Below, in pieces: positions 1 through 41,792 of a stretch of 41,792 bases of DNA. The notes beneath the pieces are model-generated. The model was not told the DNA's origin. It saw nothing but the letters and a program-made list of their open reading frames with translations, and made no database searches. The stretch covers positions 1 through 41,792 of the IMG/VR virus record IMGVR_UViG_3300022745_000070. One strand, given 5' to 3'. The stretch is from a virus. Every line of letters begins with the position of its first letter. Positions within the stretch are counted from its first letter, which is position 1. Both the position numbers and the translations under genes were made by a program.

Positions 1-2
1 CC

Positions 3-395
3 GCGGCCGCGGTGCTCGTGCCGCTCACGCGCGAGCAGCTCGCCGCGCAGGCGCCCGCGCTGCTCGCCGCCCTGCTCGCCGAGGGTCGCGCCGAGGGTGC
101 CCGCGCCGAGCGCGAGCGCCTGCAGGAGATCGACGGGCTCAAGCTCTCGGGCCCCGGCGTCGACGAGATCGTCGCCGCGGCCAAGTTCGGCGCCGAGCCG
201 CAGACGGCCGCCGAGCTCGCCCTCGCCGTGCTCCGCTCGGGGCGCAACCTGCCCCGCGATCTCCTCGCCCGCCGCCGCGACGAAAGCGGCGCGCTCCGCT
301 CCGTGACCCCGAGTGCCTCCGACGGTTCGGCCGCCGTCGACCAGGCCAAGACGATCGCGGCCATCACCGCGGGCGGCAACGCCCGGAGAGGCTGA
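3..395 (+). CDS. prohead protease / capsid assembly protease, C-terminal part (partial)
   Basis: The reading frame is open to the left edge, so the gene starts outside the window. What remains is an Ala-rich helical tail with an LLAEGRAEGARAERER-type stretch followed by a Glu/Arg-rich helix and a flexible end. This resembles the C-terminal tail of phage ClpP/S49-type head maturation proteases, which often carry the scaffold function. The next genes are decoration protein D and capsid protein E, the usual neighbours of this protease in lambda-type heads. No catalytic residue lies in the visible part, so the call rests on the tail composition and the gene order. A GTG at 12 could start a separate short protein, but a continuing gene is more likely. 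Confidence 0.55.
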   Translation, partial: AAAVLVPLTREQLAAQAPALLAALLAEGRAEGARAERERLQEIDGLKLSGPGVDEIVAAAKFGAEPQTAAELALAVLRSGRNLPRDLLARRRDESGALRSVTPSASDGSAAVDQAKTIAAITAGGNARRG

Positions 396-401
396 CCCCC
401 C

Positions 402-764
402 ATGAGCACGCAGAGCACCACCTACGAGAACCTCATCGCCGGCGACCAGCGCAAGATCGTCAACGTCAAGGCGACGATCAAGCAGGGGCAGGTGATCACG
501 CGGGGGACGCTCCTCGGCAAGATCACCGCCTCGGGCAAGCTGACGGAGGCGGTCGCCGCGCACAACGACGGCACGCAGAACCCCTACGCGATCGCGGCGG
601 AGGACGTCGACGCGACGGCCGGCGACGTGGTGACCACGGTCTACACCGAGGGCGAGTTCAACGACCGCGCCGTGGTCTACAGCTACACGAGCACCGCCGA
701 CGACTGGCGCGCCGCGTGCCAGGCCACCGGGATCTACCTGCGCCCGGCGGTGCCCGTCTACTAG
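402..764 (+). CDS. head decoration protein, lambda gpD family
   Basis: This 120-residue protein has the size and pattern of the lambda gpD family of capsid-stabilising trimers: an N-terminal segment ending in YENLIAGD, a beta-rich middle (GQVITRGTLLGKITASGKL) and a C-terminal strand with FNDRAVVY. Family members bind the outside of the expanded capsid at three-fold axes. The gene sits between the protease tail and the major capsid gene, exactly as in lambda. The start follows a purine-rich GGAGAGG stretch at a workable distance. A long leader with CAC repeats and a hairpin separates it from the capsid gene. Confidence 0.85.
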   Translation: MSTQSTTYENLIAGDQRKIVNVKATIKQGQVITRGTLLGKITASGKLTEAVAAHNDGTQNPYAIAAEDVDATAGDVVTTVYTEGEFNDRAVVYSYTSTADDWRAACQATGIYLRPAVPVY

Positions 765-784
765 GCGGGCGCGCAAGGGCGAGA

Positions 785-868
785 GCACCACGACCACCAC
801 GACCACCACCTCACGCAACGCGGCCCGACGGGGCCGACCGAACAAGCCCCCCGACCAGGAGCCGACCC
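785..868 (+). promoter_or_regulatory. CAC-repeat leader and hairpin before the major capsid gene
   Basis: Three CACCACGAC-like units (785-810) are followed by a 6-bp GC hairpin (CGGCCC 821-826, loop GACG, GGGCCG 831-836) and an AGGAG ribosome site before the ATG at 870. The same CAC-rich leader occurs before many other operon-leading genes in the window. The hairpin could slow or process the transcript between gpD and gpE. Its function is inferred only. Confidence 0.4.
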
Positions 869-869
869 C

Positions 870-1937
870 ATGAGCATCGATCTCTACAGCACGCGGAACA
901 TGGCGCAGGCGCTCCGCCAGATGAAGCCCCCCCGGAGCTTCCTCCGCTCGCTGTGCGTGCGCCGCGACGAGGAGTTCACCGCCGAGCAGGTCGACGTGGA
1001 CATCCAGACGGGGCAGCGCCGGCTCGCGCCGTTCGTGAACCCGCGCGCGCCCGGGAAGCTCGTCGAGCGCATCGGCTTCCAGACCCGCACCTACACGCCG
1101 CCGCTCGTGGCGCCGAAGCGGCCGCTGACGCCGAGCGACCTGCAGAAGCGCCTCCCCGGCGAGACGGTCTACGCGACGCAGACGCCCGACGAGCGCGCCG
1201 CGATCCTGCTCGGGCAGGATCTCGCCGAGCTCGACGAGATGATCGCGCGCCGCGAGGAGTGGATGATCGCCCGCGCGATCTTCGATTCGCAGATCCCCCT
1301 CGTCGGTGACGACCTGAACACGTCGATCACCTTCGATCGGGACTCCTCGCTCGACGTCGGCGACATCGGCAGCTCGGCCTACTGGGATGCGAACACCGCG
1401 GACATTCCCGCCAACATCCGCGACTGGCGCCGCCGGATCGTGAAGCTCACCGGCATCGCGCCGACGGACATGGTGCTGGGCGAGGAGGCGGCCGACGCCT
1501 TCCTGTCCGCGCCCTCGCTCAAGGGCCTCTCGGGCCTGATGAACACGCAGCGGATGGACATGGGCATGATCAAGCCCGAGCTGCGCGACGGCGGGGCGAT
1601 CTACCTCGGCACCTTCGCGGGGACCGGCGTGGACCTGTGGGCCTACGACGAGTGGTACATCGACCCCGCCGACGGCGTGGAGAAGCCGATGGTGCCCGCG
1701 AAGGAGATCGCGATGCTCTCCACCCAGGCGTACAGCGTCATGCGCTACGGCGCGGTCGGCGTCGCCTCGGGCACGGAGGGGCAGGCCGCGAACCTCGCTC
1801 TCGTCGCGGGCAAGCGCGTCCCCGAGAGCTGGATCGACAAGGAGCCGGCGGTGCGCCACCTCAAGATCTCGGCGCGCCCCCTGTTCGTGCCGGTGCAGAA
1901 CAACGCCTACCTGACGGCGCAGGTGGTCGCCTCCTAG
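870..1937 (+). CDS. major capsid protein, lambda gpE family
   Basis: This 355-residue protein matches the phage major capsid protein E family in length and in ordered landmarks. These are an N-terminal MSIDLYSTRNMAQALRQ start, a central LPGETVYATQTPDERAAILL segment and a long helix with MIARREEWMIARAIFD. They are followed by GDIGSSAYWD and a C-terminal domain ending near PVQNNAYLTAQVVAS. It forms the icosahedral shell together with the gpD-like protein upstream. The start is backed by AGGAG 10 to 12 bases upstream. No frameshift or truncation is visible. Confidence 0.92.
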   Translation: MSIDLYSTRNMAQALRQMKPPRSFLRSLCVRRDEEFTAEQVDVDIQTGQRRLAPFVNPRAPGKLVERIGFQTRTYTPPLVAPKRPLTPSDLQKRLPGETVYATQTPDERAAILLGQDLAELDEMIARREEWMIARAIFDSQIPLVGDDLNTSITFDRDSSLDVGDIGSSAYWDANTADIPANIRDWRRRIVKLTGIAPTDMVLGEEAADAFLSAPSLKGLSGLMNTQRMDMGMIKPELRDGGAIYLGTFAGTGVDLWAYDEWYIDPADGVEKPMVPAKEIAMLSTQAYSVMRYGAVGVASGTEGQAANLALVAGKRVPESWIDKEPAVRHLKISARPLFVPVQNNAYLTAQVVAS

Positions 1938-1967
1938 TCGGACGGCGCCGCCGACGCACGGATCGGG

Positions 1968-2270
1968 GTGACGCTCAAGGACCAGATCGCCGCGGACCTG
2001 CCGACCTTCCTCTCCCCGGAGGAGTTCGGCGAGGTCCGCGACGTGAGCGGCTCCCCGATCCTGTGCGTGCTCGACGATGATCAACGGGTGCCCGACCCGG
2101 AGACGGGGATCTACCTGTCGGAATCGGTGCTGCACCTCCGCCGCGACGATCTCGCGGCGGTGCCCGCGATCACGCAGCGCATGAGCGTGAACGGGCGCCT
2201 CGGGAGCGTGGTCCACGTCGACGACGCGATGGGGATGCTGTCGATCCGCCTGCGGTGGTTTGAATCGTGA
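1968..2270 (+). CDS. head-tail attachment protein, lambda gpFII-like
   Basis: A 100-residue protein starting at GTG. It is beta-rich with an acidic N-terminal half (TFLSPEEFGEVRDV) and a C-terminal LRWFES end. Size, the F-x-x-x-x-E-F-G pattern near the start and the position right after the capsid gene fit the lambda gpFII / Gifsy-2-type joining proteins that form the interface between portal and tail. The upstream ribosome site is weak (GGATCGGGG). It overlaps the next start by four bases (GTGA), so the two are probably translationally coupled. Confidence 0.6.
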   Translation: MTLKDQIAADLPTFLSPEEFGEVRDVSGSPILCVLDDDQRVPDPETGIYLSESVLHLRRDDLAAVPAITQRMSVNGRLGSVVHVDDAMGMLSIRLRWFES

Positions 2271-2854
2271 TCACCGCGGCCGACCGGATCGAGCACCTCG
2301 AGCGCTTCCTCGCCGGGGTTCCCGGAGCAGCTCGGCGGGCCGCCGCGTGGGCGATGAACCGCGCGCTCGACGAGGCCCGCGCCGCGGCGGTGGCGAAGAT
2401 CACGAGCCGGTACGCGGTGCGCGCCGGCGACGTGGCGGCGATGATCACCACGTCGCGCGCGACCGAGGCGGAGCCGTCGATCGTGGTGCGCTCGCGCTCG
2501 GGGTCGCTCTCGCTCGGCTACTTCCCGCACACGCCCACGAGCCCGGGCACCGGCGGTCCCGGCCGGCCGCTGCTCCGCGCCGAGGTGCTGCGCGGCGCTC
2601 CTCGAGACGTGCCGGGCGCGTTCGTGGCGAACCTGCAGAGCGGCCCGCGCGTCATGCACCGCACCGGGGGCACCACCTCGCGCGGCAAGGCGGCGATCGC
2701 GACGGTCTACACCGTGCCGCTCGGATCCATGCTTGGGGTGCAGTCGGTGCGTGAAGCGGTCGAGGCGGAAGCGCTGGCGGCGCTCGACCGGCAGATCGGG
2801 CCAGCGATCGATCGCGAGCTCAAGCGCGCCGAGACGGCGGGCGGCGCCTCGTGA
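2267..2854 (+). CDS. minor tail / tail completion protein, lambda gpZ-like
   Basis: A 195-residue protein starting at a GTG that overlaps the previous stop. The N-terminal helical part (ARRAAAWAMNRALDEARAAA) is followed by KITSRYAVRAGDVAAMI and a mixed beta region. This resembles lambda gpZ-type minor tail proteins, which help attach the tail to the head. Its place between FII-like and U-like genes agrees with the lambda order. Here the tail that follows is contractile, so the protein probably acts as a connector or tail terminator adaptor. Confidence 0.65.
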   Translation: MITAADRIEHLERFLAGVPGAARRAAAWAMNRALDEARAAAVAKITSRYAVRAGDVAAMITTSRATEAEPSIVVRSRSGSLSLGYFPHTPTSPGTGGPGRPLLRAEVLRGAPRDVPGAFVANLQSGPRVMHRTGGTTSRGKAAIATVYTVPLGSMLGVQSVREAVEAEALAALDRQIGPAIDRELKRAETAGGAS

Positions 2855-3387
2855 GTGACCCCATGAGGCAGGAGGCGGCCGCCTACAAGGCGATCGCGCC
2901 CGAGACGCTGCGCGGGCTCTACGACGCCGTGGCGGCGCGCGTGGGGGAGGTGGCGGCGCGGTTCTGGACGCTCGGCAACAAGGGCGGCGAGGACCAGGCG
3001 CCGCAGGTGGTGCCGGGGTGGCTCCCGCCCAACGTCGCCGGCGCCGAGCGCTTCCCCTGGATCATCGTGCGGCCGCGCACGGGCACCGACGATCCGCAGG
3101 GCGGAACGCAGTCGGCGGCCGCGACGATCGATCTCCTGCTCGGCGTCTACAGCGACACTGACGACGGGTGGCTCGAGCTCGTGGAGCTGCTCGACGCGCT
3201 CCGCCTCGATCTACACGGGGCGCCGACGATCGGCGCCTACGAGCACACGGGCCCGCTCTCGTGGGAGATCCCCGAGGAGCAGCCGCGCCCGCAATGGCTC
3301 GCCCGTGTTACAACGATCTGGACCGTCCCCCGGCCTCGTCGAATCGAGGCCCGCAACCCACCGACGAACCCCGACGAGGAGTGCTAG
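2851..3387 (+). CDS. tail terminator / completion protein, lambda gpU-like
   Basis: A 178-residue protein with a GTG start overlapping the previous stop by four bases. The core contains FPWIIVRPRTG, then ATIDLLLGVYSDTDDGWLEL and a helix with LVELLDALRLDL, close to the arrangement in phage tail completion or minor capsid proteins of this position. The place directly before the sheath gene suits a tail terminator. The C-terminus is a short charged tail. Assignment to the U-like family is by size, pattern and order rather than by a diagnostic motif. Confidence 0.55.
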   Translation: MSDPMRQEAAAYKAIAPETLRGLYDAVAARVGEVAARFWTLGNKGGEDQAPQVVPGWLPPNVAGAERFPWIIVRPRTGTDDPQGGTQSAAATIDLLLGVYSDTDDGWLELVELLDALRLDLHGAPTIGAYEHTGPLSWEIPEEQPRPQWLARVTTIWTVPRPRRIEARNPPTNPDEEC

Positions 3388-3389
3388 TC

Positions 3390-4862
3390 ATGGCGCATGG
3401 TGTGACCGTTTCCGAGGTGCCGACGACGGCGAAGCCTCCCGTGCGCGTGACGCCCGGGCTCGCCGTCGCATTCGGGACCGCCCCCGTCAACCTCGGCGAC
3501 GTCGCCGCGGTCAACAAGCCGATCCTGTGCGAGACGCTCGCCGACTTCGAGGCCAGCTTCGGGCCGCTGCAGCCGTCGAGCAGGTGGGCGGCGTGGACGC
3601 TCCACGAGGTCGCCGCGGCCTACTTCGAGCTCTACCAGGTCGGCCCCCTCGTGGTGGTCAACGTCGCCGACCCGACGAACGCCGAGCACTACGACACGCA
3701 CGCCGACGTGGCGCACGTGCTCGACTCCGACGGCAACGCCTCGATCACCGTCTACGGCGATCCGGCGCCCGCCTTCGGCGTGCTCAAGGCGTCGGTGGTG
3801 GTCAATGTCGGCGGCGTCACCAAGACGCTCGGCACCGACTACACGCTGGCCTTCGACGAGGACGGCTACCTCGTGGTGTCCCGCGTCACCTCGGGCACCA
3901 TCGCCGGCGGGGCGCACCTCGCGATCTCGTGGCACCAGCTCGACGGCGGCGCGGTGGCGGTGGCCGACGTGATCGGCGGCTACTCCGCGGGCGCCTACAA
4001 GGGGATCGCGGTGGCCGACCAGGTGTACCCGCGGCTGCGGCTCGTGCCGGGCTTCCTGCTCGCGCCGGGCTACTCCTCCGACGACACGGTGGCGGCCGCG
4101 CTGGCGTCCAAGGCGCACGCGCTCAACGGCGGCGCCTTCCGCGCCGTGGCGCTCCTCGACCTGCCCACCGACGGGACGATCGCGACCTACGCCGACGCGC
4201 CGGCCTACAAGGTCGACCACGGCTTCGGCGCGATCGACGCGATCGCGCTGTGGCCCCGCGTCAAGCACGGCGCCGACCTGTACCACCTGTCGACGCACGC
4301 CGCCGCGATCGCCAACGTCACCGACGCCGACCACAACGGGATCCCCTACGCGAGCCCGAGCAACAAGGCCCTCGTCGCCGAGGCCGCGGTGCTCGACGAC
4401 GGGACCGAGATCCACCTCGACGGCGCGCAGGCGCAGACGCTCAACGTGCAGGGCATCGTCACGGCCCTCAACGGCTTCAACGGCTGGCGGCTGTGGGGCA
4501 ACCGGACCGCGATCTACCCGTCGGACACCGACCCGCGGAACGCCTTCATCCCCATCCGCCGGATGTTCTCGTGGATCGCGGCGTCGGTGATCCTCACCAC
4601 CGATCGCGACGTCGACGAGCCGGGCAACAAGCGGCTGATCGAGTCGGTGGTCGGCACCGTCGGGATCTGGCTCAACTCCCTGATCGCCCAGGGCGCGCTC
4701 GTCGACGGCCGGATCGAGTTCCGCAAGGGCGACAACAACACGTCGGACCTGTCCGACGGGATCTACCGCTTCCACGTCACCCTGACCCCGCCGAGCCCCG
4801 CCGAGGCCCTCGACTTCCTGCTCGAGTACGACCCGTCGGCGCTGGCGGCCCTCTTCACCTAG
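3390..4862 (+). CDS. contractile tail sheath protein
   Basis: A 490-residue protein that forms the contractile outer tail tube. It begins with MAHGVTVSEVPTTAKPP, the typical N-terminal arm of P2/Mu sheath subunits, followed by VTPGLAVAFGTAPV. An inserted variable domain lies around residues 100-200. The conserved C-terminal core includes GWRLWGNRTAIYP, RRMFSWIAASV and the final LTPPSPAEALDFLLEYD. The ATG at 3390 is preferred over longer starts because it lies just after the preceding stop and begins with the conserved arm. A strong hairpin and a CAC leader lie between it and the tube gene. Confidence 0.93.
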   Translation: MAHGVTVSEVPTTAKPPVRVTPGLAVAFGTAPVNLGDVAAVNKPILCETLADFEASFGPLQPSSRWAAWTLHEVAAAYFELYQVGPLVVVNVADPTNAEHYDTHADVAHVLDSDGNASITVYGDPAPAFGVLKASVVVNVGGVTKTLGTDYTLAFDEDGYLVVSRVTSGTIAGGAHLAISWHQLDGGAVAVADVIGGYSAGAYKGIAVADQVYPRLRLVPGFLLAPGYSSDDTVAAALASKAHALNGGAFRAVALLDLPTDGTIATYADAPAYKVDHGFGAIDAIALWPRVKHGADLYHLSTHAAAIANVTDADHNGIPYASPSNKALVAEAAVLDDGTEIHLDGAQAQTLNVQGIVTALNGFNGWRLWGNRTAIYPSDTDPRNAFIPIRRMFSWIAASVILTTDRDVDEPGNKRLIESVVGTVGIWLNSLIAQGALVDGRIEFRKGDNNTSDLSDGIYRFHVTLTPPSPAEALDFLLEYDPSALAALFT

Positions 4863-4872
4863 TCGGCCCGCA

Positions 4873-4915
4873 CCTCGAGGAGCTTCGCCGCACCCGCGCG
4901 CGGGGCTCCTCGGGG
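4873..4915 (+). terminator. strong hairpin between sheath and tube genes
   Basis: CGAGGAGC (4876-4883) pairs perfectly with GCTCCTCG (4905-4912). Flanking CCT and GGG extend the stem to about 11 bp around a 21-base GC-rich loop. No U-tract follows. It may be a weak terminator or an RNA-stabilising or processing element that sets the ratio of sheath to tube mRNA. Confidence 0.5.
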
Positions 4916-4930
4916 CGCAAGCCGTGACGC

Positions 4931-4968
4931 TGCACCACCGCACCACCACGACCACGAGGAGCGCGCCC
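4931..4968 (+). promoter_or_regulatory. CAC-rich leader with GAGGAG ribosome site before tube gene
   Basis: GCACCACCGCACCACCACGA is followed by CCACGAGGAGCGCGCCCC and the ATG at 4970. The combination of CAC repeats, GAGGAG and an 8-9 base C-rich spacer is one of the clearest copies of the leader motif repeated through the genome. Confidence 0.5.
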
Positions 4969-4969
4969 C

Positions 4970-5494
4970 ATGTTGATCCCCGAGAAGCTCATCAACTTCC
5001 GCGTCTACGGCGGCGCCGGCGCCGCGGAGCTGCTCGGCGTGGCGAACGTCGAGTTGCCCAAGTTCGAGGCGATCACCGAGACGATCGCCGGCGCGGGCAT
5101 CGCGGGCGAGATCGACTCCCCCGTGCTCGGGCACTTCAAGAGCGCGACCGTCAAGATCAACCTCCGCACCGCCACCGCGCAGGCCCTCGCGCTGCTCGCC
5201 GGCGGGGTGCAACTGTTCGACATCCGGCAGTCGGTGCAGGTGCAGGACACCGGCCTCGGCGCGATGGTGACGGACCCGCACCGCCTCGAGCTGCGCGGGC
5301 TGGTCAAGGTGCTCGACCCGGGCAAGCTCGAGCCGGGCAAGATGATGGACGCCTCCGTCGAGGTCGAGGTCCAGCAGATGAAGCTCACGAACGCGGGCGC
5401 GCCCCTCGTCGAGCTGGACAAGCTCAACATGATCTTCCGCGTCGGGGCGACGGACTATCTCCGCCAGGTGCGGACCGATCTCGGCGGCGTCTAG
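4970..5494 (+). CDS. tail tube protein, P2 FII family
   Basis: A 174-residue protein that forms the inner tail tube. Landmarks of the P2 FII/contractile-tube family are the N-terminal MLIPEKLINFRVYGGA, VELPKFEAITETIAGAGIAG and a C-terminal KLNMIFRVGATDYLRQVR. It follows the sheath gene as in P2 and Mu. Its own hairpins and CAC leader on both sides suggest it is expressed at a level different from its neighbours, which fits a major virion protein. Length is close to the family norm of about 170 residues. Confidence 0.9.
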   Translation: MLIPEKLINFRVYGGAGAAELLGVANVELPKFEAITETIAGAGIAGEIDSPVLGHFKSATVKINLRTATAQALALLAGGVQLFDIRQSVQVQDTGLGAMVTDPHRLELRGLVKVLDPGKLEPGKMMDASVEVEVQQMKLTNAGAPLVELDKLNMIFRVGATDYLRQVRTDLGGV

Positions 5495-5518
5495 CGCCGC
5501 GAGCAGCACCGATCCACA

Positions 5519-5552
5519 CCCCGCGCGTGCGCTCACGGATCGGCGCGCGGGG
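5519..5552 (+). terminator. 9-bp GC hairpin between tube and chaperone genes
   Basis: CCCCGCGCG (5519-5527) is perfectly complementary to CGCGCGGGG (5544-5552) with a 16-base loop. A second arm pair, CCGATCC and GGATCGG, overlaps it and could form an alternative fold. No U-tract is present, so this is a terminator or stabilising hairpin by structure only. Confidence 0.5.
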
Positions 5553-5566
5553 CCCACGTAGCGCCC

Positions 5567-5590
5567 GCCACCACCACCCGGAGCACCGCC
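5567..5590 (+). promoter_or_regulatory. CAC leader and GGAG ribosome site before chaperone gene
   Basis: CGCCACCACCACCCGGAGCA leads to the ATG at 5592. It is a shorter copy of the recurring leader motif, with GGAG about ten bases from the start. Confidence 0.4.
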
Positions 5591-5591
5591 C

Positions 5592-5984
5592 ATGCCCGAG
5601 CCCACCGCAGCACCGCCCGCCCTCGAGGAGCGCCGCCGTCGCGCCGTCCCGCTCACCGACTACACCGACCCCGGCGCGCCCGTGGTGAAGCTCGCCGCGC
5701 CCATGACGATCCCCGCCGTGCTCGACCGGCCCGAGCGCACGATCGACGCGGTGACGCTGCGGCTCGCGGCCCTCAAGGGCGGCGACGTGGTGGACGCCGC
5801 CCGGGCATCGCAGGGCAGCGCGCAGGGGGCCGGCTCGCTCTCCGTGGCGCTCGACGTGGGCTTCCACGTCGAGATCGCGGCGCGCTGCTCGGGGCTCACG
5901 GTCGAGCAGCTCCGCGGCCTCTCGGCGCCCGACCTGCTCGCGATCGCGCAGGCGGTGCAGGCTTTTTTTCTCGACGCGGAGTGA
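5592..5984 (+). CDS. tail assembly chaperone, gpE / Mu gp41 family (0-frame product)
   Basis: A 130-residue protein between the tube and tape measure genes, the position of the tail assembly chaperone in contractile-tail phages. The PVVKLAAPMTIPAVLDRPERTIDAVTLR region is replaced here by pieces that match the Mu gp41/P2 gpE pattern: a beta-rich N-terminal part (KLAAPMTIP, IDAVTLRLAALKGGDV) and a C-terminal helical half (LSAPDLLAIAQAVQAFF). It coats the tape measure during tail assembly. The last codons run through a T7 tract that is a canonical -1 slippery site, giving a longer second product. The 0-frame protein ends LDAE after the slip point. Confidence 0.8.
   Translation: MPEPTAAPPALEERRRRAVPLTDYTDPGAPVVKLAAPMTIPAVLDRPERTIDAVTLRLAALKGGDVVDAARASQGSAQGAGSLSVALDVGFHVEIAARCSGLTVEQLRGLSAPDLLAIAQAVQAFFLDAE
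5963..5969 (+). other. T7 slippery heptamer for -1 ribosomal frameshifting
   Basis: Seven T bases form T TTT TTT, with TTT codons at 5964-5966 and 5967-5969 in the chaperone frame. A run of seven T is exceptional in this GC-rich sequence. It lies six codons before the chaperone stop, and the -1 frame stays open to 6130. P2 gpE/E' and lambda gpG/GT use the same device. A downstream stimulatory fold is not obvious. Confidence 0.8.
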
Positions 5985-6130
5985 CCGCCGCCGAGCTCGC
6001 GGGCTCCATTCGTGAGCGGTGCTGTATCATGGCGAGCGTGACGCACACCCCGATCCCGTGGTTTCTCTCGCTGCGGCTCGACGAGCTCGCGGAATGGGAG
6101 AGCGCCGCGGCCAAGATGCAGGAGGGGTAG
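5969..6130 (+). CDS. E' extension of the tail assembly chaperone, made by -1 frameshift
   Basis: After a -1 slip at the T7 tract, reading continues for 53 codons in the new frame, giving a fusion of about 179 residues (126 from the first frame plus 53). The extension ends with IPWFLSLRLDELAEWESAA, the short aromatic and Leu/Glu-Trp pattern of P2 E' and related GT-type extensions that bind the tape measure. Independent start at ATG 6029 would give only 33 residues and has no good ribosome site, so frameshifting is the likelier route. It stops four bases before the tape measure start. Confidence 0.72.
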   Translation, partial: SRRGVTAAELAGSIRERCCIMASVTHTPIPWFLSLRLDELAEWESAAAKMQEG

Positions 6131-6133
6131 GCG

Positions 6134-8272
6134 GTGGGCAGGATCTACGAGACGGCGATCAAGATCGCCGGCAAGTTGACCGGCACCCTTCCCGCCGATG
6201 CGCTGCGCGCCGCGGGGAGCCTCGCGCAGCTCCGCAAGCAGGCCGCGGCGCTGCGGAAGGAGCAGGAGCGCGTCGGAGGAGCCCGGCGGGCGGTCGACGC
6301 CCACGCCGCCACCGCGGCCGCGGTCGAGGGCGCCAAGCGGCGCTACGACGCGGCGGTCGAGGCGGCGAACCGCCTTGCGGCCGTCGAGGGCGCCGCAGGG
6401 GTTGAGGCATCGGCGGCGGATCGCCGCGCCCGCCACGCCGCGGTGCTCGAGGTCAAGGCGGCGCAGCGCGAGATCGACCGGGCGCGCAAGGCGACGGAGC
6501 GCAACGCGGCCGCGGTGAAGCGCGCGGGAATCGACGTCGCGCAGCTCGCCGCGGAGGAACAGCGGCTCGGGGCCGCCGTGCTCGCGACCGATCGCAAGTT
6601 GCGGCTCGGCGAGGTCGGGGCCCGTCACTTCGGGCAGACGATCGAGGCGGTGCGCAAGCGCGCCGGCGCCTACTCGACCGTTGAGGGCAGCTTCGGCCGC
6701 GTGGGCGCCTCCGTGCGCTCCGTGGCCGACGACGCGGTGAAGCTCGCCGCCGGGGCGACGCTCGCAACGGGAGCCGTCGGCGCGCTCGTGCTGCGCGTGC
6801 TGCACACCGGCGACGAGATCGGGGACACCGCCGACAAGCTCGGGGTGGGCACCTCGGCGCTGCAGGAATTGCGGTATGCCGCCGAGCAGTCGGGCGCCGA
6901 AGTGGGCTCGCTCGACGCGGGCCTCCGCAAGCTCGCGATCAACGTGGGCAAGGCGGCCGCGGCGAAGCGCAAGGGCGGCGGGTTCTCGGGCGAGGTCGGG
7001 GGCCTGCAATTCCTCGGCGGCGGCGGAGGCTCGGCGCAGACGGTCGACCCCTTCGCCGCGGCGGGCCTCTCGGCGCGCACGCTGGCGAAGCTCAAGCCCG
7101 AGGAGCAGCTACAGCGGATCGCCGACGCAATGGCGAAGCTCAAGACGCGCGACGAGCGCGCCGCGTTCGTGACCGCCACGCTTGGCAAGGGGGCAACGGA
7201 GCTGCTCCCGCTGCTCGAGCAGGGCAGCGCCGGGATCGCGCAGATGATGGCGCAGGCGCACCGCTACGGCGGGGTGCTCACGCCCGCGCAGGTCGCCGCC
7301 GCCGACCAGGCCGACAAGGCGATGCGGGACGCGAAGCTCGCGATCGGCGGCGTCGCCGCGACGCTCGGCGGCGCGCTGCTCCCCGTAGCGACGCGCACCT
7401 TCCGCACGCTCTCGCAATGGGTCGCCGACAACCGCGACAAGATCCGCGCGTGGGCGGAGCGCTTCGCCGGCTTCCTCGAGGGCAAGGCGATCCCGGCGCT
7501 GGTCAAGCTGCTCCCCGTGGTCGAGCGCGCCGGCGAGCGCTTCGCGGGGTGGCTCTCGACCGCCTCGCGGCTCGTGGGCGGGGTCGAGAACCTCGGCGGC
7601 GCCCTCGTGGCGCTGCGGCTGGCGCCTACCGCCGTGTCGGTGGGGAGCCTCGCCGTCAACTTCGGCCGGCTCGCCTTTCAGATCCGGCAGGCGCAGGCGG
7701 CGAGCAGGGCGCTTGCCGCGGCGTCGGCGGCGCAGGGAGGCGCGGGCGCCGCGCAGGCCACCGGCGCCGCCGCTTCGATCGCCGGCTCCGCGGTGGCGAT
7801 CAAGGCGGCCCTCGCCGCTCCGACCCTCGGCGCCGCGATCGCCTCGGGCGGCGCGCTCGTGGTGGGCGGCATGGTGGCGGCGGCCGGCGGCATCGGGGCC
7901 TTGATCGGCACCGGGATCCGAAAGGTGCTCGATACCGACGAGCTCCTCGGCGGCAAGGGCGGTGCGCTCGATCGGCTGTTCGGTGCCGCGACGCCCGACG
8001 AGGAGCAGGAGACGGAGCGGCTCAACAACTACGCCCGCGTGGAGGGAGGCAAGCGCCGCCAGCGCGACGCGCTCGAGGCGGGCCCGCGGCCGCGGCCGCC
8101 GTCCGACTCCACGCGGCCCGAGTTGAACCTCACCGTGAACCTGCCCGGCGGCAAGACGGCGCCGGAGGATCTGACGCGCGCGCTCAAGGCGGCCTCGCCC
8201 GAGCTGCTCGCCGCGGTGCAGCGGCTCCTCACGCAAAGCGAGCGCGACCGTCGGAGGCTCTCCTATGGCTAG
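6134..8272 (+). CDS. tail tape measure protein
   Basis: A 712-residue protein that sets tail length and later helps DNA enter the cell. The first 180 residues are Ala/Arg/Glu-rich coiled coil with repeats such as AAALRKEQERV. A hydrophobic stretch around 203-222 is followed by GDEIGDTADKLGVGTSALQELRY, typical of P2-type tape measures. Further Gly/Ala hydrophobic segments lie around 550-600. The GTG start has GGAGG upstream inside the end of the chaperone extension. It is shorter than many tape measures, which predicts a fairly short tail. It overlaps the X gene by eight bases. Confidence 0.9.
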   Translation: MGRIYETAIKIAGKLTGTLPADALRAAGSLAQLRKQAAALRKEQERVGGARRAVDAHAATAAAVEGAKRRYDAAVEAANRLAAVEGAAGVEASAADRRARHAAVLEVKAAQREIDRARKATERNAAAVKRAGIDVAQLAAEEQRLGAAVLATDRKLRLGEVGARHFGQTIEAVRKRAGAYSTVEGSFGRVGASVRSVADDAVKLAAGATLATGAVGALVLRVLHTGDEIGDTADKLGVGTSALQELRYAAEQSGAEVGSLDAGLRKLAINVGKAAAAKRKGGGFSGEVGGLQFLGGGGGSAQTVDPFAAAGLSARTLAKLKPEEQLQRIADAMAKLKTRDERAAFVTATLGKGATELLPLLEQGSAGIAQMMAQAHRYGGVLTPAQVAAADQADKAMRDAKLAIGGVAATLGGALLPVATRTFRTLSQWVADNRDKIRAWAERFAGFLEGKAIPALVKLLPVVERAGERFAGWLSTASRLVGGVENLGGALVALRLAPTAVSVGSLAVNFGRLAFQIRQAQAASRALAAASAAQGGAGAAQATGAAASIAGSAVAIKAALAAPTLGAAIASGGALVVGGMVAAAGGIGALIGTGIRKVLDTDELLGGKGGALDRLFGAATPDEEQETERLNNYARVEGGKRRQRDALEAGPRPRPPSDSTRPELNLTVNLPGGKTAPEDLTRALKAASPELLAAVQRLLTQSERDRRRLSYG

Positions 8273-8474
8273 CAGCTACACGACGCGCAGCCGTGACACC
8301 TGGGATGCGATCGCGTTGCGCACCCTCGGATCCGAGATCTACGCCGACGTGCTCCTCGACGCGAACCCCGCGCACAACCGGGTGGTGCTGTTCGATGCGG
8401 GGACGGTGCTCGTGGTGCCCGACCTGCCGACCCCTTCGCGCGCCGACTCGCTCCCGCCGTGGCGCGTCGCATGA
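8265..8474 (+). CDS. tail protein X, P2 gpX family
   Basis: This 69-residue protein matches the small gpX family: a YTTRSRDTWDAIALRTLGSE start, like the LysM-related opening YRTRAGDTWDxIA, then YADVLLDANPAHNRVVLFDAG and a VVPDLP end. P2 gpX is needed for tail assembly and may contact the tape measure or the gpD-like hub. It lies between the tape measure and D genes, overlapping both, as in many P2-like tails. Confidence 0.85.
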   Translation: MASSYTTRSRDTWDAIALRTLGSEIYADVLLDANPAHNRVVLFDAGTVLVVPDLPTPSRADSLPPWRVA

Positions 8475-9508
8475 GCGACCCGAGCACGCCGCGGCAGCCG
8501 TCGCTCTCTGTCACGTGGCAGGGCCGCGACGTGTCGCGCGATCTGGCGCCCTACCTGCTCGGGCTCACCTATGCCGACAATCTCTCTGGCGCCGCCGACG
8601 ATCTCACGCTCGAGATCGAGGATCGCGAGCACCGATGGTCGAAAGACTGGCGCCCGCAGACGGGTGACACCGTGATCGCGCGGCTGCAGGCGGAGCCGTG
8701 GATCTCGACGGTGCGGGACCTGCGCCTCGGCACCTTCGCGCACGACAAGATCCGCATCGGCGGGCCGCCCTCCGTGGTAGCGCTCTCGTGCGTATCCGCG
8801 CCGCTCGCCTCGGGCCTGCGCCGCCGGAAGCGCACCCGCACGTGGAGCAACGCAACCCTCCGCCAGATCGCCGCCGACGTCGCCGAGCGCGCCGGGCTCT
8901 CGCTGCAATGGACCGGCGCCGAGGGGCGCCGCTACAGCAACCGGAAGCAGGTCGACCGCTCCGATCTCGACTTCCTCGAGGAGCTGTGCGGCGAGGTCGG
9001 CCGGTGCCTCAAGGTGACGGAAGGAACGATCGCGATCTTCGAGGAGCACGATCGCGACACCTCGACGAGCATCGGCAAGATCTCCCTGGTCGGCGGCGAG
9101 GTGCTCGCGTGGGAGTTCGACTCCGACGACTCCGCCCGCTACGGCTCGTGCGTGATCTCATTCTACGATCCGCGCTCGGGCAAGACGCAGAGGGCGCAGT
9201 TCCCGCCCGCCGGGCAGACGGTCGACGGGCTCGACCCCAACGGGCAGACGCTCGAGATCAACCTGGGAAGCGATGATCTCGGCGAGGCCGCGGACAAGGC
9301 GCGCGCGCTGCTCCGCGCGGCGAACCGCTTTGCAACTTCGGGCACGCTCACCACGCGCGGGGACCCCGGCCTCGTCGCCGGCGTGGTCTTTGAGCTCGTC
9401 GACTCGGGCGGGTTCGATGGGCGGTTCGTGATCACGAAGGCGACGCACCGACCGTGCGCGGGCTACGTGTGCGAGTTGCAGGTGCGCCGCACGCTCGAGG
9501 GGTTCTAG
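8471..9508 (+). CDS. tail hub protein D (phage late control D family)
   Basis: A 345-residue hub protein of the P2 gpD / gp27-like family that joins tube and spike. Typical elements are LSVTWQGRDVSRDLAPYLLG at the start and ADDLTLEIEDREHRW. A middle LQWTGAEGRRYSNRKQ then DLDFLEELCGEVGRCLKV domain and a C-terminal GDPGLVAGVVFELV follow. The ATG at 8471 overlaps the X stop as ATGA and is preferred to the GTG four codons upstream. The neighbouring spike gene V follows within three bases. Confidence 0.88.
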   Translation: MSDPSTPRQPSLSVTWQGRDVSRDLAPYLLGLTYADNLSGAADDLTLEIEDREHRWSKDWRPQTGDTVIARLQAEPWISTVRDLRLGTFAHDKIRIGGPPSVVALSCVSAPLASGLRRRKRTRTWSNATLRQIAADVAERAGLSLQWTGAEGRRYSNRKQVDRSDLDFLEELCGEVGRCLKVTEGTIAIFEEHDRDTSTSIGKISLVGGEVLAWEFDSDDSARYGSCVISFYDPRSGKTQRAQFPPAGQTVDGLDPNGQTLEINLGSDDLGEAADKARALLRAANRFATSGTLTTRGDPGLVAGVVFELVDSGGFDGRFVITKATHRPCAGYVCELQVRRTLEGF

Positions 9509-9510
9509 CG

Positions 9511-10062
9511 GTGGGCCGGCACCCCCTCGCCCTCGACGGTTTCGGCGGGCTCCTGCGGTGGGGAGTGGTCGACTCGCTCGTCGAGGAGACGCACCGCGCC
9601 CGCGTGAAGTTCGCCGAGATCGACGGCGGCGTGAGCTACGATCTCCCGGTGCTCGTGACCCATCCCGGCGACTACAGCCTGCCCCCCGTCGGCGCCGCCG
9701 TGTTGTGCGCCATCCCGCCGGGGACCCGCGGCGACGGGTTCGTGCTCGGCACCTTCTACACCGACGAGGCGAAGCCCCCCGGGAGCATGGGGGCGGGGAA
9801 GCGTTCGATCGCCGGCGACGATCTGCGCCTCGGCGCCTCCGACGCCTCCGACGCGGTGGCGCTCGCCCCCAAGGTGAAGGACAACGCCGACCGGCTCCAC
9901 GATCACCTCGAGGCGCTCGAGCGCGTGATCCAGGGCGCGCCCATCCCCGAGCCGGGCAACGGGGCGCCCTCGGCGCTGCAGGCCGCGCTGCAGGCCGCGC
10001 TCGCGGCCTCGCCCCTTCCCGACGTGGGCGACGTCGCGGCCGGAAAGGTCAAGGCGTCGTGA
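9511..10062 (+). CDS. baseplate assembly / spike protein V
   Basis: A 183-residue protein of the P2 gpV / Mu gp45 type. The N-terminal OB-like domain has LLRWGVVDSLVEETHRARVKF and VLVTHPGDYSLPPVGAAVLC, then GDGFVLGTFYTDEA, all typical of the family. It would form the membrane-piercing spike under the hub. The C-terminal part is Ala-rich and lacks a recognisable HxH iron-binding tip, so the needle apex may be a different protein. GTG 9511, three bases after the D stop, gives the conserved N-terminus. Confidence 0.82.
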   Translation: MGRHPLALDGFGGLLRWGVVDSLVEETHRARVKFAEIDGGVSYDLPVLVTHPGDYSLPPVGAAVLCAIPPGTRGDGFVLGTFYTDEAKPPGSMGAGKRSIAGDDLRLGASDASDAVALAPKVKDNADRLHDHLEALERVIQGAPIPEPGNGAPSALQAALQAALAASPLPDVGDVAAGKVKAS

Positions 10063-10472
10063 GCCTCGCCGTGCTCGCCCCCAAGGGCTCGACCGATCGC
10101 AACGCTCAGATCGTCTTTGAGGCGTCGAGCGATCGCCTGCGCACGTGGGCGGAGGCGCGCCGAGAGGGCGCCGGGCGGTGGGCGGTGCTCGAGGTGTGGC
10201 AGGCCAAGCCCAAGCGCGAGCGCATCGGCCCCGGCCTCGACTCGATCACGCTGACGATCCGCCTCGACCTGCAGCGCGGGGTCGTGCCGCGCGACGAGCT
10301 CCGCAAGCTGCGCGCCTACCGCGACAAGGGAACGATCCTGCAGCTCTCCGTCGGCGGGGATCTGGTCGGCGACTACACGGTCGACCAGCTCGCCGAGCAA
10401 TGGCAGCGCGTCGACACGCGCGGCGTGCTCCTCGTCGCGATAGTGGAGCTCACCCTCGGGGAGTATAACTAG
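10059..10472 (+). CDS. tail protein U, P2 gpU family
   Basis: A 137-residue protein with GTG start overlapping the V stop. It follows the gpU pattern: an NAQIVFEASSDRLRTWAEA start, GLDSITLTIRLDL, then LRKLRAYRDKGTILQLSVGG and a strand-rich GVLLVAIVELTLGEYN end. In P2 it is needed for tail completion. Its place between V and W differs from P2, where U follows the tape measure. Confidence 0.78.
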   Translation: MSLAVLAPKGSTDRNAQIVFEASSDRLRTWAEARREGAGRWAVLEVWQAKPKRERIGPGLDSITLTIRLDLQRGVVPRDELRKLRAYRDKGTILQLSVGGDLVGDYTVDQLAEQWQRVDTRGVLLVAIVELTLGEYN

Positions 10473-10476
10473 CCCC

Positions 10477-10758
10477 GTGGCGACCTGGATCAACTGGAAC
10501 CCCTCGCCGGGCGAAGAGGTGGCGCAATGCGTGCGCGCGCTGCTCAAGACGGCGCCGGGCTCCGTCCCCTTCGCGCGGGGCCTCGGCACGCCGCAGGATC
10601 TCCTCGACGAGCCGCAGAGCATCGCCGGCGCGCAACTGCAGGCCGCGGTGATCTCGGCGGTGCGAACCTACGAGCCCCGCGTCGACGTGCCGCGCGTGAC
10701 CCTCTCGGCAACCGCAGACGGCGTGCTTTCGGCTACCGTGGAGATCGGCCCCCCATGA
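10477..10758 (+). CDS. baseplate wedge protein W (gp25-like)
   Basis: A 93-residue protein of the GPW/gp25 family, a lysozyme-like-named but non-enzymatic wedge component. It has PSPGEEVAQCVRALLKTAPGS, the R-G-L-G-T loop and a final beta region with TLSATADGVLSATVEI. It starts just four bases after U and overlaps J by four bases. In T4, gp25 starts sheath polymerisation, and the same role is expected here. Confidence 0.85.
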   Translation: MATWINWNPSPGEEVAQCVRALLKTAPGSVPFARGLGTPQDLLDEPQSIAGAQLQAAVISAVRTYEPRVDVPRVTLSATADGVLSATVEIGPP

Positions 10759-11942
10759 GCGACCCGAGCTTCGCCGTCAAGGATCCCCGGCAGATCGTCG
10801 CCGACGCGCTCGAGGCGTATCGCGTCGCCACGATCACCGCTAGCAAGCCGGATGGGGTGCGGCTCGCGCCCGCCGACCCGAGGCGGCTTCACCTGCAGGC
10901 CCTGCTCGCGATCGTGTCGCAACTGCGCGGCCTCGTCGACTACGCGGGGAAGCAGAACCTCGTCGACTACGTGGGCGAGGAGTGGATCGAAGCGCTGGCG
11001 GCCCTGTGGGGCCTCGAGCGCATCCCTGCCGGCCCGAGCAAGACGACGATCCGATGGGTGCCCGCCAGCGTCGGCGGCGTGATCTCGATCCCCGGCGGCG
11101 TGCGCGTTAGCGATGGCACGAGCTCGTGGGCGGTCGACGCCGACACGGTGAGCGACTCGGGCGCCGACTACCTCGACACGCCCGCCACCTGCACCGCGAG
11201 CGGCTCGGCGAGCAACGGCGTCGCGATCGGGCAGATCGCGATCATCGTCGACCGTGACCGCGTGCCCGGCATCGCGAGCGCCGCCAATACGACCGAGACG
11301 ATCTCGGGGCGCGAGGTCGAGACGCTCGAGGAGCTGCGCGCGCGGCTGCGCCTCGCGCCCGAGTCGACCGCGATCGCGGGACCGCGGGCCGCCTACCAGG
11401 CGATCGCGCTGGCGGCCTCCGCCAACGTGGCCGACGCCGTGGCGCTCGCACAGGCCGACGCCGCCGAGATGGCCGGGAGCGCGCCGGGCTCGGGCGAGGT
11501 GCAGATCAAGGCGATCGAGGGCACGCGCGACGCTTCCGGGGCGCTCGTGTCGGTGATCCCCGATCCCTCGTCGGGCCTGCTCGCGGCGGTGCTCGCGGCG
11601 TGCTCCGCCGAGACGGTGCGGCCGCTGACCGACTACGTGACGATCTCGGCGCCCCGGTTCGTCGACGTGGATCTCGACGTCACGTACTGGATCGCGCGCA
11701 GCCGCTCGCGGCAGTCGACCGCGATCCAGGCGGCCGTCGTCGCCGCCTTCGAGGCGTTCCAACTGTGGCAGCAGTCGGCGATCGGGCGCGACGTCAACCC
11801 CGACCGCCTGCGCGCCGCGCTGGTCGACGCTGGCGCCAAGAGGACCACGATCGCATCGCCGGCCTTCGCCGCGCTCAAGCGCGACGAATGCGCCCGCATC
11901 CGCTACGTGTCGATCGCGTTCGCCGGGGTCGAGGATGATTGA
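10755..11942 (+). CDS. baseplate wedge protein J
   Basis: A 395-residue baseplate J protein (P2 gpJ / Mu gp47 family). It shows LVDYVGEEWIEALAALWGLER, then IPGGVRVSDGTSSWAVDAD, GREVETLEELRARLRL and a C-terminal PLTDYVTISAPRFVDVDLD, which are landmark regions of the family. It forms baseplate wedges with W and I. The ATG at 10755 overlaps the W stop, and the end overlaps the I start. Confidence 0.9.
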   Translation: MSDPSFAVKDPRQIVADALEAYRVATITASKPDGVRLAPADPRRLHLQALLAIVSQLRGLVDYAGKQNLVDYVGEEWIEALAALWGLERIPAGPSKTTIRWVPASVGGVISIPGGVRVSDGTSSWAVDADTVSDSGADYLDTPATCTASGSASNGVAIGQIAIIVDRDRVPGIASAANTTETISGREVETLEELRARLRLAPESTAIAGPRAAYQAIALAASANVADAVALAQADAAEMAGSAPGSGEVQIKAIEGTRDASGALVSVIPDPSSGLLAAVLAACSAETVRPLTDYVTISAPRFVDVDLDVTYWIARSRSRQSTAIQAAVVAAFEAFQLWQQSAIGRDVNPDRLRAALVDAGAKRTTIASPAFAALKRDECARIRYVSIAFAGVEDD

Positions 11943-12513
11943 GATCGGCGGCGTCTCGCTGCTCGACCTGCTCCCCGAGTCGATCGCCGACGACGCCGAG
12001 GTGCGGGCGATCTCGCTCGCGCTCGATCCCGAGGTGCGCGCCGTCGCTGCCGCGCTATGGCAGGCGGTGGTGTGGCCGGCGCTCGACGATGCCGCCGAGC
12101 CGGTGCTCGACGAGGTGGCGCGGGGCCTCGGGCTGCAGGAGTTGCAGCTATGGGATCTCGCGAGCATCGACGGCAAGCGGGCGATCCTGCGCGGCTGCAT
12201 GGCGTGGCGGAAGCGCTCGGGGACGCTCTACGCCCTCCGCCACGCGGTCGAGCTCCTCGAGGTCGAGGGGAAGATCGTCGAGTGGTGGGAGGAGTCGGCG
12301 GCGCCGTTCACGTACCGCCTGCGGCTCGTGGTGACGGGCGGCCCCGGGCTCACGCTGAAGCACTTCCTCGCGCTCGACGAGCTCGTGCGGCGCTTCACGC
12401 CGACCCGGGCGCAGCTCTCCGAGCTGGCGGCGGAGGCCGACTCTTCCGGGCGCGTCCTGTTGTACCCTGCGCTCACCGTGGCGCACTTCACGGAGATCGG
12501 GCACTACCCATGA
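11935..12513 (+). CDS. baseplate protein I (tail protein I family)
   Basis: A 192-residue protein matching P2 gpI: an N-terminal VSLLDLLPESIADDAEVRAI, the KRAILRGCMAWRKRSGT motif close to the family R-x-L-I-x-x-S-x-x-x-H-R-x-K-G-T signature, and the AVELLEVEGKIVEWWE region. It links wedges to fibres. It overlaps J by eight bases and the fibre gene by four. Confidence 0.85.
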   Translation: MIEIGGVSLLDLLPESIADDAEVRAISLALDPEVRAVAAALWQAVVWPALDDAAEPVLDEVARGLGLQELQLWDLASIDGKRAILRGCMAWRKRSGTLYALRHAVELLEVEGKIVEWWEESAAPFTYRLRLVVTGGPGLTLKHFLALDELVRRFTPTRAQLSELAAEADSSGRVLLYPALTVAHFTEIGHYP

Positions 12514-13016
12514 CGGCACCGGCCTACTACGCGAGGATCACCGACCTTGGGCTCGTGCGGCTCGCGGCGGCGCAGTATTCCGGGGTTCCGCTCGTGTTTG
12601 CCCACGTCGCCGTCGGTGACGGCAACGGCTCCCCGATCACCCCCTCGCCGAGCATGACGGCCCTCGTGCACGAGCGCGCGCGCGTCGCCGTGAACAACAC
12701 CGCGATCTCGCCCGACGCGCCGCACGTGCTGCGCGTGGAGGGCCGGATCCCGTCGGACGTCGGCGGCTTCACCATCCGCGAGGCGGGCCTCTTCAACGTC
12801 GCCGGCGAGTTGATCGTCGTCGCGAGCTACCCGCCGACGTACAAGCCCGAGCCCGCCGACGGCGTGACCGTCGAGGAGTACGTGCGCGTGCTCGTCGAGT
12901 ACGCCGCCGTGGAGGCGGTGCAGCTCACGACCGATCCCTCCGTGGTGACGGCGACGCTGCGAGACGTCGAGGATGCGACGGCGGGCGGCCTGTGGCTGTT
13001 CTACAACTTCACCTAG
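12510..13016 (+). CDS. tail fibre N-terminal protein (collar-fibre type, P2 gpH-like start)
   Basis: A 168-residue protein with the N-terminal attachment domain of P2-like tail fibres. It shows YYARITDLGLVRLAAAQ, VAVGDGNG, a positive PDVGGFTIREAGLF-type motif (here SDVGGFTIREAGLF) and VRVLVEYAA. Normal fibres continue for hundreds of residues into shaft and tip. Here the gene stops soon after the attachment domain (WLFYNFT), so the shaft and tip may come from the following genes. A CAC leader follows the stop, so the next gene begins a new translation block. Confidence 0.78.
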   Translation: MTAPAYYARITDLGLVRLAAAQYSGVPLVFAHVAVGDGNGSPITPSPSMTALVHERARVAVNNTAISPDAPHVLRVEGRIPSDVGGFTIREAGLFNVAGELIVVASYPPTYKPEPADGVTVEEYVRVLVEYAAVEAVQLTTDPSVVTATLRDVEDATAGGLWLFYNFT

Positions 13017-13046
13017 ATCACCACCACCGACGAGGAGCAAGCCCGC

Positions 13047-13505
13047 ATGTCGACCCCGATGTTCGTTCGTGAACCGCAGAACCGCGCCGACTACATCGAC
13101 GCTGGCGGCTCCGTCTCGTTCATGCTCGCGGGGCACGCGAGCGCGTCGAGCCCCGAGACTTACACCGGCTGGATCGCGCAGGCGGTCGACGAGGCCCTGC
13201 TCCTCGAGGATCTCTTCTACTGTGTCGGCCCGGGACAGGTCGGCGGCGGCGACACGAACACCGACGCGGGCGAGCTGCTCCTGTGGATCAAGCGCGCCGC
13301 GGCCACCGATGCCGACGAGCGGATCCCGATCGCGAGCTACCCGATCGCCGCGCCGGGCTCGGGCAAGCGCGCCTCGGGGCGCCTGTCGCTCAACCTCACG
13401 CTTGGGGTCGGCGACACGCTCTATGCGTCGCACACGATCCAGAAGAACGGCGCCGCCGGCTACGTGGCCCTGGGGCTCGTCGCGACGGGGGGGGTAGTGC
13501 GATGA
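13047..13505 (+). CDS. unknown fibre-region protein 1
   Basis: A 152-residue protein of unknown family. It is preceded by a CAC leader and GAGGAGC. The sequence is mixed alpha/beta with Gly-rich turns and no membrane segment. It lies directly after the fibre attachment protein, so a fibre, tip or fibre-chaperone role is inferred from place only. Its last codons run through eight G bases. A -1 slip there, by the ribosome or by mutation, would join it in frame to the next gene as a 388-residue fusion. Confidence 0.65.
   Translation: MSTPMFVREPQNRADYIDAGGSVSFMLAGHASASSPETYTGWIAQAVDEALLLEDLFYCVGPGQVGGGDTNTDAGELLLWIKRAAATDADERIPIASYPIAAPGSGKRASGRLSLNLTLGVGDTLYASHTIQKNGAAGYVALGLVATGGVVR
13487..13494 (+). 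repeat. G8 tract at the junction of two fibre-region genes
   Basis: Eight G bases lie three codons before the stop of the upstream gene. In its frame they read G GGG GGG G, which is a valid -1 slippery site. The -1 frame has no stop before the next gene, whose ATG at 13502 is in that frame. The tract could act by ribosomal frameshifting or by changes in tract length (phase variation). Confidence 0.5.
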
Positions 13506-14212
13506 AGGGCCAGGCGCGCGGGCCGCGGGGCCTCTCCCGCGCCGTTGCTGTCCCCACGGGCAAGGCGTCGGCGCTCCTCGTGCACGGCGCGCCCGAGATC
13601 GTCGTGGTCGGCGGCTCCGTGAGGCTTGTGTGGCATGGGGTACCGGGGCTGGACGAAACGGCGTTTGCCGTCGGATCGACCGCCTACGTGCAGGAGCTCG
13701 ACACCGGAATAAATCGCGGGTGGGGTGTATTCGTCGATCTGGACTCGGCAACCGGTCGGGTTGCGCTCTCCCCTTCCGCCAAGGTCGGATTCACGGGGGT
13801 ATCTCCCACCTCCTTTTCCGAATGGTTCGTCGCGCTCGGGGCGGGGTTTTCCCCTCCGCGGCTCAACTACAGGTGCGAAGGGGTGGCATCGGGAAGCGTG
13901 CTCGCCGAGCGCGCGATCGGTGTCGTGAATGAGTCGAGGTCATTCGACTCCATTTCATTCGTTTTTGATTCCGGGTTCACGCCCGACGGCACCAACAACT
14001 GCGCGATCCGGCTCAAGCGCTATCCCGTCGGTGGCCCATCCGTCGACATCATCACCTTCCCTCTCACCCCGGGCGGCTCGGGGACGATCACGGCGTTTGC
14101 GAACAAGGACGTCGAAGACTCGATCGACTTGATCGCCGGCGACGTGCTCACGCTCGAGATCATCAAGGCGGGCGCCGGCGCGACGGTTCCCCCGTTCGTT
14201 GTCGTGATCTAG
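13502..14212 (+). CDS. unknown fibre-region protein 2, lower-GC insert
   Basis: A 236-residue protein without a recognised family. The first 50 residues have neighbour-like codon use. From about base 13700 to 14000 the DNA turns less GC-rich, with A/T third positions and T-runs, then returns to normal. That suggests a recombined receptor-binding segment. The protein is beta-rich with no membrane helix, in keeping with a fibre or tip domain. ATG 13502 overlaps the previous stop as ATGA. A 7-bp inverted repeat lies at 13931-13950. Confidence 0.65.
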   Translation: MKGQARGPRGLSRAVAVPTGKASALLVHGAPEIVVVGGSVRLVWHGVPGLDETAFAVGSTAYVQELDTGINRGWGVFVDLDSATGRVALSPSAKVGFTGVSPTSFSEWFVALGAGFSPPRLNYRCEGVASGSVLAERAIGVVNESRSFDSISFVFDSGFTPDGTNNCAIRLKRYPVGGPSVDIITFPLTPGGSGTITAFANKDVEDSIDLIAGDVLTLEIIKAGAGATVPPFVVVI

Positions 14213-14222
14213 GCGTCGACGC

Positions 14223-15014
14223 ATGAGCTATCGCGTCATCGGGGGGGCGTTCGACTTGGGCGGACTCTCCTCGTCAACGGCTTGCGTGCTGCTCAACCCT
14301 CGCGCCTCCGACTTGATCCGCGCCGCCGTCGGGGACGGCTGGATCCATGCCGAGCGCTTCGGATCGGGCGGAGGCTCGCCCGGGCCCGACTACTTCGCTT
14401 TCTTCTACGACCCCGCGACGCGCAAGGCGCCGAGCCCCGCCGTCCACCTCGGGGGATGGATCGCGACGCTCGGATCGACCATCGCCGGCGTGCACGTGCT
14501 CGTCGACCAGGGCGACGGCCGATGGCTCCCGGGCGAGGTGGTTTCTACTGCGGCCGCGGTGTCGGCGCCGGCTCGCACGCTCGGGCGCGGGGAGCTGTGC
14601 TTCACGCTGCGCGGCAACTCCGCGCCGAACCCGACGCTCGACGGCCCGATCCCCTCGTCGACGTTCGTGCTCGTGGGGCAGTCGAGCGGCGATGGTGCTT
14701 GGTGGCTCGGGCCCGACCCCAAGACGCCGACGCTCCACGCTTTCGACTACACCGTCGGGCAACAGGTCGACGACGGCGGCGGCGTGATCATGGTGCAGCA
14801 GACCCTCCTGCCCGCGCGGGCGGTGCTCGTCGCCGGCGAGGTCGCCGCCGTCGGAAAGATGCTGTGGAAGATCGCCGACGGGCAGCTGACCCTCGTACAG
14901 CAAGCCGGCGCGCTCCCGGCGGCGATGGTGGCGGCGGCGTGCGACTCGACGGCCGGCCCGACGTCGATTGAGACGTTCACGCTCGGGCCCTGGATCATGC
15001 TGGCCCTGCCGTGA
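14223..15014 (+). CDS. unknown fibre-region protein 3
   Basis: A 263-residue beta-rich protein with repeated Gly, Pro and Thr/Ser turns and a GDGRWLPGEVV-type strand pattern. No enzyme motif or membrane segment is seen. It ends just where the glycosyltransferase gene begins (GTGA overlap), so it belongs to the same transcript. A fibre tip or carbohydrate-binding role is possible from its place, and it could be a substrate of the sugar enzymes that follow. This is inference. Confidence 0.6.
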   Translation: MSYRVIGGAFDLGGLSSSTACVLLNPRASDLIRAAVGDGWIHAERFGSGGGSPGPDYFAFFYDPATRKAPSPAVHLGGWIATLGSTIAGVHVLVDQGDGRWLPGEVVSTAAAVSAPARTLGRGELCFTLRGNSAPNPTLDGPIPSSTFVLVGQSSGDGAWWLGPDPKTPTLHAFDYTVGQQVDDGGGVIMVQQTLLPARAVLVAGEVAAVGKMLWKIADGQLTLVQQAGALPAAMVAAACDSTAGPTSIETFTLGPWIMLALP

Positions 15015-18000
15015 TCGTCGACCTGCTCGCGCGCTCGTGGGGCGCGCCGTCGGGGGCCCCCGACGGGATGGCGCAGGCGACGGCGTTCCTTGCGTGGACG
15101 CTCGCGGATCTCGGGCATCGGGTGCGCTGTCACGGCGAGCGCGAGGTGGCGCGGTGGGCGCGGCCCGGGCTCTCGTGGCACGCCCGGCCGGGCTCGCCGG
15201 TGCCGATCGACTGGCAGGCGGATCTCGTGATCTCCTCGACCGCGGCGAGTTGGCGGAAGCTCGCGGTCGCCGCAGGCGATGCCGGCGCGCGCTCGCGCGT
15301 GGCGCTGTGGCACCACTACGGGACGCCCCCGTCGGGCTACGGCTGCAGGCTTGCGCTCCCGACCCCGGGCGAGGCCGACGCCCGCGAATGGGATCGCGTG
15401 GTGGTGCTCCCGCCCTCGACGTGGGCGCTCGACCAGGCGGCAAGCGCGCAGGAGGCGCCACCGCCGGCTCCCGATGGGGTGGTGCTCGTGCCAAGCGCCG
15501 CCCGGGTGAAGGGCGGGCACGTGGCGCTCGCGGTGGCGCGGCTCCTGCCCGCGGTGCGCTTCCTCGTGCTCGCCGGCCGCGCCACGGTCGCCGAGGTGGC
15601 CGACTGGCGCGGGCTCCCCAACGTCGAGATCCTCGAGGGGGTGCAGATCCCGAGCGCCTACCTCGACCGCGCGGCCGCGGTGATCTCTCCCACCGTCGCC
15701 GAAACATACGGGCTCACCGTCGCCGAGGCCGCGGCTCGTGGTGCGCGCGTCGTGTGCTCCAACCTGCCCGGCCCGCGGCACGCGCTCGGCGAGGGGACGG
15801 GGGCGATCTTCCTCGCGCAGACGGCGCCGATCGCGCAATGGGCCGACGCGATCGTTCTCGCGCTGCGCTCGCCCGCGCGCCCGCTGCGGCTGCGGCCCTA
15901 CCGCGAGACGGTCGCCGAGGCGATCGAGCAGCTCGCGGCGGGAGCTCCTGCAGCCGCGCCGGCGCCGGCCCGGGCGGTGGATCCTGCGCGTCATGCCACC
16001 GCCGGCCGCATGCGCCCGGCCCCCTCGGCGCCGCCGGCGCCCTCGAGCATCGCGGCGGCCTCGCCGGGATCGCGGCTGCACCTGGGGTGCGGCGGCAAGC
16101 GGATCCCCGGCTGGATCAACTCCGACGCGGTGGCAGGCCGCGGCGACGTGGTGATCGATCTGCGGCGGCCCAACCTGCCCGCGGACACCTTCCGGGCGAT
16201 CTACGCCTCCCACGTGCTCGAGCACGTGCACGCCGAGGAAACGCCCGCGATCCTCGCCCACCTCGCGGCGGCGCTCGAGCCGGGGGGCACGCTGCGGATC
16301 TCCGTCCCCGACCTGCGGCTCGTGGTCGACAACTGCATCAACGGGCACGCGTACGGCGGCGAGGCGTCGGCCCTGTCGGTGCTTTTCGGCGGCGACTACT
16401 CGGCGCGGACGGCGGATCCCGACCGGCACCGTCAAGCGTTCTGGCGGGAGCGCCTCGAGCGCCTGCTCCTCGAGGCCGGGCTCGTGAACGTGCGCGCGTG
16501 GCGCCCGGGGCAGTACCCCGAGATCGACGCGCTCGCCGACTTCGCGACGCACCCGCGCGACGCGCGCACCGGCTGCTCCTCGATCTCGCTCAACCTCGAG
16601 GCCGATCGGCCGGCCGCGGTGCGGTCGAGCGCTCCGCCCGCACCGGCCGCGCCTCCCACGGTCGCCGCCGCCGCCACCGGGCCCGCGGTGGTCGACGTGT
16701 CGGTGCTACTCGGCACCGTGCGGCGCCCCGAGCTCCTGCGCGGGTGCGTCGAGGCGATCCGCTCCTCGCTCGCCGGCTCGCGGTTCTCGCACGAGATCGT
16801 GATCGCCTACGGCGACGCCGAGGATCCGGCGCTCCCGTGGATGCGCGAGCAGGCAGACGTGGTGCCGGTGCTCGGGGGCATGACGGGGGCGATCGACGCC
16901 TTCAACCGTGGGTACCTCGCAACCGTCGGGCGCTACGTGTGCCAGATCAACGACGACGTCGTGATCCTCGGCGACGCGCTCGCGCGCTCGCTGCGCCACC
17001 TCGAGGAGCGCCGCGACGTCGCCGGCGTCGTGTGGAGGTTCGACCGCGGCGACGGGCTCGGGATGCGCCACGAGCACCTCGCGGGCGAGCTGCACCCAAA
17101 CCAGATCACGATCCGCCGGGAGGCCCTCGAGGCGGTGGTCGAGCGGCTCGGGGGGTTCTGGGGCGACCAGGCGCACCGCTCCGATCGCACCTATGGCGGC
17201 GACTCCGCCCTCGGCGTGCTGTGCCACCACCTCGGGCTGCGCCTCGATTCGGTCGATGGGGTCGAGTGCCGCGACCTGCTCCACGAGGATGCGCTGCGCG
17301 CTCGCAACAAAGCGGCGATCGCGGCCGACCATTGGCCCAAATGGCGCGCGCTGTTCGTGCCCCTGTCGACCAGCAAGGCGGCGCCCCCCACGGCGACGGA
17401 GTGGCCCCGGCTCTACGTGCCGCGCCCGGGCATGCCCCCGCGCCGCTCGCCGCTCGCCGCGGGTTCCCCGTTGCGGCTCCTGCACCTGTCGCTGCGCTAC
17501 GACGGCGAGCCGCAAGACGGGTTGCGGCGGGAGCTGGCGCGGATCGGGCCCACCGTCGAGATCCCTTGGTACAACCGCGACCCGCGCGAGATCGCCGCGA
17601 CTGCTCGCGCGCACCGGCCGGATCTCGTGTGGGCGCAGATCCAATCCTCGGCGTGGTCCCCCGAGATGACGCGCTCGCTTCGCGCGGCGCTCCCGCCGGG
17701 ATGTTGCCTCGCGCTGTGGACCGGCGACGTGCGGACCGGGGGCGCCGCTCCCGTCGAGCGGTGGCTCGCCGAGGCCGGCGCCGGCTTCGATCTTCTCCTC
17801 GCCGACTCGATCACCTATGCGCGCAAGCTCGCGGTCGACGAGCGCGTCGCCGCGGCGTGCGGCTATCTCGGCTGCGGCATCGATCCCGACTTGAACCCGC
17901 CCGCCGACGGGAGCGACCCCGAGGAGCTCGGCGCCGTGTTCCTTGGCGGCCACCATCGGCACCTCGGCGGCGACCGGGAGCAGGTGCTCGGGCACCTCGC

Positions 18001-18460
18001 GCGTGCGTTGCCGCGCTCGCTCACGATCTACGGCTCGGGCTGGCGCGGCTCGCCGCTCGAGCCGCTCGTGCGGCCCTTCGCCGCGCAGGCCGACGCCGCG
18101 CGCATCATGCACCGCGCCAAGGTCACGATCTCCACGAGCCTTTTTCACGATCTCGAGCGCTACACCTCCGACCGGCTCAAGCGCGCGATGCACGCGGGCG
18201 CGGTGGTGGCGGTGCGGCGCTTCCCCGATATGCAGGGCCTCGGGCTCGTCGAGGGGGACAACTGCATCGGGTGGGAAGCGCCCGCCGAGCTGGTCGAGGT
18301 GGTGCGCAAGTGGAGCGGCCCGGCGATGGCGCCCGAGCGCCTGCGCCTGCGGCGTGCGGCCTCCGCGCTGGCGGCGGAGCGCTTCACGTGGGCGCGGGTG
18401 GTGGAGGAGCTGCTCGCGATCGTGCGAGACTGGCGCGCACGTCGAGGGATGCCCGCATGA
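15011..18460 (+). CDS. four-module glycosyltransferase-methyltransferase-glycosyltransferase-glycosyltransferase protein
   Basis: A 1149-residue fusion. Residues 1-310 form a GT-B glycosyltransferase (GT4-like), with the donor-site pattern SPTVAETYGLTVAEAAARG at about 226-244. After an Ala/Pro linker, residues 353-530 form a class I SAM methyltransferase opening with LHLGCGGKRIPGWINSD, and including HVLEHV and ALEPGGTLRISVPD. After a second linker, residues 560-790 look like a GT2 GT-A domain with QINDDV as the metal-binding acidic motif at 646-651. Residues 820-1145 resemble CgeB-type GT-B enzymes, with YLGCGIDPD and STSLFHDLERYTSDRLKRAM. It could build and methylate a glycan on a virion protein, DNA or the host surface. 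The GTG start overlaps the previous stop. One continuous frame shows no damage. Confidence 0.85.
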   Translation: MIVDLLARSWGAPSGAPDGMAQATAFLAWTLADLGHRVRCHGEREVARWARPGLSWHARPGSPVPIDWQADLVISSTAASWRKLAVAAGDAGARSRVALWHHYGTPPSGYGCRLALPTPGEADAREWDRVVVLPPSTWALDQAASAQEAPPPAPDGVVLVPSAARVKGGHVALAVARLLPAVRFLVLAGRATVAEVADWRGLPNVEILEGVQIPSAYLDRAAAVISPTVAETYGLTVAEAAARGARVVCSNLPGPRHALGEGTGAIFLAQTAPIAQWADAIVLALRSPARPLRLRPYRETVAEAIEQLAAGAPAAAPAPARAVDPARHATAGRMRPAPSAPPAPSSIAAASPGSRLHLGCGGKRIPGWINSDAVAGRGDVVIDLRRPNLPADTFRAIYASHVLEHVHAEETPAILAHLAAALEPGGTLRISVPDLRLVVDNCINGHAYGGEASALSVLFGGDYSARTADPDRHRQAFWRERLERLLLEAGLVNVRAWRPGQYPEIDALADFATHPRDARTGCSSISLNLEADRPAAVRSSAPPAPAAPPTVAAAATGPAVVDVSVLLGTVRRPELLRGCVEAIRSSLAGSRFSHEIVIAYGDAEDPALPWMREQADVVPVLGGMTGAIDAFNRGYLATVGRYVCQINDDVVILGDALARSLRHLEERRDVAGVVWRFDRGDGLGMRHEHLAGELHPNQITIRREALEAVVERLGGFWGDQAHRSDRTYGGDSALGVLCHHLGLRLDSVDGVECRDLLHEDALRARNKAAIAADHWPKWRALFVPLSTSKAAPPTATEWPRLYVPRPGMPPRRSPLAAGSPLRLLHLSLRYDGEPQDGLRRELARIGPTVEIPWYNRDPREIAATARAHRPDLVWAQIQSSAWSPEMTRSLRAALPPGCCLALWTGDVRTGGAAPVERWLAEAGAGFDLLLADSITYARKLAVDERVAAACGYLGCGIDPDLNPPADGSDPEELGAVFLGGHHRHLGGDREQVLGHLARALPRSLTIYGSGWRGSPLEPLVRPFAAQADAARIMHRAKVTISTSLFHDLERYTSDRLKRAMHAGAVVAVRRFPDMQGLGLVEGDNCIGWEAPAELVEVVRKWSGPAMAPERLRLRRAASALAAERFTWARVVEELLAIVRDWRARRGMPA

Positions 18461-19380
18461 CCCGCCCCAAACCCCGCATGATCGGCGCCGACCACCCCGG
18501 CGCCGAGCGCTACGCCGCCCTCGTCGAGGAGCGTTACAACCTCGGCACCCTGCGCGGCATGACCGCCGCCGACTTCCTCGCCGCCGTCGAGCCGTTCGCC
18601 TCGCGCGCGGCCTACGACAGATGGGCGGCCGTCTACCGCGCCAACGTGGGGACCTTCCTTGATCATCCCGTGTGGGGAGCGGACCGCCGGATCGGCCCGG
18701 GCGCCTACTTGCACGGCGCGATGGATGATCGGTTTGCGAGCAACGCGGCGCGGCTGTTCGGCGCTCCCGCGGGGCTGCGCCACGAGCACGTCGCGGGCAA
18801 GGCGTGCGCCCTCGTGGGCGCGTGGGATGGCACGGAGGCGCTACTGCTCCACGCTCTCGGGGCCCGGCGCGTCGTGTGCGTGGAAGAGGTGCCCGACTTC
18901 GCCGCGATGGCGCGCACGCAGCTCCGCGCGTGGCAGGTGCCCGGCGAGGTGCGCACGTGCTCGCTCTACGAGATCGACCCGACCGAAGATGAATGGTGGC
19001 AGGCGTTCGATCTCGTGTACGTGCCCGGCGTGCTCTACCACCTCACCGATCTACCCCTCGCCGCGGTGATCCTCTGGTCGATGCTGCGACCAGGCGGAGC
19101 GGTGGCGATCGAGTCGATCGCGGATCCGCCGGGGCCCTGCTCGGCGCGCTACCTCGGCGCCGCGGTGCCCGGCTGGAATTGGTGGGCGCCCACCTGCACC
19201 GCCTACGAGGCCCTGCTGCGCGATGCGGGTTTCCCCGACGCGCGCACGGCAGAGTACTCACGCGGGCGCGGGTGGTGGTGCGGCACGCGCGGCGAGCGCC
19301 TGCCCGCCCTGGAATCCGCGGCCGCCGGCTTTTCGCGGCCGGATCTCCTGCGCCGCATCCGGGGGCTTGTGGCACGCTGA
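18457..19380 (+). CDS. SAM-dependent methyltransferase, CmoB/DUF1698-like
   Basis: A 307-residue protein overlapping the stop of the four-module gene as ATGA. It has the class I methyltransferase fold: a VGAWDGTEALLLHALGA segment at the SAM-binding position (an atypical motif I with GAWDGTE in place of GxGxG), VVCVEE as the acidic second strand end, then FDLVYVPGVLYHLTDL and MLRPGGAVAIES. The layout resembles CmoB and related methyltransferases that act on small molecules or nucleosides. Coupling to the sugar enzyme suggests methylation of the same glycan or its precursor. The substrate is not visible from sequence. Confidence 0.75.
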   Translation: MTRPKPRMIGADHPGAERYAALVEERYNLGTLRGMTAADFLAAVEPFASRAAYDRWAAVYRANVGTFLDHPVWGADRRIGPGAYLHGAMDDRFASNAARLFGAPAGLRHEHVAGKACALVGAWDGTEALLLHALGARRVVCVEEVPDFAAMARTQLRAWQVPGEVRTCSLYEIDPTEDEWWQAFDLVYVPGVLYHLTDLPLAAVILWSMLRPGGAVAIESIADPPGPCSARYLGAAVPGWNWWAPTCTAYEALLRDAGFPDARTAEYSRGRGWWCGTRGERLPALESAAAGFSRPDLLRRIRGLVAR

Positions 19381-19390
19381 CCGGCAGATC

Positions 19391-19912
19391 ATGCCGCCCG
19401 CGCTCGCCGCCGTGCTCCTCGAGGCTGTCGCCTCCCCCGAGATCGCGCCGTCGCTCCCACCCGGCGCCGCGCAAGTAGTGGCGATCGTGTCGGGGATGCT
19501 CGCCGGCGCCGTGGTGCTCCTGCGCTACCTCGACGATCGGGCCGCAGCTCGCCGCGAGGAGCGGCGCGCGGTGCGCCTCGAGGAGCAGGCCGCGGCCACC
19601 GCCACGCAGCACGCGGCCCCGGCGCCGGCCGGCGGCGTCGACACGATCAAGCTCCTCGAGACGCTCGGAGACTTGCGCGATAGCGTGCGCGCGATCGAGA
19701 GGCAGGGCGAGCGGACGCACCTGCGGATCAATGATCAGATCTCCGCGCTGCACACCGCGGCCGCGGCGAGCTCGTCGCACGCAACGGGCCTCGACAACCT
19801 ATCGCGCACCGTCGCGACCATCGACGGGCGACTGGCGCAGGTGGCAACCTCCGTCGAGGTGATCCGGGCGCAGGCGCAGGCCGACCCGGGCACGAGGAGC
19901 AAGCGAACATGA
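19391..19912 (+). CDS. single-span membrane protein with coiled coil (lysis region)
   Basis: A 173-residue protein with one hydrophobic segment at about residues 25-46 (AAQVVAIVSGMLAGAVVLL) followed by a charged RREERRAVRLEEQ stretch and a long helical, coiled-coil-like domain. It begins the lysis region and overlaps the next small membrane gene by four bases. The layout is like inner-membrane spanins or pinholin-like proteins, but no family motif decides between them. The ATG at 19391, eleven bases after the methyltransferase stop, is chosen because longer forms run back through that gene. Confidence 0.65.
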   Translation: MPPALAAVLLEAVASPEIAPSLPPGAAQVVAIVSGMLAGAVVLLRYLDDRAAARREERRAVRLEEQAAATATQHAAPAPAGGVDTIKLLETLGDLRDSVRAIERQGERTHLRINDQISALHTAAAASSSHATGLDNLSRTVATIDGRLAQVATSVEVIRAQAQADPGTRSKRT

Positions 19913-20079
19913 GCACCGACACGATCGAGGCGGTGAAGCGCGGCGCGGGCTACGGGGTGATCGCGCTCGTCGCCTACCCCTTGTTCTACCTCGCGCTCGT
20001 CGGCGCGATCGCGCTCGCAAGCCGCATCGACCACGAGCACCGGCGGCAGATCGTGACGGTGAGCGCCCCCGCGCGGTAG
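19909..20079 (+). CDS. small holin-like membrane protein
   Basis: A 56-residue protein with one long hydrophobic segment (VIALVAYPLFYLALVGAIAL) flanked by a charged N-terminus and a basic RIDHEHRRQ tail. The ATG overlaps the preceding stop and has AGGAGC upstream. Size, single span and place make a holin or holin partner plausible. No family signature is certain. Confidence 0.6.
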   Translation: MSTDTIEAVKRGAGYGVIALVAYPLFYLALVGAIALASRIDHEHRRQIVTVSAPAR

Positions 20080-20111
20080 CATCGTCGGGACCCCTACAGG
20101 GAGGCCCTCCG

Positions 20112-21128
20112 ATGCTCTACCGATCCGCGCTCTCGCTGCTCCTGCCCCTCTTCCTGCTCGTCGGCGTCTCGCTCGCCACCGCGCGCGCCTTCGCCGACTC
20201 GCCCCCCGACGCGGGGGTGACGCTCGAGCCCATGCCCGCCCCCGTGGCGCTCTCCGGCTCGACCGCAACGCCGCCGGTGCTACCGCCCGTGGCGCTCCCC
20301 ACCTCCGCGCCCGCGGGCGGCCTCGGCGATGCGCTGGCGGCCGCCGGGGAGATCCAGCGCGACGTGGCGGCGATCAAGGCGGCGAACGCCGCCGGGGACA
20401 AGGTGCTCCGCGCGGTGAAGCTCGCCGGGCTGCTCGCGCTGCTTGTGAAGCTCGCGATCCACCTGCTCGACTGGATCGTGCGCCTGCGGCCCGAGGCGAA
20501 GGCGTGGATCCCGCTCGCAACGGCGCTCGGCGGCGTGGTGGTGGCGCTGCTCGAGCGCTACGCCAACGGCGGGAGCTGGATCGAGGCGGTGATCGTCGCC
20601 GGCGGCTCGCCGGGCGCGGTGTACCTCGACCAGATCTTCGGCACGGCGATCAACAAGCTCCGCCCGGCGGCGGCGAGCACGGGCCCCGCGCTCGTGCTGC
20701 TCCTCGCCCTCGGCTGCGCGGCGAGCGGCTGCGCTGGCGCCTACGACACGCTCCACGCGGCCGCGGCCGCCGGCGACGAGGCGATCGCCGGCTTCCGCGC
20801 CTACGACGCCGCCCACAAGCGGGAGATCCTCGCGGCGCACCCCGAGTGCAAGGCGGCGCCGAGCCCCGACGTGTGCCGCCGGGCCGCGCTGGCGCCCTAC
20901 GAGTCGCACCGCGATCCGGTGCTCGCGCGGATCGACGTGCTCGCGCCGAGCCTCGGGGACGCCGCGCGCATCGGAAAGCAGGCCGACGCCGACCGCGCCG
21001 TGACGCTCTCGCTCGCCTCGCGCATCGCGGCGATGGTGGCCGACGTCGAGCGCGCGATCGAGCAGCTCCGCGCGATCGAGGCGCCCGCGCCCGATGGCGG
21101 CGCGCTGGCGGATGGGGGTGTGCGGTGA
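20112..21128 (+). CDS. membrane protein with signal peptide and internal lipobox-like segment (lysis)
   Basis: A 338-residue protein. Residues 1-28 look like a signal peptide ending ARAFA. A Pro/Ala-rich stretch to about 70 is followed by hydrophobic helices around 100-125 and 131-150, as in multi-span holins. At about 190-207 a second hydrophobic stretch, ALVLLLALGCAASGC, looks exactly like a lipoprotein signal with two possible lipobox cysteines. The soluble end is Ala-rich and helical. It may be a fusion of a holin-like part and an o-spanin-like part. GGGAGG precedes the ATG at 20112. No internal start with a good ribosome site is seen. Confidence 0.65.
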   Translation: MLYRSALSLLLPLFLLVGVSLATARAFADSPPDAGVTLEPMPAPVALSGSTATPPVLPPVALPTSAPAGGLGDALAAAGEIQRDVAAIKAANAAGDKVLRAVKLAGLLALLVKLAIHLLDWIVRLRPEAKAWIPLATALGGVVVALLERYANGGSWIEAVIVAGGSPGAVYLDQIFGTAINKLRPAAASTGPALVLLLALGCAASGCAGAYDTLHAAAAAGDEAIAGFRAYDAAHKREILAAHPECKAAPSPDVCRRAALAPYESHRDPVLARIDVLAPSLGDAARIGKQADADRAVTLSLASRIAAMVADVERAIEQLRAIEAPAPDGGALADGGVR

Positions 21129-21352
21129 CGGCCGCCGCGGTGCTCTCGCTGCTCGCCGATCTCGGGACGAAGCTCGCGCCGATGGCGATCGACTACGTGA
21201 CGGGCCGGAAGCGTGATCTCGAGGCGGCGCGCGCCACCGCCTACGCCGCGGTCGACGAGATGATCGCCGACCTGTCGAGCCTGCGCGCGCAGGTCGAGGC
21301 CGACGACGCCGCCGCGATCGCCGAGGCCGCGGCCCGCGACAAGGCGACCTAG
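21125..21352 (+). CDS. small helical protein, unknown
   Basis: A 75-residue protein from a GTG overlapping the previous stop. The N-terminal third (VLSLLADLGTKLAPMAIDYV) is amphipathic and the rest is an acidic Ala-rich helix. No family is recognised. It is the last gene before the terminator-like hairpin at 21355 and so ends a transcript block within the lysis region. Confidence 0.6.
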   Translation: MTAAAVLSLLADLGTKLAPMAIDYVTGRKRDLEAARATAYAAVDEMIADLSSLRAQVEADDAAAIAEAAARDKAT

Positions 21353-21354
21353 CA

Positions 21355-21393
21355 CCCCGGGCGCCGCCGCCGCCCAAGCGACGACGCCCGGGG
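21355..21393 (+). terminator. hairpin after the membrane lysis genes
   Basis: CCCCGGGCG (21355-21363) pairs perfectly with CGCCCGGGG (21385-21393) around a 21-base loop, three bases after a stop codon. There is no U-tract. By place it probably reduces read-through into the endolysin gene. Confidence 0.55.
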
Positions 21394-21471
21394 CCTTCAC
21401 CATCCCCCCGCGAGGCCCGCCCTAACAGGGGGTGGCAACGCGGCCAGCCTACCACGCGAGGAGCGTGCAAC

Positions 21472-22074
21472 ATGCCCGACCAGATCGACCCCGCCACGAG
21501 CGCGGACCCCACCACCGACCAGGCGGGCGCCGAGGTCGAGGCCCTCGACGATGCCGCGGCGCAGGCGGCGCCACCTCCCGCCGACGCATGCCTCGCTCCG
21601 CTGTTCCACGGGCGCGCGGCGCTGGTCGAGCGCTACGGGCGCCTGCAGGTGCAGAGCGGCGCGATCGTCACCCCGAGGGGGTGGGAAGCGCGGTTCATGG
21701 GGCGCGCGCAGCTCCCCGGCTATGCCCGCGCCGTCTACCTCAACCGCGACGTGATCGATCGGGCGGTGGATCTGTTCTCGCGATGGGAGGCGCGCAGGAT
21801 CGCCGCCGAGGCCGATCGCCCGGGCTCGGGCTACGTGATCCGCAGCGTCGGGTTCTTCGCGCCGAGGGCGAAGCGCGGCCGGCCCGATCTGCTCTCGCTG
21901 CACTCCTACGGGATCGCCTTCGATCTCAACCCCGACCGGAACCCGATGCGCGCGCCGATGGTGACGGACATTCCGGCCGCCTACCTCGACGACGCCGAGG
22001 CGTGCGGGTGGTATTGGGGCGGCCGCTTCCCGACCCCCGACCCGATGCACTTTCAACAGGCATGGGGGGTGTAG
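21472..22074 (+). CDS. endolysin, M15-type D-Ala-D-Ala / L-Ala-D-Glu peptidase
   Basis: A 200-residue peptidase that cuts peptidoglycan stem peptides. The zinc ligands fit the M15 pattern: H144 and D151 in SLHSYGIAFDLNP and H193 in PDPMHFQ, near the WYWGGRFPTPDP segment. The first 40 residues are acidic and disordered with no signal peptide or anchor, so it must be released by a holin from the genes upstream. The start has GAGGAGCGTGC upstream. Length is ordinary for phage M15 lysins with a short leader. Confidence 0.88.
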   Translation: MPDQIDPATSADPTTDQAGAEVEALDDAAAQAAPPPADACLAPLFHGRAALVERYGRLQVQSGAIVTPRGWEARFMGRAQLPGYARAVYLNRDVIDRAVDLFSRWEARRIAAEADRPGSGYVIRSVGFFAPRAKRGRPDLLSLHSYGIAFDLNPDRNPMRAPMVTDIPAAYLDDAEACGWYWGGRFPTPDPMHFQQAWGV

Positions 22075-22101
22075 TACCGTCGGAGCACACGGAGGCCCCT
22101 C

Positions 22102-22521
22102 ATGTTCAAGATGATCACGATCCGCAACTTCTCCGCCATCGCCCTCGCGCTCTCCGCCGTCCCGCCGCCCGAGTCGCTCGACCTGGAGGTCGACGCGCCC
22201 GACGACGGCAACGGCGGCGGCAACGGCAGCAACAACAACGGCTCCACGAGCCCCGCGACCGAGAGCTTCGCGGCGGCGGCGGCGCGCGGCGTCAAGCAGG
22301 CGCTCGGCTCGCTGGAGCCCGTCGCGATCTCGCGCCCCGACGGCCACGTGCCGGTGCTCCCCGACGGGACCCCGAACCCCGAGGGGCTCTACTTCTACAG
22401 CCTCCCGGGCGGCGCGCCCAACGGCGACGACTACCCCGTCGCGGTGGCGGTGAACACCGGCGGCGGCGTCGAGGGGATCGCCCTCGGCTCGCTGTGCCCG
22501 CCGGTGCCCGCCGCGCAGTAG
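22102..22521 (+). CDS. unknown possibly exported protein
   Basis: A 139-residue protein beginning after GGAGG. The first 20 residues (a short basic start, then FSAIALALSAVPP) look like a weak signal peptide. An Asn/Gly-rich linker at about 33-48 leads to a small beta-rich domain with GLYFYSLPGG and EGIALGSLCPP. No known family is recognised. It is the last plus-strand gene before the shared terminator and could be a lysis accessory or a virion surface protein. Confidence 0.6.
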   Translation: MFKMITIRNFSAIALALSAVPPPESLDLEVDAPDDGNGGGNGSNNNGSTSPATESFAAAAARGVKQALGSLEPVAISRPDGHVPVLPDGTPNPEGLYFYSLPGGAPNGDDYPVAVAVNTGGGVEGIALGSLCPPVPAAQ

Positions 22522-22541
22522 CTCCGCGCAGCGTCGTACAC

Positions 22542-22573
22542 GAGGCCCCCGCCAGCGCACCGGCGGGGGCCTC
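22542..22573. terminator. bidirectional terminator between convergent operons
   Basis: A perfect 12-bp inverted repeat, GAGGCCCCCGCC (22542-22553) and its complement (22562-22573), with an eight-base loop. It lies between the end of the plus-strand late region and the end of the minus-strand operon, 21 and 7 bases from their stops. It is the strongest hairpin seen. Only short T-runs flank it. Confidence 0.75.
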
Positions 22574-22579
22574 GCCGTT

Positions 22580-23077
22580 TCAGTCGAGCGGCGCCACCGT
22601 CACGCGCAGGGGCCGCCACGTGGTCGGCCCGATGGGAAGCGACTTGGCGAGCACCTCCTCGACGCGCGAGCGCGGGCCGCGGTATTCGATCATGCGGCGC
22701 ACGGTGACGGTGGGCTCCTCGGGCCCGGGAGCGTGCCCCGCCCCGAGGTAGTGCCCGGCCTCGACGCGGGCCCCGAGGTGCCCACCCGCGATCCGCAGCG
22801 CACCGCAGAGGCGGCAGGCGCGCCCGAGGTCCCGGCCGCACCCGTGGTCGGCCTCCTTCGCCGCGTCGTAGAGGGCCCGCGCGACGTGCTCCATGCGATC
22901 GGCGCGGGCCTGCGCCGAGGTTGCCAGGCCGGCGCGCTCGGCGAGGTCGGAGTTGTGCCGCCGCAGCACCTCGACCCGCCGGCGCAGCGCCGCCGCCTGC
23001 CCCTCGACGTCCCGCAGCGTGGCCAGGGCGGCGTCGAGGCGCTCGCGCAGGTGGCGCCCGAATAGACGCCCGATCAC
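22580..23077 (-). CDS. coiled-coil protein with a Cys/His patch, unknown
   Basis: A 165-residue protein. The first 70 residues are a coiled coil (DAALATLRDVEGQAAALRRR). A patch HGCGRDLGRACRLCG around 78-92 carries cysteines and a histidine that could bind zinc. The end is beta-rich. The GTG start overlaps the stop of the gene upstream (23074) as GTGA. It is the last gene of the minus-strand operon. No family is recognised. Confidence 0.6.
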   Translation of the reverse strand: MIGRLFGRHLRERLDAALATLRDVEGQAAALRRRVEVLRRHNSDLAERAGLATSAQARADRMEHVARALYDAAKEADHGCGRDLGRACRLCGALRIAGGHLGARVEAGHYLGAGHAPGPEEPTVTVRRMIEYRGPRSRVEEVLAKSLPIGPTTWRPLRVTVAPLD

Positions 23078-23445
23078 GGCGCCACCTCGCCCGACGTCTC
23101 GGGCTGCTCCCCGTCGACGATCTCGACGGCGAAGATCTCGCGCCACACCATCGACGCGAGCACCGCGGCGTTCCGCACGCGCTGCGCCGCAAGCTCGGGG
23201 GGAGCATCCCGGCTCGCGCGGCTGGCGGAGTTGCTGACCGCATCCGCGATGCACCGGCGCTCCTCGGCGGCGTCGCGGGAAAGCTGGATCGTAATGGCGT
23301 CGAGCTCCGCGACGCACGGCGCAACCGTTCCGGTGCCATCCGAGGGGGCGCTCGCATGGATGGGGTCGCACCACACGGAAGCACCCGGTCCCTTGGTCCA
23401 CCCCCGATCGCGCAAGTACTGCTCCGCCGTCAACCGGACGCTCAC
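23074..23445 (-). CDS. unknown protein of the recombination operon
   Basis: A 123-residue protein beginning with TAEQYLRDRGWTKGPGASVW, which looks like a small phage protein domain with a conserved Trp/Gly pattern, then a helical Ala/Arg part. It overlaps both neighbours by four bases, so it is translated with the ATPase. No function can be assigned. Confidence 0.6.
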   Translation of the reverse strand: MSVRLTAEQYLRDRGWTKGPGASVWCDPIHASAPSDGTGTVAPCVAELDAITIQLSRDAAEERRCIADAVSNSASRASRDAPPELAAQRVRNAAVLASMVWREIFAVEIVDGEQPETSGEVAP

Positions 23446-25019
23446 GGCGCCACCTCACCGTGGAGACGGTCGGCGAGCACGCGGCCGTCGTCGATGATCA
23501 CGCCCACGCCCTCGCGGTCGCCGACCACCTCGATCCAGGGCTGCAGTCCGTGCGACTCGGCGGCCGCGATCACCGCGCGCAGGCTCTCATCGTCGAGGAA
23601 GGCGCCCTCGCGCACGAGCACCACCCGCAGCGTCGGGTTGAGGGCCGCGCCGATCGCCACGCCGACGCGCACCTGCTCCGCCTGCGACGCCTGCGCGAAG
23701 GGCACCCCGCGGTAGAGCACCGCGTCCCCGTCGAGCGCGAGGCCCTCGATCGGCATCCGGGCCGCGGCGATGGCGGCGAGCCGCTGCTCGTCGAGCGCCT
23801 TGATCTCGGCGTCGAGCTGGTCGGCGCGCCCCTCCGCCGCCTGCAGCTCCGCCACGCGCTCGCGCTGCAGCCGCACCGCCGCGTTGTAGACGTCGAGCTT
23901 GCGGCGCCCCTCCTCGTGGGCCGCGGTGGCGGCGTCGGCCTCGCGCAGCGCCCGCTCCGCGTCGGCGATCTCCTCGTCGGTGGGGTCGACCAGGTGGGCG
24001 ATCTCCTGCAGCGACGCCGCGCGCTTCGCCTCGAGCGTGCGGATCTCCTTGTCGAGCGCGAGCTCGCCCTGGCGCAGCTCCTCGAGGTGGCCCACGGCGC
24101 GCGCGAGCTCCACGGAGGCCGTCTCGCTGGCGCCCTTGGCGGCGAGCTCCGCCGACCGGATCGCGTCGGCGAGCTTGCCGAAGTGGGCGGCCGCGGTGAT
24201 CCGCCAGCGCTCGGCGTCGGCGGCGATGGTGGCGAAGCACGCGGGGAGCCGATCGAGCGCCTCGTGGTCCCGGGCGAGGCTGGCGCGCTCCTCGTGCATC
24301 CCGGCCCGGCGGGCGATCACCTCGTCGAGCGCGTCGGCGATCTCCTGCGCCGAGGCGCGGGCGGCCTTGTTGGCGGCGATGGTGGCGCGGTGGCCGTCGC
24401 GGCGGGCGAGCAGCTCCCCGAGCACGGGGCGCGGCGGGGCGGCCGGCGGCGGCGCGCCGACCACCACCTGCTCGCGGGCGAGCCGGGCGCGCTTCACCTC
24501 GGCGTTCGCCGCGGTGCGCTCGGCGTAGATCTTGGCGCGGCGCTCGTCGATCTCGCGCGTGTCGAGGCCCGAGAGGCGGCGCAGCGTCTCGGCTTGCGCG
24601 CGCGCATCCTGTCGCGCGAAGGCGAGCGGATCGAACGCGAGATCGCCGAGCACCCGATCGAGCCACGCCTGCGGCGACTTGATCGGCGAGCCCGGCGGGG
24701 CCTCGACGGTGAGCGCGTCGGAGGTCGGCGACCAGCGGCGGGTGACGATCGCGGCGCCGAGGTCGACGCGCACCTCGCCGCGGACGGCGCCCGACCGGAG
24801 GGGAACCTCCGTCCCGGCGCCGCGGCGCTTACCCCCGAGCGCATCGGCGATCGCGTCGAGCGTGGAGGACTTGCCGCTCGCGTTGCGGCCGCCGAGCACG
24901 ACGGCCCGGCCGTCGGGCTGCAGGTCGAGCGCGACCAGGCGCTTGTAGTTGCTCACGCGCAGGCCGATCACGCGCAGCGGCTCGGGCGGGGTGGTGGTGG
25001 GCTTGTCGGGGTTGCTCAT
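23442..25019 (-). CDS. SbcC/RecF-like AAA ATPase with central coiled coil
   Basis: A 525-residue ATPase. Walker A is GGRNASGKSST at about 43-53 after a typical IGLRVSNYKRL strand pair. A long charged coiled coil covers about 150-420. The C-terminal half has an ABC-like segment SQAEQVRVGVAIGAALNP followed by LRVVLVREGAFLDDESL in place of a classic Walker B DE. This variation is common in phage RecF/SbcC relatives. It probably works with the YqaJ-type nuclease and annealing protein upstream in DNA end processing. ATG 25019 follows a CAC leader and GAGGAG. Longer starts run into that leader. Confidence 0.8.
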   Translation of the reverse strand: MSNPDKPTTTPPEPLRVIGLRVSNYKRLVALDLQPDGRAVVLGGRNASGKSSTLDAIADALGGKRRGAGTEVPLRSGAVRGEVRVDLGAAIVTRRWSPTSDALTVEAPPGSPIKSPQAWLDRVLGDLAFDPLAFARQDARAQAETLRRLSGLDTREIDERRAKIYAERTAANAEVKRARLAREQVVVGAPPPAAPPRPVLGELLARRDGHRATIAANKAARASAQEIADALDEVIARRAGMHEERASLARDHEALDRLPACFATIAADAERWRITAAAHFGKLADAIRSAELAAKGASETASVELARAVGHLEELRQGELALDKEIRTLEAKRAASLQEIAHLVDPTDEEIADAERALREADAATAAHEEGRRKLDVYNAAVRLQRERVAELQAAEGRADQLDAEIKALDEQRLAAIAAARMPIEGLALDGDAVLYRGVPFAQASQAEQVRVGVAIGAALNPTLRVVLVREGAFLDDESLRAVIAAAESHGLQPWIEVVGDREGVGVIIDDGRVLADRLHGEVAP

Positions 25020-25020
25020 G

Positions 25021-25057
25021 GTGGGCGGGCTCCTCGTGGTGGTGGTGGTGGTGGTGC
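25021..25057 (-). promoter_or_regulatory. CAC-rich leader before the ATPase gene
   Basis: Read on the minus strand, a run of about seven CAC triplets is followed by GAGGAGCCCGCCC and the ATG at 25019. It is the longest uninterrupted CAC run of the recurring leader. Confidence 0.5.
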
Positions 25058-25080
25058 GGAGCGGGGCGGGGACGGGGCGG

Positions 25081-25299
25081 CTACTTGCCGCCGAGCTGGC
25101 GGTGCATCGCGGCGGCCGGGCTCCACCCCGAGCGGCGCAGGTCGGCGACGGCGATCCGCGCGACGACGGACACATCGAGGCCGACGCGCGCAGACAGATC
25201 GACGAGCCACGCGCGATCATCGTGAGGGAGGCGCACGAGCAGCGTCTCGAGCTTCGCGGGCGAGGTCGGCGGGGCCTTGGGCTTGGGCTTGCGGGGCAT
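25081..25299 (-). CDS. small ribbon-helix-helix-like protein
   Basis: A 72-residue protein with a basic, Pro/Lys-rich start and a LETLLVRLPHDDRAWLVDLS stretch followed by a helix with SVVARIAVADLRR. This has the layout of MetJ/Arc ribbon-helix-helix DNA-binding proteins, though short. It starts after AGGAGG. It could regulate the minus-strand operon. Confidence in the fold is moderate. Confidence 0.6.
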   Translation of the reverse strand: MPRKPKPKAPPTSPAKLETLLVRLPHDDRAWLVDLSARVGLDVSVVARIAVADLRRSGWSPAAAMHRQLGGK

Positions 25300-25340
25300 G
25301 GGCTAGATCCTCCTTGGTGACGTGGTGGCGGGTGTGCGAG

Positions 25341-25613
25341 CTACTGCAGGCCGGCGCGGTCGACCGGGGAGCGCCACCCGAGCGCCTCGTCGACGGTGCG
25401 ATCGGGGCGATCGTCGGGGGACCACGCGCGCCCGTTGTAGGAGATCCGGCCGACGTGGGCGCCGTCGGCGTCGACCACGGCGCCGCCGCGCCACCTCGAG
25501 GAGCCGATCCCTTCCTCGACGATGTAGGCGCGGCAGATGGTCGACGCCTCGACCAGCGACGAGCAGGGCACCGACACGCGAGGCCCGAGGTAGACGCGAG
25601 CAGGGGCCTTCAC
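25341..25613 (-). CDS. unknown small protein
   Basis: A 90-residue protein with GTG start overlapping the stop of the gene upstream. It is strand-rich (ARVYLGPRVSVPC, GGAVVDADGAHVGRISYNG) and has a Trp-containing end. No known family is recognised. It sits in a block of four short genes that overlap by one to four bases. Confidence 0.55.
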   Translation of the reverse strand: MKAPARVYLGPRVSVPCSSLVEASTICRAYIVEEGIGSSRWRGGAVVDADGAHVGRISYNGRAWSPDDRPDRTVDEALGWRSPVDRAGLQ

Positions 25614-25879
25614 GGAATCAACTCCTCGGCGATCGCCTGCGCGGCCGACTGCAGCGCCTCGTGCGCGGTGTGCCCACGCTCGCGCAGATCGGCGGCAAGC
25701 ACGAGGCCGGCGGCGGCATTCAGGGTGCCCACCGGCGAGCGCTGCTCGAGGCGGCACCGCACCCGGATCGCCTCGCCGATCGCCTCGCTCATTTCGCGCA
25801 GGCGGGCCCGGGCGATCCGCACCGCGGCCGGATCGGCGTCGCGCAGCCGCGGCTCCGACGCGCTCCCGGCGGCGATCAC
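25610..25879 (-). CDS. unknown small helical protein
   Basis: An 89-residue protein from GTG 25879, overlapping the previous stop. It is almost all helical, with IARARLREMSEAIGEAIRVR and an Ala-rich end. No function can be assigned. The GTG start is chosen for the four-base overlap because longer forms run into the upstream gene. Confidence 0.55.
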   Translation of the reverse strand: MIAAGSASEPRLRDADPAAVRIARARLREMSEAIGEAIRVRCRLEQRSPVGTLNAAAGLVLAADLRERGHTAHEALQSAAQAIAEELIP

Positions 25880-26100
25880 TGACGCACCATCCGCGCACCG
25901 TCGAAGTAGGCGTGCCCGAAGTAGACGCAGGCGCGGCGCACGATCTCGGCGGCGCGGACGTCGGCCGGGGTCGGGCAGGCCGCGGCGTCGACGCGGATCG
26001 TCGGGGTGTACCCGCGACGGATCGACGAAGAGAGATCCTCCCACGAGGCGAACACCGAGATCCTGCGCACGGCGGCGTCGAGCTTGCTCCCGGCGGCCAC
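25876..26100 (-). CDS. unknown small protein
   Basis: A 74-residue protein from GTG 26100, whose first base is shared with the stop of the 25-codon gene upstream. It contains a central VFASWEDLSSSIRRGYTPTI stretch and a final VYFGHAYFDGARM. No family is recognised. It is part of the small-gene block of the minus-strand operon. Confidence 0.55.
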   Translation of the reverse strand: MAAGSKLDAAVRRISVFASWEDLSSSIRRGYTPTIRVDAAACPTPADVRAAEIVRRACVYFGHAYFDGARMVRQ

Positions 26101-26177
26101 TAGCGCACCTCGGCGGCGTGAGAGGCGGCCTCGGCGGAAAGGGCTTGGATCTGCTCGTCGGTGGGGCGCTTGATCAT
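26100..26177 (-). CDS. 25-residue leader-like peptide
   Basis: An ATG at 26177 follows a CAC and GAGGAGCCCGCCACC leader at ideal spacing. It encodes 25 residues (opening MIKRPTDEQIQAL) and ends where the next gene starts (TAG/GTG overlap). Such a good ribosome site on a tiny frame suggests it is translated, either as a leader coupling the small-gene block or as a microprotein. Function unknown. Confidence 0.5.
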   Translation of the reverse strand: MIKRPTDEQIQALSAEAASHAAEVR

Positions 26178-26217
26178 GGTGGCGGGCTCCTCGTGGTGCG
26201 GGGAAGGGGAAGGCGGG

Positions 26218-26589
26218 CTAGCCGATCACGTTGCCGCAGCCGGCGCAGACGGTGCCGACGGGAACCCGCGTAGACTCGACCGCAAAGCCGATGCGCTCGG
26301 CGCGCTCGCCGCACGGCGTACACCGCACGTCGCCGTGGTTGACGCGGCGGATCGCGCTCACGCTCACCGACGCCGCGACGGACTCGCCCGAGACGCGCTC
26401 AAAGATCACCCCCGGCAGGTGGCCCTTGCACGTGCGCTCGAGCGGCTGCGAGCAGCGGGGGCAACGCGCATCGCGCAGGAGGGGCTTCCCCTCCCACTGA
26501 TAGTAGGCACGGCAGGGGGTGCACTTGCCGTGCGTGTAGGCGATGGGGCGGGCGGGGTAGCGGCTGGCGGTGCGGTTCGTGGCGGGCAT
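26218..26589 (-). CDS. zinc-ribbon protein with four Cys pairs
   Basis: A 123-residue protein with four C-x2-C pairs (KCTPC, RCPRC, RCTPC, VCAGC) plus one further cysteine, arranged like two zinc ribbons or a small rubredoxin-like fold. A basic start (NRTASRYPARPIAYTHGKC) could bind nucleic acid. No ribosome site precedes ATG 26589, but a promoter-like pair places the transcript start on the ATG, so it may be leaderless. A DNA or RNA partner is inferred only. Confidence 0.68.
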   Translation of the reverse strand: MPATNRTASRYPARPIAYTHGKCTPCRAYYQWEGKPLLRDARCPRCSQPLERTCKGHLPGVIFERVSGESVAASVSVSAIRRVNHGDVRCTPCGERAERIGFAVESTRVPVGTVCAGCGNVIG

Positions 26590-26595
26590 GAAAAG

Positions 26596-26635
26596 AATCT
26601 AAGCGATACGCTCCGCGCGCGCAAGAATAAATCGC
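26596..26635 (-). promoter_or_regulatory. candidate sigma-70-type promoter for the zinc-ribbon gene
   Basis: On the minus strand, TTGCGC (26624-26619) and TAGATT (26601-26596) are 17 bases apart. The expected start of transcription falls on the ATG at 26589. The element GCGATTTATTCTTG (26635-26622) overlaps the -35 and resembles the one before the regulator gene at 29472. The region is AT-rich against its surroundings. Confidence 0.5.
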
Positions 26636-26720
26636 AACTATTTTTTCTTCCCCGTCGGTGGCGCCCATGCGCGGCGGTCGATCTCGCCGCCTGCGCATGG
26701 GCGCGCACCTGCCCCGCCGC

Positions 26721-27947
26721 CTACCCCTCGGCGCCGGGCTCGCGGGGCTCGGCGGCCGGGAGCACCTCGCCCGTCGCGGGATCGTGCGGGGGGGCGATCT
26801 GGCACCGCGCATCGTCGGCGGGGTGGGCCCACGCATCGCCGTTCCACGCCACCCCGTCGTCGGTCCCCTTGCAGCGCGCGCAGGGCTGCGGCCCCGCGGC
26901 GGAGGCGCTCGCGGCCGGCTGCGCCTCCTTCGCCGCGCTGGCGGGCTTCCCGCTGCTCGTGGCGGCGGCGGCGCTCGCGGCCGGCTTGGCGGCGTCGGGC
27001 TTGGCGCCGCGGGCCCGCTTGCGCTCCTCGGCGATCTTCGCCTTGAGCTTGTCGGCCTCGGCGTCGCCGCCCGCGGCCGCCTGCGCCACGTCGCGCCACG
27101 TCGCCGCGCCCTCGCGGATCGCCGCGAAGATCCCGCGCAGCTCCTCGATCTGCGACGGCGACGCCGCCCCGAGGTCGCACCCGAGGTAGGCGCGGAGCTG
27201 GTCGGGGAGCACGCCGAGGCCGGCGAAGGCGTCGGCCAGGCGCTTGATCGCCGCGGCGGGATCGGCGGCGTCGGCCCGCGCCGCCGTCGCCTTGGCGGCA
27301 TCCTGGGCTTCCTCGAGAATGTCGCCGGGCAGGTGGGCGAGGATCAGGTTCCTCCGCACCTTCGCGACGGCGGCGCCCTGTCGCACCGGCATTTCGCTCT
27401 CGGGCACGGCGACGATGTAGACGGGCTCGCCCTGCGAGTTGATCCGGCGCCCGATCGCCGTCTCGCCGGGCTTGATCTGGCGGCGCTCCATGACCTTCTC
27501 GACGGTGACGTCGGCGCTCTCGCTGTGGTTGCTCTCGAGGTCCGTGACGGTGACGCGGATCAACCGCTTCGCCGTGTCGTCGTAGATCACGGCCGCGGAC
27601 ACCTCGAGGTTGCCCATGACCCGCGCGGCCGCCTCGGCGAAGCGGATCGTCGGGCCCTGGATCGACTTGCCGCCGCGGGGCAGGGAGTAGCGCGCAACGG
27701 CGGCGAACCCCGGCCGGGCGCACTCGGCGAGCAGCCGGGCGCGCACGGTGAGCATGTCGCGGGGCCTATTGATCGCCACGAGGGCACGGGCCTTGACGCG
27801 CGCCTCCTCGGCGGCGGCGAGCTGCGCGGTAGCCGTCTCGACGATCGGCAGGGCCTCGAGGTCGCCGGCCTCGCTGCGCGTGGTGATCTGCCCGCCTCGC
27901 GGTGCGGGCACGAGGGCGCCGCCCCCGTTGTTTCGCTGGTCGCTCAT
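26721..27947 (-). CDS. RecT-like single-strand annealing protein (candidate)
   Basis: A 408-residue protein. Its core at about 60-215 runs RPRDMLTVRARLLAECARPG, YSLPRGGKSIQGPTIRFAEA, a beta region with VTDLESNHSESADV, and MPVRQGAAVAKVRRNLILAHLP. This layout is typical of phage proteins encoded beside YqaJ nucleases and taken to be RecT/Red-beta-like annealing proteins. The C-terminal third is Ala-rich with a C-x2-C patch (PCARC) near 370. It follows the nuclease gene with a CAC leader and an AGGAG site. The family call is by pattern and neighbourhood. Confidence 0.68.
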   Translation of the reverse strand: MSDQRNNGGGALVPAPRGGQITTRSEAGDLEALPIVETATAQLAAAEEARVKARALVAINRPRDMLTVRARLLAECARPGFAAVARYSLPRGGKSIQGPTIRFAEAAARVMGNLEVSAAVIYDDTAKRLIRVTVTDLESNHSESADVTVEKVMERRQIKPGETAIGRRINSQGEPVYIVAVPESEMPVRQGAAVAKVRRNLILAHLPGDILEEAQDAAKATAARADAADPAAAIKRLADAFAGLGVLPDQLRAYLGCDLGAASPSQIEELRGIFAAIREGAATWRDVAQAAAGGDAEADKLKAKIAEERKRARGAKPDAAKPAASAAAATSSGKPASAAKEAQPAASASAAGPQPCARCKGTDDGVAWNGDAWAHPADDARCQIAPPHDPATGEVLPAAEPREPGAEG

Positions 27948-27979
27948 GTCGCTCTCTCCTGTCGGTGGTGGTGGTGCGC

Positions 27980-29056
27980 CTACTTCACGGCGACGTGCAG
28001 GCGGCGCGAACCATGCCCGGCGGTGTGCTGCTCTACCAGCGACGCGAGCGCCGCCGGACCGAGCCCGAGTTGCTCGGCGAGGTGCTCGGCGATCCCCTTC
28101 CACGAGGGGCTCGCCTTCGCCGCCTTCCACGTCACGCGGCCGCCGTGCGGAAGCTCGTAACCGTCGAGCGCCCCGATCGCGGCCTTGAGCTGCGCGGCGA
28201 CTCGCTCCTTCACCTCTTCCGCGTTGCTCGCGGCCTCCCGCGCCTCGGCGTAGCGGTGCGCGAGCTCGACCACCTCGTCGGGGGCGCGCTCCATGCGCCC
28301 GAGGTTGCGGGGGTAGAGCGCGCGGAGCGTGTCATCGTCGGGAGAATCGAAGATCTCGGGCACCACCCGGGGCAGCACGTAGGAGTGCCAGAACAGGCGC
28401 ACGAGCTCGCGCGCGCCTTCGATGATCTCCTCGTCGCGCCCGACCGGCAGATCCTCGCGGTCCGTCCCGCCGAGCCCGGCGATCACCACGGCGCGCGACG
28501 CCCCGGCGACGAACATTTCCCATTGCACTTGCACGAGCACGTACTGCGGCACCACCCAATCGCCGCGCCCGCCCGGGCCTTGCCAGTGGTGCAGCATGCG
28601 CGCGCCGACGAGCTTGACCTGCAGCAGCTCGCCCGACGAGGCCACGCCGTCGGGGGTGGCGCCGCACCACGGCTCGGCGGCGTGCCGCAGGGTCGGCGAC
28701 GGCCGCACCTCGACGCCGTGGCGGCGCGCGTAGTCGGCGAGCAGCACGGGCTCCATAAGATGCCCGAGCGTGGCCGTCTCGCGGTTCTCGAGGTGGGCCT
28801 TCCGCTTGCTGACCCCGAGCACCTTAGACGCCCACACGTCGAGCGCGGAATCCCACGGGTTGCACCCGAGCACCGCGGGCACCTCGGAAGCGCCTACGAA
28901 CGTGCGCCGCATGGCTTGCCAGGCGGCCGGCGCCTCCTGCCCCGGCATCCCATGCGCCGCGACGTGCTCGAGGTAGGCGGCCCATCCCATCCCGGCCGCG
29001 CCGCAGATCGCGCAGCCGAGGGCCTCGGGCAGATCGATCGCGCCGGCGCCGCTCAC
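27980..29056 (-). CDS. YqaJ-type exonuclease with N-terminal C2H2 zinc finger
   Basis: A 358-residue nuclease. Residues 15-35 form a C-x2-C-x12-H-x3-H finger (CAIC to HVAAH). The YqaJ/lambda-exonuclease domain follows: VGASEVPAVLGCNPWDSALD, ETATLGHLMEPVLL with E102, then ATPDGVASSGELLQVKLV with D136 and K148. The usual E-x-K is Q146-V-K148 here. The Q-motif PQYVLVQVQWEMF at about 170-182 is present. It would resect 5' ends for the annealing protein. GTG 29056 overlaps the stop of the previous gene. Confidence 0.82.
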   Translation of the reverse strand: MSGAGAIDLPEALGCAICGAAGMGWAAYLEHVAAHGMPGQEAPAAWQAMRRTFVGASEVPAVLGCNPWDSALDVWASKVLGVSKRKAHLENRETATLGHLMEPVLLADYARRHGVEVRPSPTLRHAAEPWCGATPDGVASSGELLQVKLVGARMLHHWQGPGGRGDWVVPQYVLVQVQWEMFVAGASRAVVIAGLGGTDREDLPVGRDEEIIEGARELVRLFWHSYVLPRVVPEIFDSPDDDTLRALYPRNLGRMERAPDEVVELAHRYAEAREAASNAEEVKERVAAQLKAAIGALDGYELPHGGRVTWKAAKASPSWKGIAEHLAEQLGLGPAALASLVEQHTAGHGSRRLHVAVK

Positions 29057-29343
29057 CGGCCACCCCGCCGCGAGTAGGGCCGGCGGTGCGTCGTGTCCCG
29101 ATCGGCGCCCTCGCGCTCGAGCAGCGCCACGCGGCGCGCGACGTCGACCGCGTGCTCGATCGCCTTCCACACGGGCCGATCGTGCCCGTCGAGGCGCGCG
29201 ACAAAATCCGTGGAGCGGTCGAGGTGGTCGGGCGCTTGGGCGAGGAGCAGCACGCCCGGCGCGGTCAACTCGAGGCGCGGGATCGGCCTCTTGACGCTGG
29301 CGGCGGGCTCGGGGGCGGGAGTGGTGCGAGGCTTGGCGGGCAT
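29053..29343 (-). CDS. unknown small protein, first gene of the minus-strand operon
   Basis: A 96-residue protein with a Pro/Ala-rich basic start and a helical end (PVWKAIEHAVDVARRVALLE). It is preceded by CCACCACGAGGAGCCCACCG and the ATG at 29343. It overlaps the nuclease start. No family is recognised. Confidence 0.6.
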   Translation of the reverse strand: MPAKPRTTPAPEPAASVKRPIPRLELTAPGVLLLAQAPDHLDRSTDFVARLDGHDRPVWKAIEHAVDVARRVALLEREGADRDTTHRRPYSRRGGR

Positions 29344-29394
29344 GCGGTGGGCTCCTCGTGGTGGTTGCGCCGCATCGGGGCGCGGCGTGCTTCA

Positions 29395-29424
29395 CCACTA
29401 CGCGATCGATCCAGAGAAAATCAA
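29395..29424 (-). promoter_or_regulatory. candidate promoter for the recombination operon
   Basis: TTGATT (29424-29419) and TAGTGG (29400-29395) on the minus strand, 18 bases apart, lie upstream of the 96-residue gene. The -35 faces away from the plus-strand -35 at 29436, with 11 bases between them, as in a genetic switch. The match to the -10 consensus is modest. Confidence 0.4.
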
Positions 29425-29465
29425 GCGAATAATACTTGACGGATCTGCTCCTGCTCGTGTAGCAC
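29425..29465 (+). promoter_or_regulatory. candidate promoter for the regulator and early operon
   Basis: TTGACG (29436-29441) and TAGCAC (29460-29465), 18 bases apart. The expected start lands on the ATG at 29472, leaving six bases from -10 to ATG, the same as at 26596. The element GCGAATAATACTTG (29425-29438) matches the one at 26622-26635 in 11 of 14 bases. No good ribosome site precedes the ATG, so the mRNA may be leaderless, as for lambda cI from PRM. Confidence 0.5.
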
Positions 29466-29471
29466 GGGGGC

Positions 29472-29747
29472 ATGACACGCAACGCAAAGCCGACGGCCGC
29501 GGGGCGCCTCACGCGCGCAACCTCCGCCCTCGCTGCGCTCCTGCGCGAGCGCGAGATCTCCTACCTCACGGCAGCCGCCGAGATCGCCAAGGTCGCCGCG
29601 AAGCGCAAGATCCGCGGGGGCACCATCGGCCACGCGCAACTCGGCAACATCGCGCGCGGCGACTCTACGCCCTCGCCGCAGGTGGCGCGGGCGATCGAGG
29701 CGTGGAGCGGCGGCCGGATCAAGGCGGCGGAGCTGCTCGGGCTGTGA
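29472..29747 (+). CDS. small DNA-binding regulator, XRE/Cro-like
   Basis: A 91-residue protein. The helical middle (LAALLREREISYLTAAAEIAK) and a C-terminal LGNIARGDSTPSPQVARAI, then AWSGGRIKAAELL, follow the pattern of XRE-type helix-turn-helix regulators, in which a recognition helix is followed by GxxxPSxxxAxxI. It is the first gene of the plus-strand early operon beside divergent promoters, so it probably controls the early switch. The HTH is atypical because an insertion seems to lie between helix 2 and the recognition helix. Confidence 0.65.
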   Translation: MTRNAKPTAAGRLTRATSALAALLREREISYLTAAAEIAKVAAKRKIRGGTIGHAQLGNIARGDSTPSPQVARAIEAWSGGRIKAAELLGL

Positions 29748-30172
29748 GCGGACCGATCGAGGCCACCGTGCGCCGACTCCTCGAGCATGGGCTCGGCGCC
29801 ACGCGCGCCGAGGTGAGCCTGCACGGCGGGCCCATCGCGCGCGCCATCCTCGACCGGCTCGTGCGCGACGGCGAGGCGCTCGAGCGCTCCGAGGGCCGCT
29901 ACACGCTCACGCGCTACAACCCCGACCCCGAGCGGCTCGCGCGGGAGATCGCCGAGCGACGGGCGAAGCGCGAGCGTGCCGAGCAGGAGCGGATCGAGCG
30001 CGAGCGCCTCGCCCGCGAGCGCGCCGAGCAGGAGGCGCGGCGCGCCCAAGAAAAGGCGCTGGCGGCCGACGAGCTCCGCGCCGCGCAGGTCAACCTCGGC
30101 GCCTATCGCATCGACGAGCGGCCCCTCGTGCTCGCCGAGCGGCTCGCCGCGATGCAGGAGGGCAGATCTTGA
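29744..30172 (+). CDS. winged-helix protein with basic coiled coil, unknown
   Basis: A 142-residue protein from GTG 29744, overlapping the regulator stop as GTGA. The first 60 residues look like a winged helix (IEATVRRLLEHGLGATRAEV, then ILDRLVRDGEALERSEGRYT). Residues 65-110 form a highly charged Arg/Glu coiled coil. A DNA-binding or helicase-partner role is possible since the helicase follows with a TTG start four bases inside its end. Confidence 0.6.
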   Translation: MSGPIEATVRRLLEHGLGATRAEVSLHGGPIARAILDRLVRDGEALERSEGRYTLTRYNPDPERLAREIAERRAKRERAEQERIERERLARERAEQEARRAQEKALAADELRAAQVNLGAYRIDERPLVLAERLAAMQEGRS

Positions 30173-31914
30173 TCTCGACCTTGTGGCCCCACCAGGTCGC
30201 CGCCGCCGACGCCGTGGACGCGGAGCTGGCGCGCGGCGTGCGGTCAACGCTCGTGGTGCATGCCACCGGCACCGGCAAGACGACCACCGGGACGGAGATC
30301 GTGCTCCGCCGGCGGCCGCAGGGCCGGGCGCTGTGGCTCGCTCACCGCGAGGAGCTCGTGCGCCAAGGGGCGGCCCGCATGCGAGCGCACGGGCTCACGG
30401 TCGGGATCGAGATGGCCGACGAGCACGCGGGCGAGGTCGAGCGCCTCGACGTGGTGGCGGGGACGGTGCAGACGCTCGCGGGCGACCGGCGCCGCGAGCG
30501 CTTCGCGGCCGACGCCTTCGCGACGGTGATCGTCGACGAGGCGCACCACGCGCCGGCGCGCACCTATCGCACGATCTTGGATCACTTCCCGCACGCTCGG
30601 GTGGTCGGGATCACGGCGACGCCCGACCGGGGCGACAAGGTGGCGATGGCGCGGGCATTCGAGTCGGTGGCCCACGTCTACGCGATCCGCGACGCGATCC
30701 GCGACGGCTACCTCTGCCCGGTGCGGCAGCGCGCGATCCACGTCGAGGGCCTCGACCTGTCGCGCGTGCGCACCACCGCGGGCGACCTAAACGAGGGGGA
30801 TCTCGAGGCGGTGCTCCTCGATCCCGATCTCCTGCAGGCGGTGGCGGGTGCCATCGTCGACGCCGCCGGCTCGCGCAAGACAATGATCTTCGGCGTGACG
30901 GTGGCCCACGCGCACGCGCTCGCGGCCGCCTTGAACGGCTACGAGCCCGAGAGCGCTCGGGCCTGCGACGGCGGGACCGAGACGGAGATCCGCCGCTCGA
31001 CCCTCGCGAGCTTCGCCGCGGGCAAGTTCCGGCGGCTGGTCAATTGCGCGCTGTGGACGGAGGGGTTCGACGAGCCATCGATCGAGTGCGTGGCGGTGGT
31101 GCGCCCGACGAAAAGCCGGGCGCTCTACACGCAGATGGTCGGCCGCGGCACTCGGATCCACCCCGGGAAGCGCGACCTGTTGATCCTCGACTTCCAGGGC
31201 AACGCGGGGCGGCACTCGCTCGCCTGCCCGATCGACATTCTCGGGGGCGCCGACGTCGATCCCGCCGTCAAGGCGAAGGCGTCGCGCGCGATGGCGGAGC
31301 GCCCGGGCCTCGACGTGCTCACGGCGATCGAGCAGGCAACGCGCGAGCTCGCCGAGGAGCGCCGGCGTCGGATGCTCGACCTTGCCAGCTACCGCGCGGT
31401 CGACGTCGACCCCTTCGAGCTCGTCGACGCGACGCTCGGCGTGGTGGCGGCCGACGATGGCACCTCCTACGAGGCCAACCTCGCGTACTTGAAGCGCCAC
31501 GCGCCGGGGCTGCAGGCCGACCGGATCAAGCCGACGCAGGCCGCGCAGCTTGCGGCGACGTTGCGGCAGCGCGCGGCCGACGGCCGGGCGACCTTCGCGC
31601 AGGTGCGGTGCCTGCAGCGCGCGGGACTCCCCTACGAGGTCGACCGCGCCACCGCCTCGGAAGCGATCGACGCGCTCGCGGCGAACGGCTGGAAGCCAAC
31701 CGAGGAGTTGCGCGCGCGACTGGCCCAATTCGCCGAGATCTTGGGCATGGGCGAGGGAGAGCGCTGTGGGAGGGGAGGATGCGACGGAAAGATCCTCGCG
31801 GCAGCGTCGCCGGAGAGTTGCACATGCTTTCTCGGCAACCCGCCTTGCTCCGCGTGCACCACCACAATTCTTGAATGCTCCGATTGCGGATGGTCCGCGA
31901 CGGATCGTGCGTAG
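30169..31914 (+). CDS. superfamily 2 DEAH-type helicase
   Basis: A 581-residue helicase. Walker A ATGTGKTT at 32-39, DEAH at 123-126, TATP at 149-152 and the arginine-finger motif QMVGRGTR at 322-329 are all present. The order and ITATPDRGD resemble phage and RecQ/UvsW-like SF2 helicases. The C-terminal part ends in a cysteine-rich zinc-binding tail (about 530-575, with CTC, CSAC and CSDC). It could unwind forks or branched DNA for replication and repair. It starts at TTG 30169 with AGGAGG seven bases upstream. An AUG inside would remove the Q-like N-terminus. Confidence 0.87.
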   Translation: MISTLWPHQVAAADAVDAELARGVRSTLVVHATGTGKTTTGTEIVLRRRPQGRALWLAHREELVRQGAARMRAHGLTVGIEMADEHAGEVERLDVVAGTVQTLAGDRRRERFAADAFATVIVDEAHHAPARTYRTILDHFPHARVVGITATPDRGDKVAMARAFESVAHVYAIRDAIRDGYLCPVRQRAIHVEGLDLSRVRTTAGDLNEGDLEAVLLDPDLLQAVAGAIVDAAGSRKTMIFGVTVAHAHALAAALNGYEPESARACDGGTETEIRRSTLASFAAGKFRRLVNCALWTEGFDEPSIECVAVVRPTKSRALYTQMVGRGTRIHPGKRDLLILDFQGNAGRHSLACPIDILGGADVDPAVKAKASRAMAERPGLDVLTAIEQATRELAEERRRRMLDLASYRAVDVDPFELVDATLGVVAADDGTSYEANLAYLKRHAPGLQADRIKPTQAAQLAATLRQRAADGRATFAQVRCLQRAGLPYEVDRATASEAIDALAANGWKPTEELRARLAQFAEILGMGEGERCGRGGCDGKILAAASPESCTCFLGNPPCSACTTTILECSDCGWSATDRA

Positions 31915-31956
31915 CACCACGCCCACCACGTAGCACCGACGGAAAGAGAGGCCCGC

Positions 31957-32247
31957 ATGGCAAGGCAGAAGCAGATCCCGGGGACCGAGCGCGAGAAGCC
32001 GATCGAGGAGATCGAGCTGGCGGCGGAGGCGTACCGCAAGACGGCGGAGCGGCTCACGAGCGCGCGGAAAAAGACGCAGGAGACGCGCGACGCCTTGATC
32101 GAGCTCCTGCGCAAGCACGGGCGCGAGCAGTACCGCGCCGAGAACGGCCGGATCTACGCGATCACCCTCGGCAAGACGAAGATCACCGTCACCGACACGA
32201 ACGACGGCGGCGAGGGCGACGAGGGCGACGAGGCCGACGTCGACTGA
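31957..32247 (+). CDS. small conserved-type phage protein, unknown
   Basis: A 96-residue protein with a basic start, a long helix (ELAAEAYRKTAERLTSARKK) and a strand segment ENGRIYAITLGKTKITV, ending in an acidic tail. Preceded by CAC triplets and AAAGAGAGG. It shares its last base with the first base of the RusA start. Proteins of this size and layout are common beside phage recombination genes, but no function is known. Confidence 0.6.
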   Translation: MARQKQIPGTEREKPIEEIELAAEAYRKTAERLTSARKKTQETRDALIELLRKHGREQYRAENGRIYAITLGKTKITVTDTNDGGEGDEGDEADVD

Positions 32248-32837
32248 TGGATCCGATCCGGTTCACGATCGGGCGCTCCCCGACCACGAAGAAAAATTCA
32301 CCACGGATCTTCTACGTGGGGGCGAGGTGTCCGCGCTGCAAAAAGGGCGACCGCCCGATCGTGAGCCCGTCGGAGGATTTCGCCGACTACGAGCGCGCCG
32401 TGGCGCCGCCGCTGCAACGTCGGTTCGCCGAGTTGCGCGGCGGCGCTGCGGTGACGTGCACCAACTGCAAAGGCACCGGACGCAAGCGCTCTCGCCCGTG
32501 CCTGCGGTGCCTCGGCGCGGGCCGCTCCGCGCAGCCGATCGAGGTGCCGGTGCTCGTCGAGGCGAGGATCTACCGCGCGCGCAACTTGGGGGATCTGTCG
32601 GGCTACCTCGACGCGATCGGCGACGTGCTGCAGACGGCCGGGGTTGTCGCCAATGACCGGCAGATCCAGGGATGGCCGATGCCCACCGACGGCGCGCTCC
32701 CGCTGCGCCTCGACCCGGCGCGCCCGCGCGTCGAGCTCGTGATCACGCCTCTTGCCCCCGAGGAGCTGCAGGCGCCCCTCGACTTCGCCGACCCCGACGA
32801 CAACGATCCGCCCGACTCCGACGAGGCCACCGAATGA
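32247..32837 (+). CDS. RusA-type Holliday junction resolvase with zinc-finger insertion
   Basis: A 196-residue protein. The ends match RusA: FTIGRSPTTKKNSPRIF at the start and GDLSGYLDAIGDVLQTAGVV then NDRQIQGW and PRVELVITPL at the end. Between them residues 28-91 hold three C-x2-C pairs, two in a DnaJ-like C-x2-C-x-G-x-G form (CTNCKGTG, CLRCLGAG). Where E. coli RusA has catalytic D-x-D-N and a Lys, this protein has D-L-S-G and an Asp, so the active site is unusual. It would cut Holliday junctions or D-loops. Confidence 0.75.
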   Translation: MDPIRFTIGRSPTTKKNSPRIFYVGARCPRCKKGDRPIVSPSEDFADYERAVAPPLQRRFAELRGGAAVTCTNCKGTGRKRSRPCLRCLGAGRSAQPIEVPVLVEARIYRARNLGDLSGYLDAIGDVLQTAGVVANDRQIQGWPMPTDGALPLRLDPARPRVELVITPLAPEELQAPLDFADPDDNDPPDSDEATE

Positions 32838-33676
32838 CCGCTCCGCGCTACGAGCTCCTCCGAGGCGAGACGCTCCTCGAGCTGCTCAAGATCCCCGACG
32901 GCTCGATCGACGCCGTGATCACCGATCCGCCCTACTCCTCCGGCGGCGCCTTCCGCGGCGATCGCATGGCTTCCACCACGCTTAAATACGTCTCTTCCTC
33001 GACGAAGATCGAGCGCCCCGACTTCACCGGCGACACGCGGGATCAACGCGCGTTCGCTTATTGGGAAGCGCTGTGGCTCGCCGAGTGCCTGCGCGTGTCG
33101 CGCCCGGCCGCCCCGCTGTGCGTGTTCACCGACTGGCGGCAGATCGGAGCGACGATCGATGCGGTGCAGGCCGGCGGGTGGATCTATCGCGGGATCGTCC
33201 CGTGGGACAAGGGCGAGGGAGTGCGGCCGAAGCTCTCGCGCCCCCGCAATCAGTGCGAATACATCGTGTGGGCGAGCAACGGGCCGATGCCCGAGCGGCC
33301 CGGCGTGCCCGTGCTCCCGGGGTGCCTGCGCGTGCCGGTGCTCGTCGCTGAAAAGCGACACATCGCGGGCAAGCCGATCGAGCTCATGCGGGCGATCAAC
33401 CGGCTGTGCGTGCCCGGCGGGACCATCCTTGACCCCTTTGCCGGCTCGGGCTCGACCGGGATCGCCGCGCTGCTCGACGGCTATCGGTTTGTCGGGATCG
33501 AGCGCGAGGCGTCCTACTGCGCGATCGCCGAGGCCGGGCTGCGCGAAGCGGCCTCCGCCGGGGTGCAACGGATGCTCCTCGACGTCGAGGCGCCCCGCCC
33601 GCCCGCGCATGGTGCGCTCGCTCTCGACCAGGCCGACCAGGCGGGCGAGGCGCCCGAGCCCGAGGCCACCGAATGA
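32834..33676 (+). CDS. DNA N6-adenine or N4-cytosine methyltransferase 1
   Basis: A 280-residue beta-type methyltransferase. Motif IV DPPYSSGG is at 31-38 and motif I DPFAGSGSTG at 200-209. The order, catalytic motif before SAM motif, is the beta class typical of N4/N6 enzymes. The gap between them contains the target-recognition region. It starts four bases inside the resolvase end. With no nuclease partner in the window it is an orphan methyltransferase, likely protecting the phage from host restriction. The C-terminal tail is acidic and Ala/Pro-rich. Confidence 0.87.
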   Translation: MTAPRYELLRGETLLELLKIPDGSIDAVITDPPYSSGGAFRGDRMASTTLKYVSSSTKIERPDFTGDTRDQRAFAYWEALWLAECLRVSRPAAPLCVFTDWRQIGATIDAVQAGGWIYRGIVPWDKGEGVRPKLSRPRNQCEYIVWASNGPMPERPGVPVLPGCLRVPVLVAEKRHIAGKPIELMRAINRLCVPGGTILDPFAGSGSTGIAALLDGYRFVGIEREASYCAIAEAGLREAASAGVQRMLLDVEAPRPPAHGALALDQADQAGEAPEPEATE

Positions 33677-34512
33677 CGGCCGCCCTCTTCGCCTCGCCCT
33701 CGGCGCAGGTGCTCCTCGCCGAGTGGCGCGCGCTCGCCGAGCACGTCGAGGCCGGCGGGGGAGCCGACGCGCTGCTCGTCGACGCGCCCTATTCGGAGCG
33801 GACGCACACGGGGCACGATGACGCCGTGGCGCCGTCGAGACTCGACGGCGAGGAAGCGCGGATGCGCCGCGACGCGCGCACGGGCGCCGTCTATTCCGTC
33901 GGCCTGAACCGTCGCCGCGCCATCGACTACAGCGCGTGGACGCCTTCCGACGTGGGCGCGTTCGTCTCGCGCTGGTCGCCTCTCGTGCGCGGCTGGATCG
34001 TCTCGATCACCGACCACGAGCTCGCCCGCGCGTGGGAGCAGGCCCTGACGGCCGCGGGCCGCTACACGTTCGCGCCCCTGCCCTACTACGCGCCCGGCTC
34101 GCGCGTGCGCCTCGCCGGCGATGGGCCTTCCAACTGGACCACCTGGATCGTCGTGTCGCGCCCGCGCTCGCGCGACTTTCAACGGTGGGGCACGCTCCCG
34201 GGCGGATACGTGCTCCCGGCCGGGCAAGGCGGAAAGCTCCCCGTCGTCGGAGGAAAGCCGATCTGGCTCATGGAGCAGCTCGTCGAGCACTACAGCCGGC
34301 CCGGCGATCTCGTGGTGGATCCGTGCTGCGGCGCGGGCACCACGATCGCCGCGGCGATGCGCCGAGGTCGGCGCGCCATCGGCGGCGACGCCCTCGAGGA
34401 GCACGCCCGGCTCGCCGCGGCGTGGGCCGCCAACCCCAACTTGCCCGGCCCGCGCGGCGAGGCCACCGGCGCCGCGGATCCGGCGCAGCCTTCCCTGTTC
34501 GCCCCGAGGTGA
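33673..34512 (+). CDS. DNA methyltransferase 2, N6/N4 type with DAPY
   Basis: A 279-residue protein with the same class of fold. Motif IV is DAPY at 37-40, with Ala in place of the usual first Pro, and motif I is DPCCGAGTT at 216-224. The SAM-side helix AIGGDALEEHARLA follows. It overlaps methyltransferase 1 by four bases. The variant motif IV can still hold the target base, so the enzyme is probably active on a second sequence. The two proteins are not close copies. Confidence 0.78.
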   Translation: MTAALFASPSAQVLLAEWRALAEHVEAGGGADALLVDAPYSERTHTGHDDAVAPSRLDGEEARMRRDARTGAVYSVGLNRRRAIDYSAWTPSDVGAFVSRWSPLVRGWIVSITDHELARAWEQALTAAGRYTFAPLPYYAPGSRVRLAGDGPSNWTTWIVVSRPRSRDFQRWGTLPGGYVLPAGQGGKLPVVGGKPIWLMEQLVEHYSRPGDLVVDPCCGAGTTIAAAMRRGRRAIGGDALEEHARLAAAWAANPNLPGPRGEATGAADPAQPSLFAPR

Positions 34513-34673
34513 TCCCGATGGTGACCCGCTACTGCGACGAGATCCCGGTGCTCCGCCGCCTGCCGACCAGCTACGAGCGCGAGGAGCGCGCCCGCCTCGA
34601 GGTAGCGCGCGCGACGACGTGGTGCGTGCTCGCTGGCGGCCTCCTGCTCGCGGCCGTCGCGGCGCTGCGCTAG
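34509..34673 (+). CDS. small membrane protein, unknown
   Basis: A 54-residue protein from GTG 34509 (ATG 34518 is an alternative). The C-terminal 20 residues (VLAGGLLLAAVAALR) form one hydrophobic segment; the N-terminal half is charged. The start overlaps the methyltransferase stop. Role unknown. Confidence 0.5.
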   Translation: MIPMVTRYCDEIPVLRRLPTSYEREERARLEVARATTWCVLAGGLLLAAVAALR

Positions 34674-34683
34674 GGTCGAGGCG

Positions 34684-35100
34684 ATGGCACACCGCACCGT
34701 GCGGATCCCGGCCGATCTCTACCTCGCCGTCTCGGGCACCGCCGAGTCGCGCGGGTGCACGCTCGGCGAGGTGCTCGCCGACGCCTTGATCCGCACCCTG
34801 CCCGCGCTCGAGATCGCCGCGGCTCGCCGGCGCTACGCCGCCACCTCGAGGATCACGCCGCCCGAGCGCCCCGAGGTGGCCCCCGAGCGCCTGCCCCGCC
34901 CGCCGCGGCCGACTCGGGGCCCCGAGGTGCCCGAGCCCCCGCCCGAGCGCCTGCCCGATCGAGGTGCGCCCCACGAGCCCCCGCCGCGGCCGATCGACCG
35001 CTCGCGCCCCGTGCACTTCCGCACGCCCGAGCTCCGCCCCCGCAAGGTCGAGATCGCCGCGCGACCCTCCTACGACTGGCAGCTCCCGCCCCGTCGCTGA
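34684..35100 (+). CDS. RHH-like protein with proline-rich linker
   Basis: A 138-residue protein. The first 45 residues (RTVRIPADLYLAVSGTAESR, then TLGEVLADALIRTL) fit a ribbon-helix-helix DNA-binding domain. The rest is a Pro/Arg-rich linker ending in RPSYDWQLPPRR. It is the last gene before a clear promoter-operator region, so it may regulate it. The low-complexity end is not recognised. Confidence 0.6.
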   Translation: MAHRTVRIPADLYLAVSGTAESRGCTLGEVLADALIRTLPALEIAAARRRYAATSRITPPERPEVAPERLPRPPRPTRGPEVPEPPPERLPDRGAPHEPPPRPIDRSRPVHFRTPELRPRKVEIAARPSYDWQLPPRR

Positions 35101-35112
35101 CCTGCATTTTTC

Positions 35113-35147
35113 TTGACAACCCACCGGCCGATCTGCAACGGATCGGC
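35113..35147 (+). promoter_or_regulatory. promoter-like site with operator palindrome before replication genes
   Basis: A perfect TTGACA (35113-35118) is preceded by an ATTTTTC stretch that is AT-rich for this genome. A 7-bp inverted repeat, GCCGATC (35127-35133) and GATCGGC (35141-35147), covers the place of the -10. No good -10 hexamer is seen. This suggests an activator- or repressor-controlled promoter for the genes from 35196 on. Confidence 0.45.
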
Positions 35148-35195
35148 GTGTCGGCGAGCTGCCCGCAGCAGCGCACCCGACTTGAAAGGCGAGCC

Positions 35196-35327
35196 ATGAC
35201 CACGATCGTTCCCTGCCTTCGGAGCTTCCCGCCTCCCCTCGTTCCCATGCGGCCGCCGTTCGCCCGGCCGCTGTGGGCTGCGGCGGGCGGCGAGGCGGGC
35301 GGCTCCGAGTGCAGGGGGCGCTCGTGA
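35196..35327 (+). CDS. 43-residue proline-rich frame, possibly a leader
   Basis: ATG 35196 follows AAAGGCGAGCC at a good distance. The frame encodes a Pro/Gly/Arg-rich peptide and ends inside a TGA shared with the next start. No family is seen. It may be a leader that couples translation of the next gene. Confidence 0.35.
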   Translation: MTTIVPCLRSFPPPLVPMRPPFARPLWAAAGGEAGGSECRGRS

Positions 35328-35461
35328 TCGTCTCGCGCCGCTCGCTGGTCGAGGCGGCCGACCTGCCGACCTGGATCGCGCAGGGGTGGCGCCTCGTATA
35401 CCTGTGCCCGGGTGGATTGCGCACCGCCGGCCCGGCCGCCGTGATCGAGTGGAGGGCCTAG
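35324..35461 (+). CDS. 45-residue unknown protein
   Basis: A GTG start overlapping the previous stop as GTGA leads to 45 residues with a SLVEAADLPTWIAQGWRLVY middle. It ends one base before the initiator gene. Codon use looks like its neighbours, so it is probably real. Function unknown. Confidence 0.45.
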   Translation: MIVSRRSLVEAADLPTWIAQGWRLVYLCPGGLRTAGPAAVIEWRA

Positions 35462-35462
35462 C

Positions 35463-36473
35463 ATGGCGCGCTGCGGCCTCGACAAGAACCGGAAGTTCCT
35501 GCGCCTCGCCCACGCCTTGAACGGCGCCGCCCCCGGCCTCGGGGTGCTCGTGGCGCGCGGGGCCCTCGAGACGCTGTGGGATGCGGCCTACGACCGCGCC
35601 GACGATCACCTCGGCGACGAGCAGGACGTCGAGATGGCGGCCAAGTGGGGCGGCGAGCCCGGCGCCCTCTTCGAGGCCCTTCTCCATGCGGGCGGCTCGG
35701 CAGGGCTTGGATTCATCGAGCCCGATCCGGTGCGCGGCGGCTACCGCCTGCATGCGCTGTGGGAGCACGCTCCGCGGTGGGTTCTGCGCAAGGCGGAAGG
35801 CGCCGCGAAGCGCGAGGAGGTCGGCGTTTCTGTGTCCGATCTGCGGCGCTCGGCGGCCGAAAAGCGGTGGTCGGGATCCAAAAGGGATGCAAACGGCCAC
35901 GATCCGATGCAAACGGGCGCGGTTTTGGATGCAAACGGGATGCAAAAAACAGGTAGGGATAGGGAAGGGAAGGGAAGGGAAGGGAAGGGAAGGGATCTTA
36001 AAAGCCTTGCGGCAGCTCCGCCGCCGCCGCCGCCGCGCCCTGCGCCCGAGCCCCTAGAGCTGCTTTCGCCCGAACCGGCCGCCGCAGGCAACCCCGACCA
36101 GGCGCCCGACAACCCGGCCCGGTTCTCATGCACACGCGAGCAGGCGCTCGAGGCCCTTGCCCTCGCGAGCTCGGGGCGGTTCGTCGCCTCGAGGCCCGAC
36201 CGGGGCGGCGTGTTCAAGCTCGACCGCCTGCGCCGAGAACCCGAGGCGCTCGAGCGGCTGCGGCTCGCCGGCGAGTGGCTCGCCGCCGGCGGCGACGGCT
36301 ACAAGGCCACGCTCGACGGCCGCGCCCTCGGGGCGAACCTCGACGGATGGCTGGCGCAGTCGGCGGCGTGGCTCGCGAGCGGCCGCCCGGCGATCGGGCC
36401 GCCGCGGCGCGCCGGCGCCGTGGTCGGGATGGCCCCCCCGAGCCCGGCGCCCGCTTCCTACGGCATCGAGTAG
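35463..36473 (+). CDS. replication initiator (lambda O-like / replisome organizer) carrying the origin
   Basis: A 336-residue protein. The N-terminal part (GLDKNRKFLRLAHALNGAAP, then HLGDEQDVEMAAKWGG and GFIEPDPVRGGYRLHALWE) resembles winged-helix replisome organizers. The middle, residues about 142-180, is low complexity because the DNA there carries four direct repeats and a pentamer array. The C-terminal part (from about 220) is a second helical domain. The DnaC/IstB-like loader follows after 69 bases, the same order as lambda O and P. It should bind the iterons inside its own gene and bring in the helicase. Confidence 0.75.
   Translation: MARCGLDKNRKFLRLAHALNGAAPGLGVLVARGALETLWDAAYDRADDHLGDEQDVEMAAKWGGEPGALFEALLHAGGSAGLGFIEPDPVRGGYRLHALWEHAPRWVLRKAEGAAKREEVGVSVSDLRRSAAEKRWSGSKRDANGHDPMQTGAVLDANGMQKTGRDREGKGREGKGRDLKSLAAAPPPPPPRPAPEPLELLSPEPAAAGNPDQAPDNPARFSCTREQALEALALASSGRFVASRPDRGGVFKLDRLRREPEALERLRLAGEWLAAGGDGYKATLDGRALGANLDGWLAQSAAWLASGRPAIGPPRRAGAVVGMAPPSPAPASYGIE
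35886..35946 (+). repeat. four iterons, candidate replication origin inside the initiator gene
   Basis: GATGCAAACGG occurs exactly at 35886, 35906 and 35928, and a partial fourth copy (GATGCAAA) begins at 35939. Centre spacings are 20, 22 and 11 bases, close to whole turns of DNA, so all sites face one side of the helix. AT-rich stretches (GGTTTTGG, CAAAAAAC) lie between and after them. Confidence 0.7.
35961..35995 (+). repeat. AGGGA pentamer array next to the iterons
   Basis: Seven perfect copies of AGGGA, with two imperfect copies just before. All purines lie on one strand, with a GGG every five bases. This can form a G-quadruplex or triplex and may help strand opening. It encodes an Arg/Glu/Gly/Lys-rich linker. 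Confidence 0.7.
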
Positions 36474-36494
36474 CGCGCCCGACCGCGCTCTCGA

Positions 36495-36517
36495 CGCCCA
36501 ACCCGAGCACCACCACC
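36495..36517 (+). repeat. 23-bp direct repeat, copy 1 (leader before helicase loader)
   Basis: A 23-base stretch beginning CGCCCAACCCGAGC and ending in CACCACC is repeated exactly at 40534-40556. It lies within the CAC leader before the loader gene at 36543. Confidence 0.6.
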
Positions 36518-36542
36518 CGCACCACCGACGGAGCAACCGCCC

Positions 36543-37676
36543 ATGATCCCCGACCCGCCTTTCAGCCTCGACGATGCCCGCGCGCTTCGGCAGCGGCTCG
36601 AGCTTGGAGTCGCCGTGCTCGACGAGGACGGCAACGAGGCCCCCGTGCCCAAGCGCCGCCAGCGTCCCCCCCGCGGCACCGTCCCGACGGTCGACGAGCT
36701 CCTCGCCTCCTTCGGCGGCGCCCCGCGGCCCGCGCTCGACCCCGGCGAGGTGCGCCGGCGGCGTGAGCTGGCGGCGGAGCAGACGCGCGCGGAGCAGGCG
36801 CGGGAGTCGGCGAGGCTCGACGCGCAGCGCGCCGAGGTCGAGGCACGCATGCTCGAGCGCATCCGCGAGCGCGAGGAGCTGCGGCGCTCGCTCCCCTGCT
36901 ATCCGCTCGACCCGGCGCGGCCCGACGAGGCGCCGCCCTCGCGCCTCGAGCGCTCCGACGTCGCGGCGGCCCGCGCGTGCCAGTCGGCCGGCGCCTACGT
37001 CTCGTGCCTCTTCCGTTCGACCCCCGACGCCTGCCCGCGCTCGCGCATCGATCGCGCCTACGGCGAGGCGGTGGCGCTCCTCAGCGGCGCGCAGGTGCCG
37101 CGGGAGTTCGCCGAGCGGATCGCGGCCTCGCTGGTCGGCCACCGCATCGACGGGCGCCGCGTGGCGCCGCAGCCGCTCGACGAGCGCCCGGCCGTCGCCG
37201 ACGTGGAGCGCTGGATCCGCCGCGAGCCGGGCGGCCCGCCGGGCTTCACCGGCCTTGAGACGCTGCTCGTGCTCTCGGGCGCGCTGCGGTGCGGAAAGAG
37301 TCTCGCCGCCGCGGTGGCGCTCATGTCGCCGCCGTGCGAGCCGGGCAACGCGGGGCGCTGGATCGCCGCCGCCGAGCTGACGCAGATCCCGATCTCAGAC
37401 TACGACCCGCGCGCGTTCGTCGCGCCGCCGGTGCTCGTGATCGACGATCTCGGAACCGAGGCCCTCGGCGAGTGGACCCGGCCCCGGATCTACGGCGTGA
37501 TCGCCGAGCGCCACGCCGCCAAGCGCCGCACCGTGATCACAACGAACCTCGACCGCGCGACGTTCGATCTCCGCTACGACGGCGCCCGCGACGGCCGCCT
37601 GCACCGCCGGATCGACGAGGCGGGCAAGTGGATCCGCCTCGCGCCCTGGACCCCGCAGCCGGCGCTCGTCGAGTAG
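36543..37676 (+). CDS. helicase loader / DnaC-IstB-like AAA+ ATPase
   Basis: A 377-residue protein. The C-terminal half is an AAA+ domain: a Walker A-like SGALRCGKS at 245-253, Walker B VLVIDDLG at 297-304, sensor-1 VITTNLD at 331-337 and the final DGRLHRRIDEAGKWIRL arginine-finger region. The N-terminal half is a Pro/Arg region and a charged coiled coil (about 65-115), then a CPRSRID segment. This resembles DnaC or lambda P-like loaders that place the host replicative helicase at the origin. CAC repeats and GGAGC precede ATG 36543. Confidence 0.83.
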   Translation: MIPDPPFSLDDARALRQRLELGVAVLDEDGNEAPVPKRRQRPPRGTVPTVDELLASFGGAPRPALDPGEVRRRRELAAEQTRAEQARESARLDAQRAEVEARMLERIREREELRRSLPCYPLDPARPDEAPPSRLERSDVAAARACQSAGAYVSCLFRSTPDACPRSRIDRAYGEAVALLSGAQVPREFAERIAASLVGHRIDGRRVAPQPLDERPAVADVERWIRREPGGPPGFTGLETLLVLSGALRCGKSLAAAVALMSPPCEPGNAGRWIAAAELTQIPISDYDPRAFVAPPVLVIDDLGTEALGEWTRPRIYGVIAERHAAKRRTVITTNLDRATFDLRYDGARDGRLHRRIDEAGKWIRLAPWTPQPALVE

Positions 37677-37735
37677 CGGCCGCCGCACCTTCCCGCCTTC
37701 CGCCCCGTCAACCCGCCCACGAGGAGCACCCGCCC

Positions 37736-38078
<343 letters not shown>

Positions 38079-38086
<8 letters not shown>

Positions 38087-39065
38087 GCTCGTCGGGATGC
38101 TCAACCGGGCGCTCGCCTGCTACGCGCTGACGCCGCCCGAGCACGAGGAGCTGCGCCGCGCCGTCACCGACTACGAGCAGAGGCAGGAGGCGGCGCTCGA
38201 GCGTTCGATCCCCGAGCCGGCCGGCTCCTTCGATCTCGTCGCTCACCTGCGCCGCCAGCGCGCGTTCTCGCTGCGCACGTTCGGCCCCGGCGCGCGCTCC
38301 GCCGGCGTGATCGACCACCTGCGGAAGGAGCTGCTCGAGCTCGAGCGCGACCCGTCGGACTTGACGGAGTGGATCGACGTGGTGCTGCTCGCCTGCGATG
38401 GCGCGTGGCGGCAGGGGTTCACCCCCGAGCAGATCGCATGCAACCTCGGCGAGAAGCTCGCCCGGAACGAACAGAGGAGCTGGCCCGACTGGCGCACCGC
38501 CGACCCCAACAAGGCGATCGAGCACGTGCGGACCGAGGAGCAGCCGATCGCGCCGCCGCCGGCGGTGGTCGAGGCAAAGCCGGCCGCGGCCGTCGAGCGC
38601 GCGGAGTCGGCCCCGCGTCCCCTTTCGGCGCTCGAGCAGGAGATCGCCTACCTGCGCGCCTACAACGTGCACGCGCGCACCGACGGCGCGGTACTCGCTG
38701 CCCACGCCGCCGGGTTGCTCGTCGATGCTCTCGGCTCCTCGCCCACCGTCGAGGAGCTGTGCGACGCCCTGCGCAAGCTGCGGAAGGAGCGCGCCGACGA
38801 GATCCACGGGCTCGAGGCGCAGATCGAGAACCTCGCGCTCGAGCGGCGCGAGGCCGTGAACATGAACGATCGGCACCGCCGGGCCCTTGCCGCCTACCAG
38901 GCGAGCGCCGCGCCCCGCCAGCAGGTCAAGCTCGCGGCGGAGCTGCGCAACGCCGAGGCCGCGCTCGGGCGGCTGCGCGAGCACCTCGAGGCGCTCGCCG
39001 AGCACCTGCGCGGCTCGATCGTGACCGCCGAGGCCGGCCGCGTGATCGATGGGGTCGAGCCGTGA
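38079..39065 (+). CDS. dATP/dGTP pyrophosphohydrolase (DUF550, MazG-like) fused to coiled coil
   Basis: A 328-residue protein. Residues about 60-155 match the DUF550 family: FSLRTFGPGARSAGVIDHLRKELLELE, EWIDVVLLACDGAWRQG and SWPDWRTADPNKAIEHVR. Its acidic residues near 84-89 and 97-100 are the metal site. Family members split dATP and dGTP to monophosphates. From about residue 180 the protein continues as a long coiled coil, which is not part of the family. It could shape the nucleotide pool during phage growth. GTG 38079 has no strong ribosome site and relies on overlap with the previous gene. Confidence 0.72.
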
Positions 39066-39355
39066 AGATCGAGATCTCCGACGAGGCGATCTCGGAAGCC
39101 TTCGCCGAGCGCATGACGCAAATCGCGAGGTCGGCCGCGATCGACGCGCTGCACACGGTACGCCCGAACGTGCTAGCGGCTCTCCGCCGCGCCGCCGACG
39201 CCGCGCTCAACTCGCCCGAGCTCGTGGCGCGCATCGCCGAGGCGATCCGGCAGGGAATGGTCGCCGGCGCCGAGGAAGAGGGGCGCCGCCTCGGCGCCAA
39301 GATCGCCCGCCGGCAGGCCGCGCAGCTCGACCTGCCCCCCGCCGAGGGCACGTGA
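39062..39355 (+). CDS. small helical protein, unknown
   Basis: A 97-residue protein from GTG 39062, overlapping the previous stop. It is almost wholly helical (AISEAFAERMTQIARSAAID, then AIRQGMVAGAEEEGRRLG). No family is seen. Place and overlaps tie it to the nucleotide enzyme before and the nucleotidyltransferase after it. Confidence 0.55.
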   Translation: MKIEISDEAISEAFAERMTQIARSAAIDALHTVRPNVLAALRRAADAALNSPELVARIAEAIRQGMVAGAEEEGRRLGAKIARRQAAQLDLPPAEGT

Positions 39356-39915
39356 GCCTGGGCGCCAAGCGCCCGCACGCCGAGGCCCTGCGCGTGGCAC
39401 GCGCGATCGTCGAGGAGCTCGCGCCCGACTGCGAGCGCATCGAGATCGCGGGGAGCCTGCGGCGCTGCAAGCCCCACGTGTCGGACGTCGAGGTCGTCGC
39501 CGTGCCGCGGCTGGTCGAGGGCCCGCGCCTCGACCTGTTCGCCCCGCCCCCGATGGTTGCCCCCCTCGACGAGCGCCTGCGCCTGCTCGCCGCGGCGGGG
39601 CGGCTCGTCGAGCACCCCGAGCGCCCGGCGAACGGCGATCGCTACCGCCGGCTGTGGGCGCCCCGGGCCGCCCTGCAGGTCGATCTCTTCCTCGTGCGGC
39701 CGCCGGCGGAATGGGGCCCGATCTTCGCGATCCGCACCGGCCCCGCCGACTACTCGCAAGCCGCGGTGATCGCGCTGCGCGATCGCGGCATGCGCTGCGC
39801 CGACGGCGCGATCTGGCGGGGGCTCGAGCGCATCCCCTGCCCCGAGGAGGCCGACTTTTTCGCGGCCTGCGGCTGGCCCCTGCTCGACCCCGCGCGGCGC
39901 GGCGTGACCCCATGA
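39352..39915 (+). CDS. minimal pol-beta-fold nucleotidyltransferase
   Basis: A 187-residue protein with the palm-type active site of DNA polymerase X relatives: GS at 34-35 in IEIAGSLRRCK, acidic D45 and E47 in VSDVEVVAVP, and D111 in LQVDLFLV. WGPIFAIRTGPADYS follows, as in phage pol X-like proteins. The finger and thumb domains of full polymerases are missing. It may add nucleotides to DNA, RNA or a protein. The substrate is unknown. GTG 39352 overlaps the preceding stop. Confidence 0.72.
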   Translation: MSLGAKRPHAEALRVARAIVEELAPDCERIEIAGSLRRCKPHVSDVEVVAVPRLVEGPRLDLFAPPPMVAPLDERLRLLAAAGRLVEHPERPANGDRYRRLWAPRAALQVDLFLVRPPAEWGPIFAIRTGPADYSQAAVIALRDRGMRCADGAIWRGLERIPCPEEADFFAACGWPLLDPARRGVTP

Positions 39916-40577
39916 GCGACCCGGGCGCCGGCCGCTACTCGTGCCCGTGGTGCCGCGAGCGGCTCGACTTCATGCCCGACCTGTGCGTGTCGACCCTCGG
40001 CGACGTTCCGCGGCTGACCTGCAATACCCATGTTCGCAACGTCGCGCCCGAGCGGTGGTGGTCGGCCCGCGCGGACGGCTACCGCGTGACGTTCAACGGG
40101 CCCCTCGAGGTGCTCGCCGGGCCGCCCGCGCGCCGGCTGCAGGTCTACACCGGCCGGATCCCGCAGCCGCAGCGCCGGATCGACGGCTACGCGGGCCCCG
40201 ACGCGCTCAACGTCTCGCGCTCGAGCGGATCCGAGATGGGGCACGCCTTCGCCCCCTCCGTCGCGCTGCTCGCCGAGGTAAACCGCCGCAAGCGCGCCGC
40301 CAAGGGCGACGAGGCCGCGCTGGTCGAGGCGTGGCGGTGGTACGAGCCCCTCTTCCTCGCCGAGATGCGGGGCAGCTACCGCACGCATCGCGCCACCTGG
40401 GAGCGGCTGCTCTCGTGGCAGTCGGTGACCCTCGCCTGCTACTGCGGCACCGCCCATCGGTGCCACCGGCGGATCCTCGCCGCGATCATCCTGCCCAAGC
40501 TCGGCGCCATCGACTGCGGCGAGAGGCCCACCTCGCCCAACCCGAGCACCACCACCACCACGGAGGCCCGCCCGTGA
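39912..40577 (+). CDS. DUF488/DUF4326-like cysteine protein
   Basis: A 221-residue protein. The N-terminus has CPWC and further cysteines (LCVSTLG, LTCNTHV), like a zinc ribbon. The C-terminal VTLACYCGTAHRCHRRILA is the CxC and CHR motif typical of DUF488/DUF4326 proteins. The last residues are Thr-rich because the frame runs into a CAC leader. Molecular role unknown. It overlaps the next gene as GTGA. Confidence 0.6.
   Translation: MSDPGAGRYSCPWCRERLDFMPDLCVSTLGDVPRLTCNTHVRNVAPERWWSARADGYRVTFNGPLEVLAGPPARRLQVYTGRIPQPQRRIDGYAGPDALNVSRSSGSEMGHAFAPSVALLAEVNRRKRAAKGDEAALVEAWRWYEPLFLAEMRGSYRTHRATWERLLSWQSVTLACYCGTAHRCHRRILAAIILPKLGAIDCGERPTSPNPSTTTTTEARP
40534..40556 (+). repeat. 23-bp direct repeat, copy 2
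   Basis: An exact copy of 36495-36517, here at the end of the DUF488-like gene, followed by more CAC triplets and GGAGG before GTG 40574. The match extends the leader motif to a longer unit. Confidence 0.6.
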
Positions 40578-40825
40578 AGCCGTCTCGCCTGCTCGACCCG
40601 TTCACGCTCCGCCAGCTCGCCGACGCCTACGAGGGCGAGGCCCGCGCCACCCTGCGCTACGCCGACCGCCTGCGCGCCGATGCGGGCGACTACTCACTCG
40701 CGCGCGACGTCGCCGCCGGGCAGGCGCAGCGCGCCGCCGAGTGCCGCCGGCTCGTGCGCTCGCTGCGCCACCTCGCGACCCGCTGCGAGCGCCTGCGCGA
40801 TGCGCACGCGAGGCGCGCCCCATGA
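40574..40825 (+). CDS. small helical protein, unknown
   Basis: An 83-residue protein led by a GGAGG site and a GTG overlapping the previous stop. It is helical and Arg/Ala-rich (FTLRQLADAYEGEARATLR). No family is recognised. Confidence 0.55.
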   Translation: MKPSRLLDPFTLRQLADAYEGEARATLRYADRLRADAGDYSLARDVAAGQAQRAAECRRLVRSLRHLATRCERLRDAHARRAP

Positions 40826-41061
40826 GCCGCACCGTGCATCCCGTCGCCGACGTCTCGCTGCGCGAGCATGCCTCCGACGCCGCCGCCCACGCCCGCCGGG
40901 CTCGCGCCGAGGCGCGCAAGCTCACCCCGGGGTCGGCCTACCGGGAAGCGGTCGAGGCAGTCGCCGAGGCCCACGAGCGCGCCGCCGACGTCTACCGCTC
41001 CGCCCTCGAGCGCCTGCAGGCGATGGCCGACTCGGGCCCGCCCCGCGTCCCCCGACCGTGA
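40822..41061 (+). CDS. small helical protein, unknown
   Basis: A 79-residue protein from ATG 40822, overlapping the previous stop. It is Ala/Arg/Glu-rich and helical (SDAAAHARRARAEARKLTPG). No family is recognised. It is translationally linked to both neighbours. Confidence 0.55.
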   Translation: MSRTVHPVADVSLREHASDAAAHARRARAEARKLTPGSAYREAVEAVAEAHERAADVYRSALERLQAMADSGPPRVPRP

Positions 41062-41537
41062 GGCGCTCCGACCACCTCGAGGAAGCCCGGGCCGCGCTGC
41101 TCCTCGCCGCCGACTCCTGCACCGCGGCCGCCGCCGACCCCGAGGGCCGCGCCGAGCTGGCCCAGGCCCTCCTGCTCGCCGCCCGCGCGATCGCTGCGCT
41201 CGGGCGCGCCGACCAAGCCGACCACGCGGGCCGCAGCGCCGCCCGGCTCCTCGCCCTGTCCGCGGCCGCCGCTCGCGCCTACGAGCCGCAGCCGTCCCCC
41301 CCCGCGCGCCTCGCCGCCGCCACCGCTGCGGCCTGCCCCTCGTGCGGCGCCTCGCCCGGCGAGCCCTGCGCCTCCGACGCGCTCCCCGGCGAGGTGCACG
41401 GCGCCCGTCTCGGCGCCCCCCTCGACGGCGCCCGAGCACCTCGCGCCGACCACGGGCCCGACCCCGACCCCGAGACGCTCGCCGATGGCCCCGGCCTCCC
41501 GCCGCAGGGCACGCGCGGATCGCCCCCGCTATGGTGA
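41058..41537 (+). CDS. protein with a Cys/His zinc motif, last gene of the early operon
   Basis: A 159-residue protein from GTG 41058. The first 85 residues are helical and Ala-rich. A CPSCGASPGEPC motif at about 95-106 followed by GEVHGARLG looks like the short C-x2-C-x6-C...H zinc motif seen in many GC-rich phages. The acidic, Pro-rich tail is disordered. Function unknown. Confidence 0.6.
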   Translation: MRRSDHLEEARAALLLAADSCTAAAADPEGRAELAQALLLAARAIAALGRADQADHAGRSAARLLALSAAAARAYEPQPSPPARLAAATAAACPSCGASPGEPCASDALPGEVHGARLGAPLDGARAPRADHGPDPDPETLADGPGLPPQGTRGSPPLW

Positions 41538-41792
41538 CGCGCTCGCGCCCTCCGTCGACCACCTCGCCGGCAGGTGCTATCAAGCCGACCGTGGGAGCAG
41601 CTCCCGATCGGGACCGCGCGCGTAGCGGACCACCCCGGGGCCCAAGCGGTCAAGAGCGCCGCCCCACACTTCCGCGAAAGATCCGCATTCGCAAGGCGTG
41701 TGCCAATCCACACCCCCCCACCCATGCGCCTGTGGACAACCCGAGGCGATGGGTCCTCCCGGCAAGGGTTGTGCCAAGGGTGCGAAACGACA
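41538..41792. other. gene-poor end with direct repeats and a DnaA-box-like site
   Basis: No convincing gene is seen. A frame open from ATG 41531 to the edge and a minus frame at 41580-41777 have poorer codon use than the genes around. A 16-base repeat, GCAAGGCGTGTGCCAA at 41691-41706 and GCAAGGGTTGTGCCAA at 41762-41777, matches in 14 of 16 bases. TGTGGACAA at 41731-41739 is an exact complement of a GC-type DnaA box, and CAATCCACA at 41704-41712 is a weaker one. A packaging or control site before terminase genes is possible. Confidence 0.5.

Follow-up and report, generated by a model that had tools for sequence, protein, structure and literature searches.

A four-module transferase gene behind the fibre genes of a phage and its possible role in tail glycan synthesis

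The DNA analysed here is a viral record of 41,792 nucleotides (IMGVR_UViG_3300022745_000070, IMG/VR; "the window"). Behind its fibre-region genes lies one long gene that appears to join several sugar and methyl transferases in a single protein, and this raises the question of whether such a fusion is real, whether other phages share it, and on which molecule it acts. The relevant features are listed as follows.

12510..13016, plus strand: short tail-collar fibre protein, 168 aa, consisting of the PF12571 domain alone (144 bits)
13047..13505, plus strand: fibre-region protein, 152 aa, 26-34% identical in L009, L010, L012 and L089
13502..14212, plus strand: fibre-region protein, 236 aa, candidate acceptor, with an N-terminal RGPRG motif
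14223..15014, plus strand: fibre-region protein, 263 aa, candidate acceptor, start/stop-coupled to the fusion gene (GTGA)
15011..18460, plus strand: four-module transferase gene, 1149 aa, GTG start; full-length homologue at L093 6505-9981
15011..15940, plus strand: module 1 (residues 1-310), GT4/GT-B "anchor" glycosyltransferase; PF13692, GT-B fold, E231-x7-E239 intact
15941..16066, plus strand: Pro/Ala-rich linker (residues 311-352), where L009 splits into two genes
16067..16600, plus strand: module 2 (residues 353-530), class I SAM methyltransferase, by PF13489 and alignment
16691..17440, plus strand: module 3 (residues 561-810), GT2-like (GT-A) transferase; PF00535, NDD (DxD-type) motif
17462..18457, plus strand: module 4 (residues 818-1149), CgeB/Glyco_trans_1_2 GT-B transferase; PF13524, GT-B fold
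18457..19380, plus strand: separate class I SAM methyltransferase, 307 aa; PF08241, ATGA overlap with the fusion gene

The fusion gene and its modules

The reading frame 15011-18460 runs without a break, as the initial annotation had stated, and encodes 1149 aa from a GTG codon. This start is supported by the aligned homologues, which place their Met in the same alignment column. The gene begins within a GTGA overlap with the stop of the 263-aa gene upstream and ends in an ATGA overlap with the second methyltransferase. Judged by its domains, the product is one protein with three predicted sugar-adding modules and one methyl-adding module.

When each module was compared with Pfam, all four exceeded the curated cut-offs, so the proposed order of GT4, SAM methyltransferase, GT2 and CgeB-like domains proved correct. 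Module 1 matches PF13692 at residues 174-285 (42 bits, cut-off 27). Its AlphaFold model has a GT-B fold over residues 1-315 (VIA-align, BshA Z 22.8), and its E-x7-E motif (E231, E239) is kept in the anchors of relatives, with x8 in L012; profile, fold and motif together assign it to GT4 (GT-B, retaining). The linker that follows has a pLDDT of about 30-40 over most of its length. Module 2 matches PF13489 at residues 390-494 (37.8 bits, cut-off 27), and its motifs RLHLGCGxKRxxGWxNxD and HVLEH are intact in the alignment. In module 4, PF13524 is matched at residues 990-1136 (37.7 bits, cut-off 25), and the model of about residues 806-1147 is again GT-B (GlgM Z 19.6 over 819-1143, TreT Z 19.4; AlphaFold and VIA-align), in agreement with a CgeB/Glyco_trans_1_2 transferase. 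A Foldseek search against viral models returned single-domain glycosyltransferase matches, some of them to giant-virus multi-GT proteins, which we do not take as homology.

Module 3 is the least certain of the four. PF00535 covers residues 564-715 with 24.2 bits against a cut-off of 23.3, which is marginal alone, and the match is stronger in the homologues from L009 (33.2 bits) and L093 (25.7 bits). Its best PDB profile match is SpsA, at an E-value of only 0.013. In the structure predictions modules 1 and 4 both take up a GT-B fold, but for module 3 the single-sequence model has a pLDDT of 41, too low to read a GT-A fold. The E-x7-E, SAM and NDD motifs are kept, the last in all three proteins compared, but module 3 has no obvious DDGS-type first Asp motif, and the usual position reads AYGxxx.

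The second methyltransferase matches PF08241 with 30.5 bits (cut-off 21.2) and is 62-63% identical to L009 11769-12701; like module 2, it passes the class I SAM methyltransferase profile test. The initial annotation had called this overlapping gene CmoB-like. The overlap and the methyltransferase assignment hold, but the likeness to CmoB is at superfamily level only, and CmoB identity was rejected (TIGR00452, 20.5 bits against an equivalog cut-off of 275). No transmembrane segment is present in either the fusion or the second methyltransferase.

A recurrent GT4 with differing partners

A search for homologous fusions recovered the same four modules from L093, a MAG contig, as one frame of 1158 aa with 43% identity. 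In L009, a close phage relative, the protein is split after module 1, and modules 2-4 form one 809-aa gene with 63% identity to the window and the same gene order. The fusion in L093 and the modules 2-4 gene in L009 rule out chance, chimeric assembly or a single-phage oddity. Scanning IMG/VR and GTDB contigs with single-sequence peptides missed the homologues, which were recovered with a baseplate-J profile. The fusion searched against 50,697 phage genomes gave nothing at an E-value of 1e-5 and only weak methyltransferase-module matches at relaxed limits, and no further fusion was found among 38 genomes from the order of the L093 MAG.

Apart from the window, eight distinct phages carry the anchor GT4. 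It is spread over two phage clades whose J proteins are only 34-41% identical, and in every case P2-like baseplate and fibre genes lie just upstream of it. In seven of nine phages (window included), the anchor start and the stop of the fibre-region gene before it share 1-4 bases, while in L089 and L093 the anchor follows that gene at a short distance without overlap. The partners that come after the anchor are as follows.

Window and L093: methyltransferase-GT2-CgeB, fused
L009: methyltransferase-GT2-CgeB, split from the anchor
L091 and L094: GT2 and a methyltransferase-like region
L090: GT2
L089 and L092: second GT4
L010: separate second GT4

Trailing methyltransferases are present in the window, L009, L091, L093 and L089, and the trailing genes differ between phages. 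In these comparisons, the N-terminal GT4 is the constant element and the remaining cassette is exchangeable, a point absent from the initial annotation. Between the window and L009 the anchor is only 44% identical, against 63% for modules 2-4, indicating that the anchor evolves fast or was swapped.

The GT4 was found in 6 of 6 anchor phages and in none of 38 other phages with related baseplates, a tally that is partly circular since five of the six were found through the anchor itself. Only L009 was found independently, via a baseplate gene (L010 and L012 likewise, but outside the tally). In X29, KLER1-1 and Lily, the interval from the fibre to the lysis genes contains no annotated GT4.

These data bear on the idea that the gene is cargo, taken from host polysaccharide clusters and without a virus-specific role. 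Single modules do have bacterial homologues. However, fusion, motifs and position are conserved across the two clades despite their divergent J proteins, and in modules 2-4 the coding sequences differ more at third codon positions than at first and second positions, which leaves the cargo reading scarcely credible.

Possible targets of the cassette

The cassette had been placed behind three unknown fibre-region genes. Those three genes indeed remain without assignment (family searches with the 263-aa protein gave no match), but the collar gene before them is recognisable by its PF12571 N-terminus and is 62-68% identical in L009, L010 and L012. The short collar form (165-174 aa) is found in 6 of 8 anchor phages and in 1 of 12 others.

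We give slightly better than an even chance to the reading that the cassette serves to decorate the phage's own tail with a methylated oligosaccharide, the small upstream fibre proteins being the likeliest acceptor. Four intact modules, a conserved fusion, a constant anchor with exchangeable partners, and the position and coupling of the genes are seen in the sequence; from there we infer the activities, their order, the sugars, the acceptor and the benefit, which may be adsorption, stability or evasion. The region 15011-19380 would act on the tail as a late-expressed cytoplasmic glycan assembly line. The constant GT4 would start the chain by moving a sugar from a host nucleotide-sugar to a phage structural protein, most likely a small fibre or tip protein encoded at 13047-15014. 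The GT2 and CgeB-type modules would then lengthen the glycan, and the internal and separate methyltransferases would O-methylate its sugars, giving a capped methylated oligosaccharide. Since relatives keep the first enzyme and swap the extenders, the outer part of the glycan would vary between phages. A sugar-nucleotide epimerase was searched for and none was found.

Among the options offered by the initial annotation, the methylated tail-fibre glycan has the best support. Start/stop coupling alone is weak evidence because 4-base overlaps are frequent in dense phage late operons. Moreover, conservation is poor among the fibre-region genes upstream, and for a constant anchor to act on so variable an acceptor, some concealed part of the acceptor would have to stay constant. 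The RGPRG motif, common to the 13502-14212 product and the pre-anchor gene product in L012, L089/L092 and L093, is only a candidate for such a site. A more elaborate and doubtful proposal is a "fibre glycan code". Here the constant GT4 would begin synthesis at one conserved position, possibly close to the N-terminal RGPRG of a fibre-region protein, and interchangeable GT, methyltransferase, radical-SAM and amidotransferase modules, either fused or trailing, would add a phage-specific methylated outer glycan for adsorption or evasion. This glycan would take over some of the function of a long protein fibre, the collar protein being shortened to 165-174 aa in six of eight anchor phages.

Counting against the tail-glycan reading are the low identity of the anchor to that of L009 (44%) and the want of an obvious DDGS-type motif in module 3. 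In addition, bacterial enzymes with similar modules lie in cell-surface polysaccharide clusters. The closest multi-module bacterial enzymes by sequence (Azospirillum 4B, N. vulgaris) have this context, and soluble GT4 and GT2 enzymes also serve LPS-core and O-antigen assembly. In the infected cell the cassette might instead act on host LPS, capsule or some other envelope glycan, attaching a methylated sugar branch that keeps progeny from adsorbing to debris or related phages from superinfecting. We regard this as rather unlikely: no Gtr-type membrane GT, flippase or polymerase was seen, the proteins have no transmembrane segment, and in all cases the genes follow fibre genes within the late operon for virion proteins. 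Lysogenic conversion in particular is unlikely, since no tyrosine/serine integrase or rve transposase was found in the window and six anchor-bearing records, the record being incomplete; the earlier suggestion of host-surface remodelling, taken as an effect of lysogeny, is disfavoured by this and by the lack of a transmembrane GT or flippase-type gene.

With its late-operon position and solubility, the cassette might also glycosylate the capsid, tail tube or sheath and not the fibre, as in Che8 and Corndog, and known phage virion glycosylation, according to a secondary account, acts on capsid and tail tube (PMC12363180). However, the cassette is consistently beside fibre genes, not head genes, which makes this reading quite unlikely.

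Decoration of DNA had also been suggested. DNA is a known substrate of phage GTs, and the window has DNA-methyltransferase-like genes, so a modified base could be glycosylated for protection of the phage DNA. This fits the data poorly and seems very unlikely, as no thymidylate-synthase-type base hydroxymethylase was found in the window or relatives, the cassette sits in the structural (virion) late operon, and several sequential GTs with sugar-type methyltransferases are not typical of such systems.

Comparison with known systems

To our knowledge, proteins that combine three transferase activities in one chain are rare, and those proven among viruses belong to giant algal viruses. A phage enzyme with four transferase modules, a constant first enzyme, exchangeable extenders and a link to tail-fibre genes would make it possible to vary glycan structure genetically in a bacterial virus and to measure the effect on adsorption, and the cassette would also provide ready-made multi-step glycan-building enzymes.

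Phage-encoded sugar transfer is likewise found in GtrABC serotype-conversion cassettes, but those cassettes are carried by prophages and depend on a flippase and GTs that are membrane proteins. None of these was found here, and the lack of a membrane-spanning GT speaks against a GtrABC-type system. Bacterial proteins such as WP_162488556.1 (Azospirillum lipoferum 4B) and WP_011787354.1 (Nitratidesulfovibrio vulgaris) fuse a CgeB-type GT or pyruvyltransferase to class I methyltransferases, and module 2 is 43-46% identical to them over 84-92 residues. They differ in module sets and order, and lie in plasmid-borne sugar-enzyme clusters with no adjoining phage genes. In mycobacteriophages, Che8 gp110 and Corndog gp38 are phage-encoded glycosyltransferases that decorate virion proteins; the available part of the source describes them as individual enzymes for capsid and tail tube, with no four-module fusion or fibre-linked anchor described there (PMC12363180).

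The best proven analogue, compared by architecture only, is chlorovirus PBCV-1, in which A064R (GT-GT-MTase) and A061L equip the capsid protein of the virus itself with a methylated glycan (PMC9614988, PMC7826918). Unlike the phage fusion, A064R belongs to a eukaryotic giant virus, has three modules (638 aa) of other GT families and order, and serves a capsid N-glycan. In both cases, a soluble viral protein fuses glycosyltransferases with a methyltransferase and a separate methyltransferase is also present, which in PBCV-1 is A061L, the enzyme that finishes the glycan.

Organisation of the cassette and its four-module fusion

The window is a linear, incomplete IMG/VR record (41,792 bases; GC 73.5%), in which a head-protease-like gene is followed by head decoration, major head protein, sheath, tape measure and baseplate genes, and then by tail protein I, the collar fibre, the transferase cassette, a lysis-like gene and the replication region. 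Its tail is similar to those of Vibrio X29, KLER1-1 and Paenibacillus Lily (sheath identity 41–45%). Start and stop codons overlap as GTGA between the 263-aa gene and the fusion, and as ATGA between the fusion and the second methyltransferase gene.

Cassette features in the window and in its phage relative L009 (identities are to the window)
15011-18460 (+), fusion gene, 1149 aa
Residues 174-285, GT4 module (the anchor), above the curated Pfam cut-off
Residues 390-494, methyltransferase module, above the cut-off
Residues 564-715, GT2 module, barely above the cut-off
Residues 990-1136, CgeB-type GT module, above the cut-off
18457-19380, second methyltransferase gene, 307 aa, directly after the fusion
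L009 7515-8393, module 1 gene, 44% identity
L009 8390-10819, modules 2-4 in a single 809-aa gene, 63% identity
L009 10816-11778, extra gene, weakly similar to polysaccharide pyruvyl transferases (15.7 bits, below cut-off), absent from the window
L009 11769-12701, second methyltransferase, 62% identity

The initial annotation read the fusion as a four-module transferase, and this reading holds: all four modules exceed the Pfam cut-offs, and modelled modules 1 and 4 match glycosyltransferases. The AlphaFold model, built from a 10-row alignment, has a mean pLDDT of 65.5, with module 1 much higher; in it, residues 1-315 resemble GT4 enzymes such as BshA (Z 22.8), and residues ~806-1147 resemble GlgM and TreT (Z 19.4–19.6). 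Linkers rich in Pro/Ala separate modules 1/2 and 2/3. No hydrophobic segment of the fusion resembles a membrane span, and the most hydrophobic one is a helix-strand stretch inside the modelled GT4 domain. Homologues keep the anchor E-x7-E, methyltransferase LHLGCGxKRxxGWxNxD and GT2 NDD motifs. Homologous fusions were also sought, and a MAG contig (L093) carries the same four modules end to end in one 1158-aa protein, 43% identical; behind it lie a GDSL/SGNH-like esterase gene (9978-10613, below cut-off) and a methyltransferase. The cassette is real, conserved and interpretable, and very probably a glycan assembly line.

Constant anchor and exchangeable partners

Close phage relatives were collected from IMG/VR by a baseplate-J profile search, including L009 (J 55% identical), whose cassette order is that of the window but with module 1 as its own gene. 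An anchor profile search added L089, L090, L091, L092, L094 and the MAG contig. With the near-identical L089 and L092 counted as one, the anchor is present in eight distinct phages besides the window. Judged by gene content, the anchor is constant and its predicted partners are exchangeable between phages. The MTase-GT2-CgeB set occurs in the window, L093 and L009 (split), while L091 and L094 (65% identical over full length) have GT2 and then a methyltransferase-like region, read as such from the sequence and without a Pfam match. L090 shares the first ~530 residues of this protein type, its GT2 having a different C-terminus. A second GT4 is fused in L089/L092 and a separate gene in L010; the L012 cassette is cut by the contig end. 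After the GT4-GT4' fusion, L089 (8835-14809) and L092 additionally encode two methyltransferases, a radical SAM enzyme, a further SAM-like protein and an asparagine-synthase-type amidotransferase. For a tail operon this content is unusually rich, and it is putatively of glycan or small-molecule type.

The J-based backbone forms two clades (window, L009, L010, L012; L089, L091, L093, L094) with 34–41% J identity between them. Anchor phylogeny broadly matches this split, with the window anchor on a long branch. Both clades contain the MTase-GT2-CgeB set, which implies that this set either is old or was transferred.

Link to the tail fibre and putative acceptor

In seven of nine cases, the anchor's start shares 1–4 bases with the stop of the gene before it, and in the other two it follows closely; the preceding genes encode small fibre-region proteins that differ from phage to phage. 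No glycosyltransferase is annotated between fibre and lysis genes in X29, KLER1-1 and Lily, the named phages nearest to the window. In 38 further phage records whose baseplates are related, PF13692 was not found, a tally that is not an independent statistic since 5 of 6 positives were chosen by the anchor itself. The collar protein has 165–174 aa in 6 of 8 anchor phages vs 1 of 12 others (p 0.004, relatedness ignored); in the window (12510-13016) this short form is a PF12571 domain alone, without a receptor-binding part. An N-terminal RGPRG motif starts the 236-aa window protein (13502-13540) and the protein directly before the anchor in L012 (2946), L089/L092 (L089 6554) and L093 (6129), these proteins being otherwise unrelated; it was not seen on the + strand of other J-related loci examined. 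A virion protein is probably the target, and the fibre in particular is a putative acceptor at slightly better than even chances.

No thymidylate-synthase-like gene was found, so DNA hypermodification would lack its usual first step. Two adjacent overlapping window ORFs (32672-33676 and 33673-34512) match the phage DNA methyltransferase family phrog_67. No sugar-nucleotide epimerase was found either, and donor sugars would therefore come from the host. As to lifestyle and ALTERNATIVES, neither the window nor six anchor records contain integrase PF00589, which 16 of 38 others carry; the same seven also lack serine recombinase and rve transposase. As most records are fragments, these absences are no more than suggestive.

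Comparison with known systems

In an unrelated phage (L004, MW202573.1), P22-type coat and tail genes are separated by a methyltransferase gene and a GT2-like gene (5992-7178; GT2 match slightly short of the cut-off), possibly another virion-glycosylation pair. Virion glycosylation in phages is known from mycobacteriophages (cited in PMC12363180). No description of an anchored, fibre-linked multi-module cassette was found in open-licence literature, and the cassette would represent a new variant of phage-encoded glycosylation with putative acceptor and products. The best proven counterpart in operation is PBCV-1, in which A064R combines two rhamnosyltransferases with a methyltransferase; a second methyl group is then added to the same capsid-glycan sugar by A061L, a separate protein (PMC9614988; PMC7826918).

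Follow-up and report, generated by a model that had tools for sequence, protein, structure and literature searches.

Repeats within a candidate initiator gene

The window analyzed here is the whole of virus record IMGVR_UViG_3300022745_000070, a stretch of 41,792 bases with a GC content of 73.5%. It contains a putative replication initiator gene whose codons carry a cluster of iterons and an AGGGA array, followed by a gene for a predicted helicase loader (Table 1).

Table 1. Features of the candidate origin region, in window coordinates unless residues are given
Feature	Position	Strand	Description
Putative initiator gene	35463..36473	+	336-aa ORF; holds all iterons and the AGGGA array in its codons
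Initiator N-terminal domain	~residues 1-144		helical, winged-helix-like (AlphaFold2 model)
Initiator linker	~residues 145-220		disordered (AlphaFold2 model)
Initiator C-terminal domain	~residues 225-306		helical (AlphaFold2 model)
Degenerate iteron GATCCAAAAGG	35875..35885	+	exactly 11 bases upstream of the first full copy; codon frame 1
Iteron 1, GATGCAAACGG	35886..35896	+	exact; codon frame 0 (DANG)
Iteron 2, GATGCAAACGG	35906..35916	+	exact; codon frame 2 (MQTG)
Iteron 3, GATGCAAACGG	35928..35938	+	exact; codon frame 0 (DANG)
Iteron 4, GATGCAAAAAA	35939..35949	+	codon frame 2 (MQKT); runs into A-rich spacer to 35954
Array, AGGGAT and seven AGGGA	35955..35995	+	purine strand is coding strand; candidate opening or single-strand element
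DnaC-like helicase loader, 377 aa	36543..37676	+	phrog_50 (1.8e-11), phrog_26922 (1.1e-8), phrog_3277 (1.1e-7)

No 8-mer of the window other than GATGCAAA reaches four non-overlapping copies in a span of 110 bases (starting at 35886, 35906, 35928, and 35939), and no such four-copy 8-mer appeared in any of 40 first-order Markov shuffles. The four repeats spaced 20, 22, and 11 bases that a sequence-only reading had described are thus borne out, exact at three sites and present as GATGCAAAAAA at the fourth. With the degenerate copy included, the spacings are 11, 20, 22, and 11, not a strict 11. The successive copies lie in codon frames 1, 0, 2, 0, and 2, so that what is repeated here is a DNA word, and not a peptide. 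The 125-base segment 35886-36010 has a GC content of 53.6%, compared with 73.5% for the record, and ranks within the lowest 0.04% of equal-size segments.

As also noted earlier, an A-rich stretch leads from the iterons into seven exact AGGGA units (35961-35995) inside the coding region. The units are homopurine throughout, contain seven GGG runs, and encode a hydrophilic, charged peptide of the EGKGR type. The array has the top tandem-repeat score of the whole window and contains its only pure purine or pyrimidine run of at least 20 bases. Its period-5 run measures 30, against a maximum of 14 in shuffles.

The loader gene agrees with the earlier expectation of a DnaC/P-like loader after the initiator gene, and the profile match to phrog_50 places it on the DnaC-like side. 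Its product reaches Pfam IstB_IS21 only below threshold, and no relatives of it were confirmed in IMG/VR. GC skew, followed along the whole record, does not turn clearly at the iteron/array site. Two adjacent N6/N4 DNA methyltransferase genes (PF01555; 32834-34512, + strand) lie shortly upstream of the initiator gene. The product of a further gene, at 38079-39065 (+ strand), has a dATP/dGTP pyrophosphohydrolase domain (PF04447, E 6.3e-23). The PF04447 family is linked to 2-aminoadenine phages; this link is unsupported for the present virus, as neither PurZ nor a family A polymerase was found in the record.

The initiator protein and its nearest relatives

The AlphaFold2 model of the window initiator has a mean pLDDT of 66, with values of ~70-90 in the domains, and its disordered linker coincides with the repeats. 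A fold search with the whole protein returned no E-value below 2.8 and only weak winged-helix-like entries, and the N-terminal domain (N-domain) similarly gave weak matches, to winged-helix proteins only. This lack of a fold match is not evidence of a new fold. No Pfam family matched, the RepA_N domain PF06970 included, and tblastn found no direct relatives among annotated phages. We considered membership of the lambda O family and rejected it, as neither a Pfam family nor an O-like profile family was matched.

In profile searches, the window initiator reached phrog_9474 ("replication initiation protein") only below threshold (E 0.081), while its relative L002 matched the same family with an E-value of 7.8e-6. 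A second relative, L005, which has its C-terminal domain in common with the window initiator, matches the phrog_2447 initiators (3.9e-28). The window protein is tied to replication initiators only through L002 and the shared C-terminal domains.

These relatives also show what is kept at the locus and what changes. L002 retains TACAAACGG iterons, in different codon frames, without a clean array. L003 carries GTAGACG repeats followed by (CCCGT)5, and L004 and L005 carry GGGGACA/TGTCCC repeats followed by CCGA units. The layout is thus kept even though both elements change in sequence, and none of these nearest relatives shares the exact AGGGA unit. They retain iterons but not the array of the window, a point that counts against the origin reading.

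Distribution of the array among phage initiators

An exact scan for (AGGGA)5 over 2.9 million IMG/VR viral contigs found 88 stretches, whereas a control pentamer with one base changed, (AGCGA)5, gave none. Most of these stretches have the array on the coding strand of a single gene, in its linker, where it is read as EGKGREGKG. At least 55 of the 66 carrier ORFs tested match phage "replication initiation" families: phrog_1408 is matched by 55 of 66, and related "replication initiation protein" families by similar numbers. Other ORFs encode primosomal, replication, or HNH-fused initiator proteins. A scan for (CCCGT)5 gave 37 stretches in IMG/VR, and 19 of the 40 candidate ORFs within them match another initiator family, phrog_2447.

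We then considered 160 loci fetched by alignment of the initiator N-domain alone, 80 from bacterial genomes and 80 from viral contigs. The arrays themselves could not drive this search, and the sample leans towards the relatives of the carriers because the alignment was built from array carriers. The best period-5 run of the locus falls inside the initiator linker in 126 of 152 loci, against 6.7 expected, and in 123 of 159 no purine run outside the gene is as long as the longest one in the linker. At least five GGAA/GGGA cores per 40 nt occur in 70 of 84 dereplicated linkers and in none of the 84 corresponding N-domains. Counts of codon choice within the arrays (AGR, GGR) were dropped as evidence; with arrays defined as purine runs, such counts are circular.

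The sequence-only reading had called a G-rich purine array unusual in this place; such arrays are instead recurrent in the linkers of phage initiators. By record title, carriers include Proteobacteria, Actinobacteria, and Bacteroidales, and the N-domain is present in 443 annotated phage records. Among named phages, Che8 and ClubL carry (GGGGAACA)n, Austintatious carries GGAACAG, and Kp4865-4 carries GGGAA, while F10, JBD94b, and Bordetella phage IFTN5 carry CTGATTC-type units, that is, units of the GGAATCAG type on the other strand. In Che8, gp78 is annotated as a RepA-like initiator and gp79 as a helicase loader. More generally, the gene 3' of the initiator in 68 loci encodes a DnaB-like helicase in 19, a P-like loader in 19, and a DnaC-like loader in 4.

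Several variants were seen in passing. CTGATTC-type tandem units encoding the peptide PDSLIP stand at the array position in Pseudomonas, Acinetobacter, Bordetella, and Vibrio phages (L294, L301, L302, L304, L305). Across L256-L292, (CCCGT)n may lie on the coding strand of the initiator gene or on the opposite one, often also directly after iteron-like repeats. An HNH endonuclease domain is fused between the N-domain and the array in L010, L032, L257, and their relatives. In the initiator linker of L173, from a Mediterranea sp. MAG, a long STID peptide run (STIDSTIDSTID...) precedes a GGAAAA array.

The diversity of units bears on how the array might work. The sequence-only reading had suggested that it could fold into a G-quadruplex or triplex and so help opening; on this view, a quadruplex or an intramolecular triplex would drive the opening. 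The seven GGG runs and homopurine character of 35961-35995 suit such a structure, and this particular array may form a quadruplex. Across the N-domain-fetched loci, however, units include GGGAA, GGAAA, GGAAT, GGAAAA, GGGAACA, and GATGTA. GGAAAA, GGAAT, GGGAACA, and GATGTA stand in the same place, and many units (GGAAAA, GGAAT, GGGAACA, GGGGAACA) have too few G runs or are not homopurine. A four-run G3 motif is found in only 23 of 72 dereplicated arrays, many having three GGG runs or fewer. A quadruplex or triplex therefore cannot be the function that these arrays share, and we regard opening driven by such a structure as improbable.

The strand on which the purines lie bears on a different idea, namely that of an R-loop at the array. 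When the initiator gene is transcribed, purine-rich RNA would stay paired to the pyrimidine template, and the displaced strand would serve as the entry site for the helicase. The idea has precedent, since the lambda origin needs transcriptional activation. It also agrees with the commonest class of loci, where the coding (non-template) strand of the linker has purine runs of at least 15 in 112 of 159 and pyrimidine runs in only 2 of 159. Other initiators carry the opposite strand, however, which weakens this role: (CCCGT)n lies on the coding strand in L274, L278, and L281, and the Pseudomonas phages F10 and JBD94b have units like TCTGATTC, which on the other strand read as a unit containing GGAA. 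We therefore consider an R-loop role unlikely.

A perfect pentamer array in a coding region is also prone to slippage, and the loss or gain of one pentamer would shift the frame and turn the initiator off, as in a phase-variable microsatellite. Many of the arrays, however, are imperfect mixtures of units that still keep the purine pattern, and they stand in fixed register after the iterons, mostly in initiator genes, so that this explanation is scarcely credible.

Phasing and selection in related initiators

The statistics in this section come from a large initiator family, outside which the window initiator falls by sequence. In the 90 nt upstream of the array in 128 dereplicated genes, identity at lag 11 is 0.419, compared with 0.263 in codon-shuffle controls (z 36.7), with further peaks at lags 22, 33, and 44. 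These genes contain 430 exact 6-mer pairs at lag 11, against 3.5 in the control, and the N-domain, used as a control region, shows far less lag-11 periodicity. Relative to the start of the array, TCGACGA occurs in one phase in 37 of 48 cases and TCACTGA in that same phase in 35 of 41, counts that include related sequences and are not counts of independent events. The sharing of one register by two different iteron words points to geometry.

Synonymous differences between equal amino acids were compared region by region. Among 31 related sequences, the N-domain and the stretch after the array have values of 0.389 and 0.394, compared with 0.159 for the iterons and only 0.002 for the array. A second group (n=14) follows the same order, with 0.228 (N-domain), 0.129 (iterons), 0.022 (array), and 0.268 (after the array). 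This suppression of synonymous change in the iterons and array is the signature of selection on DNA: in the relatives, the nucleotide sequence is under selection in its own right, besides the protein that it encodes.

Selection for a flexible, charged linker (EGKGR) that is repetitive by chance would fit the hydrophilic, charged residues encoded by most units and the disorder of this region in the model. It does not fit the amino-acid differences in the 31 related sequences, which rise from 0.138 in the N-domain to 0.342 in the iterons, nor the near absence of synonymous change in their arrays. Moreover, different units encode different peptides (EGKGR, EKEKEK, SRPVP, DSLIP), and the iteron phase of 11 is not a multiple of 3. 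An explanation at the level of the protein is accordingly very improbable.

Comparison with known origins

In lambda (J02459), a purine-rich tract lies directly 3' of the iterons. The lambda O/ori-lambda and Stx-phage origins, whose layout has been described (PMC7466680), resemble the window in that the iterons sit midway through the initiator gene, a purine-rich tract follows on their 3' side, and a helicase loader gene comes next. For lambda O, binding to the AT-rich region in single-stranded form has been reported (PMC7466680). The lambda iterons differ in being annotated as 18-bp imperfect inverted repeats 20-24 bp apart, compared with the 11-mer of the window, and the lambda tract is A-rich, whereas the array here is GGGAA at 60% GC. 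The earlier proposal of a lambda-like origin in an O-like gene is supported by the comparative evidence as regards the design, and not as regards the likeness to O, as lambda O and the window initiator have no detectable sequence match.

Initiators of the RepA_N type offer a second comparison. The N-domain model of the commonest phage initiator family (pLDDT 90, pTM 0.82) has as its closest folds 4pql (Z 9.0), 4pt7 (8.4), 5kbj (8.1), and 4pta (8.0), all of which we take to be pSK41 RepA. These scores are only slightly above those of other winged helices, and the likeness is therefore a lead, not proof. In pSK41, the origin is central inside rep and itself encodes the linker, and the winged-helix N-domain of RepA binds the Rep boxes (PMC5703833). 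The commonest phage family would share with pSK41 RepA a winged-helix-type N-domain and an origin within the initiator gene; a GGAA/GGGA array is not mentioned in the text of PMC5703833, and the window protein's own fold match is weak. The mycobacteriophage repA replicons of Miko and Jeeves, whose origin is thought to lie in or adjoining repA (PMC7157519), were considered as functional proof and set aside, as their RepA proteins are by inspection unlike the family and lack an array.

The arrays can also be compared with single-strand elements. DnaA boxes and DnaA-trios, like the layout in the window, combine double-strand sites with a short repeated element, and the DnaA-trio is a single-strand binding motif (PMC10797057). 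The trio is a 3-nt repeat that binds DnaA, whereas the phage arrays have a 5-8 nt repeat and an initiator that is not DnaA, with a single-strand role that is only proposed. In iteron plasmids such as RK2 and F, iteron-bound Rep can also hold the single-stranded DUE (reviewed in PMC10797057), where the repeats are AT-rich 13-mers in a plasmid origin, in contrast to the G-rich array inside an initiator gene described here.

A proposed mechanism of origin opening

Computation shows the repeats and their non-randomness, selection on DNA in the relatives together with a fixed register between iterons and array, and the association with genes for initiation and helicase loading. We consider it likely that the repeats of the window are the replication origin of this phage, located in the stretch of the initiator gene that codes for the disordered linker, and that opening would proceed through the iterons and the array and be followed by the action of the loader. 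Comparative evidence strongly supports an origin of the lambda type within this initiator gene.

In the proposed mechanism, the winged-helix-like N-domain of the initiator would bind along one face of the double helix, at the helically phased iterons. The bound cluster would strain the adjoining AGGGA array, which would then open. The initiator or a partner may hold one strand of the opened array, with the regular units providing repeated single-strand contacts, a role that we liken to that of the lambda A-rich tract or the DnaA-trio; no other step is as uncertain as this one. The C-terminal domain, together with the DnaC-like loader, would finally bring the replicative helicase onto the exposed strand, as the gene order suggests. 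A strand-specific opening element is, for the array, a better inference than a quadruplex.

The two-part layout, with 11-base-phased sites followed by a GGAA/GGGA-rich array, recurs in many distantly related phages. The placement of an origin within an initiator gene is known from lambda and the RepA_N plasmids, while for the GGAA/GGGA array with 11-bp iterons we found no description in the open-access literature searched. Tentatively, we suggest that a tandem array with a GGAA/GGGA core, in fixed register after 11-bp iterons, might be a widespread and apparently undescribed origin element of phages. It might be common to different initiator families and to phages and prophages whose hosts include at least Proteobacteria, Actinobacteria, and Bacteroidetes. 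Its single strand might be read either by the initiator or by some replication factor that these phages have in common, much as a DnaA-trio is read in bacteria. We consider this wider reading possible, and less probable than the assignment of the origin itself.

Implications for phage replication

Very few sequenced phages have a known origin, to our knowledge. The recurrence of the array core across initiators and host phyla, when the iterons do not recur, poses the question of why this should be so. Opening of a phage origin becomes directly testable in cultured phages, for example mycobacteriophage Che8. The two-part signature of an 11-base period and then a GGAA/GGGA array in the initiator linker, beside a helicase or loader gene, would make it possible to locate the origins of many phages and prophages by sequence inspection.
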